Positions 1 to 64,000 of a DNA stretch of 64,000 bases are shown here, piece after piece. Source of the DNA: Phycomyces nitens (lineage: Eukaryota > Mucoromycota > Mucoromycetes > Mucorales > Phycomycetaceae). The notes under the pieces are model-generated. The model ran no database searches and was not told the DNA's origin. It saw nothing but the letters and a program-made list of their open reading frames with translations. How positions within the stretch are numbered: position 1 is the first letter of the stretch; the number at the start of each line of letters is the position of its first letter. The position numbers were made by a program, and so were the translations under genes. Location of the stretch: contig JAHRBC010000006.1 of NCBI GenBank assembly GCA_022702545.1, positions 248,001-312,000 on the forward strand, given 5' to 3'.

Positions 1-668
1 TTTGAATGCAATGGGAACAAAAGGAGGTCTGAATCTAAAGAAAAAAAGAAGAAGTCTGGTAACTAAAACTGTGAGATTCTTGGTGCACGGACTTTGTGCA
101 CGGACCCCAACAAAAATAAGAGCCACTCATTCAGAGACCTCATTCTAACCACCATAAAATCCTCTTCATCGCATATTTAGTCCCAGAGACATGCTTTAAT
201 TAACCCTGTCACCTTGTGCGAATCTATTCTATGGACAGAAAGAGCAGCAACCGCCAGGATAATTTTACCAGTTTGAAAACTTTCCGGATAGTCATGACCT
301 TTAGAATGAGCCGGGAAACTAGTAGTTCTTATGGGTTACTTTTTTTATTAGAAAGTATTTATTTTGCTAGTTTTTCTGAAAGATATATATATAGTTTGAT
401 TCTTTGAGAGAATGTGTTTCATTATCTTTAGATTTATAGCTTGAGACTAGATATTAATTTATGTTTGCTGGTTAATTATTATTCAGAAGCAAAACTGTAA
501 AAATTCCAATTTTAAAAAGGGTTTTTTGAATTAATGTGAAACAGCATTCATTGGGTGATCATTTTGACAACAAGACGCATCGTTTCCAAAAATACTAAAG
601 TCATGGATTGTTGACGGGCTATAAAATGAAGATTACGCAAGTCTGGCATATTCTACTCTCTTCTTCTT

Positions 669-700
<32 letters not shown>

Positions 701-3700
701 AATATACTTTCTACTTGTCATGTCTATAAAAACACTAATAAAAGAGGTTTGGTACTCTTGAACAAATATAGCAGTATTTTATCTGCTTTCAAAAGAGGTC
801 GACACAATCAACGAGTTGATTCCCAATGATCCACTGTTGAGCTATGATACATGTCACCGCATAGTGTAAAGAGCTACAGTAAAAGCTTCTTGGGCTCAAC
901 AGCTGCATCTCTTTCTGGTGCAAACAAAAAATATATCTCAAGTAGAACTGTCTATAATATTAAAGGTATATTTAATTTGTACCTTATATTTCTATCATTT
1001 TAAATCGCCCATTGCTAAAAAGAAAAAGAAAGTGTCATAAAAATAATGTTCTCTTTCTTACTATTATTTTACATCTTGAACTTGTTGAAAACTCTTTTGT
1101 ACATATTTTTGACAACATTTTATACACAAAGAATAACTCGTTATTTATCATATTTCCCCTTTTTATAGTGATCTATTGGAATTCTAATTTTAAAGTCTAT
1201 AACAAAAAGTCCTTTTTGGTAAGGAATTATAAAGATAAATAAACATCTAATTGGCGCATTCTAAAACCAAGAGCAAGCATATATGCAATAACTTCTCAGG
1301 AAACAAAAAAAAATAACTGTTTTATTCTTTATCTTTTCCCTTTCTCACAATGTCACTATACAATCCTAAACTATCAGCAGCAGTTGGTTCCAAATGCATT
1401 CTTCAACGCGACATGAGAAAGAAACTTAATATCTCCAGCTACCTTCTTACTGGCTCTATATCAACATGGTGTAATATCAAGTGCTTAGTAGAATATATCA
1501 CAAGAGATCTATTATGGAAAAAGACAAGTAGTGCAATATGGTTAGCATATCCACAGACCGTACAAAGCTTGTCTACAAAAGATTGTTATTCCAAGTCAAC
1601 AGGAAAATGTCTAAGCAATTGCTACCTATACATTCAACAAAAAAAAAAGAACAAGAAACACGTTTGAAGTAACCTACTACCAATTCAAGGAAAATCATAA
1701 CGATGGATTATTGATAAAACAAAGTGATGCGTGTGCAAAGTCATGTCGAGAGAGAGGACGAGCCATTTGGCGCTGAGCTTACTCATAAAGAAACACAACA
1801 ACACCGTCAAAGCTTGGAAGAAGGCAAGTCATTGTATCAGCTTTGATTTTTTGTTTCTTTTTTCTCACAAATTATACTATGTTATTGAAATATCTAGAAT
1901 AACAAACTCATATAAAAAGTAATGTTGGAATCTTGTGTATTGTGCATCTTAAATCTAATCCCTTTGTACTTTTGTATTATATAAGTAATAATTTAAGACA
2001 AGCTTGTTACAAAAAAGTTTTCTGTCCACAGAAACCTAAAGGAAATCTAATATTGCCTCACCAGTCTAAACTCCAAAAGCTAGATATCTTTTTATTGAGA
2101 AACTATTTCTCTATCCGTATATTGTCTACCAAAGAGGGTGAAACAGACCAGAAAACTGAAGCTACCTACTATTCAAATATGAAGGAAGATCAGGAAAACA
2201 AGCTCCTAAACAGTGAGGTAGATAGTGTATGGAACTTGTAGATACAATAAGAGAGTTGTTTATTAAAGAAATAATATTATTAGGGCTTATAGAGTTATTC
2301 TAGTTACATTGTGATACAGTATCTACAGTGTAATAGTAAGATGTCACTACAACATGATGATTGTACGTGTACCTGGCGTGTAATCATTCCTGAGATGTTA
2401 ACTTACCATGATCATTAGCAAAGAGTAACCAAATATTGGCTGTGGAGTCTGTAGCTCACTCAGCTATGATATGCACACCACATTTACCGTCTTTATTTCC
2501 TCATTCTCTTTGTATAATCCTCCAATTCTTGTATCTGCTAGTGTAGCGTATCCAATACCCTTTTGAAATAAAACAATTATCCAAAAATCAAATCAAATCC
2601 TCATAGAATAATGTCTGATCCAACGATAATAATCTTTGGCCAATCGTCCAAATCTAACCCCATGCCTGAACACATCTGTAGATGTTGTGTGGGCAAATGT
2701 ACTAGTATTCCGGCCAATCAAATCTCCAAAAATTCCCAGAACTTGACTTTCTAGATCGTGCAAAAATGGTAATAAAGTTAATATGCAGAAAATCGAGATT
2801 TCATAATTTCAAATTCTTATTAATATACGATACTTTTGAATACTCGACTACAGTCATAGTTATCTTCATACTTTCTTATAAACCAATAAAAAATACTTGA
2901 GAATATTTTAAAGTAATGCTTCATTTTAATAGAAATTAAAGACGAGGGAGAGCGAGTTATTTCTCTTTAAAAGTTTATCGGGATTACCAAATAGTGGACC
3001 CAGAAAGCCTCCTATTTTCCCTCTATCTCCTTTAAGAATACACTATATATCTTTATTAAAACGCCATAAAAAATCATTTCGAATTTATGACAAAGGTTGT
3101 GCAAGAAAAAAACAACAACATACGATACATTGACTGGCAAAGGGGTAACATTGATATCCTTGGCTCCGAAATGAAGGCCGTAATTACTAAACTTGTTAGT
3201 AACAAGATATGTTGGATAAGTTTAAATAATGTCAGACACCATGATAATTAGCCAAACATACATGTAAAAATATACTTGATATATACAGGGTAATATACTC
3301 GCTCTGTATTTAAGGTTATACTATACACATTTATTCATATTCAACTTTGTGTTTTATAAGCCATGTTTAATGATTCATTAATGATTAAATAAATTCGCAG
3401 CAGATATACTTTATTAGAAACATGAACTTCATAGCCTCCTCTATATATAACCACTGTAGCAGCAATAGGTTGGTTTGACAGCCAAAAAGTATGTATAAAC
3501 AAAGATTCATCGCTCTTAAAAGAGAGAGAGAAAGATGGTTAAATATACCCACACCATCGATTCAAGACAAACCACATTTTCCGAAACATCTTTAATATAC
3601 CTTTACTCGGTATTAATACGATGTAGCAATATAAAAAATATGGTATTTAAACCATAGATTAATTATTAATACGTGATTATTGATACAATATCAAATAGTT

Positions 3701-6700
3701 TTAAAAAAAATTAAAATATACATGTAAGTATGTACTGAAAACGTCTCAATCTTTGATAATAATAATAAAACCGCAAGAAAGGCTGAATTATATGTTCATT
3801 ACCAAATTTCTTGTCTGTGATAATAGCTAGATAACGTATGTTTTTAAGGCAAAAGGATATGTATATATATTATTTAAATAGAAAAAATAAAGGCTATTAT
3901 AATTTATAACCACATTTGGTAGCAATTTTATATAGTCAATAAGATTTTTTTTAGATTTCTTGCCTCTAGTATTGATCTTGATCTTCTTTCCATTTCTTAT
4001 AGCATCAAAAAAAACCGCCAGGTATACTTCATACTTTGGTCTACTGCTCCCATAAAAATATAAATACTTCTATGGCAAATTGCACCAAATTTCTTAGAAA
4101 TTGGACTTTATTCCTTTCTGCAATGTCTTTCAATCATGAGTACAATGTATTTACCAATATTTTCTATTTATATAGATTTCCGATATCTATATTTATAATC
4201 ACTAAAGCCTCCAATCCTCATCTTCTCATAATTCTGTTACATTATGAAGATTGAATATATTTCCTTATATTTCTGATATGTTTTTGAACCCCTCTCTTGG
4301 CACCGCTATTGTCATTTAGGCAGATGTATAACTCATCAGACCGAATAGCCATTCCATTATCTCTCCGAGTAATTTATTAGTTCTATGTCCAACTAAATCA
4401 CATTGGCTGTCTACTTGTTTGTCCTCTGTAAACATAGGGATATGTACTATGATAAATAATCAAAAGTGTAATTGATCGACAAATACGATTGGTATATCAC
4501 TGCAAATATCAATATCCAGAGTACCTGATAATAGTTTGAGATGAAAGTTGATTCTCTTGAACGATCTTTTATGAGGCGTCTATTTATTCTATTATTACCT
4601 TTTTGGTCTTGGATCATTTTAGAAACAGAATTTTTGATGCTTTTTCAACTGGTCGACCACTGGAACATGACATACCAACCACATCTTTAGTATACTGAGG
4701 AAAATTGTTGGGTTTGACATAATAAAGTATACACCATAGTATGAAATCTATTTACACTGGTCATTTTTATCTTGTATGATATAGGCGGATTCTTGGGATT
4801 GGGTGCTTACTAGCTTAATAAATGTATTTAAAGTACACCTTTCTTGGGATCGTTAATTAATATATCTTGATCATGTGTTTTTCTATATTTGTTTTAAGAA
4901 AATAAACGATCTGTACTATTTAATGCCACTTGCTCATAATGTCTTTATATTATAATTTGTCTGGTTTCTGATCCCAATCGTATCAAAGCCTTTAAAACGA
5001 TCCATAGTACAGTTATTTATTACCACATTGTCATATTTTATCATTGATCGAGTATCTGAGAAATATTATAATTAAGTCAAAGGTCTTGATCTTCTCTCCA
5101 ATGGGTCTTTGATGTTACATTGATGATCAGAATCATAAATTCCTTTGTGGTTGTTTATTGTATATCTTGTTGATTGGAAGATCTTTTCAGTGTCTTATCA
5201 TAACAAAGCAATATACATATGCTTAATCTATAGAGCACTCCTTATATTACTTGAATATAAAGAAAAAAGAAGAGGAAGATTGCAGTGATTGTTTCCATGT
5301 CATAAAGACAAAGGGTGCATTTATTCCTATAGGCGACTTGTCAAGGGGAAGATTGTTTGGGTTTTTTTGTCCGTGAGGCACCAAAGATTCTCTCATACAC
5401 AGCGTTTCTTGAAATTGGGTATTACATGGCTTGCATTATATGACAAACACACTCAGCCTTATTAAATTGTTGGTAATGGTTTATATTCAATACAATCTCT
5501 TTTTTTTTGTATATTTATATCCATCTGTGAGATGATACACACACAAGGGTATTGGTGGTCATTGCTAAGCTCTTGTCTATTTTATGTAATTTTGCAACTT
5601 TGACATGCTGATAAACTAGGTTGTACACACTTTTATCAGTTTGGCACCCTAGAGTCAATTATTTGGATTGTGTCCATATTTGCACAAATTCCATCTCTTT
5701 GAAAACAAAGCTATTTATGCTCAGACAGGGCCTCACGACTCAGCAAACTGCACAAAATCAAGGTTTAACCAGCCCCTTTCTTTCCGGTATCTTGTGGGCC
5801 AGCTGTTGCAGATTTTATTTTTTCTCTTTCTTTTTTTGTTTTTGTTTTTGGTGATGGTTGAGAACATCAATCGCAAGAGTCGTACTAGGTTATAGATACA
5901 AATAGTTATAGTTAGCATAAAAGCTTCTTTATTAACCAATTGATTATTTATATTATTCATAATTTCAGTGCTACCAATAACCAAGACCTGGATCTCACAT
6001 CAATTGTGAAAGTATTCTTACCCGAGATTGTGACAGCAAATAATTACTTGAATAGGGTATTATTTTGGAAAATGTTAAAAAAAATAATATCTATATGAAG
6101 ACAGTTGGCTAAACATAGCATAGGGATCTAAAAGTGGAGATCTACAAGGCTGAGCTAATGAGTTCAAAGAAACTCAACTTGCAGTTGACACTGAAGCATG
6201 AGACAGATATGTGGTTATAAGATTACTATTTTATAATACCATTAATTATAAACAAGAATCGTGTTTTATACAATCTAGACTGGATATCTATATTCTTCCG
6301 ATCTTCTAGGCATCTTTATTTACTTGTGCAATAAAAAACACCACACACAGTAGAATATCCATAGTTTAATAGCAGCAATTTGTTTCCGAGAAAAGACCCG
6401 CCAAAATTGATAAAGATATTTATACAACGGCTATATTGGGACGTGATATCTAGTGTGTTTACGTCGAGCCTACTGGTCATTTCAAATCCTTTAAGCTTAT
6501 GGATACTCTTGTTCTGGTTCAATCTCTCGCGCTTACAAGCGTGTGTGCAGCTTAACATACATAGAAACAACTTGGCATTCGAACTGCACAATACCTAATG
6601 TCAAAGGAATAGGATATTTGGTATTGAAATTGTGGTTCAACTAGCGATTATGATGACTTGAGAAACTGACGATTGTTGTAGAAAAGACAAGAGTGCAATC

Positions 6701-7695
6701 CGAATTGATGAGCCATACGAGTCATTATCAGAATGCCAAATGATTTATCACTTGTAAACTCCTGGCCACCAGGACTTTCCAAGGCCAATTGCAATCTGTA
6801 GCTAGGTTATGGACAAGTATGATTGATTGATGTTTATATTTATTAATACTTTTAAAGATTATTACTATGGCTTGCAACGTTACAAAGAGGGCATTTTTTT
6901 TAAAAAAATGTGAGCCATTTACACATTATAAATTTAGATTATAAAGGCTAAACCTTTATTTCCTTTGGCCATGTTTTCTTTTAGTCTTTTATATATTTCA
7001 TTTCTAAACTCTTGAGCCGCCTTTTTTAAATAGCCTCTGTCGCATTACTTGATAATATTTTTTTATAATAGCCACATATATAAAAAAATATTTATCAAAA
7101 CGACTTTTAATGCAATGTTTTACTTTTACTATTTGATTGCTGTTGATTTTGAAATGGAAATGTTTCCAAGGGAGAGTCTTGAAGCTGCACCACTTCTTCT
7201 GCTTTAAATAAACGCTTCATCATTTATTTTGTTTTGGTTTTTTGTTTTGAACAACTCTTTCAAGCTTAAAGAAGTTCTAAATTTATATTTTGTGAATATT
7301 ACCTAGAGTTGCCCAAAATGTTTCTGAAAATAGTGCATTGTATATAAAAAAGTAGTACAGACACTTCAGCGTGTACCATTTTTATTGCATTTCAACAGCC
7401 GTTGGAGGACAGTCAAGATGCCGTCTCCAACACCGCCACTCACCCACCAGTCTTACCACACACACACTTAACCCACTGTTTAGTGAGGCCGTACAACCCG
7501 CCCAAAAAAGAATCCCACACCGCTTCAGCCTTTGACCACGCGAGTCTATGCCTCCTATAGTGCATTGCGCGTTCGAACTCACTTGGATTTCTATCCATTC
7601 TTTCTATTTAAATAGAAAGTGTATAATATGCTCCAAGATTGTCTCCTTCCCTTCTTTACCTTTCGCCTTTCTTTAGCCCTTTTTCATCAATCACC
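1..7695. other. AT-rich gene-poor region
   Basis: No gene can be supported in this 7.7 kb. Open frames are short, AT-driven and unrelated to any family I recognise. The longest, at 1350-1667 (+, about 105 codons) and 1933-2241 (+, about 102 codons), have no recognisable motif and could be chance or the debris of a decayed element. The stretch holds a TTC microsatellite at 661-698 and many A/T runs. The last ~300 bp (7380-7695) are less AT-rich and pyrimidine-rich, and look like the promoter and leader of the wall-protein gene that starts at 7696. Confidence 0.6.
661..698. repeat. (TTC)n microsatellite
   Basis: About twelve tandem TTC units, perfect by eye, in intergenic DNA. No gene overlaps it; the Ser-rich open frame through it is only the translation of the repeat. 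Confidence 0.95.
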
Positions 7696-8853
7696 ATGGT
7701 CTTTGCCAATACACTCCTTGCCACCTCGGCTCTCATCATGGCTGCCTTTTCAACTGTCCAGGCCTCTATTGCACCCTCTTACCCATCTCCGGGAACTATC
7801 TGGACCGAGGGCAAAGAATACGAGATCCTCTGGGGTAAATAGACCAAACTACCTTGTATCTCTTGGACCTCTTTTAATCATATTCAATTAGCTGACGACG
7901 GCACCTCCCCCAGCCTTGCTTCTGGATGGTCAAACTTCACGATCGGTAATTATCATCAATAAATCTCTTTCTGTTGGGTTTAATCTCAGTCCTTTATTTC
8001 ACAGATTTCATGACCGGCGACAATCTCCAACAGACCCGCTTGTCAACTGTAGCCACCGTAAGGATTGCTTTTATAGATATCACCAATACAGAGACTGACA
8101 ATTATTTCCAGGGATTGAATGGAGCCAAGGCTAGCTCATACAAATGGACCGCACCTACCGTCAAACCCCATGCTGCCATCTACTTCTTCATGTTCACCAA
8201 CGGTAAAAGGACAAAATGATCTCCAAGGGTTGTACACATTGCTGATTCTCGTATTTCTTTTCTCACAGGAGCCGATGGTAGTGCCTGGACCACTCGTTTC
8301 GGTATCGTTGGTGCTGATGGCGCTCTTGCTGAGCCTGCTCACTCTACCCAATCTGATGGTAAATAATGATCTTTTTATAAATCACTTAATAATGCTTATT
8401 ACCATTATTATATTTTATTGACCGCTTGTAAACATATTAGGCTCCAAGATCCCTTGGGGTACCGGTGCACTCGCCAATGGCTCATCAGAGTCAGACCCAA
8501 CTGCCTCTGGCGCTGCCTCCATGGTTTCTTCCGCCTCATCTCCTGCCGTAGCTCCTGTCGGATCCGCTTCTCCCGTTGCTTCAGCAAACATCGCCTCAAG
8601 TGCCGCCCCCTCCGTTGCCCCTTCAGTCGCCCCCTCTGCCGATGGTTCTGCTGCTGGTTCTGCTGCCGTTGGCTCTGCTGGCTCTGCTGGCTCTGCTGGC
8701 TCTGCTGGTTCTGACCAGGAATCTTCTTCAAGCACAGTGCCTGCTCAGCAATCCTCTGCCACCACCAAGGACAGCGGAAGCTCATTCACCAAGCCAGCTG
8801 CTGGTCTCGCTGTTGCCATTACTGCTTTGTCTGGTTTCTTGATGAGCCTTTAA
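7696..8853 (+). CDS. GPI-anchored Ser-rich cell-wall protein (Kre9/Knh1-like domain)
   Basis: Predicted secreted, GPI-anchored wall protein of 279 aa. Exons are 7696-7834, 7892-7945, 8005-8057, 8112-8202, 8269-8358 and 8441-8853; all junctions are GT-AG and in phase. Residues 1-23 form a signal peptide ending near the AS-IAPSYP junction. The next ~100 residues resemble the Ser-Thr-rich GPI-anchored (Kre9/Knh1 N-terminal) family: PSPGTIWTEGKEYEILWG, then DFMTGDNLQQTRLSTVAT and KWTAPTVKPHAAIYFFMFTNG. After this comes a Ser/Ala/Pro/Gly-rich stalk with repeats of the unit GSA, likely O-glycosylated, and a hydrophobic C-terminus (LAVAITALSGFLMSL) typical of a GPI-attachment signal. The start was chosen because upstream in-frame Met codons would put charged or unrelated residues before the signal peptide. 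The exact role in the wall (beta-1,6-glucan or structural) cannot be read from the sequence. Confidence 0.85.
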
Positions 8854-11800
8854 AGCAAAACAATACAAAAAATGAATGTAGTATAATATCTGAAAGTAAC
8901 CTATCCTATTAACATAGCTCTTACACAATTCAGTCACCTTGCCACCGTTCATAATAGTTCTGTTTGTATCTATACAATTGTAGTTTATTTAATAATAACA
9001 TCCAGATCAAAATGATCAAACTTTACATTAGAAACATATATTTGTGGCTATGAGCATCCAGACGATCTTCCTGGTGAAATTCCACTATGTTTGTGAGGCT
9101 TGCATGATTCGTTACTTAATGTAACACTGTCCTAATTGGCGACACGTCGTACAATGAGGCTAGGGATTATGTGGCAATGTAACAACGCCTTGACATTAAT
9201 CCCATACCTAAACAATTCCCCTGGTGGTATTCTCGATAGCTTATATTTGACAAAGATCAAGCAGAATTAATATTGTGTACATGAATTCTATTTGGATCAT
9301 ACAATGGCCTAGTTGCACCACAATATTTCTGCAATTTTGCCCTCTAGAACATTTTTTTTTCTGTTTGATTATGATGGGAATTCCTAGCCAAATCATACCA
9401 AGCTTGACAGCAGCACAATTATACATTTATGACTTTATAGATGAGCCTTTAGGAGGATCTCCTTACCTTTTTATCTTGGCTCATTGGGTTCAAAACTAAC
9501 CACAGCTTGCATTATATATTCCAAAGAGTATTGTAGCCTCCCTAGCTTATAACAAAGGGAGAAATATATACCCCACTTTCTTCTGTCAAAACAAGACTGT
9601 ATTTCTACTCTATTCACTCCAATGGATGGCTCTGACAATAACCTTGGGATTATTAAAAGTTTCAATAGAAATCTTGTCCTATAAAATACAGTCTATCTCT
9701 CTGACCACAGCCGTCTTTGTAGTCCAACTATCCTAAATTTCTCCTAATGTTCAAAATGCAGTTATAATATTCAACCACCATACCACGATGTATTATTATT
9801 ATTATTATTTTTGCAAGAAATCAGTAATATTGGATTCACCTATTCACAGTATAATACCAGGTGTTTCTGAGCAAAAATAATTGAACTAGCTTTGTGAAAC
9901 TATCGAGGAATTGTCTACACGAGAATGTAGGAAACACAGATATAAGCATTATTCTCAGTTTTTTTAATAGGTAGCCCTACAGTAATTAGATTGAGAATTG
10001 TTTATACCGATAATTTCGATCCTGTCTACGATTATATAATTCAGAAAAACTCGACTAGCTCAAGATGTACATATCTGTAGACCCAAGATTTTTAAAGAGA
10101 TAAAAAGAGTATATATATATATATATATATCGAGAAACTCCCTAACCAAGTCCAAGTTATTGTTTATAAGCAATCAAACGATTATTACAGGAGGACCCCT
10201 TGCTGAAATATTACTTGTACCTCTTCATATGTCACTTTACACCTGTGATTTCAAGACTATTATAATTTGAAATTTAGCAATTGATTCAAGTACCAGAATT
10301 ATCATACAGAATCTATACTTTCAAGATGAATGCCTAGAATATAATAATACCTTGAATACCAAAAGACAGCAATTGGTAATTAGGGTAATTGCCTCTTATT
10401 TCGAAAAGCCTCTGTTCCTTCCTTGTAATCTACTGAAAAAGCACTCAGACGTAATGGTCTTTAAGCATACGCAAGAGCATTACGGGGTAAAATGATTGAA
10501 TTGTTAGATATGACCAAATTACTCAATATTTACGGTTTTATGACCATGTAGTAATGCCATGTTGCCTGCTCAGCCTTGCTCAGCACTCATTAGCAAGCTC
10601 TTAAAGTTCTTTGTGCTTTAAAACATAAGAAACAATGATAGGGCCGTAATAAAGGTCAATTGGAGTTGATGAAAAGTTGATAGATTATAAATTAGCCATG
10701 ACTGTCATACTGGGGTCAGTAGAATGGGTTTTCTCCCGAGTTTTTCTTTTTATTAAAAAAAAGGGAAATTGTACTATTTATACTAAACTAACCCTTTTTA
10801 TTATATATTGGTATGTCTGGACAAGAGTATTTGCATAATCTAGTTTATTAAGTTCTTGTACAAACGTGTTTACAAACTAACATTTTTCTCTAATGCATCC
10901 TTTAATATTACATATCCATTAAAAATACAAAGTGTTTTGCTCGTGTACAGGCAATTCAACTTTGATGAGACTATATAGACAGGTATAGAGAGCAATATCT
11001 GGGCTTTAATATTATGTCGGCGAACATATATAACATATCCGAAAGGTATAAGGAAAATCTTTGGTTTTATGATTTGTCTATATTTTTTTAAAGCAAAAAA
11101 AAAGTATCAAAAACTTGCTTAATTCTCGTATTTACTTGCAAGTGCATATTAAATGCGCTTAATAAAAGTACTGGATACAATTAATACAACTTTAAATAGT
11201 CTTTTATTGTGATTTCTGAGGAGTATATGTCTGTTCAATTTTAGAAATGATGTCCTTCAAAAGATGGATTGTCATTTCAGGCCAACCAGTTCTCATTTGG
11301 AGCCTTTAAGTTTTCTTATGAGTTGGTCAAGCAGCCCAGACGACTGTCTACTTATCTCTTCTAGACACTCCATTATTTCTACTATGGTTATATCTGATCG
11401 TTCTAAAGTCATTTGGTATAAATGTGCCTGAAAGAAAAATACGGACCTTATTCCAAAGTGTCTGGTGTGTGACTAGCAATATCTTTTCATGTAATCCATT
11501 GCTTCAAGCTAGACTTTCTGCTTGTTTAAAGATTCTATGGGGTTATAGGGTATTATATGAGGTGATTGACTCGCCAAATTTAAGAGTCAAAAGACTTCAT
11601 TATAAAATCAACTTGTAAAAGAGTGTTTCCAAGATAGTATCGAGATTAGAGATTTAGGTTTACAGTGACCAAGGAATTTCTATATAAAATAAAACTTTAT
11701 ATTTAATCTAGACATGGAATACAATAAGTTTGTGCTGTAAAGCCTTTCTAGAATCGTTTGACAAGGACACACAAATTGGTCTAATGGTTCATTTAGATGG

Positions 11801-12357
11801 GTATCCTTATAGACTGTACATATAGAACAAACTGATAAATATATTGCAAGCCTTGATTCTTTCAGATTAAATTCAACCAATCACCTTTGTTAATCCCAGA
11901 TTATTTGGATTTTTTTTTAAAAAAGAAGATAAACTCGTAGCAAAAATCTGAAAGGATGACAAATGAAAACAGCTGTTTTCTATACATCTTTTTCCTCTTG
12001 TAATCTACTACGCTTTGGACTCATGTTATTTTGTGCTTGATCTTATGAGGAATAATTTCTAGTAATATTGGTTCATTCTATTGCTGAAATCAATATATTT
12101 TGTATACGACTTTTTTTTTTCTAGTTTCAATTCTTAGTTCTGGACCACTCAATTCATGATCAATATAAAGACAAACGCCTAATCATAAGATGACGCAGCC
12201 CATTTAAAATTATGAGGAGCTAATGCACCTCTGTGTCTAGACAAACACAATAAAATAAAGTCTGTGGGAAATGAGTATCTTTACCATATTCCAGAGACTT
12301 TTTTTCTTCTTCTAAACGATTTGCCTAAAGAAATACCACTAGATCTACAAGTCGATT
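8854..12357. other. Gene-poor AT-rich intergenic region
   Basis: No supportable gene in 3.5 kb. It contains a (TA)n tract near 10108-10131, poly-A/T runs and short open frames (for example 11424-11618, +) without recognisable domains. The segment just before 12358 includes an open frame at 12264-12482 that overlaps the SNF5 start in another frame and is probably chance or an upstream ORF. Confidence 0.55.
10108..10131. repeat. (TA)n microsatellite
   Basis: About twelve perfect TA dinucleotides within intergenic AT-rich DNA. Confidence 0.9.
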
Positions 12358-14345
12358 ATGCGATACAACACCCTCCAGAAACAAAGACGTCCGGTGCGAC
12401 CTGTTTCCCCAGAGCTACACCCATCTGTAGAATGGGCTACAAATGTTGGAAATATAAGATCTCTTATCATGTCCAATGGTAAAGTTCCCTTTAGAATGAA
12501 CCCTGTCTATGCTCTTCCTTCAAAAACCAGTACTGCCTATGAAAGTGTCCCAGAACATGGTCGCATTGCTGAAACCAGACATTTGGAATCAAAGCATCAG
12601 GAAACACCTATAACCAGCCCTTCACGATACATGCCACCTTTGCACAGTATACAAAGACCAATTCGTTTGGACAGACCTAATCATAAGCTGACATTGGATA
12701 CTTACAAACTGCGTGATTCTGTATACCAGCAAACTCTCAATCTACAGCATAAACGGCATATAGAGATTGCTTCCCAGAAAAAACAGTTGATTGAGCACAA
12801 CCTTTGTATTCATCATTTACGAAGCAACCATCAGTCACACACTATATTCAACAAAGGATATAAAGGTTGGGCAAATGGGTCTACTGGAATCTCCTTTCGT
12901 ATAATATTTCCGCAGCAAAGGATACACCATAGATCGAAAGCATTTCAATTGTAATATACATAAATATATTGCAGGGTCTTTATTTTTTCTGGCTATCCAT
13001 TTGTATATTAATCTCTCTCTTTTATATATATATATATCCACCTTTAATAGCCCAATTAACGATATCAGACAGCAAGCGGATCAACAAGATGTTTTGGTGC
13101 CAATTAGACTAGATATCGAACACAGTGGCTATGTCTTGAGAGACACATTCACATGGAATATTAATGGTAAACGATCAAAGCTTCTGTTTATTACCTGTCA
13201 GCCTATTTATTTTTCATAATCCCATTAACTTTCACTCTCTTGCTTTTTTTATTATGGCTTTGGTGATACATATTTCTGTAAAAAATCACAACAGAAAGAT
13301 TAATCACACCTTGCGATTTTGCCCAAGTGATGTGTGAGGATATGATGTTGCCTATCAATTTGTTCAAGAGAGATATCTCAAAAGCCATCAAAGACCAATT
13401 GAATGATTACCAGCTAAATTATGCTTCCAAAGGATCCCTTGACAATCTCACCAAACTACCAAGCACTCTTGTCGTTAAAAATGATCGTTCGTTTTCTTTG
13501 GACACATATAGTGAATGGCGTGTCTTGATCAAAGTAAGTACACCAATTTGGATCTTCTTTATATATATTTTTTGGTAGTTTCTCATATTTTGTGGATACC
13601 ATAGCTTGACATTATTGTCGGGAGTGTAAGACTGATTGACCAGTTTGAATGGGATATCGACTGCCATGATAATTCCCCAGAGATATTTGCAGAGAAATTG
13701 ACGGCTGAACTCGGTCTAGGTGGTGAATTCAGGTATATTAATTATTATTTTTTTAAAAAAAAGAAATGGTGACACAGATCATGCTTGAGTAACTGGACAC
13801 CCTTTCTGTTAAAATATAATGAAAAATATACAGAACTGCCATTGCCCATGCGATAAGAGAGCAGATATATGTGCATACCAAGAATGTCTTTCAAATGTCA
13901 TCTAGTCTCAAGATGCTGTCAAAATATCGGGGGCCTAGCCTGAAGCTCATTGTACGAGATCTTGATGGTGACCAAAACGCTGTGCCAATAATTACGGATT
14001 TTCTGGAAACTGAGATTAACAAGAAGACGAACAGGTGCGTTAATTAGGATATTTATAGGGCTTTGTGAATCTATATATTCAATGAGTTATGGATCAAGAA
14101 GGAAGAAGCGCCAGACTAGCGTTCAACATGAATTACTGCCACCTCGCCTTAAGCCTTTCAGAACACACCGGGCCTGTATTTTACCCCTTGCCGATGATAA
14201 AGAGGATGAGGGTTTAGGCAACATGGTCCCACAATTGACCACAGCCACAGAGAGAGTGGAATTCTCGATGCAATCTCAACGAAAGAGTGCCCACCGGGCG
14301 CGTTTGATTATTGCAGCAGACGCAGCGTATCTATCACAGGAATAG
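12358..14345 (+). CDS. SNF5/SMARCB1/INI1 family chromatin-remodelling subunit (Sfh1/Snf5-like)
   Basis: Core subunit of a SWI/SNF- or RSC-type nucleosome remodeller, acting in the nucleus. Six exons: 12358-12950, 13051-13166, 13295-13533, 13605-13732, 13834-14034 and 14087-14345, giving 511 aa. The two SNF5 repeats are clear. Repeat 1 has [20 protein letters not shown] followed by [19 protein letters not shown]. Repeat 2 has [18 protein letters not shown], then [20 protein letters not shown] and [11 protein letters not shown]. The basic C-terminal part (YGSRRKKRQ) and the N-terminal segment around [12 protein letters not shown] also fit the Sfh1/SNF5 family. The exon 1-2 acceptor is ambiguous: 13069 also keeps the frame. 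The start is the first in-frame ATG; an extra upstream exon cannot be excluded. Length and domain order cannot decide between Snf5 and Sfh1 paralogues, so I give no symbol. Confidence 0.9.
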
Positions 14346-14927
14346 CCGCATTGACCTCTTTAACCTGCCAAGATTATGGAAATCAAGCATATATTGGACC
14401 TTGATTGGCCAACCATTCCTCATATTCTTATAAGAAACGCAAGAAATATTATGAATTCAAAGAACCGTGCTTCATTAGATGCAAAAATTAAACAAGACAG
14501 ATTTGCCCTATCAATAGACCATTGTTTTCACTTGAATCCCAGAAATATGGCCAATAATCAGCAAATGGGATCAAAGCTTGGTAGATAGCCAAGTAAGCAA
14601 TAGATTTATACCAAAAATTGCTGTAAAATCAGTCAAGGAGTCTGCCAATAGCCCTAGAGCCACATTAGTTGCTCTGATCAGATAGGGACAAATGAGAAGA
14701 GGGTTGAATATCACTTGGCCATAAGCGTGTGGTCTGTACTGCCTATGTGGCAACCTTGTTTTTGTTATTAAAGGAAATGTAGCCAAAAGAAGAAAGAAAG
14801 AAAAAAAAGAGATCTCATGTGCTATTTCTGACCATTCTTTTGCACCTTTGTTCTTCTTTCCCTCTACCTTATACACAAGCTGGATCAAAAAAACGTCTTT
14901 AACAGTGCAGCAGAATATGGCCAGCAT
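14346..14927. other. Intergenic region
   Basis: About 580 bp between two plus-strand genes. Short frames on both strands show no family match. The final ~50 bp before 14928 read open in frame with the downstream gene back to a possible splice acceptor at about 14879, so that gene may have an unrecognised 5' exon in here. Confidence 0.5.
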
Positions 14928-16233
14928 ATGCCTGTTTTGCTGCATATTCCTTGCTCAGCAGAGGAGCCGGCGCCTTTTGTGGTCATCAAACGAGAAACTA
15001 CTGCTGACGGACGACCCCCAGTAGTCCTGGGTAAATACAAAAATATAGATATAGTGCATGTACGAATGATAATATAAGACCACTCGTAAGTAAATATATA
15101 TATATATATATTCATACCTCATTTCAGTTACAGGAACGCTAATCAAAGGCAAACAACCAATGATCAAGGATGAGCGCAAAGATCGCACCAAGGATCTCAT
15201 TGTGCTCGATGAGCGAAAGTTGAATGGCAATGTTCGACCAGAGTTTTCTTCACCTGCAATCTACCCCTTAGATCTCAACTATGGTCCTCTTGTTGGCTTG
15301 TTTGCCAGTCTGTCAGACATTCCGTCAGTCCAGCCCCAGCAATTTATACCCTTTGCAGGTAGTCCAGCACCTTTCCAAGGCTATCAAGCTTATCCTCCAC
15401 CAGCCATGTCACCATACCCAATGTCCTATTCTCCATATCTTCATCATGGAGTGTATCATGGCCATCAACCATCACCAATAGTTCCATATGCTTTGATGCC
15501 TTATTTAACTCCACAGATGTATCATAACTATGGTCATTTGGGAACATCCACGCCACAGCCGACCACCCCTTCAACACCCACCCTTGCATCCACACCTTCC
15601 TATACACGTCGCAAACCAGTCAACCCAGCTGTTGTGGAAAAGGCGATCAAGAGCGAAGTCAAACCATCTGCTGTTACGCAACCTTTGCCGGTTAGATCTT
15701 CGTCTATACAGCCAAGCACACAGCCCACACGGTCAGCTTCACTACAAGTCAGCTCACAGCCCTATCGAGTGGCCAGAAAGCCAATTGACCCATCACCTGT
15801 ACCTCAGCCTAGACGACATGTTACATTTTCAGATGAACCACCACAAGAATACCATTATGTTCAATATTATTCGGATGAATTAGAAGAAGAGGAAGAAGAA
15901 GAAGAGGAGGAGGAATATAGTGATGAGGAATATATGAGTAATTATGACGTTTATTCGTCATATGCTACAGATCCTTATTATTCAGATAGAGGTGGTTATC
16001 ACGAAGAAGATAATGAAGATGAAGAAGAAGATTATGTTATAAGACCATGGTCCACTGGGATCATCAATACTCGTAAACCTCACAATTATCCACCTGAAAG
16101 ACAATATAGCCGCCCCCTATCAAGGCCTATGCATGGGCCCATACGCCATCAATCCCATTCTCGGTTTGTTCCTCCACGCTCTGGCTGGTCGCATACCCAA
16201 TCTCAACATCGCATCCCTCATACAAGAGTATAA
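14928..16233 (+). CDS. Hypothetical low-complexity protein, Pro/Ser/Tyr-rich with acidic run
   Basis: Two-exon model 14928-15030 and 15128-16233, giving 402 aa; the GT-AG intron 15031-15127 is in phase. I do not recognise a family. The N-terminal ~80 residues (VVIKRETTADGRPPVVLG, then TGTLIKGKQPMIKDERKDRTKD) are the most protein-like and conserved-looking part. They are followed by a Pro/Tyr/Gln/His/Ser-rich stretch, a Ser/Thr/Pro-rich basic region, a run of consecutive acidic residues encoded near 15880-15945, a second acidic patch, and an Arg/His/Pro-rich tail. The pattern suggests a largely disordered, possibly nuclear or RNP-associated protein, but that is inference. The start is uncertain: the frame is open upstream to an acceptor-like site near 14879, so the true N-terminus may lie in a further 5' exon. 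AATAAA-like motifs follow the stop. Confidence 0.65.
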
Positions 16234-16302
16234 AATTATAAATAAATAAATAAAATAAAATATACTGGATATCATACCTCAATGAACCAAAATAGAATCA
16301 TT

Positions 16303-16390
16303 GATTTTTATGGATCGTACGACAGTCTCTATGGAAGCACTTGTATAATTCACAATATACACCAAAATCACGGTTGTATGTCGTACAGCC
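16303..16390 (+). repeat. Dispersed repeat, copy A
   Basis: About 88 bp that align by eye, with small gaps, to 20961-21042 on the same strand. The shared core includes ATCGTACGA, TCTCT, GGAA and CACGG followed by T-rich and CAGCC motifs at corresponding spacing. Identity is only moderate, as expected of an old mobile-element fragment. Confidence 0.45.
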
Positions 16391-16907
16391 ATGCTAATTA
16401 TTATTGTAAAATAAAAATATTTATTGAAATTAACTTTATGCCTGTTTCAAAAATCCATATTTCAGCACATTATTAACTGATTAGATATCCAAGCATTAGC
16501 AAAATAGATATACTTGTGAACCTTTATAGGACTATCAAGGCTTACTAGCAAATAATACCTCGCCAAACTCAATCTTTCATCTTTAAACCTCTAGATCTCG
16601 TTGAGGTTAACAAATTCAGGGCCCAAACAATCAAAAAGGCCGATTTAGTAACTGTGGCAATTCGGCAGCTCGAATATCAGCTGGTGTATCCTGCCACACA
16701 TTTATTCTCAATAATGAAAGGTGGCCCCCTATTGTATTAAAAGCTAGAGCACTGGTCAGATCAAGGTTCTGATTTGAACCAATGATTGTATATGGCGTAC
16801 TCTTGGGAAACTAGTGAGGAAAACAGCCACTGTTAAAAATCTAAATGGTCTGTGAATAACTTGGGGAATAAGAGGCAAGATTGATAATCAAGTGTCCAGA
16901 TTGCTTG

Positions 16908-16970
16908 CTTGGTTGGTTGGTTGGTTGGTTGGTTGGTTGGTTGGTTGGTTGGTTGGTTGGTTGGTTGGTT
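16908..16970. repeat. (TTGG)n tetranucleotide array
   Basis: About fifteen tandem TTGG units, essentially perfect, breaking at the 3' end to TTTGTTGG. Intergenic. The perfect state suggests recent expansion. Confidence 0.95.
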
Positions 16971-17748
16971 TGTTGGGACCATGAAGAGATGTCAAGCTGT
17001 GATGGATTATCTTGGTCGTACAACAGTATTCCAAAACCTTTATTTTATAAATGTTCATACAGCATACATGATAGCCTTCATGCTCTCCAAATATAAATCT
17101 AAATCTAAAACCGTTTTATTGATAAAGCAGCTACTTTTTTCGAGAACTATCGTACCTGTTTGTGAAATTGGCTTTTATATCTTTTTATTTGACAATAATT
17201 GGTGTGACTGTAGTACTAAGCAAATTCTTCTTTGTATGAGATAAAGGATAGAAAGATCTTAATGACCCTGTCTGTCAAGGATAATCAGCTAGTAAAACAA
17301 GTATTTTTTTTTATCCAATAATACTCCTTATGAACATATACTTGCCATATACCTATAAAAATATGCGTGGGGTAAATCCCAACAAACAAAAATAACGAAG
17401 AATGATGTTGGGGAAATGATAGACTTGGATCTTGAAACATCATACGGATTTTGTCAAGGCTTCTTGCCCATGACTGTAATTTACGGGCACAAAGTGGCTG
17501 CTAACAGATTCATGCCAATAACGATGATTATTAATTAAAACTCCACAAAATAAAGGGTCAATACTCCATTCTTCTTTACAAGGCATTTCTCATTCAAACC
17601 ATCCAATTAGCAACAAAGCAAAAACATGGCTCTTGGAAAATTGAAAATAACTTTCAGCTCAAAAAAGAAGACTTTTTTTTTATCATTGGAACTATTATGA
17701 ATGGATCGCTTCTACTTATTTTTGAAAATACCAACATACCTATACAAG

Positions 17749-19073
17749 CAGTATACGATGGAATCAAAAGATGGAGAGACTGAAAACGCATTTCCAAAGA
17801 AACCAAAGAGGAACTTTCAAACTTATGAATGTGCGAGATTAATGCAATCTAGTCAATGAAATGAAGAATAATCGTAAAACACTCGGGGATCTTGCAGCCT
17901 TTGCGTCAGACACAATGGTCATTCAATCTCCAAATCTACATTTTAGAAAAACTGCCCATATAATTACCATGACTTTATTTTCGAGCTATAAAAATCACCG
18001 TTATTAAAATAATATAGGAAAAAGCAATTAATTTTTGATAATTACTCCAAAGAAACTAATCAGAGATGGGATATATCATTTTGAGATGTCAAGATTCATG
18101 TTTTTTTTCAGAAGACGAAAACATAATTAACAAAACATAATAGTCATTCCAACTTATATAGCAACCAGTACACCATTAATATTAATATATAAAAATGGGA
18201 TATTTCATCTTGAAAAATATTAATGCTTGAGACGGAATTATGCTGAAATAAATGACTTCCCTACTATTCTGGCGGCAAGGTCGAATAAATCACAGTGTAT
18301 TATTACTATTTGTTTTTTACCATTTGGCCAGTACGACTAATGACATACTGAAACAGATCGAAAAAGGGGTAATAAAAAAATAAAACTTGCTCATATTTTC
18401 TCCTCATTTATTAACATATATAGGTATGAACCCCTTTTTTTGTTTTTTTTTAATTCATCTTTTATTACCCCTTTTTCGATCTGTTTCAGTATGTCATTAG
18501 TCGTACTGGCCAAATGGTAAAAAACAAATAGTAATAATACACTGTGATTTATTTGATCTTACTGCTAAATTAGCAACGATGTCAATTATTTCAGCATAAT
18601 TCCGTCTCAATCATTAATATTTTTCAAGATGAAATATCCCATTTTTATATATTAATATTAATGGTGTACTGGTTGCTATATAAGTTTGAATAACTTTTAT
18701 GTTTTTGTCTTATGAAAAAACATGAATCTTGAAATCTCAAAATGATATATCCCATCTCTGATTAGTTTCTTTGGAGTAATTACCAAAAGTTAATTGCTTT
18801 TTCCTGTATTATTTTAATAACGGTAATTTTTATAGCTCAAAAAAAAAGTCATGGTGATTATACGGGCATTTTTTTCTGAAATGTAGATTTGAAGATTGAA
18901 TGACCATTGTGTCTGACGCAAAGGCTGCAAGATCTCCAAATGTTTTACGATTATTCTTCGTTTCATTGACTAGATTGCATTAATCTCGCACATTCATAAG
19001 TTTGAAAGTTCCTCTTTGGTTTCTTTGGAAATGCGTTTTCAGTCTCTCCATCTTTTGATTCCATCGTATACTG
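17749..19073. repeat. Large inverted repeat (palindrome), ~1.3 kb
   Basis: The left arm, about 17749-18377, is matched in inverse orientation by the right arm, about 18460-19073, with a spacer of about 80 bp. The outer ends are CAGTATACGATGG and CCATCGTATACTG. Anchors inside the arms include the tract around GATCGAAAAAGGGGTAATAAAA at the centre, the segment around CCAGTACACCATTAATATTAA, and TTGTGTCTGACGCAAAGGCTGCAAG (right) against its complement (left). Arms differ by scattered substitutions and small indels. No long ORF is present. This is a fold-back element, a decayed transposon with very long inverted repeats, or a locus whose transcript would form a long double-stranded hairpin. Confidence 0.9.
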
Positions 19074-21535
19074 TAGATCCAACGGCCACATCTAGCACGT
19101 GTTATTCGAGTGATATTTGATAGAGACTCATTCCGCCTCTTTTATGGCCTATTTTAATACCTTTCTTGAAGCTCTGTAAATCTAATGCAATGCACTGCAA
19201 AAGGCGTCTGATTATAGTATTCTGAATTTTATTTAAATAACTCCCTGTTCAATTTTAACATTTTTGTTTTATACTTTACATTCAATATTAAAAGCAGACA
19301 TGTGGTTCTTTTAATGATGATCTTATATAAACTAGTTTTTTGGACAAAAAGTAAAATTCACAATTCCATGCATGAATATTTCCAATACGAGACAGTATTG
19401 GTTCTTGGGGCCAATACCTTTGACCATGTATTTTAATATGCTGCTAAAGGGTTCGATTTGTGGTTATTGGAAGATTAGCGAAATTGATTTGCAAATCAAG
19501 GTGTTTATTAAATGTTTTGGATAGTATTCCTAATATAATCTTATCTATTAAATTCCCATGGGATAGTTTCATGTGTCAAGTAGTCGCTTTTCTGTAAAGA
19601 CTATAATATACCGAAACAAGAAAAGACCATAAGATGCTATTCTGCTTAAATATATATATATGATTTGGACCATTGTTGATAGTAACTCTTTTCCTTTATT
19701 AATAGTCATTATACAGTAGTTATTAACATGTACATAGTATTTGTGGCAGTAAATAGCTGGCTTACTGTCTATAAAGAAGAGTGTTTGGTTGAGACAAAGT
19801 TTCAGGTCGAGAAAGGTATAGTTTACTATCATTAATTATAATGAAAAATTAATAAAAGATATTCAAAATAAAAGATGTAAATATCTTATTTGTGCCTGCA
19901 TAGATTAGAGTATGAATATAATATCTATATTGAACATTGGCTTGTGTTAAATAATACTAATGCTAATACCGTAACAAAAATACATGTAATAAAATATTAT
20001 TTACGCTAATAAAGAAAAAAAAGATGTATATTATATTTCATCTTTGAAATACATAATCAAAAACACTTTTTTCTTTTACCATGGCTTGAATATTTAAAGG
20101 TAAATCAATGTTTCGTATCAAAAGACGGTCTGACTTTTTGGCACCTATAGTTTCTGAACTTTTGCTAAATACTAGACTCAAATATCTTTGGGGCTTATAG
20201 CTTAGTCAGACTATAGACAAGAGATATTCGAAATTATCCGTGTTTTCCAAAAGATTGTTATTGCATACGTATACTTGAAGTAAGAAAAGGGAAGAACGCG
20301 TGGCCCATAAAACCAATTTCGAGAATGGTGTTATGGCCAAAGCTACTGATGTTCGACAAGAATACGCTATTCTTAAAGCAGTTAAAGACAGTGATCTTTA
20401 AGCACTTTCCTTTCTTGATTTTTTTTTGGGTTTATAGATACCATTCCTTCAATGACTCTGAATGGTATATTTGCAAAGTAAAAAAAATGGGGGTCTTGTT
20501 ACTCTTGTCTAGATTCAAATAATCTGTACGGATATTCTTTGCAAGATTCTCAGTCTTTAATAAGATTAGACAAACGAAATTCTTTTTGGGAGAATACAAG
20601 GAAACCCAGACTGTCGACCTCGATTGTGGTACAGTAACATTAAAATATTCGTTCTTGGAACTTGGCAAAGGTCTTCAAAGGCACTTATACACGCTGTCCA
20701 AGTTAGTTGAGTGCAAAAGGGGCGGGAAAAACTACTGGTAGTTTGACTAACAACAAAGCTAAAAAAAAGCCTTGGTCTATCATGGAGCAAGTAAATGGTG
20801 TCCTTGCAACCAATAATGAGAATTATTACTGTTTGATAATATTAAAGATTTTTTTTAAAAAAAAAAAAGCCAGGCCGGATTGCACAAGACTCGGAAAGTG
20901 ATTACATGTTGTGGTGTCAAGTGCTCTATTTTCCAAGAAATGAAATAATAATAATAATTGGATTTTATGAATCGTACGATAATCTCTGCGGAAAAGCTTT
21001 TAATTAATAATATATACCATAACCACGGCTATAATTCAGCCTCATATACATATGTGTATAAAGAGATATATAAAGTAGATTAGATGAAGGTCATCTGTCA
21101 AAGTCATACATGGACATGGAGGTGTACACAGACTAGCGTTTGTTGCTGTGTAAAACATTATACTTTTTTTATATAATAAATTATATTCCCACCATAGTGT
21201 CACCATAAAGATTGAGTTCAACATGGGTCAGGCTTACACATTTAGACACCTTAAATTTCTTTTGCCAAGTAAGCAGAGCAAGAGCAAGAGTTGCCTAAGA
21301 GGGTTTGTTTTTAATTATTGATATGATTATTGTTATTATTATTAGAATCCAAACAAGTTGAGTTGAGTGTTTTTTTTTAAGAAAATAAAATGAAATAAGA
21401 GATGAATGTTGAATGCCAGTTGTGTTTGTAAGTTTCATTTTGATGTTGTGAAGATGCTTGTTTTAAAGAAAGCCTCTTTGAATAAAGAAAGAAATATGAA
21501 CGGGAATAGTATAAAGTACGAAGAATATCAAAGAA
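19074..21535. other. Gene-poor AT-rich region
   Basis: No supportable gene. A 150-bp stretch at about 20578-20735 (+) reads as a plausible protein fragment (GEYKETQTVDLDCGTVTLKY, ending before an in-frame stop) but lacks a start, introns or a family match, and may be a gene or element relic. A second copy of a dispersed repeat lies at 20961-21042. Confidence 0.5.
20961..21042 (+). repeat. Dispersed repeat, copy B
   Basis: Diverged counterpart of 16303-16390, same strand, with shared blocks in the same order. Likely an old short mobile-element fragment; no coding capacity. Confidence 0.45.
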
Positions 21536-23098
21536 TTAGTAAAGCATGCGAGTGCTAATGTTGGCAGGAGTGGCAATAATGGCTTCATAAAGCTTGTGAA
21601 GCTGCTCCTCGGCTACGTCAGCAATGTCTGCCATAACATAGGCAATATCACCCTTGGAGTCAGAATACTGCTTCTCGACGTTGTGGTCTGCAAAGATTTC
21701 ATTGATAGCCTTTTTGTAAAAAGACAAAAGAAGAGAAAATAGAGCATAAGAATAGAGCATTGGAGATTGGGGCACTTGAGAATGTGTCTAAAGAACGATA
21801 CTTACTTTGAGGACACCGGGAATGTTGCGATGGATGTAGAGAACACGGACAGTGTTCTTTTCTTCTTCACGGATCGCACGGAGATCGATCTCGGGGAAGT
21901 TGACGGCACCAATGGAAGTGCCCTGGTTAATGTACTTTACGAGTGCAGTAGACACCTCAATACCAATCATGCGCTGGGCCTCTTCAGTGGAACCACCGAT
22001 GTGGGGAGTCATAATAAGGTTGGGGCACTTGAGGAGTTCTGGGTAATCGGTAAAATGCTTGCCGTTGCTTGCGGGTTCCTTGGGGAAGACATCAATGGCA
22101 GCACCGGCAAGATGGCCAGACTGAAGACCCTTGACAAGACCAGGAATCTGGATTACGGTTCCACGGGCATTGTTGAGAAGGTATGAGCCCTTTTTCATGT
22201 AGCCCATAATCTCACGCTCTCCGATCAAGTTCTTGGTCTCCTCAATTTCAGGAACATGGAGGGAAACAAAGTCTGAAATGGACAAGAGCTCCTCAAGAGA
22301 CTCGGTCTGCTTGGCAGTACCAAGAGGCATGATCTGGAGGACATCGTGAAAGTAGACGGTCATGCCCATGGCTTCAGCCAACACAGACAGCTGAGCACCA
22401 ATGTGTCCGTAACCAACGATACCAAGAACCTTTCCACGGATTTCAAAGCAGTTTGCAGACACCTTGTTCCATACACCATCATGCATCTCGGTGTTACGGT
22501 CTCCAAGCTGGCGAGCAAGAGCAATGATCTCACCAATCACAAGTTCAGCAACCGAGCGAGAGTTGCTGAAAGGCGAGTTGAATACAGCAATCTAAGTATA
22601 TCCAGTTAGTCTTTATTGAACTAGATGGTCCATGATGTATATTCGATCAACTTACGCCCTTGTTTGCGGCAGTGTGGAGGTCGACCTGGTTAGTACCAAT
22701 GCAGAAACATCCAACGGCGCGAAGGTTGATGGCAGCCTCCAAGACTTGCTTGGTAAGTCTGGTCTTTGAGCGGATACCAATTACATGGACATCACGGATC
22801 TTCTCCAAAAGTTCATCGCCAACCAATGCCTTGTTGTAGGTCTCAACCTAGAGGGAAAAGTGTTAAGACGAATGTTTGGGCTGAGTGACGCCTATATTAC
22901 CTGGTAACCTTGCTTGAGGAAGGATTTGACTGCACTCTCATTGACGTTCTCCAACAACAAGATCTTGACCTCGGCAGTGTTAAAAGGACGGAGAACCTTG
23001 GGCTTGGCCTGAGTGACAGAGCCACTGCGAGCTCTCTTTGCATCAGACTCGGCAGTGGTAGGTTTGGCGTTCTGAGGGGGATTCTTTGCGTTGACCAT
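21536..23098 (-). CDS. SER3: D-3-phosphoglycerate dehydrogenase
   Basis: Catalyses NAD-dependent oxidation of 3-phosphoglycerate to 3-phosphohydroxypyruvate, the first step of the phosphorylated serine pathway, in the cytosol. Four exons on the minus strand: 23098-22901, 22847-22656, 22591-21806 and 21709-21536, giving 449 aa, close to fungal Ser3/Ser33. The N-terminal tail is Ser/Lys-rich. The substrate/NAD domain shows the dinucleotide-binding motif GIVGYGHIGAQLS, the DVLQIMP segment after beta-2, NNARGTVI with the catalytic-site Arg, and the catalytic His in MTPHIGGSTEEAQ. The C-terminal part (RVLYIHRNIPGVLK, then AINEIFADHNVEKQ and SDSKGDIAYVMADI) is an ACT regulatory domain that typically mediates serine feedback. 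Key residues look intact. The neighbouring non-coding DNA carries no obvious partner gene. The symbol follows yeast SER3/SER33, which are equivalent paralogues. Confidence 0.95.
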
Positions 23099-24910
23099 TT
23101 GAAATATAAGGAAGTAGCTATATTAATGAAGAAGGCCAGGGCAATTGAGGCAATTCAATCTTTTATACCCTTTTTTAATTTAAAGATCAGAATCTGGGAA
23201 GGAATTGGCTACCCATTTCTGGCCAGCAGCTTTTCTGGTGAATTCTTTTTGGGCGACATTGTCCTTTGAGTATTTGTGAAGATGAGGACTGGTTCGGTCA
23301 ACAGGAAATTGGCCCTGAGAGGACAAGCCAGAATCAATTCAATGGCCTGCTTGTGATATCTGGCTATGCATGTGCTAATTCCACTCATATCTCTGCAGAG
23401 ATTGAGTGTACATTTCACAGCCAAAGAGGTCGAGGGGCTGGTTCATATGGCAAAGAAGTGGTTGGCTTCAATGTTCTGCTTGGTTTGTGCACTAGGACTT
23501 GCAAATAAGGATAATCAACCATGGTGATAATAAGATTCCATGTTAGTCATATCACCTATTAGATCCTGCCAATGATTAGATCTATAGTGTGCTTCAGGGA
23601 AAATGGCACGTCATGGTCAGCAAAGCCTTTTGAGAATGACTAGACACGAAAAGTAGTCAAGAATTCGAGATCTTTATTATCTCCGGTATGCCATTAAGCC
23701 CACAAAAGTCAGCCAGGACATATGTGTTATCAAGGGCATCTTTGGCTGTTTCCTTTTATGTACATATTTGGCTATGCACACACCTCTGGAATCACAATCT
23801 ATAGCCTTTACAACTGTTTGGACTGGATAATAAGAGCATAAAGCTTATTTTGGGGCATGTTAAGGGTGGCTTGTAGGCCAGATTCCATGAAACTCGGGTG
23901 GGACAGATGGAAGCCAGGTACTTGAATTTAAAGAGCCCTCAATGACATACATTTGCGTATGTGACACTAGAAAATAACCAGCCCATGTGTTTCAATGTGC
24001 CTGTTGAGCCCATCTTTTTTATATGGTATGGTATCCAACCGGTCGGCTCTACATCCTGTTGACCGTTCCATTGACCAAAGCTCTATTAAACGAACAGACC
24101 ATCAAATGAGTCTGAATGACAGCAGAAACAGAAACTCGGATTTATCCCCCACTTTTTTTTTGGGTATCTTTTGGACTCGGAAAATGAATATTGAACATTT
24201 GAATATTGAATATTGAATATTGAACATTTGAATCTTTATAGTCTATTTAATTATCTGCTTGAATATCCAAGCTAGCACTCTCTCGCCAGCCTTTTTTGTG
24301 CCTAATAATCCTCGTTTATTTTAATAAATTGGACTGATATAGGATTCATTTAATAACTCTGGTGTTCTTGGCCGTAGCGAATCGGGGAAATACCCAGAAT
24401 GAAAACTCCGGCCAGAATTTTCTTCTTTTTATCTTCTTTGGACACAAATCAAAGCCAAGAATTGGCTAGTCAGGTACAAGACTATCTTTCCATGGCAAAA
24501 GGTGTATTCCATGGCAAGTAGGTACATTGACCCCTTACTCTGGTAAGGTACAGTACACCTATAGGCTTGTATTTATATATATATACACACAGCCATACAG
24601 AATAAAAAATACAATATTGTATATTTATACTTTTTATTTCCCATTTATTTATTTAAATCCTCCAAATTCATTCATCCTTTTCTCTCTTTCTCTTTCACTT
24701 TCACTTTCTTAAAATTCATACAATTTTCTTGACTTTAATTAACGTCAATTTATATTTAGATACAATTCAAGCTTCAATATAAAAAAGATTATTATCGTCA
24801 TTAGTATATTATCATTATTATTTCATATGTATATTTAATATTTTATCATCAATATATTTATAATATTTATATAATATTTATTTATTTATATTTATATTTA
24901 TATTTATACC

Positions 24911-24947
24911 TGTGTGTGTGTGTGCGTGTGTGTGTGTGTGTGCGTGT
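24911..24947. repeat. (GT)n microsatellite
   Basis: Near-perfect GT dinucleotide array interrupted by two GC steps, upstream of the zinc-cluster gene. Confidence 0.85.
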
Positions 24948-25284
24948 TCTAAAAGGGTATCGAAATAGACGCTCAATATCTCCATCTATTTTCAGAATTG
25001 GGTACAACAAACCAGACAAGTCGACGAATGAAATGGAAAAGGTCCTTGTTGAGACTATGCTCGTGCCGATTAACTTATTTTCCTTTACTTTTTGATCGGC
25101 CCTTTTCTTTCTCCCTTTTTATTTCATTTCATTTTGGCGGTTTATCTCGAGAGATCTGCTATATCTACGTTTTTCAGCTAAACAAACATATCAATTCAAG
25201 CTGTGCACTCCATCGACCAAGAGCTCAAAGAACAGCACAAACAGACGCCAGCAGCACCAAAAATAACAATAACAAAAATAAGAA

Positions 25285-25345
25285 TTATAATTATTATTAT
25301 AATAATTATAATTATTATTATAATAATTATAATTATTATTATTAT
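25285..25345. repeat. (ATT/AAT)n microsatellite
   Basis: Compound trinucleotide A/T repeat with alternating TTA and TAA units, able to form hairpins; in the 5' region of the zinc-cluster gene. Confidence 0.85.
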
Positions 25346-25483
25346 AGAAAAATTCATATATAAATATATATTTATATTTTGTATTTATATTTCTACATCC
25401 ACACACACACACACACACACACTTTATACATTTTATAAAATAGAGGGGCTGTCAAAGAAAGCACCTTTAAATTTTCCTTCGCA

Positions 25484-27777
25484 ATGGAGTCATCAGCAAA
25501 CGATGTCAGACACAAACGCCTCAAAGTCGGTCGCGCTTGTTATTCTTGTAGAGCAAAGAAAATAAAGGTAATGTCGAATGGAATCTCAAGATGTCTTGCA
25601 TCATTTGGAATCTTGGTTTTTCCTAGACATCAAATTAAGCATGTGACCAACTACAGCGACCAATTTTGTATGGCAGTAAATTAATCAATTATATCTCGAT
25701 CTATTTCTATTCAATTCTAGTGCGATGGATTGCGGCCATGTATGCAGGTATTGCTCTTTATCACACTCAATTCATCAGCCTATACTTATTTTACTTTGCC
25801 CTTGTAGTGCAAAGGTTAGTCTGGAGTTTTCCAATTCCAAATCAATTGCTTATCATTACTTTAGCCCGTCAAAAGACCTGTACATTCTACAAGGACGGCT
25901 CTCTTGATCCTGACCAAGATCTACCTGAAGAACAATCAATCTTAACTCAAAAAGACATTGAACCGTACGACTTTAATGACGAGTCGTCTGTCCTCTTCTC
26001 ACTTACTAAAGATAGCCTCCAGAGTCGCACTAAAAGACGCGCTCAACAACTCGAGTCAAGGACAAGCAATCGACTGATCTCACTTGGAGATAATCTCAAA
26101 AAGGTTTTTTTATGCGACAATGCATCCTCAAAGCCCACAGAAGAACGAGAACCATTTGCAAACTTCATTCGATGGTCCTCAGAGCCTGCTCTTCCCAATC
26201 GTTACTCGGGCTCCCTCGAGATGCCATCACACACTATCCAGATGGAACTTATCGACTTGTATTTTAATGAACAAAATGCTGCAAATTGTCTCATTCCAAG
26301 GCAATATTTTTACGAACAACTCCAGTGCAAAGGCAATTTCATCACACCATTATTATTGAACGCCATATACGCCAAGATCAGTCGGTTTTCTTCAAATCCG
26401 GATCTGCAAAAGGCTGATGTATTTTTTCAGCGAGGAAAACGCCTAATTGATGATTTTCTGGACGTACCCCGCGTCAGTACCGTTATCTCATTGTGTATCC
26501 TCAGCTTATATGAAGCAGACCCCTCTACTCATCGTCCCGGATCACAGCATTGCAGAGCATGGATATATAGCGGAATGGCTTATCGGATGTGTCTAGAACT
26601 CGGTCTGCACAACGAAACAAATCTTTCTCGAGACTTGACCCACCAAGATATCGAGCTCCGGAGACGCGTTTTCTGGACTTGTTTTTTCCTTGATAAACTC
26701 CAAAGCGGCGGGTGGGAGAGACCTTGTATGATCCTAACTCACTATGTCCAAGTAAAGGTTCCGAAAGCACTCCCACACGACACAATAGAAGAACAAAAGA
26801 ATATTCTCTGTGTAGAGTATTTGGCCACTCTCTTGGTGCAAATGGAAGAATATTCAGGCCTCAACACCAGAGTAAAAACCATTTCTGGTTCTGTAATGGA
26901 AATAGCAACCGAAAGTATAGGCAAGGCTCAGGCCTTTTTTGCCAGCTGGATTCAATCTCTACCACCCTTGGTACAATGGACACCGCTCAACTGTCACGAC
27001 CCGATAGACATTATCCATTTACCGGTCCCTAGCCCTGATGTTAATTTTCTTCATCTATTTTACCATACATGTTTATTTGAGCTTATGGCCAAATTGCCTG
27101 ATTCTGGTTATATTGCTCTTCAAAAGCGAATCACAGCTACCATAATTACTCAGCTTGTTTACCACTCGTGCAACCAACCTGCAAGCGTTACAAAGTTTGA
27201 ATATCTCGTCCACACACTTACACTTGCCCTCAAGATCCATGGAAAATATCTGTATAGTAGTGATATGGCGCTTGCCCAACATTCATGGACAATGTACGAT
27301 CGATCTCTCATGCTTCTCCAAAAGATGCAGCGTTACGCGGTTATTCCAAACATTCAAAAGTTTTTGCAGCAGATATCATCTGGTTCTGGTGCGCCCCAAG
27401 TATCTTCCGAAGTATATACTCAAGCAAACTCGCCAAATACACCAAGGTTAAAAGAGTCAGAGTCATCTTCCAGTAGTGATTTGGTTATCAACGAAAGAAA
27501 GAATCCCGATAGTACCTGGTTTGAAGCACCGGGACAGCAGAAGCAACATCAAGCCCAAGTGCAAGCTCAGGCAACACACTCCCAAGGAAACCCACAGGCA
27601 AACCCACAGACACACATTCGAGCTCATTCCAATTCTCAGACCCAGGCTCAAGCTCAAGCTCAGTCTCAGTCTCAGTCTCAGGCCCACGCTCAAGCTCAAG
27701 CTCATGCTCAAGCTCAAGTCCACGCTCAAGCACAAGCTCAAGCTCAAGCTCAGGCACAAGCTCAGGCACAGGCACAA

Positions 27778-27821
<44 letters not shown>

Positions 27822-28863
27822 TCAAGCACAGGCGCAGGCGCAGGCGCAGGCACAGGCTCAAGCGCAGGCTCAAGCACAAGCACAAGCACAGGCTCAAGCA
27901 CAGGCTCAAGCACAGGCTCAAGCTCAAGCACAGGCTCAAGCTCAAGTACAGGCTCAAGCTCAAGCACAGGCTCAAGCTCAAGCTCAGGCCCACGCCCACG
28001 CCCACGCACAGGCTCAAGCCCAGGCTCATAATCACACACACGCCCATATACAGGTACAACAACGCCAACACCATCATCACCATCAGCAAGAACCGGTATT
28101 GGGAAACAATTATACTTCAAAATCTATACTTCCAAATACCGAAATGCGTTGGTCAGATGGACTATATGTACATCGTCCTGCTCAAAATAACACGATCACG
28201 GATTACAATAATATTGAGCCGCGTTCTCAAAGTATGGGAGGCGAACAAGGGGGCTACGTGGTTATGTCAATGAATCAGCAAGAATGGACTCACCATGGAT
28301 CGAATAATAGTCCCCCAACTTCCAATGATGCATACTCGGCCACTTACCACCAACAGTCTATTATTCCATCCAACGGAGCATTAGGACCTCGAGTCAACCA
28401 GCCTATTTTGCCTACAAGCCAACAACAGTTTAGTAGCGATACCTTGCCGATTCCTACCACACTAAGCTCATCAAACAGCCACCAAGACATGATGGTACCT
28501 AGTCAAGGTTTGATAATTAACGGACTTGGAAGCTCTGGTTCCCCAGACCAGCCCGTACTCTACAGCGATGCTCCTTTACGCGACTGGCCGATTGGACAAC
28601 AAGATCAAAATCCCCTGTGGCAATCGTCTCATTCCAGAGTTCATTTTCCAGCAACGCCATTTTTACCAAACTCTGGACGCCAACAACAACAACAACAACA
28701 ATCTCCATCTAGTGGGTCACTCTATTCTTCAGCACATTCTGAACTGCCCGAAAACCAGGCGAATTCGACTGCTCATGCCAATATGCAACAACAGACCACA
28801 TTTGTTACAAATAACATTCCTTTTGTAGAGTTGCCTCATAAGAGCAACTCGGTGAACAAATAA
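25484..28863 (+). CDS. Zn(II)2Cys6 fungal transcription factor with giant Gln-Ala tract
   Basis: Binuclear zinc-cluster DNA-binding regulator, nuclear. Exons 25484-25567, 25721-25747 (27 nt), 25808-25814 (7 nt) and 25865-28863 sum to 1038 aa. Splicing assembles [11 protein letters not shown], then DGLRP-C-MQ-C and KARQKT-C, an exact C-x2-C-x6-C-x5-C-x2-C-x6-C cluster. Without both tiny exons the last four cysteines are incomplete, which strongly supports the model. Downstream, roughly residues 150-480, lies the fungal-specific transcription-factor (middle homology) domain: [53 protein letters not shown] and [14 protein letters not shown] match the typical fungal_trans arrangement. About 27640-28030 encodes a long Gln-Ala repeat with His, Ser and Val variants, followed by a His/Gln-rich and Asn/Ser/Gln-rich tail, probably an activation or low-complexity region. 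The open frame continuing upstream of exon 4 through the introns is not the start. Confidence 0.9.
27640..28030 (+). repeat. In-frame hexanucleotide repeat encoding (Gln-Ala)n
   Basis: Tandem CARGCN hexamers (CAGGCA, CAAGCT, CAGGCT, CAAGCA, CAGGCG) inside the zinc-cluster gene. Codon variants are interspersed in runs, so the tract evolved both by slippage and by unequal exchange of longer blocks. The repeat keeps other frames open too, producing spurious long ORFs on both strands. Confidence 0.95.
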
Positions 28864-29677
28864 CCTTCCTATTTATTTTCATTCATTTATACTCGCCAAA
28901 CTATATACACAATGTTCCAGCATTATCTTTCCTACACAAACACATACACACGCATATACACATACACTATATCTTGCCTTTTTTTTTAAATATATATATA
29001 TATGTATATTTTATCACTGTATTCTGCTTTCCCTCTAGACCTTTTTTATTTTTATTTTATTATATATATGTATATATGTATATATAATAACCTCATACTC
29101 TTTAACCAGATGAACAGGGGGTTGAGAATAATATATATATATATAATTATGTATGTATGTATTTATGTATGTAGAGAATAAATATCATTTATAGAAATAG
29201 GTTACCTTTCTACAATAAGACCAAATATTGACTATGAAAAATACAACCATGTCCAATAATATTCCTTGTATTTTTATAAATAAAAAGGTATATTTTTTTA
29301 GCTATATTTTTTATAGCAATATCAATCTATTGCTCTGAACAATTTTTTAAAGTCGCACCTGAAAGAATAAATAGATATCAAATAAAATCACTTTTTTTTA
29401 AAAAGATACTGAAAATCAAGCATTTATTTACTTGGATTCCACAACTGCGTCACTCACTACAAGTAAATATAAATTTATCACATTTGATATTTAAAGCAAA
29501 TACATGAAATTATGGACGGCAAATTAGTATTTTGTTTGCATTCTTGGCAATCAGCAAAGCAACAAATATATATTAATGCACTTGGGTTCATGGTAGTTGC
29601 CATGGTAATATATGAATATAAAGGATACATTTTAAAATACAACAAAAGGCTCTAAATTCGCACTTTCTTTTTTTCAC

Positions 29678-29712
<35 letters not shown>

Positions 29713-29894
29713 TATTGTAGACTTGTGTATTTTGGAGACATTGATAAAATACCTACTTTATTTTGGCTTCAAATTCTGGACTAATCCAACATTTACTTCT
29801 TTTAAATGTGCATAATTTTTACAGTTTTCAAATTTGAAACAAAACAAAACAAAAATAGAGTTCAATCAGACACCTCTTTCTCTTGTTATTTAGT
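28864..29894. other. Intergenic region
   Basis: About 1 kb of very AT-rich DNA after the zinc-cluster gene. It includes TA-rich runs, a GTAT/ATGT-type tract near 29150-29175 and an ATA trinucleotide array at 29679-29714. No gene is visible. Confidence 0.6.
29679..29714. repeat. (AAT)n microsatellite
   Basis: About twelve tandem AAT/ATA units ahead of the Rossmann-fold gene. Confidence 0.9.
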
Positions 29895-30790
29895 ATGGAT
29901 CAACAAGTACTGACAACTGCCTTACCTATGCTCATTCTGGGCCTGGGCTGGACAGGCCAGTTCCTAGTCGAACTCTTGAACTCACTCAACATCAAATATG
30001 CTGCAACAACACGCGATGGACGTGGAGATACAATCAAGTGGACCATGCCATCGACATCGTATTGGGCAGCAAACCCTACAGGTCTAACCAATCTCCCATC
30101 AGCACAGACGGTTCTAATTACCTTTCCGGTGATCAATCCTAGTGAAATGACAGAGTTTATGGATGCCTATGAATCAGAACACGGAAAACCTCAATGGATC
30201 ATATTGTCTTCAACACGTCCGTTTAATGGCACACCAAGCGATCGACATGGCCCAATGGATCCTTCGAGAGGAACAGATCGCTCAGGATCAGAAGAGATTG
30301 TCTTGTCGCGTGGTGGAACTGTACTACATCTGGCTGGTCTGTGGGGAGCAGCAAGGTACTTGAGCATAGGAGTCTGGTTTTTATGATTTATGATGGATTT
30401 CATAGACAACCACGCAATTGGGTCTCACGGTTTCCAACTGAGGATGCGATCCGTGCAAAACTGCTTACTCGGCAGCTGCATCTGATCCATGGCAAGGATG
30501 TAGCACGGGCCATCCTTGCAGTACATGAACAATTCAAGAACGGAGAGAGATGGATTGTGACAGACAAGGGCTGTTATGATTGGATCCGGCTCTTCTTGGC
30601 CTGGGGAAGTCCTGAACAGATTGCCATGGCTCGTTCGCTTGCAAAGAATGACGATGTGTGTCGCAATGCTCTTGGGCCAGGAACACTAGAGGAGATTGTG
30701 GCCCGTGGAGGAGTGATGCCAAGATTGGATTCAAATGAGTTTTGGGATACCTTTGGAATCTCGCCTACCGAGTATCTCACTATTGAATGA
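29895..30790 (+). CDS. NAD(P)-binding Rossmann-fold protein (YeeZ/epimerase-like)
   Basis: Predicted NAD(P)-dependent oxidoreductase or sugar-nucleotide epimerase-like protein of unknown substrate. Two exons, 29895-30355 and 30406-30790, joined by a 50-bp GT-AG intron; 281 aa. The N-terminus has the glycine motif LILGLGWTGQFL typical of a Rossmann nucleotide-binding loop. WIILSSTRPFNG has the position and serine of the active-site strand, and GGTVLHLAGLWGAAR followed by RNWVSRFP resembles the extended-SDR substrate loop. HLIHGKDVARAILAVHEQF is the usual late helix of atypical SDRs such as bacterial YeeZ. A classical YxxxK catalytic pair is not evident, so it may be an atypical SDR. The start is the first true ATG in frame (29895). 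Confidence 0.7.
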
Positions 30791-31270
30791 GATTCCAAGC
30801 AAGTCCTCGATGTGGCCCTTTTTTGATTTTTACAAGGTTGAGAATGAAAGACATTGGTTTTTAAACACCTCTTTAAAGCAAGGAAAAAGACTTTATTCCA
30901 AGTTCTAGACTTGTTTATTTATTCATTTATTTTAATGGTAATGGTAATGGTGTACAATCTATACAAATTATTTATAGGGATCTCCAAGACGACTTATAGA
31001 TTTGTGCTAATAGACAGAATGGCTATTGATAAATAGGCAAATACTTTAGTGATTGGTCAGAAACCATTATTAAAATGCGAATGGGTTTTATGGATATAAA
31101 GTCATATACTTTGTGTATTGGCTATCCTTTTCTGGATATTGACCAGGATGATGGCGGAGGAGCTATGGGATATTATCAATCTTGGCATTAGAAATCAATA
31201 TAGGCTGTAATCATTCGATTCAGAGAATATTTCTGCTGCTACGTTTGTAATTTACAGTCTATATATAGTA
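30791..31270. other. Intergenic region
   Basis: About 480 bp between the Rossmann-fold gene and the left end of the Fanzor-bearing element. AT-rich; nothing recognised. Confidence 0.5.
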
Positions 31271-31420
31271 CAGTGTTTCTGCTTGAGATATTAGAGACGA
31301 CGTAAGTTTTCTTTTTTTGGACGAATGAAAATTAATTTCTAGACAATTTGGTTACCTTTTTTGGACAGGCAAAAAAAGAGAATTGAGACACAAAAGAATA
31401 AAATTTGGCCAAGGAGATTT
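31271..31420 (+). repeat. Left terminal inverted repeat of Fanzor element
   Basis: Inverse match of 34594-34746. The best-conserved block runs from GGACGAATGAAAATTAATTT through GTCTAGACAATTTGG-type sequence to TAAAATTTGGCCAAGG, differing from the right copy by a few substitutions and a small indel block near the outer end. Confidence 0.9.
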
Positions 31421-32223
31421 AGTCAATTAAGCTTGTTTTTATCTTTTGGCAATCATACAAAATATATACATATACACATAAAGAGCATCTTTGGGTTCTC
31501 TTGCTAGTATTTTACCACCTATTATCCTGTAATTTGTGTACACCCATATCACATCTTCATTTATATTAGATGAGCAAGAACAAGGTCCCTAGGAAGAAAG
31601 CTCTACTTTTGCTAAAAGAAAAGTAAATTGAAACATTTATCGGATGTGATGTGTTATGCAAGAAACTATTGTTCATCATTATGCTATTATTTAGGATACA
31701 AAAATATTCTCCTGATGCCTTGAGAGTAAAGAAGGCTGCTCGCGTATCAAGAACGAATACCCCAGACGAAGCTAATGTACAACGCACTCGCGATATAATT
31801 ATCTTGCAATCGTCTTTCTTACGCAAAGTGGTGTATAAAGCACAGCTTTTTATCAATTACTATATCCTCTGAAGCATCACAAATTTATCAAGTGATTTAT
31901 TTGAACAATATTTCTTGGTACCGAGTCTGCAGAGTGATTTATGGTCGTTTAATGATAGTAGAGTTGCAACCCCATTACCCAAGACTACAAAATCTTTAGG
32001 CAAGCTATACAGAGCTGATTCAAACAAACGAGGTTAATCTTACTGTCAGCCTGAATGGCATCAAGAACTATGGCGCAGTAATATCTTTTGCATACAAGAC
32101 TATTGCAACTACATACAGCAGCTACTATGTAGAAAACTTTGAAAACACAATAGCAAACTATTTTATTTATATAACAAGAGAGAATTTCAGGGCAAGATAT
32201 TATTATTATCTTATTTGCATTTA

Positions 32224-33572
32224 TAAACTCAGATAAAAGAATGTTTGGACCTATGCAAATAATTTTTCAAGGAAAGAAATGCTTACATATATTCAACATT
32301 TAATATCTCAACAGTGATGATAGCTAGAGCATCCAAACTTGAAACATAAAAAGATATACATGTCAAGTATTCATTTATTAAAAAAAAATAACAAACTAGT
32401 ATTTAGTATGACTGCCTTTTGCATCAATCACTGCCTGACATTGACTTTGCATACTCCCCACTAAACGTGAAGCAAGTTCAGTGCCCAGTATCTGCCATTG
32501 TCGTTGCATTGCAACCTTCAAATCGGCTACATTTTGGATACTGGCCCTTACTTCACTCATCTTTACTTCGAGGGCCCACCAAACGTGCTCAATGGGATTT
32601 AAATCAGGACTTTGAGCAGGCCAGTACTCAAAGCCCTTGATTGCATGACCCTCTTTCCACCACTTCGCATAGGAGCCAGTATGGCAGCTGGCGCCGTCTT
32701 CTTGGAGTATGAACTCCTTATCCTGTTCCTCTGCCAGATTTTTGACCCAGGGAAGGAAGTTCTGGGCCAAAGTGTTGACATATACGTCTTGGTTTACATT
32801 GCCTTCGAGGAAGACCAAAGGGCCAAAACCACCTGCCCAGAAACAGCTCCATATCATGGCACTACCCTTGCCCCACTTCGTCACTGGTACAATATTCCCT
32901 TCCTGGTACCTCTCTCCAACTCGTCTGATCACCCGAGCACTGCCATCATTGCCCTCGACTGTGAATCGTGACTCATCAGACCAGACTACACTGCTCCATT
33001 GGTCATCTGTCCAATTGACATGATCCTTGGCCCATTGCAGTCTTCTTTGCTTGTGTATTTCAGTCAAAGCTGGCTTATGAGCTGCAATATAAGCACCAAA
33101 GCCAAGGTTCTTGAGACAACTGATTACTGTTGCTCTACAGACAATAATCTCCATCTCCTGCAATGCGAATCTCAGCTGATTGTAATTGGCAAATGGATTC
33201 TTCCGTATGCATTGCACAAGATGTCTCTCCGTCCTCTCGTTAATTATTTTTGGTCGTCCAGAGCTCTTTCTAGGAAGAGGAGATCCTGTTTCTTTGAATC
33301 TCTTAATGATCTTCTTGACAGTTGACAAATTCATTTCGACAATTGCCGAAATCCTTGTGGGACCAATCTCAGCCAAGTGCAAGTACATGATTCCACCAAA
33401 CTTGAGCTCATCAGCCTTATAATATGGGCCGCGAATGTTCTCTGCTGCAAATGATATTTTCATGTTGGTGTTGATTAGTAAAAAGAAGAGAAAATAATGT
33501 TTTTATTTTTCAAAAAAACCGTTTTTTTTAGGATTTTTGTGAGAGGTCCAAACATTTTTGTGTGTGAGTTTA
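32224..33572 (-). mobile_element. Tc1/mariner element, nested and apparently intact
   Basis: About 1.35 kb with imperfect terminal inverted repeats of roughly 30 bp. The left end starts TAAACTCAGATAAAAGAATG; both ends share ATGTTTGGACCT about 20 bp in. TA flanks each side (32222-32223 and 33573-33574). It carries one uninterrupted transposase gene on the minus strand and lies inside the Fanzor gene, so it arrived after the Fanzor element. Confidence 0.9.
32396..33463 (-). CDS. Tc1/mariner transposase
   Basis: Intact 355-aa cut-and-paste DDE transposase. The N-terminal region contains a helix-turn-helix (ISAIVEMNLSTVKKIIKRF) and a second DNA-binding segment beginning GRPKIINERTERHLVQ, the GRPR-like linker typical of Tc1. 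The catalytic core has VWSDESRF (first Asp), LQEDGASCHTG (second Asp) and SPDLNPIEHVWW (Glu). I count 35 residues between the second Asp and the Glu, one more than the usual DD34E of Tc1. No stop or frameshift interrupts it, so the copy may still be functional or recently so. It is transcribed opposite to the host Fanzor gene. Confidence 0.95.
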   Translation of the reverse strand: MKISFAAENIRGPYYKADELKFGGIMYLHLAEIGPTRISAIVEMNLSTVKKIIKRFKETGSPLPRKSSGRPKIINERTERHLVQCIRKNPFANYNQLRFALQEMEIIVCRATVISCLKNLGFGAYIAAHKPALTEIHKQRRLQWAKDHVNWTDDQWSSVVWSDESRFTVEGNDGSARVIRRVGERYQEGNIVPVTKWGKGSAMIWSCFWAGGFGPLVFLEGNVNQDVYVNTLAQNFLPWVKNLAEEQDKEFILQEDGASCHTGSYAKWWKEGHAIKGFEYWPAQSPDLNPIEHVWWALEVKMSEVRASIQNVADLKVAMQRQWQILGTELASRLVGSMQSQCQAVIDAKGSHTKY

Positions 33573-34593
33573 TAAGATAGGTTTATATCAAATTCTAGGA
33601 TCTTTCTTCTTTTGAGCTCACAAAAAAAAACGACTTTAATATCCAGGAAATTACAGAGAATTTCCGGGTGTGTATGGTGGATCCTGGAAAAAGAGATGCC
33701 TTTTACTCATATAATGGTGATGATGATATAAGACGCTTGAAAATCAAAGAATACTTCAATACATACCGTAGCCTTAAGCGAATGAGAAATGACTATGCAA
33801 GGAAGGTGGCCCAAGGAATCAAAGAAGTTGAAACACATATCTCATCAGTAAAAACAACATCAAGAGAGCAATCTCTACGACATACCCAATATGCCGACTC
33901 TATTCAATTTTTATAGCTTCAGCTACGCTGAAGTATACTGGAAATATTTTAGAGGTCGACAGAAATCCCTAGACAATTGTACCAACATCCTTATCCATGG
34001 GTCTACAAAGTATAATAAAGACAGAAGAGACGCCATATAGCAAAAAGGCGGAACCCTGAAAGTACACACCAACCTGTCCAACCAATGCAACAAGTCAATT
34101 ACTTGTTGTTTGTATCCCATCTCATAGTAATTTAACATATTACAGAAACTCTCATCAACGTGTCTTTAGTGCCAGAGACGTTTCTAAAATGCCTTTTAAT
34201 TGTCTTTGGAGATGGGTTTACAATCATCTTGTAAAGCAAAAAGATTGAAGAATTGAACCTTTTGGACATCAATGAATTCAACACTTTAAAGGTACTTGTG
34301 CACTTTTATTTATTCTTTATATTCAATATTGATTGTGTAGGTTTGCAACTCCTGCAAGACTTAAAACATTTCTGAGATGCCAACGACAGACCTATTCATT
34401 CAATATTAGTTTGCAACAACTGTAATATGTTTTGGAATAGTAATATGGCGGCAAGAAACATGTTTTATATTGTGCAGGAGATTTGGAGTGGCAATGGTAG
34501 TCCAGAAACCTTTAGTCCTCGATCAAGCTTTGGTGGGCAAACTTAAAGATGTTTACAGGTAAAGAGTATATACTAGTCATTTTTACCTTGTCT

Positions 34594-34746
34594 AAATCCC
34601 CTTGACCAAATTTTATTCTTTTGTGTCTCAATTCTCTTTTTTGCTTGTCCAAAAAAGGTAACCAAATTGTCTAGAAATTAATTTTCATTCGTCCAAAAAT
34701 AAATAAATAAAAACTAATATCGCCTCAATCTCAAGTAGAAACATAG
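34594..34746 (-). repeat. Right terminal inverted repeat of Fanzor element
   Basis: Inverse partner of 31271-31420. It begins about 50 bp after the end of the Fanzor pseudogene and ends next to a TA dinucleotide. Confidence 0.9.
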
Positions 34747-34878
34747 TAATTAGTGACTATGATTTCTATTTTTGGAAAAGGTTGAATCCAATTATAGACT
34801 GGGTATAAGGGTGTTCTGCCACACAAATACATTGCATTTCAGCGATTCCTATTATTATTATTATAATTATTATTATAA

Positions 34879-34926
34879 TTGTAATTGTAATTGTAATTGT
34901 AATTGTAATTGTAATTGTAAATGTAA
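34879..34926. repeat. (TTGTAA)n hexamer array
   Basis: About seven tandem units of TTGTAA, the last ones slightly degenerate. Confidence 0.9.
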
Positions 34927-35145
34927 TTATTATTACATTGTATAATTAAATAAGGGGGTATACGTCATCCATATGTAGTTAAATAAGTGTATTGGCACAA
35001 CGCGAGGCACATACACGCAACCCTATATAAATATATAAATATAAATATATATACATATACATATTTATATATATACACACACATATATATATTTAAATAT
35101 GTATTTTAAAGAAGGGGTAAAGGTGGGGTATGGTTGTGGGCAAAA

Positions 35146-35180
35146 TGGAAATGGAAATGGAAATGGAAATGGAAATGAAA
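35146..35180. repeat. (GGAAAT)n hexamer array
   Basis: About five to six tandem units with a degenerate 3' end, in the upstream region of the PUF gene. Confidence 0.85.
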
Positions 35181-35604
35181 ATGAAATGGAAATTGAAATA
35201 AAGATAAAATAAATATCTAGCAGCAATAGTAATATACACCACTTGCAACATGCTTTATAGACATTTTATATGCTTGAAAAAAAAAAAAGAAAAAAGAAAA
35301 AAAAAGAAAAGAGATACGTGTCGTTTTGTCCTAATTGCTGCTTGGTTCCTGCTGCTGTCACAATTTAGTGGGCTTGTTTTTGTATTTTAGCCCCGCATAC
35401 TCTTGTTTCTTTCTCTCTTTCTCTCTTTCTCTCCCTCTCCCTCTCTCTCTTTCTCTCTCTCTTTCTTTCTTATACATAGATATACATATATACATATATA
35501 CATATATATATATATTATATATTATATTATACTATACTCTATTATATTATACACCTCCTTTACACCATCGCTCCATTTCAAAGACTCTAACCTCTTCTTT
35601 TAAT

Positions 35605-38600
35605 ATGGAACTTCCCTGGGCATCGGACACTACCGGTGCTGGGACGCATGATTTCATACAAACCACCTCCCTTCCTCCTTCAACCAGGTAAAACTTCTTT
35701 GAATGATATATATATATATATAATAACCAACAAATGACTAATACAAACAAATTCTTGTTATTATCACCATTGGCAAAATAGAATTACCGTAGAAGATACC
35801 AGTTCCAATCCTTCCGGGCTTTCTTATCCAGCCACAACAGGCCATCGGATGCTCAGACGCCCACGCGCCGACACTATGCCCTCACAGGCCTCTTTTCCAT
35901 ACCCACCAATGTTCGGCAGCCTTGCACCTGTTCAGGCCAGGCACCGCTCAGGGTCAGTCAATCTCCCTTCAGACCAGTCCGAAGATCTCAGCGAAGCATT
36001 TTATGGCGCAAGTTATCCTTCTTTACCCCTTGACGATGATCCGGATGCAAACAGTGCCATCGCAAGCACTCTGGCGTCCCTGGGCCTCAACGATGAAGAT
36101 ATCCCTCAAGAGGAAACTCGCCAAAGCTTTGTCTCTCCTCCCGGTCTGTCTGTTCCTCACAATTCATTCTTCAACGGAACCACCATCGGAGTGTCGGGCA
36201 GCAGTACCACAGAACTGCCAATGTCTCGCAACAGAGCTTATACCGTAGCCACGCGTGCACCTCTCGATCGACCAGACCTCAATCGCATCGCACCCGGTCT
36301 CAGCTTCAACCCCTTTTCTCCCCAAACCTTGAATGCGGTCCAGACAAGACCAAGAGCCACGAGTATGGGCATGGCGGATGGGGCAATGATGAACTCCTTT
36401 TCTCCATTCGAAAACAATTCATTCCAACAGCGCATCCCAACCCGCTTCCAACCTCCCCAGGTAGTCGTGTCTGGTGAGTCTGAGCAGCCCGAACACACGT
36501 TGCGCAACACATACAGCAGTGGAAACCTCTATGATATGAACCGCGACGTGACGTTTGTTCCAAACAACAACAGTCGCAGAACGTTCCACCGTGTGCCCTC
36601 TCACGAACAGCTGGATAGGCTTCCAGAGACAGACAGCACCAATGTAAATATTTCTAGACTTCTAACTATCATTATTATTATTATCATAATTATTCAATAT
36701 ATATATATATTGGTGTATCTAGGATTTCTACAGTGGTTCTGATTCATTCACTGTCTGGTCTGGGTTTGACACGTCATCGCCTGGAACACAGATCCCCTCG
36801 CGTGCACTGTGGCTGGGCAACGTAAACCCAAGCTTAAGTGTGCCTGACCTGGTACAGATCTTCTCCTGCTACGGAAATGTCGAGAGTGCAAGGATCTTGT
36901 CGGATAAAGAGTGTGCATTTGTAAACTTCTCGACCGTAGACTCTGCCGTGGCTGCAAAGGCTGATCTGGAGACCAGACTGGGCAACAAGGTGGCCGGGAC
37001 TCCTGTGCGTGTAGGCTTTGGCAAGGCAGACGTGAATATCGCCATGGCCCTTACAAACGAAGCAGGCCCCAATGCCCAAGGCCCCACGCGTGCTCTCTGT
37101 AAGTTTTTTTACATCATCATCATTTTATTAATATTAATATATACATATATCTCTAAACCGTCTTTTTTTATAAGGGGTGGGCAATATTCCGGCCAATATA
37201 AACCCTGCACTCTTGCGGGCCTTGTTTCAAACATACGGCCCCATTGAGTCTGTCCGTGTATTGTCTCACAAGAACTGTGGATTTGTAAACTTTGAGCACC
37301 AGGAGGATGCAGTCAAGGCAAGAAAATCGCTCCAGAACAAGGAGGTGCTCGGTCCAGGAACTGGCCCTGTGCGCATCGGATTTGCAAAGGTTCCTGCTAC
37401 TCCCTCTGAGGATAGCCAAGGAGATGAGTCCACGCCTACGAACCCTGGCAACTCTCCTGCCACCACCAACGCCAATATACACACTACAGCCGCCAATACC
37501 TCTATTTCCACCGGCTCAAACAGCGGTGGCACCACTACCACTGCCACTACTACTACTACCAGTACTACCACTACCACTTCTAGTACTGCGTCCAGCAGCA
37601 CAGTTGCTAACCCTAGTATCCCACAGATTATGAGCAAGACAGGCACACCTGATACCTACCAAGCTACTCAGTGGGCAACAGCAATGATGATGACCAGCAT
37701 GATGATGCGGGCCTCGGGACAGCCTCAACCCCTGTCCGCCTCCCAACCCACCAGCTTATACACGGCCATTGCAGCCGAGCGCCGCTTTATTATGCAGCAG
37801 TTGGGATATGCAGGATCTCTTGATGATGAAGGTAAAATAGGTTGTGTGGACGCTCTATAAGCAAAAACTGTACTAAAAAAATATAATAATAATAAAAAGG
37901 CTGTCTGGCCTTGCTCGATCTAGAGGAACGCATTCCGGTAACCTACTCCTCTGCGATCCCAATTGTACCAGAGATTGGTGCCGATCGTCATCTGGAGCCA
38001 CTACGACTGAGAGAGATGCGCAAAGGACTGGATTCTGGACAGGCATTATCAGAAGTAGAAAGTATGGTGGACGAGTGCATGGACGAGATTGTTGAGCTCT
38101 GCAGTGGTAAGAACCATTTAGCTGATGAGACGAGAGACCAAGATAATGATACTTTTCTAGATTATGTTGGCAATACGGTGATTCAGAAGCTGTTTGAGTA
38201 TTGCACCGAAGACACAAAGGAGAGAATGCTTCGGGCCATTGCACCTTACCTGGCATCAATTGGCGTGCACAAGAATGGCACTTGGGCAGCCCAAAAGATC
38301 ATTGACTATGCTCACACCGAGACACAAATCCAACTGGTTCGTACGCATGTAGCACCATATGTGCCTCTGCTGCTGCTCGATCAGTTTGGAAACTATGTGG
38401 TCCAATGCTCTTTACGTATGGGCCCCGAGAAAAACCAGTATATCTTTGATGCCATTGTAGACAAGTGCTGGGAGATTGGACAGGGTCGTTTTGGTGCCCG
38501 TGCTGTGCGGGCTATTCTAGAGAATCCTGTGGTGACCAAACAGCAGCAGATATACTGTGCAGCTGCCATTGTACAGAATGCAGTCTTGTTGACCACAAAC

Positions 38601-39347
38601 ACCAATGGTGCTTTGTTGTTGCTCTGGTTGCTGGATACATCCGAACTTCCCGGACGTTACCGTGTGCTCTGTCCGCGTCTGCTGCCTTATTTAACCAAGC
38701 TCTGTACCCATAAACTGGGATCAATGACCGTATTCAAGGTGATCAGTCAGCGACAGGAACCCGATGCCAGACAGTTGCTGCTGAATGCGATTTTCAATGA
38801 CGCCAATCTTTTAGAGGATGTTCTGAGGGATCAGATGCATGGAGTTGGACTTGTTCAAAAGATCCTTGCACTTCCTCACCTTGAGAAACGGCCACAAATG
38901 GTGGCACAGGTCAAGGAAATCCTTGGCGGCTTCAAGATCTCTCCTAATTCACAGAGTTATCGCAGACTGTTGGAGGGATTGGATGAGATACCCGAAGAAG
39001 AGGATGATGAAGAAGACGAAAGTGGACCTGTGGAAGATCAGAGTAACCCCAATGTAGGACTAGAATGGTTGCAGAATCCTCAAGCAGTGGCCATGATGGC
39101 CAACATGTACGCAGCTGCCATGACAGCCGCAGCATCTACTATGCCAGAACACTCACCACAGCAACAAGCAGCTCATCAGCCATTACATGAGAACTCGGGT
39201 GTGCAGCCAGCCGAGGCACCAACTGTTGTTGCAGATCTGCCAGATATGGCCCAGTTTGACCAATTGATAAAGACACTCTTGCACTCTGGAAATACCAACA
39301 CGGCCACTGAACCGTCCAAGAAAGACGAAGAGGTCAATGAGAACTAG
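35605..39347 (+). CDS. RRM-RRM-Pumilio (PUF) RNA-binding protein, Jsn1/Puf2-like
   Basis: Cytoplasmic mRNA-binding regulator of stability or localisation. Five exons, 35605-35687, 35782-36643, 36723-37098, 37175-37831 and 37900-39347, sum to 1141 aa. The N-terminal ~300 residues are Ser/Pro-rich and disordered (phosphorylation-like RRPRADTM and RHRSGSVNL). RRM1 follows, with RNP2-like ALWLGNVN and RNP1-like ECAFVNFST. RRM2 has LWVGNIPANINP and NCGFVNFEH. A Thr-rich linker follows, then the Pumilio homology domain with repeats such as YVGNTVIQKLFEYC, NGTWAAQKIIDYA, FGNYVVQCSLRM, FGARAVRAILEN and LGSMTVFKVISQ. The acidic C-terminal tail contains EEEDDEEDE. RRM plus PUF on one chain is the fungal Jsn1/Puf1-Puf2 architecture. 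All introns are GT-AG and short. Confidence 0.92.
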
Positions 39348-39911
39348 GAATGATGTGAATGAGGACACCATGATATTCTCTCATCCAAAAAAACAAACAA
39401 ACAAACAAGTCTCTAGGTCTTTCTATATTATTACTATTACTTATTACTACTATTATACTCTTTGCATATTCCATTTTCATTGTCAAAATTTGTACACAGT
39501 TTTCATGTTTCATTTCATTTTCTTTTCCTACTAATTTTTTTCTGTTAATGGACACACACACACATATATAGTGAACCTCTCCCCTTTGTCAATCTTTATG
39601 GTGCTGTAGATGCTACACTTTTTTATTACTATTTTAATTGTCATTCAACAATGTAAATACCACAACTAAAAATAAAAGTGATTAAAAGATTATTATTATT
39701 ATTATATATGATATCAAATTAAATTAAATTATCCTAATTTATATAAATAAATAAATATATTTGTGACCGTTGGATCTTTCTGCCTCCCCTTTATATTTCC
39801 TTTTTCTGGATTAAATTCTGTCTTTATGAATGATTTTCTTTTTATATAAAAATAAATTAATTTAAAATAATCATTATTTATTTATTTATCATCTTCATCT
39901 TATCATTATAA
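39348..39911. other. Intergenic region
   Basis: About 560 bp of AT-rich DNA between two plus-strand genes with ATT repeats and AATAAA-like motifs, probably the 3' end of the PUF gene and the promoter of the next. No gene is visible. Confidence 0.6.
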
Positions 39912-41880
39912 ATGGTCGCCTCATTCAAATCAAGACGTTCATCATCAGCATCACGGCTACCCCATTACACTAAAGAATTAAAAACTCCCTCATCACGTAG
40001 TTTGGGATTGAGTAGACGCTGGTCATTCCAATGCATCACTCTTGCCATACTCCTACTCTTTCTTATCCGCCACCTGTTGACCTCTAGCCCGCCCGTAAAA
40101 GAAGTATCGTTTACCGAGCTAGAACTTGCCCAATCGGCCCAGCTCAAACCTCCTGGAACACGTATCCCAAAGATTGTCCACTTTATCTATGGCCTACGCG
40201 GACCAGATCCAACCCTGGACCTTATCCATTATCTGGCCATCAAGTCTGCCCACGACACCATCAAGCCAGACAAGATATTTTTTCATTATCATTACAGACC
40301 AGTTGGCCACAATTTTGAACGCGCTCTGCCAATGATTACCCTTTCCCAGATTGATCTGGTCACAAACGTGTTTGGGCGCCCGGTATCTCATTATGCTCAC
40401 CAATCAGATGTGGTCAGATTGCAGGTCTTGGCTGAGCATGGCGGTATCTATCTTGATCTTGACCTCATTTCCCTCCAACCCATCGACCATCTTTTGGACC
40501 ACAATTTTGTGATGGGTCAGGAAGGCCAAGGTAAACCAAACAGAAAAAGGCTGGCAAGTTAAGTTGTTGATGGTTTGTGAATCAAGGTGGTTCTGTAGGG
40601 CTCTGCAATGCCATGATCATGTCACGGCCAAACTCTTATTTCTTGCAGCGATGGTATGCCACCTATTCATCGTTTGATGAAAAGGACTGGAACTACCACT
40701 CGGTTGTCTTGCCTGGAAAGCTTGCTCCTTACTTTCCATCCGAAATCACCATCCTTAACCATACTTCCTATTTTTGGCCCCTGTGGGATGGACCTGGGTT
40801 GCGCACTCTCTATCTCGAAAAGTCCTATGATTTCAGCCAGAATCTGGGTACTCATGTCTGGGAGTCTGCTGCCAACCATCATCTTATGAAGAACATTGAT
40901 GACCAGGTGGTGATGAACATTGATAATAGCCTGTACTGTAAGCTGCGCCCATTTCTGCTGGATGGAAAGCCCGATCCTCGTCCTGACGCATGCCGAATCA
41001 TCCAGCACTCTGAGAGAGAGGATAGGCTCGGTAAGAAACCAAGCAATCCAATATAATATAATCTAATATTAATATGATTATAGTGGGATATTGGCCACTG
41101 GGACTCTATGACCAGACTATCAATCCGATGCCTGCTACTGATATCTCTGGCCACAGCCTCAATGGACTTGTTCGTAATCCTGATTACAGCCAGGTGAATG
41201 GTGTGCATCTCACTGGGAAAGACAGCTATGTGTTTCTTCCCATGCCAGTCGCAATGTCCATTGACCAAGTAACTGTGAGCTGGTGGATGAAGACCAAAAC
41301 AACAAAAGAAGGCGGGGCTGCAATGGTGATCCAGACAGAGCATGGAAAAGTGTATCTAAAGACAGAAAAGGTCAATGTTGGTAAGCCAGACGGACTCTCT
41401 CTTGGTGTATCGACCGTCATTAGAGACGAGGACTGGGTGTGGAGTTTGTTTGGAGAGATAAAGGCAAGTCCATACTCGATCAACCTTGATGGTGCCTACC
41501 ATCATTATGGGCTTGTTATCGATCGCCAGGGACTACTAGCTGGAGGACCAAGGATTGTGCTGTACATGGATGGGTATGTGATTGCCAGTAAGCACGACTG
41601 GGACTTTCCTGTCATGACGGCCGGGTCGATCATACATGGCATCTGGTTTGGATCAGCAGAGTCAGAAGTTAGCAATTACCAGGATGCCTGGGACAACAGG
41701 ACTAGTCTGGATTGTTATATTGAGCATGTACGTGTCTGGGAAACATCACTTGGATTGGATCAGCTCCAGGACCAGATTAAGAACGATTCGATGGTCAGAA
41801 AGGAAACTGTAGAGCAGTTTAAGAACAAGGAAGACCTCAATCTCAATCTCAATCTCAATCTCAATACCTCTTGGGTATAA
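39912..41880 (+). CDS. GT32-like glycosyltransferase fused to a LamG/concanavalin-like domain
   Basis: Predicted Golgi type II membrane glycosyltransferase, likely extending protein- or lipid-linked mannans. Exons 39912-40530, 40587-41030 and 41084-41880 give 619 aa. A basic Ser-rich cytosolic tail (~40 aa) is followed by a signal anchor (FQCITLAILLLFLIRHLL). The catalytic domain starts with RIPKIVHFIYGLRG, has HQSDVVRLQVLAEHGGIYLD with the DxD-type motif LDLDLISL, and MGQEGQGGSVGLCNAMIMS; these match the glycosyltransferase sugar-binding DxD (GT32) family. The third exon begins VGYWPLGLYDQTIN and DISGHSLNGLVRN, with HLTGKDSYVFLP, GAYHHYGLVID and YMDGYVIAS. That is the pattern of a LamG/concanavalin A-like beta-sandwich, which could bind glycans. 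The last residues are a short Asn-Leu repeat. The combination is unusual; the substrate is not inferable. Confidence 0.85.
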
Positions 41881-41973
41881 AACTATTGTTATTTATTTTA
41901 TTTAATTTAATTTATTTTTATTTGATTTTCTTTAATTTGTTCTGTTCTGTTATGTTCTACTTATTACTACTGC

Positions 41974-42043
<70 letters not shown>

Positions 42044-42631
42044 TGCTTTACACTAATAAACTCGATTCTAATGTAAATATATAATAATAACCAATTTGAT
42101 TCCAAAGTATTGGAATATACATGTATAAAAAGTCCGTCGATGTAGTGCACCGACCACCGGAATAAGACTTATAAATCCAGAGTGACACAACCGACGCCCA
42201 AAGTCGATGTGAGCAGGATTCTAATGGCTCATCGTTGATCCACTTGTACACTCTATTCTTTACAGCGTCCGATTGTTTCCATTTCTGAGGATATGATTGG
42301 CCCATTTAATTTATTATTCATATGTTTTTTTTTGTATTTTTAAATATAGTAACAAGAATGAAAATATTTTCATGGTTGAGAGAATTTGATCGATTATTGA
42401 TTATTGATTATTTTCTTGATTTTTATTATTGGTTTATATATATATATTCTTATATATATATATATATGATATAGTTTATAGTTTATGTAATAATGGAGTG
42501 GGTATACAAGGATTCTAATATATTATATATATTTTCTTGTTCTTTATAAAGATAGACGCCATATGATGGGATAAATGATAGTTGTACAGTTGGAATAATG
42601 AATAGAATGTATGGTTGTTTTGATCCAGGAT
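41881..42631. other. Intergenic region with long (TTA)n array
   Basis: Between convergent genes. It contains a long TTA trinucleotide array (41973-42043), which creates spurious poly-Ile/Leu frames. From about 42060 to 42310 the DNA is less repetitive and contains open frames without family match. Confidence 0.6.
41973..42043. repeat. (TTA)n microsatellite
   Basis: More than twenty uninterrupted ATT/TTA units in the 3' flank of the GT32-like gene. Confidence 0.95.
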
Positions 42632-42896
42632 TTAGGCTCCAGTGTTGGTAGGATCAGTGCCGTGGCAGTGGGAGAATCGGCCACCCATGGGATCGTAATA
42701 ATGGCCAACGACATCAGGACGTTTGCTTGCACACATGGGATCGTAGAGATACTTCTTCATCTTGGGGGAGGTTATTGACATCTCGGCCTCGTAAATTGAC
42801 TGGGCAGGAGAGGAAGGATGGGAGCTCTGGTCATCTTCGTCTCTAAAGACAAAGGGGTTCTTGATGAACTTTGGTACGTGGAAAGAGAGACCCATT
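42632..42896 (-). CDS. Small uncharacterised protein with YDPM motifs
   Basis: Single-exon ORF of 87 codons (MGLSFHVPKFIKNPFVF at the start). I do not recognise a family. Two YDPM motifs (KKYLYDPMCASKRPDVV and HYYDPMGGRF) suggest an internal duplication, and the middle is Ser/Glu-rich and polar. There is no signal peptide or membrane segment. Composition and motif regularity argue for a real gene, but this could be wrong. A longer upstream Met frame (to 42982) begins in a low-complexity Ser/Leu-rich stretch and is less likely. The ~400 bp upstream includes a GC-richer block near 43290-43430 with AGGGGG-type sequences that could be stress-type promoter elements. Confidence 0.55.
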
Positions 42897-43843
42897 TTTG
42901 TTTTGTAGTGTAGTGTAGTGTTGTGTTTTGGTGTGTTGATAATGTATGGAGATGAATTTGATAAAGAAAGGGAGAGTTGCAAAGAAGACGACTATTTATA
43001 CAAAACATGCTGTCAAAACGGTTATCCGTACACTTCCGCCAGACCTGGTCTGCCCGCATCCTCAAGAAATCGCATTGTCCGACAGGAGCGTGATTTTCGT
43101 AAATCAAGGAGGTCCGGCAACCAAACGGAAGCCATTTAGCTTAAACGTTTTGCTCCCTTTGTTCCACTACAATGATCTGGACTTTGTCATTCTTGACTGG
43201 CGAATCAGCCGTTCCATTCAAATCACCTCTTTATCCCCAACGACCATCACAAAGGCAAGTGAGCACAATTAATAAGACAAGCGCACAAGCTCAAAAAAAA
43301 GGGGGAGGGGAGTGGAACGGGTGGCTGGAGGCTAAGGGTTTAGACCGTCAAACTCCGATGTCCGGCAACCAATCTCAAACTCACACCACGGAGAGGGCGA
43401 TCCCTTGTGGTTTCCTTTTTTGGCATCTATAAATCTAGATCAGATTTGGGACCAAACAGCTCTTTTACCAAGAACAGCTTGCTAGACATATGCCTTTATC
43501 GTCAGGTGTAACTTGTTCGACCGAATATCCCGGGTTGACCCCTCATTCTCTCAATCTCTCACACACGCTTTCATTCTCTTTATTCCTATCAGCCTATCAG
43601 CTATCTTTATCAACCAATTTTGAGCCATTGTCTGATTGGCCATAAAATAACTATATTTACAACAATATTCTGACCAATCATCAATTAGCAGAAAATCTTG
43701 TTTCTTTTTTGATAAAGTGATTTATTCAATTGAGAAAGCAAAGTACAAGATGCAAATAATAACAGCTGCAAAGATAAGGATAGAAAAGAATAGATAAAGT
43801 GAGTAGGGGGAATTGGGGTGGAATCAAGAGAGTCTAGTGGCCA
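42897..43843. other. Intergenic region
   Basis: About 950 bp between the small protein and the 3' end of the PWWP gene, both on the minus strand. Open frames on the plus strand (42918-43432) have no family match and lie in the probable promoter of the small protein. Confidence 0.5.
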
Positions 43844-45297
43844 TCAGACCCTTTGCATAACACCATCTTCAGAGTGTCCAAAAGTCAAAGCCCTGTCTTC
43901 TAGTCCCACATGGCTTCTGGACCGCACAGACTCCATTGTGCTGGCCAGCAATGACTCTGGCGAATTGTTTTCATTAGAGGCCAGTAGCTCTGTCCTCCAG
44001 GTCTTGAGCAATTGCTGGCATCGATCCTTGATATTGTACTCCACTTCATCCTCGTAGCTGTAGGAGCATGCGGCCTTGACTACCTTGCCCATCTTTGTCT
44101 CCTGTAGACTGGTCGCATCAACACCCAGCATTTACCAAGCCTTACATACCTTTAGCAAATGATAGTTCATCTGCACATCCTCGATCTCCTTGACCACCAG
44201 GTTGATCTTGTTGTAATCTTCCTTTGGAATCTCGCCCTTTAAGACATTCTTAATACCCTATTCACCAATTTGCCAATTTGCCAACCTACAGGCTTCTTGC
44301 AATAGACCAGTTTTTGTAACTTGTGCCGGATATGATAGACCTTTCTAAACACTTGACTTTCAGTCGACTCTGCATGGTCAATATCCAAATCCCGAGTCTT
44401 GAGTTCATTGAGAAAATGTTGTTGTTGTTGATTATTATTATTATGATGATGATCTTGTTGATGGTGATCTTGCTGTGAAGGATCTGGTCCGAGGCCACTG
44501 ACATTCTTTGGCCCTTCCTGATGATCAACCTTTGCTTCCTTGGTCATTGATTTGCGCTATGTGAAAAAAAAGAAAAAGAAAAAGGGTCCATTAGGATGGC
44601 CGTCAATATATCAAGTAGCAGCAAAAATACCCTTTTCTTGTCTCCAGGAACCTCGTCAGGATCACCCTTGGCCTGTTTGCGATACTGTCTCTTCTTGGGC
44701 CCATTACCCTCATCCTTTTCTGCCTTGGCCTTTTTCCTCTTTGCAACAGTCGGATCTGGCTTCTTTCGGGTCTTTTTGGGCATTGGGCTATCTTCCGGTA
44801 CGATCGGCTCTTCTTCCGACGGTCCCAGGGCCTGGCGAACGGCGTCCTCGAGATCCTTGCTCTTGAACTTCTTTTCATTCAGGTCCCTCTCCACATCCTC
44901 CTGCTTAAAGGGCTTGATATTGTCCATTCCCACAAACCCACTATCAATCACGCACACAGAATACACAAATTACCTTTTTTTGATCGTCAACCCTTGATCC
45001 TTTGGGTCTATATACACAACTTACTAATCCTTTGTGCCAAAAAAATAGACGGTCCAGAGAGGACACTTTGTTTTTGCCTTTTGGGCAAGTACTTTTTGAG
45101 GTACGTTTTGTTCATTTGCAATCTAGTAGGCGCATTAATAATCATTAGCCTAGCAGGCGATTCATCATCTTGACACCAAAAAAAATAAATGTCGAGGGTC
45201 GCTTACTCTTGCTGGCCACCAGGGATACCCTTTGAGTTTAGCAAACACTAGTTTGCCTGGCAAATGAATTGATGATGGTGATGATGGTGATGTTGTT

Positions 45298-45344
<47 letters not shown>

Positions 45345-45380
45345 TGTTGCTGATGATGATGATGGTTGTTGTTGGCGCAT
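43844..45380 (-). CDS. PWWP-domain protein with LEDGF/TND-like C-terminal domain
   Basis: Predicted chromatin reader: PWWP domains bind H3K36-methylated nucleosomes and the TND recruits transcription-elongation partners. Six exons, 45380-45207, 45122-45025, 44940-44631, 44556-44290, 44257-44150 and 44101-43844, give 404 aa. The N-terminus (~35 aa) is a Gln/Ser/Ala/Thr tract from CAG/GCT-type repeats. The PWWP follows: LVFAKLKGYPWWPARI, CPLWTVYFFGTKDYGFV and MDNIKPF. The middle is a Lys/Arg-rich and Pro-rich linker (KKTRKKPDPTVAKRKKAKAE), followed by an Asp/His/Asn/Gln tract. From FRKVYHIRHKLQKLVY through GEIPKEDYNKINLVVKEI to ETKMGKVVKAACSY it matches the HDGF/PSIP1 integrase-binding/TFIIS N-terminal (TND) fold. 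The tail is acidic and polar. Inference: an elongation-linked chromatin adaptor, comparable to animal LEDGF. Confidence 0.82.
45295..45360. repeat. Compound trinucleotide repeat in PWWP gene exon 1
   Basis: A run of GCT/GTT/GAT units on the plus strand, read on the minus strand as Ala/Thr-rich codons at the N-terminus of the PWWP protein. Length is likely polymorphic. Confidence 0.9.
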
Positions 45381-46368
45381 TGGGAATCCAAAGGTATAAA
45401 ATGTTATAAGTTGCCAAGAAAGAGATGTCTTTCTGTTGTTTTTTATTTGTTTATTTAAGGAGGTTTTTGGCTTTGACGCGCAGATGGATGACGACTGCGA
45501 AAGGTCGGTAGGTAATGAAAGGTAAAAAGAGGGAAAAGAAGAGGAGGAAATATAAGAATAGCAATAATAATAAAGGTGGGAAAATAGTGGCAACCAATAA
45601 ATAAATAAGTAAATATAAATATATAAATATAAATATAAATATATATATAAATATATACACACACACGTATATGTATATGTATATTTATAAAAAGAAAAAA
45701 GAAAAAAATAGAGGAGTCGATCCCTCAAGGTAGGTAGGTACTGGCTATCTTTGGATTGTTTGTATCAACACAAACATGAATTGTTTCTATAGAGACATCA
45801 GAAAATACTCTAAATACAAGTGTATTCTATCCCACTAAAGCCAATTGATCGTCATCCTTGCAAGACACTCTGGAAATAGGATGTGAAAAAGAGGTTGTTG
45901 TAAGAGATTGTTTAAAGAAGACAAGCATAGTTGAATGCTTATTGTAACCCAGAATTTATTGGTTTTTAAAGCAAAAAGTGAATGCGGAGTAGATAAATAA
46001 ATCAATCAATCAATATATATATAAATATATAAATATATAAATAAATGGAAAGCGAGAGGATTTACGTCATTACCATTTTGTGGGCTGACATCACTTTAAT
46101 GTTTAAGAATGGCTCAAAAGTGCATGAATCACAAGAGAATTGACTAGCTGTGGTTATAAATGAATAAATAAATGAACGAATGAATTAGTGGCATGGATAG
46201 TAGCCAGATCAAGTAGCTAGCTACAAGTAAATTATAAGGAGTCAATGTATATTATTAATGTTATTAATGTTATTATTATTATTGTAAAATGTAAATACAT
46301 GTGCATATATATATATATATAAATATATAAATTTAATATATGTCATGATATGAAATGTGTAATATAAA
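45381..46368. other. Intergenic region
   Basis: About 990 bp of AT-rich DNA, minus-strand genes on both sides. Contains AT-rich runs and AATA repeats; the Tyr/Ile-rich frames here are translations of those runs. Presumed promoter of the PWWP gene and 3' flank of the GT2 gene. Confidence 0.6.
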
Positions 46369-48081
46369 TCACAATAGCTGCTCTACAGGAATGATCTTTT
46401 CATTGTCATCAAAGAACTTCTTGGCCACAATGTAATGCTCCTCTCGCTTCAACAGACGCTTTATACAGGCAAGTGTCGAGGGCAGTGTCATGAACAGCCA
46501 TGCAGCCACAGGCAGCATTGTATAGTCTAGCAAATGTTTCAGTCTTCTGGTTTCAGTCTTGCAAAGAAGTTCACGGTCAATGAACCTATGGAGGGATTCA
46601 TAGATGGCCAGAGTCGCAAACAGTGGAAAGGGAAGCAAGAGAGTGATGATCTTGACCATTGACCAGAGTTGGCCATAGAACTCTGATGTCAGCAAGGGGT
46701 TTAGAGCCGGATCAACGAACTCTAGAGAGTGCAAGGGAGGAAAGAGCAGAAACTGCATAAGTGGCACGGCCGCAAACATCAACCACCCAGAAGTAGCAGG
46801 AATCATATGGGCCTCGAGAACCAAGAGGCACACTCGTAGCTTGTCTTCCCAGCTAAATGGAGCCGTTAGTTCCAACAAGCCATTGCCTCCCAGACCTCCC
46901 AGACATCCTCCGTCTGATTTACCCATGGAGACCGAAAAAAAGGCGTTTTTGATGGTGTAGGCCACATCGGCTACTCCATTGTAATGTCGTTTGGCCTGGA
47001 CATAGCGAGCATTGATGTTTGCCAGGTATCCATTCGCCTGGACATTGGTGAGGTTGATTGGGACATAGATTGGTGCAGTGCGGACCTCTCCATTGGTCTG
47101 GAAGAAGCACTTTAGCCACATGTGCATGTCCTCTCCAACCGCATCTGAATCAGTGTCCCAGTAGTCGACCCGTTCTGCAAGTGCCATTGAGAGACTATAG
47201 GTTGAGCATGGAAAGGACAGTCCTCTGCTGTTGCTTAGATTTGACATGACCATTGCTGACCAGGTAATATCGGTCACCCTGACTGCTGCTGGCACCTTGA
47301 AGCAATTGCGCGAAAAGAAGATGGGTGGGGCCAGTATCAAACGGTAGGGATCGTCTGATCGGTTGAGGGTGTCTTCCACTTCTCGGACATAGAGCTCTGG
47401 GATATCGGCATCTGAGTCCGTAACCGTCAAGATGACTTTGGAACGGCAAACTCCACGATCCATCAATTCACGACACCCATGGCGAGCAGCATAGCCCACG
47501 TTGGCTCCCTTGCCTCGAGACTCGTTGGGAATATCGCTGGGGTGGTGGGTGGTAATGAAGTGGGCAAATTGGCCTCTGAAATGATCTTCTAGTCGTCTGG
47601 CCTTATCTGTATGGTCTTGTTCTGACTGTTCCATAGCCAAGATTATGCAATAATCGGTGTTTGCTGAACTGCAAGGCCAATTATATAAGACATCATATGT
47701 CAAACACCTAGACAAAACTTACGAGTGCGAGGCTAGTTTTGCAATCGTATTTCTCAACAGGCCTTCTGGCTCACAGTAGTTGGGAATAATGAAAGCATAA
47801 AAGTAGTGTAGGCGGTCTCCAGTAACTTCCTCTAGTTGTGAATGGGTGTTTGTGCCTTTGGATCGACGGACATTTCGCCGGACTGTGTTTGTGATCTTGC
47901 GAGACGTGAGCCAGAATTTGCAGACATGGTTGACTTGAGTGTAGAGAAAGACTGTGAAATACACAAACAGAAACACCAGATACGCCCTCGGGAAGAATAT
48001 TGGGCCTAGTGGAAGAATGGCCAGAGCAGACAGAGGGACCAGAGGTGCCACCCACTCTGATGGGTTGAGCAAATGTGACAT
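46369..48081 (-). CDS. GT2-family membrane glycosyltransferase
   Basis: Polytopic glycosyltransferase of the chitin-synthase/cellulose-synthase-like GT2 clan; substrate unknown. Exons 48081-47723 and 47668-46369, joined in phase, give 552 aa. N-terminal membrane segments (APLVPLSALAILPLGPIFF, YLVFLFVYFTVFLYTQ) precede a soluble region: YFYAFIIPNYCEPEGLLRNT is the nucleotide-binding start, with RGKGANVGYAARHG and the DxD-like SDADIPELY. Further marks are RLILAPPIFF, RGLSFPCSTYS and GEDMHMWLKCFF (acceptor-type acid near the E-D pair). C-terminal hydrophobic segments follow: SGWLMFAAVPLMQFLLF, VKIITLLLPFPLFATLAIY and DYTMLPVAAWLFMTLPS. The start at 48081 places the first membrane segment 11 residues in. 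No QRRRW motif of chitin synthases is visible, so it is not a canonical chitin synthase. Confidence 0.75.
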
Positions 48082-48369
48082 TAAAGTAAGAAAGTAAGAA
48101 AGAAAGGAAAGGAAAGAAAGAGACAAGTATCTGCTTTGAAACAACCGGCTCCCTCTATTTTCTTTTTTTCTTTGGTTTTGGTTTTGGTTTTTGGTTTTTT
48201 TTAATATGTAGAGAAACTGATTATTGTCGATATGAAATTGTTCCAATCGTCTTGGTATTTTATTTGATGAAAGAGGAGTTTTTAATTGATTGTATTTATA
48301 TTGAATGTAATAAGTCTAAATGGCACATAATAACGTCATGAATAAGATGTAAAGAGTAGCAAAAGGAAT

Positions 48370-49266
48370 CTATGATCCAATCTTTTGGATAATTGACTTT
48401 GGAGCAACATAGAGTGACTTTGCTTCTGTCATCTTGGTACCCTCGAGGTCTTCGATCCAAGCCTCAACAAAGGCCTTGCGACCATCAAGACGGTCCAGTT
48501 TGCCGCGCAAGACAACCCATTGATCAGACTTGACAGGCTTACGATAGTCGATATTGAGATTGGCAGTGAAGCCAATGTTATTGGGCAGAGCAGGAAAGGC
48601 CTATTTGTAATGGTTAAGATTTCATCATTGGAATCCAAAGAACTTCCTTTTTTTCTTTTTTTTTCCCACTTACCACACAGGCCAAGACTTCATCCAAAAG
48701 GGTGGCCAGCATACCTCCATGAATAATGCCGTCATGGCCACACAGTTCGGTTCCCAAGTGACAGACAATTGTGACTTGTGTCATTGATTTATTGTAAAAG
48801 ATAACTGGAGCTACAATAAGCTTGCCCTTGCCGCGCAGGGTCTAGGGGTTTATTAGTCATGTTTAGTTGCATAGGATCCACTTACCGATGCTGTCAAGGA
48901 ATGAAGTTTAGCACTGCCCTTGAGATGACCATAGGCCTCGATCTCAAACATGTCCCTGTCCAGACGACATTGCTTGACAATGGCCATATTGTTCAAGTAG
49001 GCTGTAGCTTCCTCTAGCTGATGATCAGCAGTGCCATTCAAAGAGATCTTTTGATCGAGAAGAGCCTCATGGTGTTGAGTAGACATGACAGCAAAAGTGA
49101 TTCCGGTAGCAACGATTGCAGAAGTAGTAGATATAAAGAGAGGGGAGAATCGAGAGCGAACTTGCTTTTGATTCTGGTGGGTAAAGAAGCGTGCCTGAAC
49201 TGCAAGCTTTGCAGGTCGCCTATTAATACCCTTTGCTGTCTGACCTAGGATTCGAGAAAACATCAT
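48370..49266 (-). CDS. HotDog-fold thioesterase-like protein, probably mitochondrial
   Basis: Predicted acyl-CoA thioesterase (4HBT/THEM4-like), 259 aa. Exons 49266-48886, 48841-48674 and 48600-48370. The first ~45 residues are rich in Arg/Lys/Ala and lack acids (MMFSRILGQTAKGINRRPAK), as for a mitochondrial targeting peptide, followed by a possible membrane segment (LFISTTSAIVATGITFAVM). The HotDog core has CGHDGIIHGGMLATLLDEVL, the HGG-x-LAT motif of the family with the catalytic acid near the end, then ALPNNIGFTANLNIDYRKPV and GRKAFVEAWIEDLEGTKM. An ATG doublet at the start leaves Met1/Met2 undecided. The acyl chain specificity cannot be inferred. Confidence 0.82.
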
Positions 49267-49555
49267 AAAAGGATCAAATACGCTTATTGTTATGTGTGTT
49301 TTGCTTTTTTTAAAAATAAAGTAAAGGTCAATGGCTTTAATTGGGAGTATTGGGGACATTTCGTTGGACTTTAATAACCGCCTTTGTCTCAGCTATACTT
49401 TTTTCTTATTCGGCTTTGTCATCAAAATCGGTATATTAAAAAGATATGCAGCCTTTATGTGTTCTGGATCTATAAGGTCTATTAAACAAGTAGTGTTTTT
49501 ATAGGGTAACAAAAGAGAGGTTCAATTGGCATTTTGAGAGTGGAATATTGAAAAG

Positions 49556-50386
49556 TTAATCTGCCTTTGCTGGCTTATCTTCGTCCTTGTTCCAATAGAT
49601 AAACACTTGAAGGAGTAGGATTCCATTGAGAATGCTTGCCAAAATATTGCCACCCAACATCAAGGGATCATTGAGCTCAGTTATGGTAGTAAATACTCGA
49701 GCACTACTTCCGACAAAGTAATTGATAACAGCCACCAGCGATAACTGTCCGGTCGACTGGTTGGTATAATTGGTGTATATCTGCGGTACTTTGCTTGCCA
49801 ATGCCAAAGGAATCGTGACTGCGTACAGACCAGCCATTAACCATGAGGGCACCAAGTTGCTTGTCAAGCCAACCAAGAGCACAATGCATCCAACCAGGGC
49901 CAGCACCATGTCTCTCTGGCGTTGAGCATAATGTAAGATCAAGAGGGTAATCAGGATGTTCTGCAGGGTCATAAAGAACACCTCGCCAAAGGTACTAAGC
50001 GGATTTTGCTGTCTGAGATTGTAGGCCAGAGTAATACAGTATGCAATCGTCTCCAATACAAATGAGGTCAGCGAGAGTCCCTTGGCCGAATGGTTGGAAG
50101 TGATGGTGAGAATCTGGGGCAACTTTACAATCGCACTGCCGACGACAATACCAAATCCAAGGCATTTTGAGATGGCATACTGAATGCATTCTAGATCAGT
50201 GAGATGAAAGTCTTCAATGAGGGATGTATAACACGTCTTGCCAACCAGGGCAACAAGGGGATCTTTGAGAAGAGGTGGAAGGAGCATCTTGGTATCAAAG
50301 AAGTTCATGTATGGTACTGGTGTGGCCAAGCACACAGTTGGCAGTGCCAATACTAGCCCTATAGTCAATACTAGATGGATGGTCAT
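49556..50386 (-). CDS. MPDU1-like PQ-loop membrane protein (dolichol-P-mannose utilisation)
   Basis: Intronless 276-aa ER membrane protein needed for use of dolichol-phosphate mannose/glucose in N-glycan and GPI assembly. The N-terminal hydrophobic segment (VLTIGLVLALPTVCLA) acts as signal or first anchor. There are two PQ-loops, IVKLPQILTI and ASKVPQIYTNYTNQSTGQLS, with LGFGIVVGSAIVK and NLVPSWLMAGLYAVTIPL as the matching helices, and about seven hydrophobic segments overall, as in the MPDU1/LEC35 family. The start is the in-frame ATG at 50386; the frame upstream begins with a non-ATG codon. Confidence 0.93.
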   Translation of the reverse strand: MTIHLVLTIGLVLALPTVCLATPVPYMNFFDTKMLLPPLLKDPLVALVGKTCYTSLIEDFHLTDLECIQYAISKCLGFGIVVGSAIVKLPQILTITSNHSAKGLSLTSFVLETIAYCITLAYNLRQQNPLSTFGEVFFMTLQNILITLLILHYAQRQRDMVLALVGCIVLLVGLTSNLVPSWLMAGLYAVTIPLALASKVPQIYTNYTNQSTGQLSLVAVINYFVGSSARVFTTITELNDPLMLGGNILASILNGILLLQVFIYWNKDEDKPAKAD

Positions 50387-52459
50387 TGTGATTAGAATAG
50401 ATGAACAACACAATTAAGACTGTGGATATGTTTAAAGACATGCGTGACTATGCTTACCTTTTTTAGTAAAAATATATATATTAAAAAAAATGAGAGAGAG
50501 AGCTTTAGATTGGCAACAGTTTAATATTTATTTGATAGATTCAGGTTAAATATGTTGTATGTATAATCAATATTTTAAGGCTGTTTTCAAATATATTAGA
50601 TAATTCGGTTTGGATGTAATGTGTAAATACGCTTGTTATCAAGGAAGCAAGTATGTCTTTATATTATATCGTTTTAAAGAGGTGCCTTTCACCTATAAAC
50701 AGTAAATCAGTAGGCTAAAATACAAGTCACAAGATTACGCATTATAAAACTACAAGATTTTGGTTGTCAATTGGTTGTTCTTCTCTTTAGACATCACCTT
50801 TTTTATTTCATTAGAATCACTTTTACACCATCCAAACAGTATTTTTCTTATTCTTTTCAATTGGCTACAAATATGATAATATGCTTTGAATCAGCAGAGT
50901 CTCTAAACTAGATCGTTCTGTATCGTCCAACTCTTTGCTGAAAAGATTTTAATGCAGCTTGAACAAACTGGCAACAATCCTTTATGTCCCTTTTTTCTTT
51001 TCCATTACTAGTACACGATAAACATTGTCAAACTATGCGCCTAGGAATTAACTGAAAATGCACTGCATTTGCAAACCATTCATATGAGCCATCTCTTGTT
51101 TTGGGGTTTTTTTGTCAAACGGTATTATTATTTTTTAGTATAGCAACGTCCTTGCAAATATAACTTGACTCTTCATTATCTTTCAATCCTGATAAAATCC
51201 ATACAAGATAAAAGCGGCCAAAGGATCCTAGACTTGACGAGCTATGAGGAGCCATGGAATTTAGAAAACACTATTCTAAAAAGGGACCTTTTTATTTTAT
51301 TTTCTCAATAATCTCGGAACAACAGATTGGAAAGACTTTTGAACTTGTTCTTGACCAGCTCTATTCTTTGGTTCCAAGAAGAAAAAGTCAAAGTCAAAGC
51401 CAAAGCCAAAGTTTCCATCTTTTCAGCAAGTAAACAACTATGCTAAGCCTGTTGAATATGTATTAAAGGGTTTACGAGTAAGCACCGAGTTGGCTATTTA
51501 CGAAAACAAAGCAACTAAAAAGACCAGACAATGAAAATAAAATCACAGCTGGCGGATTATTGACTATAAATTCAATACATATATTTAACGAGTTTGTGTA
51601 GGGCCATTAGGAATTGGAAACGGCAGACAAAGAATATCTTGGGTGCCTTTACAGGATAATCAAGTGTATTTATATTATTAATAAAGAAGATAAACTTGTC
51701 TAACAAACGAAAAGAAAAGAAAAGAAAAAGTATTGATCTGGGTATGTATCTAGAGATCAAGACATGAGAATCAATAACACTAGTGGAGAATGTCAAACTG
51801 GCAATGATAAGGAACGCAACTATATTGCAAAAACAGTTTATATTCCTTTTCTTTGGTACCTTGCATTATTTTCTTGATATTGAGTATGTTTGTACCAATC
51901 CTAGTTCTTATTATAATAGAAACATTACCAGCCACCTATCATTATATATATATGTATATATAATTTGATTACAAGGCTGGTACTTGTAAATAAAAAGCCT
52001 GGTGGTGCATGCTTGGCAAAAAGTTGAGTGTCTTGTCATTGCCAGTAAAGACATTGGTCCTTTATCTTATACCTACTGTGTGCAAGTTACTCTTGATCAA
52101 TTAGTCTGTGAACCTATAGATAATCATTGTCATTATCAACCCTGGGGAGTACAAAGTGATTGTGAATGATATATTAGCAATTTGGGTGTGTTTCTATTGC
52201 ATTCCAACAGCTATACTGGACATTCATTTAAATAATATTTTAAACGCATTATAGTGCCGTGTAAAACTATTAAATGTTTTTTCTTCTTCTTGAAATTTGA
52301 TCGCATACCTTGGCAACTCTGGCTTCCAGATCCCTATTTCTTTTTTTTTTACTTCTTTAATCCAGCCACGTCTTTGACTATTACCTAGGGTTTATAGACT
52401 AGATTGATCTTGGGAGAATAAGAGGCGTATAAACACATTTGTATTTTCTGTGTTTAATC

Positions 52460-52484
52460 GATTGATTGATTGATTGATTGATTG
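52460..52484. repeat. (GATT)n microsatellite
   Basis: About six tandem GATT units in intergenic DNA. Confidence 0.9.
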
Positions 52485-53123
52485 AATTCACCGTCTCATG
52501 GATAGGTAAATTATTCATAGTCGTGCAATGGAGTTTGTGGTCCCTCAATGAATAAAATGCTCATCAATAAAACTATAGTTCCTGGTGTAATCTTGTCAGC
52601 TTTGAGATCAGGTCTCGACTCATTCACTTTACTGATTTGATCTTGGTAATCTGGCTTATCCAAACAGGATGACAAGCACTTTGTTGTTAGTACTAAAGTT
52701 GAATTTTGTTCTCAAAGTACGGCCCTGGAGCTTTGTGGAAGTTAATATACTACTGCTGGTGCTTGAGTACAAGGATATTCGTCATAAAATGCCTTGGTCT
52801 TTATACTCCTCTTCAAGTTGATTGTGCTGGCCTAATCTTGCCCTAAACCTCTTGGCTTTATCCATTATATCTGCGTATTAATTTCAGCCTCTCTTTGGGG
52901 AGTAGTAGTAAAGAACCCCTTTTGATATTTACTATTAAAGTAATCAAATAGGGACCATTAACTAGTAGAATAATCGACATGGCTGTTTGAAGGCTTAGGT
53001 CTTCGCCAAGACCCTCACTGCTTTTTCTTTTTTTAAACAAGCAAGTCGGTACTGCCATGATGATTCCTGGCAAGAATACAGCGACTGCTTACAATATTCT
53101 CCTAGTATACTCAAGTATTCAAA

Positions 53124-53150
53124 GAAGAAGAAGAAGAAGAAGAAGAAGAA
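53124..53150. repeat. (GAA)n microsatellite
   Basis: About nine tandem GAA units, intergenic. Confidence 0.9.
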
Positions 53151-53524
53151 ACATGTTTTACTGGTATAAAGAAAGTGCGTAAATTAGTACGTGAACAATT
53201 GGATCCAAGGCTTAACCCCAATCAGGAGGACCGCTCTGAGCCCTAATTATCCATAAATAGAAGGAGTTTAGGCAAGACTTGGCAAGTTTTTGAACTGAGC
53301 CAATGGATTGGAAGGGAAGCGTCATTAATCTTTCTATTTTTTGCAGGGGAAACCCAAACTAGATGCCTTTTATATATAAATATATATATTTTTGGCACCT
53401 CTGGATTCGAAAAAAAAGAAAAAAACGTTCTTGTTACACATGATATTTTTAAATGAATGAAAAACACATTTTTTTTGAATTTTCCATCTTTTTCCCTTTA
53501 CTTTTTGACTTTCTGGTTATCATC

Positions 53525-55682
53525 ATGGTCATCAAACCATCACTCAGGACATTGGGTCTTGCGTGTTTGGGATCACTTCAGCTTGCCAGTGCATTCTACC
53601 TTCCTGGCGTTGCCCCTCAAGACTATGCTCCCGGAGACAACGTACCTCTCTATGTAAACTCTCTAACCCCACTCTCCAACCAGCAAGTAAAGTCAGTCAT
53701 ATCGTACGACTATTACTACGACAGCTTCCACTTTTGCCGTCCAGAGAATGGCCCACAGAAGCAGTCCGAGAGTCTAGGAAGCGTGTTGTTTGGTGATCGT
53801 ATCTTTACATCTCCATTCCAGGTAAATGTCTCTTTATAAAGCAAAGGCACAAGAAAGAAAGAAAGATCGAGCCGTGTGTTTACCACCTCTCTCTCTCTGT
53901 AGCTCTCGATGGCCAAGAACGAGACCTGCAAGCTCTTGTGCAATGTAAAGAATATCCCCAAGAAAGATGCCACCTTTATCAATGATCGCATCATTGACAA
54001 TTATGCCGTGAACATGGTCGTCGATGGTCTCCCGGCTGCCCATGAAAACCTCGACAAGAACACTGGCGAGATTTACTATAATATTGGTTTTGATCTTGGC
54101 TATGTTGATGGCAAGAGCCCTTCCCTCAACAACCATTACGATATCAACATTTACTATCATGAGCGTTCTTCGACCAAGTTCCGCGTCATTGGTGTGGTCG
54201 TGAAGCCCAGCAGCAAGACTACCCAGTTGGACACAAAGGGAAACCCCATCTGTGACAAGACTAACCATGGTCTCTACCTAAAGGCCGATGGAACCGATAA
54301 TGTTGTCTATACCTACTCTACGATCTGGCACGTAAGTCATATTAACTATTTTTTTTTAAAAAAAAGGGCCTAGTGATTTATGGTGTGTTTAGCCTTCGTC
54401 TACTGCATGGGCTACCCGGTGGGATAGCTATCTCCATATCCTTGATCCTTCTATCCATTGGTTCTCTCTGGTAAATTCAATTGTCATTGTTCTCTTCTTG
54501 ACCGGCATGGTTGCCATGATCCTCTTGCGTGCTCTGCACAAGGACATTTCGCGTTACAATGCTGTTGAGGCTCAGGTGAGTTGGTGGTATATATATATAT
54601 TATATACAGTATATATATATGAAGGATATGTCGATTGATAAACTGTGTGTGGAATCAGGAAGATGTCCAGGAAGACTATGGCTGGAAACTAGTTCATGGC
54701 GATGTATTCCGTCCTCCTAACCACCCAATGCTCTTGGCCGTGGCTGTTGGAAGTGGTGCTCAATTGATCGCAATGACTGCCTTGACTCTTGGTAAGACTC
54801 GATATCTACAAGAATGTGTATCTTATGATTTGTTTGATAGTATTTGCAATCCTTGGTTTCCTGTCTCCTTCCAACCGTGGTTCCCTTGCTACTGTCACTG
54901 TGGTGTTCTTTATGGTATTCAGCTGTATTTCTGGCTTTACTTCCGCTCGTCTGTACAAAATGAACGGTGGTGAGCAATGGAAACTCAACATCATCCTCAA
55001 TGCCACTCTCTTCCCCGGCATCATCATTGGATTCCTGTTTGGCCTCAACCTCTTCTTGGTTGGATCTCATTCCTCGGGTGCCGTTCCCTTTGGCACCATG
55101 ATGGCCATCTTTGGTCTCTGGGTGCTTATTTCTCTCCCTCTTAGCACCGCTGGTTCATACTATGGTCTCCGTAAGCCTCGTATTGAGCAGCCTGTGCGCA
55201 CAAACCAGATTCCCCGTCAGATCCCTGACCAGCCTACCTACCTCCGTAGCCTTCCCTCGATCTTTATGGGTGGTATCTTGCCCTTTGGTGCAATCTTTAT
55301 TGAGCTCTACTATATCATGAACAGTATCTGGTTCCACAGAATCTACTATGGCATTGGATTCTTGTTCTTGGTATTTGGAGTGCTTATCCTGACCTGCTCC
55401 CAGGTCACTATCCTGATGTGCTACTTCCATCTCTGCAATGAGGACTACCACTGGTCCTGGAGAGCATTCCTTACCTCGGGTGCTGCTGGTTTCTATGTGT
55501 TCCTCTACTCGATTCTCTATTACCTTACCAAGCTTGATATCAACAGTATGACCAGTACTGTACTGTACTTTGGCTACTCTAGTCTTATCAGTGTTCTCCT
55601 CACCATTCTCACTGGTTCTATTGGCTACCTTGCCTGTCTCTTGTTCTTGCGCAAGATCTTTTCAAGCATCAAGGTCGACTAA
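53525..55682 (+). CDS. TM9SF / EMP70 nonaspanin (transmembrane 9 superfamily)
   Basis: Endosome/Golgi nine-helix membrane protein involved in trafficking and adhesion. Five exons, 53525-53821, 53903-54331, 54393-54575, 54659-54791 and 54841-55682, give 627 aa. Signal peptide in residues 1-22 (SLRTLGLACLGSLQLASAFY), then FYLPGVAPQDYAPGDNVPL typical of the family. The luminal part has YDYYYDSFHFCRPENG and MVVDGLPAAHENLD. The first helix (LVNSIVIVLFLTGMVAMIL) is followed by LHKDISRYN and GWKLVHGDVFRPP, diagnostic of TM9SF. There are eight more helices, then the C-terminus FLRKIFSSIKVD, the conserved retrieval-type tail (K-x-D). All introns are short GT-AG. The start was placed at the Met giving the signal peptide; an upstream in-frame Met would add a hydrophobic, Phe-rich stretch. 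Confidence 0.95.
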
Positions 55683-56195
55683 GGAACGATGAATGTATAT
55701 TTTATAGATCTTTTTAAAAACAAACAAAAAAATAAACTACTACTTTCTCTTGGTGCATTCTGTCTAGAATCAAGAATATTGATATGAATATATTATATAT
55801 ATAAAATGCTATATGAAAATGGCCAGCTATAATATATATATACATATATATATATAAACTGTTGCCAACCCGTCTCTAAAAGGTGATATGGATTGCGTAA
55901 ACGTTGATTGCCAAAAAAGACAAAAATAAAACGCAATTATATGTACATATTAGGAAAGTAGATCAACCCAACCCAACCCAAGCTAAACCAAGCCAAGCCA
56001 AGCAAGCCAGCCAGCACACACACACAGAACATTATAATGTCAATTTTAATGTTTTTTTCTCTTATCTTTTGATATCATTGACGGAAATAATTTACCCGTT
56101 TTCTGCGATCAATGGTCCGAAAAAAATAAAGAAGACCAAAGGTTCACTATAAAACGTCTGCTTCTTCTTCTTCTTCTTATACTTATACTTATCAA
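55683..56195. other. Intergenic region
   Basis: About 510 bp between two plus-strand genes. AT-rich, with a CCAAG/CCAGC-type run near 55979-56015 and a CTT array just before 56196. Presumed 3' flank and promoter. Confidence 0.6.
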
Positions 56196-57842
56196 ATGAC
56201 TGAGAAAACAATTGGCCTCGTAGTTCTCCAGCACGGACTATGGGGAAATTCCGCCCACATGAAGTACATTTACGACAAACTTAAAGAAGCCTATGGAGAT
56301 TCCATTTCGATAGTAAGTCTTGGTAATCTATAGATGCATCATTTCGATACTCATTCCATTCAAGCTCAATGCAGAAGTAAATGAAGCAAAATATACCTAC
56401 GATGGTGTCGATATCTGTGGAGAGAGACTCATAAGCAATGTAAGGTATCCTTTATCCTCCCATAGAGCACCCTCCCAATTGATGGTCGTATTGTGTAGAT
56501 CTATAGTCATATCAAGCAATTGGCTGAAAAGAACCTGAGAGTAGACAGGATATCGTTTGTGGGGTATTCTCTTGGTGGACTGATGATCAGATATACAATT
56601 GGAATCCTTGCCAAGGACGGATTCTTTAACAATGTTATACCACAAGTAAGAACCACAAAAGATGGATTTTGGTGCTGAGTAATGCTATCAATAGAGCTTT
56701 GTAACCTTTGCTACTCCTCACATGGGCGTACGTCGTCCACCAAATTCTGTCTTGGGCCGAACCTTTAACTTTTTGTGCGAAAAGATGGTATCTCGGTCGG
56801 GTAAACAGCTTCAATTGGCAGACGATTATGAGAATGGGCGTCCTATACTGGATGTATTGGCAGATCCAGGTATGTTGAGGGGGGAGGGGACATGAAATAG
56901 TTAATGGCGTGTTTTATGGCCATATCACACAATGATGCTTACCATATTGGCATAGACCGAGAGTTCTACAAGGCATTGGAGATGTTTAAAGTGAAGAGGG
57001 TGTATGCCAACGTCATCAATGATCGTACGGTGCCTTACTGGACAGCCGGCCTAGAAACAATTGGATACTATAGTACTCCTAAATCACTCCAAGTGTAAGC
57101 AAAAAGGGGAAACCTTGGCTTGCAGTCATCATAACAGCATGTCTTTAGAACTAGACATGAAAAATACCCAGCATTGCTAACAGCCGTCGATGTCAAGGAT
57201 CCTCTGAAGAAAGAAGTATCGGATTCATCATGGAATCCATTGCTTATCTTACTAGTCTTTGCCCCGGTTGTGGCCCCAGTTTTTATTGTCTGTGCATTCT
57301 TCTTCATTGGCGGCCAGGGTCTTATCTCTAGACACAGAGTACAAGGCCTTCTCAGTGGAAAGACAATGATAACCGACAACGATATCCCTCAATACAAAGA
57401 AGATCAGGAGCCCCACCTTGCACGTAGCGATACAATTCTGGACGAGGCATTTTTGGATGTTATAGAGGGAGCACACTTTCAGGACCAACAAGGGACCGAG
57501 ACCCAGGAACCTGTGGAAAAGGGCTCGTTTCAAGTCCACAAGGGTAAGAAAAGTGTGTGTGTGTGTGTTTGTAGTCCACCACAATTGACTCTAACGTGTG
57601 TTTTGGTAGATCCTTATGATGTTGCGTTCACGACTGCGCTACAGGCCATCGCAGAGCCACTTGAGCTCACTTTGGTCCAGCAGAGAATCCAGAAAAACCT
57701 GTCTAGGCTTGAATGGGAGCGTATCTTTGTATTCATCCAAGCCATGAATGCACACGCATCCATAGTCTGTCGAGAAAAGAGATTTATCCAAAAAGACGGT
57801 GAATGTGTCGTGCAGCATTTCATAGACACCTTTAGACCCTAA
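56196..57842 (+). CDS. DUF676 family lipase (Rog1/Lpl1-like), membrane anchored
   Basis: Predicted serine-hydrolase lipid esterase, membrane- or lipid-droplet-associated. Seven exons: 56196-56312, 56365-56439, 56499-56645, 56695-56869, 56956-57094, 57149-57543 and 57610-57842, giving 426 aa. The alpha/beta-hydrolase start is LVVLQHGLWGNSAHM (oxyanion-hole region), the nucleophile motif is SFVGYSLGGLMIRYTI (GxSxG, Ser), then FVTFATPHMGVRRPP. The catalytic Asp sits in YANVINDRTVPYWTA, as in DUF676 proteins, with His in TRHEKYP a likely third member. A single hydrophobic span (LLILLVFAPVVAPVFIVCAF) follows the hydrolase domain, then an acidic region and a basic, helical tail. Yeast Lpl1/YOR059C has a similar layout, but orthology is inference. 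The first exon is short but the frame, splice sites and family match are consistent. Confidence 0.88.
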
Positions 57843-58617
57843 CAATGCCTTGGTCACCGTGAATTCATCCAAAGCATCCCCAGATTCAATCGACTTACTT
57901 TGCCTTATCATTTACTTGTATAAATCATTTCCCATCAACATATCTATTTTATATAATAAAAGACATCATGTCATGCCTGTAATCATTAAATCCGGCCATT
58001 GCTTACATATCGACTATGGACAAAAGAAAAAACAATTTATTGCCAAGAGATTATTGACTGCCAAAGTGAGCATAAAGAAGATTACATGTGTATGTATATT
58101 TCATATCTTGTACATATTGCCTGACCCGCAATTATTCTAATTTAAACATTTTTTTAAACAATCATGTCTGCTTGTTTTTATGGCATGATTTGGGTGTCCT
58201 TTTGGACTTTGATAAACTTGGCCTTTTTTAAATATAATGGGGATTCACCAAATATTGAATCATACCACTAGACGTTGGGCATTTTTGCTTCTATCAATGT
58301 ACCATTTTTCCCTTGATACACTGAATACACACACATATATATACAAGAGCTTTGGATTTGAGATAGCTTGGGCTTTGATTTTGATTATATTATTCATCAG
58401 AGGAAAAATTTATTTCAACGAATATTTACGGTTGCAAGCATCTTGATGGTCTTTTATTACAAGAAAGCGAGATGTTCCCTAGACATTTCATACTCACCAA
58501 CACAAGAATTTACAAACCATGAGGGGTGCAGGCAGCTAGGTCCTGAAGTTGAGCATCTTTACTTCAAATTTAGCTCTCTTTTTTAGTACAGGAGCGTGTT
58601 GTAGAATACTATGAAAA
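57843..58617. other. Intergenic region
   Basis: About 775 bp, AT-rich. Frames at 57850-58140 and 58237-58586 (+) have no recognisable domain. Confidence 0.55.
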
Positions 58618-59657
58618 TTAATGTATGAGGTGAAGGATATCCAGATCTCTCAATGGCGTCTCAAGTGTGGTTCTCAAAAAAAAAGATATGCATACAAGTA
58701 TCAAATAAACTATAATATAATATTTTCTGAGATGTACTGATAGAGTCATCAAGAGGGGTTTGAGTCCACCGTTAAGTGCAGATAAAGAATCTGTGATGAG
58801 ATCAAAGTTAGTTTCTCCTGCATAGGCAAACCGTATGTCAACATTTTTGAGCAAGTTCGATACTGATTTCAAAGTATTTGGAAAGTCATCATTTGGTGTG
58901 TAAAAAAAAAGGTGAATAGAGCCAATATGAGGGTTCAATTGTGTTCAAAGTAAGATAGCAAAGAGCCCGGAACCTCTTTTCACAGTATAGATAAAACAGA
59001 TATGGAATATCATTGCCTTTGATCGTAAGAGTCCTGAGATTGGTTAAAGGTCTTTTGGATCAATGGTGACACCTGTCATTTCAAAGGCTGTCGATCAAAT
59101 AGTCAAGGTCCTTGCAGGTGTATATGCCTATGGATAAATCTGCTGTTATGATCAAAAGTGTTTGATTTATTAGGCCACAGTAGTAATTGCCTGCTTCACC
59201 AAAAGAAACCAGGCTCAAGGATGTCAGGGATCTCCATTCCTGTCCATGATTTGCAAGTATCGGTAGTGGAAAGAACTCGGCATCAAAATAAAATTGCATA
59301 GTTTCGATATTTGGAAAGTAATTATGGGCATCTTGTATGTTCTTTAGATGAAAATCCATATCATTGAATTGGTCACCAGAGTTGTTTTTCGTAATAGAAC
59401 TAAAGATACTGTGATCGCTACCCATTATATATCCAATGCCGCTTTTCATCTCCTTTTAGCCTGATTAGTTTGGAAAATTCTACTAGAATGTACAGCCACT
59501 TGAAATATTCAAATGATTTCCTCCATTTCCTGGAGACTTTTAGGCAAGAGTGTATATCCTTGTTGGATAAAGGGCTTGTAATGAACATCATGACCTCATG
59601 GGGTAGTTTTGATATCATAATAAATAGAGAGAGAGAGGATAAAATATATGAAACCAA
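58618..59657 (-). pseudogene. F-box protein remnant
   Basis: A minus-strand frame at 59618 begins MISKLPHEVMMFITSPLSN and continues KDIHSCLKVSRKWRKSF, an F-box consensus (Pro-x-Glu, Cys, Trp) for SCF ubiquitin-ligase adaptors. About 65 residues in (after HWIYNG) the frame stops. A second frame overlapping at 59449-59081 (HLKNIQDAHNYFPNIETMQF and EWRSLTSLSLV) and a third at 58938-58618 (NPHIGSIHLFFY) resemble successive parts of the leucine-rich-like downstream region of fungal F-box proteins. No splice site joins them cleanly, so frameshifts and truncation are more likely than introns. The whole is shorter than usual (~450-600 aa). Confidence 0.5.
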
Positions 59658-60032
59658 TGTGTATAAATAACAGTTTTTTGTGAACCATATTACATGTATT
59701 ACCCAATACTTTTTTGCAAAAGCAGAAATTATCTTGCTAGATTGATTTTTATATATATGTATATTAATATTATATAAATACCAATAGGTTCAAGAGATCA
59801 AGGTGTGGATGTCTATTGTTCACTACTAACCTTTATTTTTTATATATATATCATATATCATATAATATAAAATACTCGAGCCAAATAGTTTTAAAAAAAT
59901 ATTTATATTTATGGGTACAAAATCTTGATTCTTCTATCTTTTAGAAAACTATCGATTATTGAAATGTATAAAGACTGTTTTTTTCAATAGAGCAAATTAT
60001 AAACATATCACGACGATCAATTAATCTATATA
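59658..60032. other. Intergenic region
   Basis: About 375 bp of AT-rich DNA with TATA-type runs, between the F-box remnant and the 3' end of the bifunctional phosphofructokinase gene. Nothing recognised. Confidence 0.6.
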
Positions 60033-62166
<2,134 letters not shown>

Positions 62167-62438
62167 TCTTTACAAAAAAAAAGCTAAAATAAAATAATGA
62201 GAAAAAGAAAGTCCTAAACAGATCTTTGTCCAAGGTCAAATATTATAAGCTATGGAAAAATAGAGTGTCACTAGTGGGTATCACAATGGTTAAGCCAGAA
62301 GAATTTCTGAGGGGTCAGGTCACTTTATACACTATTCCTTTGGAGTCACGCCATTTATTGCAAGTAGTTTTTTTTGTATTTATAAAATCAAAAGATCTAA
62401 AAAAGAACAAGAGAAAGGGCTGTCTGGACAGAGTGGGC

Positions 62439-64000
62439 TCAGTACCAGCCAAGAAGCTTCCACCATCCGAAACCAAGTGTGAAATAGACTAGCATATAGA
62501 ATCCTGCCAGAGTAAATCCGATTATAAACCACCTTGGGCGTGACACATAGCCAAGAGTATAGTACATTGTTGCCATGCCTGTAGAGAAATTGGTCTATTG
62601 GAAATACAAGTCAGTATGTTGATTATATAGAGATCCCAGGACTTACCATGCAGCCTCCAAGCGCACCAAAGTATGCCATTAGGGCTGTAAGAACCATGGG
62701 AGAGGCACCCAATGCATGGCCAGCATCCAAAAAAGTACCAACGAATGCAACAGTGTGTGCACTCAGAGAAGAAAACATAAAGGTTGTCAAAAAGTAAGCC
62801 GAAGAAAGGGCAAGCACAGGAGGAAGGTTGAAATGGATGATGGCCAGAGATATCTTGTGGCCCATGAATGCAGAGGCACCTGCTTCGGAAAGCTGTTGAG
62901 CAATGGTGATAAATCCACCTAGCCAGAATAAAGAATCCCACTAGTAAAGAGTTAGCAGCCATAATAAAAAAAAAGATCAAAGATCCAAGACTTACAGCGT
63001 TTGTGTTGGTCGACACATCCTTCCAGCTTATGGTTGATGTGTGCAAAAGAACAGCAATTCCGATCAAGGCCACCAGTGTGGAATCGATATTTGTATATCC
63101 ACCAGTGACCCAGAGACATAGACAGAGGATGAGAACCCAACAAAGACACTACAAATAGGCCCGTTTAGCTCCAAAGATACATTGGCCTAGATGTTTTTAC
63201 CCATTCTTTGGATGACATTGGGCCCATGCGAGCCAGCTCTTCTTGGGCATGGCGAACCACCCCGTTCCTGGGAGAATGGGTAGACTCAAAGGACTTGTCA
63301 GGCTTATTGAGGCCACATAACCACCAGATCAACGGTGGCAAGGATATGGCACAAAAGAGGGCAGGCACGCAGCTTCCTGCAAGCCAGGTCATAAAGTTGA
63401 ATTGCATATCTGGATAGAGCTGAGAAGCCTTGGCCAGGACTATTGGGTTTGGAGCCATGCCTGAAAACACAATGATTAAAATCTGCTAGGACAGGCAGTC
63501 TAATTTTACCTGTCAGGTACATTGAGGCCGAAATAAGGTTGGCATGAGATCCGACTAGGGTCAGGAATCCACCCAGCTTGGCATCCTGGGTAGGCGATGC
63601 TCCAAGTGTCTTTGCAATGGAGTTCACGACCGGGAGCACAATACCACCACCGCGTGCCGTATTACTTGGAACAAACGGGGCCAAAAGGAGCTCTAAAGTA
63701 GAGCTGATCAGAAAAGGCCCTTGATGGCTCTTGGTTACCTGACAAGACAATAGCATAGCCTAGTCCAATGATATGCTGACCAAATGTCTTGACCATCATA
63801 AGAGACACACGCTGGCCAAGTTGGGTAACCTCCACAGCCTTTCCCAGATGAAAGGCAGCAAATATCAGCCAGACGACCGAGCTCGAGAAGCCTGTGAGGG
63901 CCTGTTCAAACGAGTCCTTTGAGCCCTTGCACTGATAGATTCCACCCAAACTATTAGGATCCCCACAAAGCCGGCATTCGACGCTTAGACCAGTGGCATG
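62439..64000 (-). CDS. DASS/SLC13-type anion transporter (2-oxoglutarate/malate translocator-like), 5' end beyond window
   Basis: Partial polytopic membrane carrier for di-/tricarboxylates. Exons seen (minus): from the window edge to 63739, 63692-63510, 63460-63201, 63148-62996, 62940-62647, and about 62595-62439 (stop TGA). Family marks: FEQALTGFSSSVVWLIFAAF, then ELLLAPFVPSNTARGGGI, GSHANLISASMYLTG joined to MAPNPIVLAKASQL (the NxxSS/T-type ligand site), DVSTNTNAWDSLFWLGGF, and HTVAFVGTFLDAGHALGA. The C-terminus is RPRWFIIGFTLAGFYMLV and a Trp-rich end (GWWKLLGWY). Resembles the plant DiT1/bacterial CitT-like DASS subfamily more than Na-coupled animal SLC13. The visible N-terminal part includes a Cys-containing loop (VECRLCGDPNSL, YQCKG). 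About one third of the protein lies outside the window. Confidence 0.88.

Follow-up and report, generated by a model that had tools for sequence, protein, structure and literature searches.

A decayed Fanzor1-bearing Tc1/mariner-type transposon in Phycomyces nitens and a candidate guide-RNA hairpin in its relatives

Fanzor1 genes have been described inside mobile elements of several fungi. A 2013 survey places them in Mariner elements that have TA duplications, and it reports them from Rhizopus, Phycomyces and Mucor, so that Fanzor1 cargo in Mariner-type elements was, as a preliminary description of the present locus had said, already known (PMC3627910). The Tc/mariner elements PUl-4 and PGv-1 carry Fanzor1 between terminal inverted repeats (TIRs) with TA duplications, some of them without a transposase (PMC3627910), as is also the case here; in contrast to them, the copy reported here is a decayed, Mucor-type one split by a Tc1 element, and related Fanzors of a single genome are found between two kinds of TIR. 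In Spizellomyces punctatus, 42 Fanzor loci, 19 of them full length, are reported together with 134 ghost loci, and genes including Ty3 are nested inside Fanzor loci (PMC10432273). The Spu-1/SpuFz1 system of this fungus (PDB 8gkh) combines a locus of about 2.1 kb with a right-end guide RNA, many Fanzor-less relatives and nested insertions (PMC10432273), whereas the TIRs differ here, the right-end RNA is a predicted one, and no full-length locus was met among the copies read, against the 19 of 42 in Spizellomyces.

Two further points of comparison come from the Mucorales. PpFz1 of Parasitella parasitica (PDB 9cf0) is a Mucorales Fanzor1 with an insertion of about 100 residues in RuvC, named FRI (PMC11423790), which is not obvious by eye in the frames read here. 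The Mucor flavus proteins P0001, P0002 and P0003 are hypothetical Fanzors with a Cas12f1-like TNB and are encoded by apparently unbroken genes. Of nine pieces of L020, a broken Fanzor copy of the P. nitens genome, six match P0001 at 90–97% identity and two at 63–66%, the ninth being absent; by this resemblance the host is probably close to Mucor flavus. The pieces of the locus described here are only 26–46% identical to P0001–P0003.

That locus lies in a 64,000-nucleotide stretch of Phycomyces nitens DNA, called the window. With a probability of about 0.92, it is a dead, non-autonomous transposon of Tc1/mariner type that carries an intron-containing Fanzor1 gene and was later split by a Tc1 element. 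The relic itself is ordinary: earlier papers describe nested insertions and ghost loci as well as Fanzor1 from Mucorales and from mariner-type elements.

Anatomy of the element and of its Tc1 insert

The element spans positions 31271–34746 exactly; these limits are set by its tips, each of which abuts a TA. The ends and the insert are the following:

31269..31270, no strand: left TA flank, target-site duplication (tips and TA)
31271..31426, + strand: left terminal inverted repeat, TIR family A, tip CAGTGTTTCTGCTTGAGAT (repeat arms, genome search)
32221..33575, no strand: Tc1-type insert, ends uncertain by about 4 nt (43-nt arms, copies, uninterrupted sites)
32396..33463, − strand: Tc1 transposase frame, open, 355 aa from the first Met (stop to stop 32396–33502, 368 aa)
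34588..34746, − strand: right terminal inverted repeat (repeat arms)
34747..34748, no strand: right TA flank (tips and TA)

The terminal repeats, of about 155 bp each, contain an outer inverted block of 70 nt (31307–31376/34637–34706, 94%) and an adjacent inner one of 55 nt (31372–31426/34588–34642, 95%). Overall, the left and right ends are 86% identical, and the left end has 45 matches in the genome. The tips, the TA flanks and the two pairs of arms bear out the boundaries first proposed for the element, and the native size of about 2.1 kb is obtained once the insert of about 1355 bp is subtracted. A search for the same TIRs around similar reading frames elsewhere in the genome found them.

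Allowing up to three mismatches, a search of the 49-Mb genome finds the 27-nt TIR-A tip at 129 places (100 of them listed) and its reversed pattern at none. Of 16 TIR-A elements tabulated, at least 11 have a TA directly next to each tip; no target motif beyond TA is visible by eye in their flanks. The TA duplication and the inverted repeats that define the Tc1/mariner type are thus present in the window element, and its assignment rests on these two features, since non-autonomous members of the superfamily exist: in frames and profiles, no DDE transposase of its own was recognised except in the inserted Tc1. Intact TIR-A ends likewise enclose no recognised transposase, and the candidates for a partner of these ends are decayed pieces that match HTH_23 weakly, below its cut-off, and are located in TA-flanked elements of about 0.68 kb and in five chimeric loci. 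The Tc1 element of C11 was considered as the partner transposase and rejected, as it belongs to a free-standing family.

An element of another superfamily, such as the MuDr type published for some Mucorales Fanzors, with an incidental TA, is an improbable reading. Against it stand the TA next to both tips in most of the tabulated elements and the start of the tips with CAGT, a Tc1/mariner trait; in addition, inspection of the tabulated flanks by eye gave no 9-bp duplication. The Tc1/mariner reading accounts for a non-autonomous element with a TA target and CAGTG-type tips, which most likely entered the site by cut-and-paste transposition at TA, with the transposase supplied in trans.

The insert of about 1.35 kb is bounded by 43-nt arms that are 79% complementary, and its open frame contains HTH_Tnp_Tc3_2 (63.9 bits) and DDE_3 (48.8 bits), both above their cut-offs. 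At least 10 near-complete copies at 98–99% identity lie elsewhere in the genome, counted among the 40 of 169 candidates that were scored; the two copies checked both contain the 368-aa frame. The window Fanzor DNA is 74–93% identical to its own copies over the longer pieces, which makes the Tc1 insertion the younger event. Since three related copies (L016, L018, L019) are uninterrupted across the insertion point, the later arrival of Tc1 stands as initially proposed. The nested arrangement had also been put forward as a novelty, which is not supported, genes inside Fanzor loci having been published in 2023 (PMC10432273).

The broken Fanzor1 gene

The remnant of the Fanzor gene lies on both sides of the insert and is composed of the following parts:

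31627..31872, + strand: N-terminal part, in a frame that includes probable intron sequence (frames; related piece in L018, 75%)
31873..32220, + strand: continuation in two frames, part of it aligned to residues of about 214–250 in P0001–P0003 (alignment)
33599..33916, + strand: part with the RuvC-I motif MVDPGKRD, containing DPG (genome search, profile)
33852..34040, + strand: part reading FRGRQKSLDN...IHGSTKYNKDRR (frames, alignment)
34060..34291, + strand: broken frames with IVFGDGF and DINEFNTLK, the latter including the glutamate that precedes the first CxxC by six residues
34292..34340, + strand: putative intron of 49 nt, GT-AG, between ...NTLK and VCNSC (sequence)
34341..34546, + strand: zinc ribbon CNSC...CNNC, with a stop between, and RuvC-III region FWNSNMAARNM (C8:282397, E = 1.3e-4)

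None of the Fanzor-like frames exceeds 105 aa, and stops and frame changes separate the motifs. The order of the motif series given in the preliminary description is correct, with most motifs in the listed frames and IVFGDGF and CNSC in a further reading of the sequence. Two marks of Fanzors are DPG in RuvC-I and a relocated glutamate before the CxxC (PMC10711439). Both marks of Fanzor1 are found in the window, the first as MVDPGKRD and the second, six residues before the first CxxC, as E-FNTLKV-CNSC across the inferred intron. Of the four-Cys zinc ribbon, CNSC and CNNC are present; the window piece has no PF07282 match, and its relatives L020 and L027 pass. Judged by its sequence, the stretch 34292–34340 is a probable retained intron, in agreement with the earlier proposal: it has GT-AG borders, and homologous sequence is found in all seven other copies of the window lineage (A1) that were checked, two of them with a GC instead of a GT donor. 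Lineages A2 and B, introduced below, read through this position without an intron.

The RD of RuvC-III is not found in the window copy, which reads NSN with one codon fewer. Among 15 aligned A1 copies, the third catalytic position is of N type in 10, including the window copy, D in three, E in one and unclear in one, and the N-type copies lack one codon there. The active enzyme GtFz1 likewise has Asn in place of Asp as its third catalytic residue, and the D606N variant of SpuFz1 is more active (PMC11423790). The Asn in the window copy therefore need not mean a dead enzyme, and the lineage may still belong to Fanzor1. Unlike GtFz1, the window lineage is also one codon shorter at that site.

The identity of the gene was established through its relatives. 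On their own, the window pieces gave only noise in Pfam, NCBIfam and PDB searches, without a match to PF07282 or to an NCBIfam or PDB Fanzor. The RuvC-I piece is found at seven places in the genome including its own, the other six being 73% to 29% identical and the least similar being L020 (31%) and L021 (29%). With 33.2 bits against a cut-off of 26.3, L020 is recognised by PF07282 in its C-terminal frame, and L027 passes as well. The L020 frame finds the C-terminus of the window gene with E = 1.3e-4; L021 by itself matches SpuFz1 at 7.8e-5. In the whole genome, PF07282 is matched at 20 places, 15 of them above the cut-off. A profile of eight sequences that includes the window RuvC-I piece retrieves SpuFz1 (3.3e-9) and Parasitella PpFz1 (1.9e-5) from the PDB, and no further PDB sequence up to E = 1. 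The proposed search against Fanzor/TnpB profiles thus fails for the window pieces themselves and succeeds by way of their genomic relatives.

A protein search with one broken A2 Fanzor, its stops replaced by X and the 7993 candidates sharing most words scored, retrieved eight proteins, including five from Mucor flavus, one from Mucor plumbeus and one from Helicostylum pulchrum. Five window pieces are collinear with Mucor Fanzors of 690–745 aa, at residues 123–146, about 214–250, 451–540, 539–586 and 675–714 in P0001/P0002 numbering, with E-values that apply to a set of eight sequences; the first of these alignments, to P0001–P0003, comes from positions 31798–31869. An AlphaFold2 model of Mucor flavus P0001 had a mean pLDDT of 46.8, too low for use.

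The lack of a significant profile match for the window pieces alone is what one would expect if the motifs were chance resemblances in ordinary degenerate reading frames of a MITE-like repeat. This is very improbable in view of the five collinear pieces, the relatives that pass PF07282 and the profile match to SpuFz1. The genome contains 16 other places with DNA related to the 3' half of the window Fanzor, one of them a short fragment only, and together with the tip count (129 against none in the control) they argue that the window element is not a product of chance. The collinearity with Mucor Fanzors and the profile link to SpuFz1 and PpFz1 uphold the assignment to Fanzor1.

Fanzor lineages, decay and mobility in the genome

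The Fanzor1 genes of the genome fall into four lineages, whose elements have one or the other of two unlike terminal repeats, both TA-flanked. The window lineage, A1, has 16 copies including that of the window, plus the short fragment. A2 consists of L021, L027, L038–L042 and L045, and A3 of L054, L056, L057 and L058, assigned by protein matches, and L022, L024 and L026, assigned by their 3' ends. The Fanzors of A1, A2 and A3 adjoin TIR-A tips. Lineage B (L020, L036, L037, L043, L044) has the end CAGTCAGGCTGGG, unlike TIR A, which is TA-flanked in L036 and L037.

Among the genome copies read, a subset of all copies, there is no unbroken Fanzor gene; even in L020, which is the best lineage-B copy, two in-frame stops and one break of the frame interrupt the gene. 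Intact relatives elsewhere in the genome, considered in the preliminary description, were thus not encountered in these copies, and apparently intact ones exist in Mucor flavus. In the window copy, decay took the form of stops, frameshifts and deletions, with the loss of a hairpin module described below; a young Tc1 also inserted into the Fanzor gene.

Five A2 copies share one half-Tc1 remnant starting at Tc1 position 683; in all of them the match to the Fanzor C-terminus begins at one and the same residue, with frames of 77 aa, a pattern as from a shared deletion. L021 was the one of the five that was read through. The half-Tc1 was considered as the boundary of the A2 element, which was rejected, as homology continues leftward in all five and the remnant is an internal, nested one.

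Copies L036 and L037 have the same broken frames and, across 3234 bp, an identity of 99.7%, but they lie about 38 kb apart, in opposite orientation and with different flanks. This near-identity at different sites, with the same breaks, shows that a Fanzor-broken element moved recently, and it was probably mobilised in trans.

A conserved hairpin at the right end

The right ends of 24 copies, when aligned, contain a short conserved block despite their differing flanks. Its core is a hairpin, H1, that reads CCGT-AACAAAC-ACGG in A2, A3 and the B copies L036 and L037, where it lies at or directly after the Fanzor stop, and CCAC-AACAAAC-GTGG in A1, where it lies within the 3' end of the coding sequence. 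In an ungapped comparison of six representatives, a 21-nt block is 86–100% identical among A2, A3 and B, against 21–44% directly outside it; for A1, the values are 67–71% against 23–39%.

Across 23 sequences, 92.1% of the cells of the H1 stem pair, and 13 cells are changed on both sides. In a shuffle control of H1, none of 500 shuffles reached the pairing percentage, the number of double-changed cells or the covariation score, and slid versions scored lower; the counts of doubly changed pairs (two, reached by 420 of 500 shuffles) and of further pair types (seven, reached by 497 of 500) do not exceed chance. The compensatory changes amount to one evolutionary contrast, because the double changes reflect essentially one split, that of A1 from the rest. 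RNAalifold predicted zero pairs for the whole 23-sequence 3' alignment. When a 63-nt stretch of each of the 23 sequences is folded singly, H1 belongs to the minimum-energy structure in 14. Twelve of these have a further predicted hairpin, H2, of at least four pairs and divergent sequence, which begins 0–3 nt after H1.

With up to three mismatches, the H1 pattern has 38 matches in the genome, against one for the control. A right-end tip in the right orientation follows within 600 bp at 28 or more of these places, 27 of them at 102–245 nt, and for at least six of the remaining 10 a left tip lies no more than 4 kb upstream, both counts being lower bounds because the tip list is incomplete. A Fanzor C-terminus lies directly upstream of H1 at 21 places; the other 17 have no match to the C-terminal query, which was derived from lineage B, and they are not called ghost loci, as A3 Fanzors may escape this query.

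A deletion has taken both H1 and the 5' arm of H2 from the window copy:

34527..34528, no strand: approximate position of the deletion junction (comparison with relatives that have both hairpin parts)

Rfam contains nothing relevant for the window region. Separately, it marks one tRNA in L016.

H1 and H2 may represent a guide-RNA module at the right end of the relatives. The suggestion that a guide RNA derives from an element end thus gains a conserved right-end hairpin in the relatives, a hairpin that the window copy itself has lost. H1 could instead be a transposition or RNA-processing signal, such as an end-binding site, a terminator or a 3'-end signal, or could have spread by end recombination between lineages. 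This is a possible but less likely explanation, consistent with the closeness of H1 to the element end and with T-runs after it in several copies. Three of the five lineage-B copies (L020, L043, L044) are without H1, and in L036 it lies between GAAATA repeats; deletion between these repeats would explain its absence from the three, and it could also have been gained in L036. The compensatory changes in the stem argue against this explanation, as do the position relative to the stop or, in A1, to the 3' end of the coding sequence, and the presence of H1 in elements with different tips. Furthermore, the stop codon of L036 lies inside H1 and its protein ends in NTSP, as do Mucor flavus P0001, P0002, P0003 and P0005.

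If the guide-RNA reading is right, the living ancestors of the element probably produced a Fanzor1 protein that was loaded with a guide RNA, the latter being transcribed from the right end and starting at or near the Fanzor stop codon. By analogy with work on TnpB and Fanzor, cutting of the empty site would have favoured retention or copying of the element.

No earlier description of H1 was found in the Fanzor, Mucorales and mariner literature, as covered by passages of openly readable papers. What is new is that copies of all four lineages have this hairpin in common, a candidate guide-RNA module proposed on sequence grounds. More speculatively, and with considerable doubt, four Fanzor1 lineages, two transposon ends and one conserved tandem-hairpin module might form a multi-family network of RNA-guided parasites of the ghost-locus type, in which the module is exchanged between transposon families and Fanzor-broken elements still spread, their module and ends perhaps served in trans by the Fanzors of other copies.

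The relic family provides Mucorales Fanzors with a candidate guide RNA that is defined by its sequence and has some backing from covariation, and the Mucor flavus proteins can be named as its apparently intact Fanzor counterparts. Fanzor-broken elements that have recently moved make the use of Fanzor to its transposon a testable matter.

Features of the Fanzor proteins and of the H1 hairpin

Of 15 aligned copies of lineage A1, the Fanzor1 lineage of the window, 10 lack one codon in the RuvC-III region (34430-34462 in the window) and also have N as the third catalytic residue. The N-terminal part of the lineage A2 and B Fanzors carries Cys/His zinc-knuckle-like motifs (CKKCKQQGHSSARSPLC, CVHCGQPGHYTNKHYKC), located in two of the loci as follows:

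L020, 5414-5881 and 5954-6043, zinc-knuckle-like motif regions
L027, 293-379 and 436-876, zinc-knuckle-like motif regions

The conserved hairpin H1, a candidate guide-RNA module, has a sole match without a nearby Fanzor C-terminus or tip among the tips listed (host genome G000, C8:1646964-1646984). Directly to the right of the window element lie simple repeats (34854-34937, 35148-35211 and 35403-35470), of ATTGTA/ATTATT, GGAAAT and CT-rich types.

Elements with TIR-A-type or TIR-B ends

A TA-flanked family of ~0.68 kb (L049-L051, L061-L066), whose left tip matches TIR A, retains decayed HTH-like pieces, and parts of its first ~300 bp are contained in the Fanzor loci L039, L041, L042, L045 and L052. 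L053 (166-462 and 815-1078) is a 1-kb TIR-A element in which no Fanzor pieces were recognised; its plus- and minus-strand frames have a long stretch in common, and the element thus contains an internal inverted repeat.

Two TIR-B Fanzor elements match over 3234 bp at 99.7% identity and share the same broken Fanzor frames, and their flanks differ:

G000 C5:7591939-7595257, L036
G000 C5:7628080-7631654, L037, with ~270 bp additional adjoining its right end

Copies with a half-Tc1

A single half-Tc1 remnant is common to five A2 Fanzor copies, the left end of each lying beyond the coordinates:

G000 C1:1137086-1140580
G000 C5:1020437-1023746
G000 C5:1954671-1958140
G000 C5:2182305-2186285
G000 C5:3528714-3531838

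A single deletion inside Fanzor likewise appears to be common to all five, indicating that a nested chimera has itself spread.
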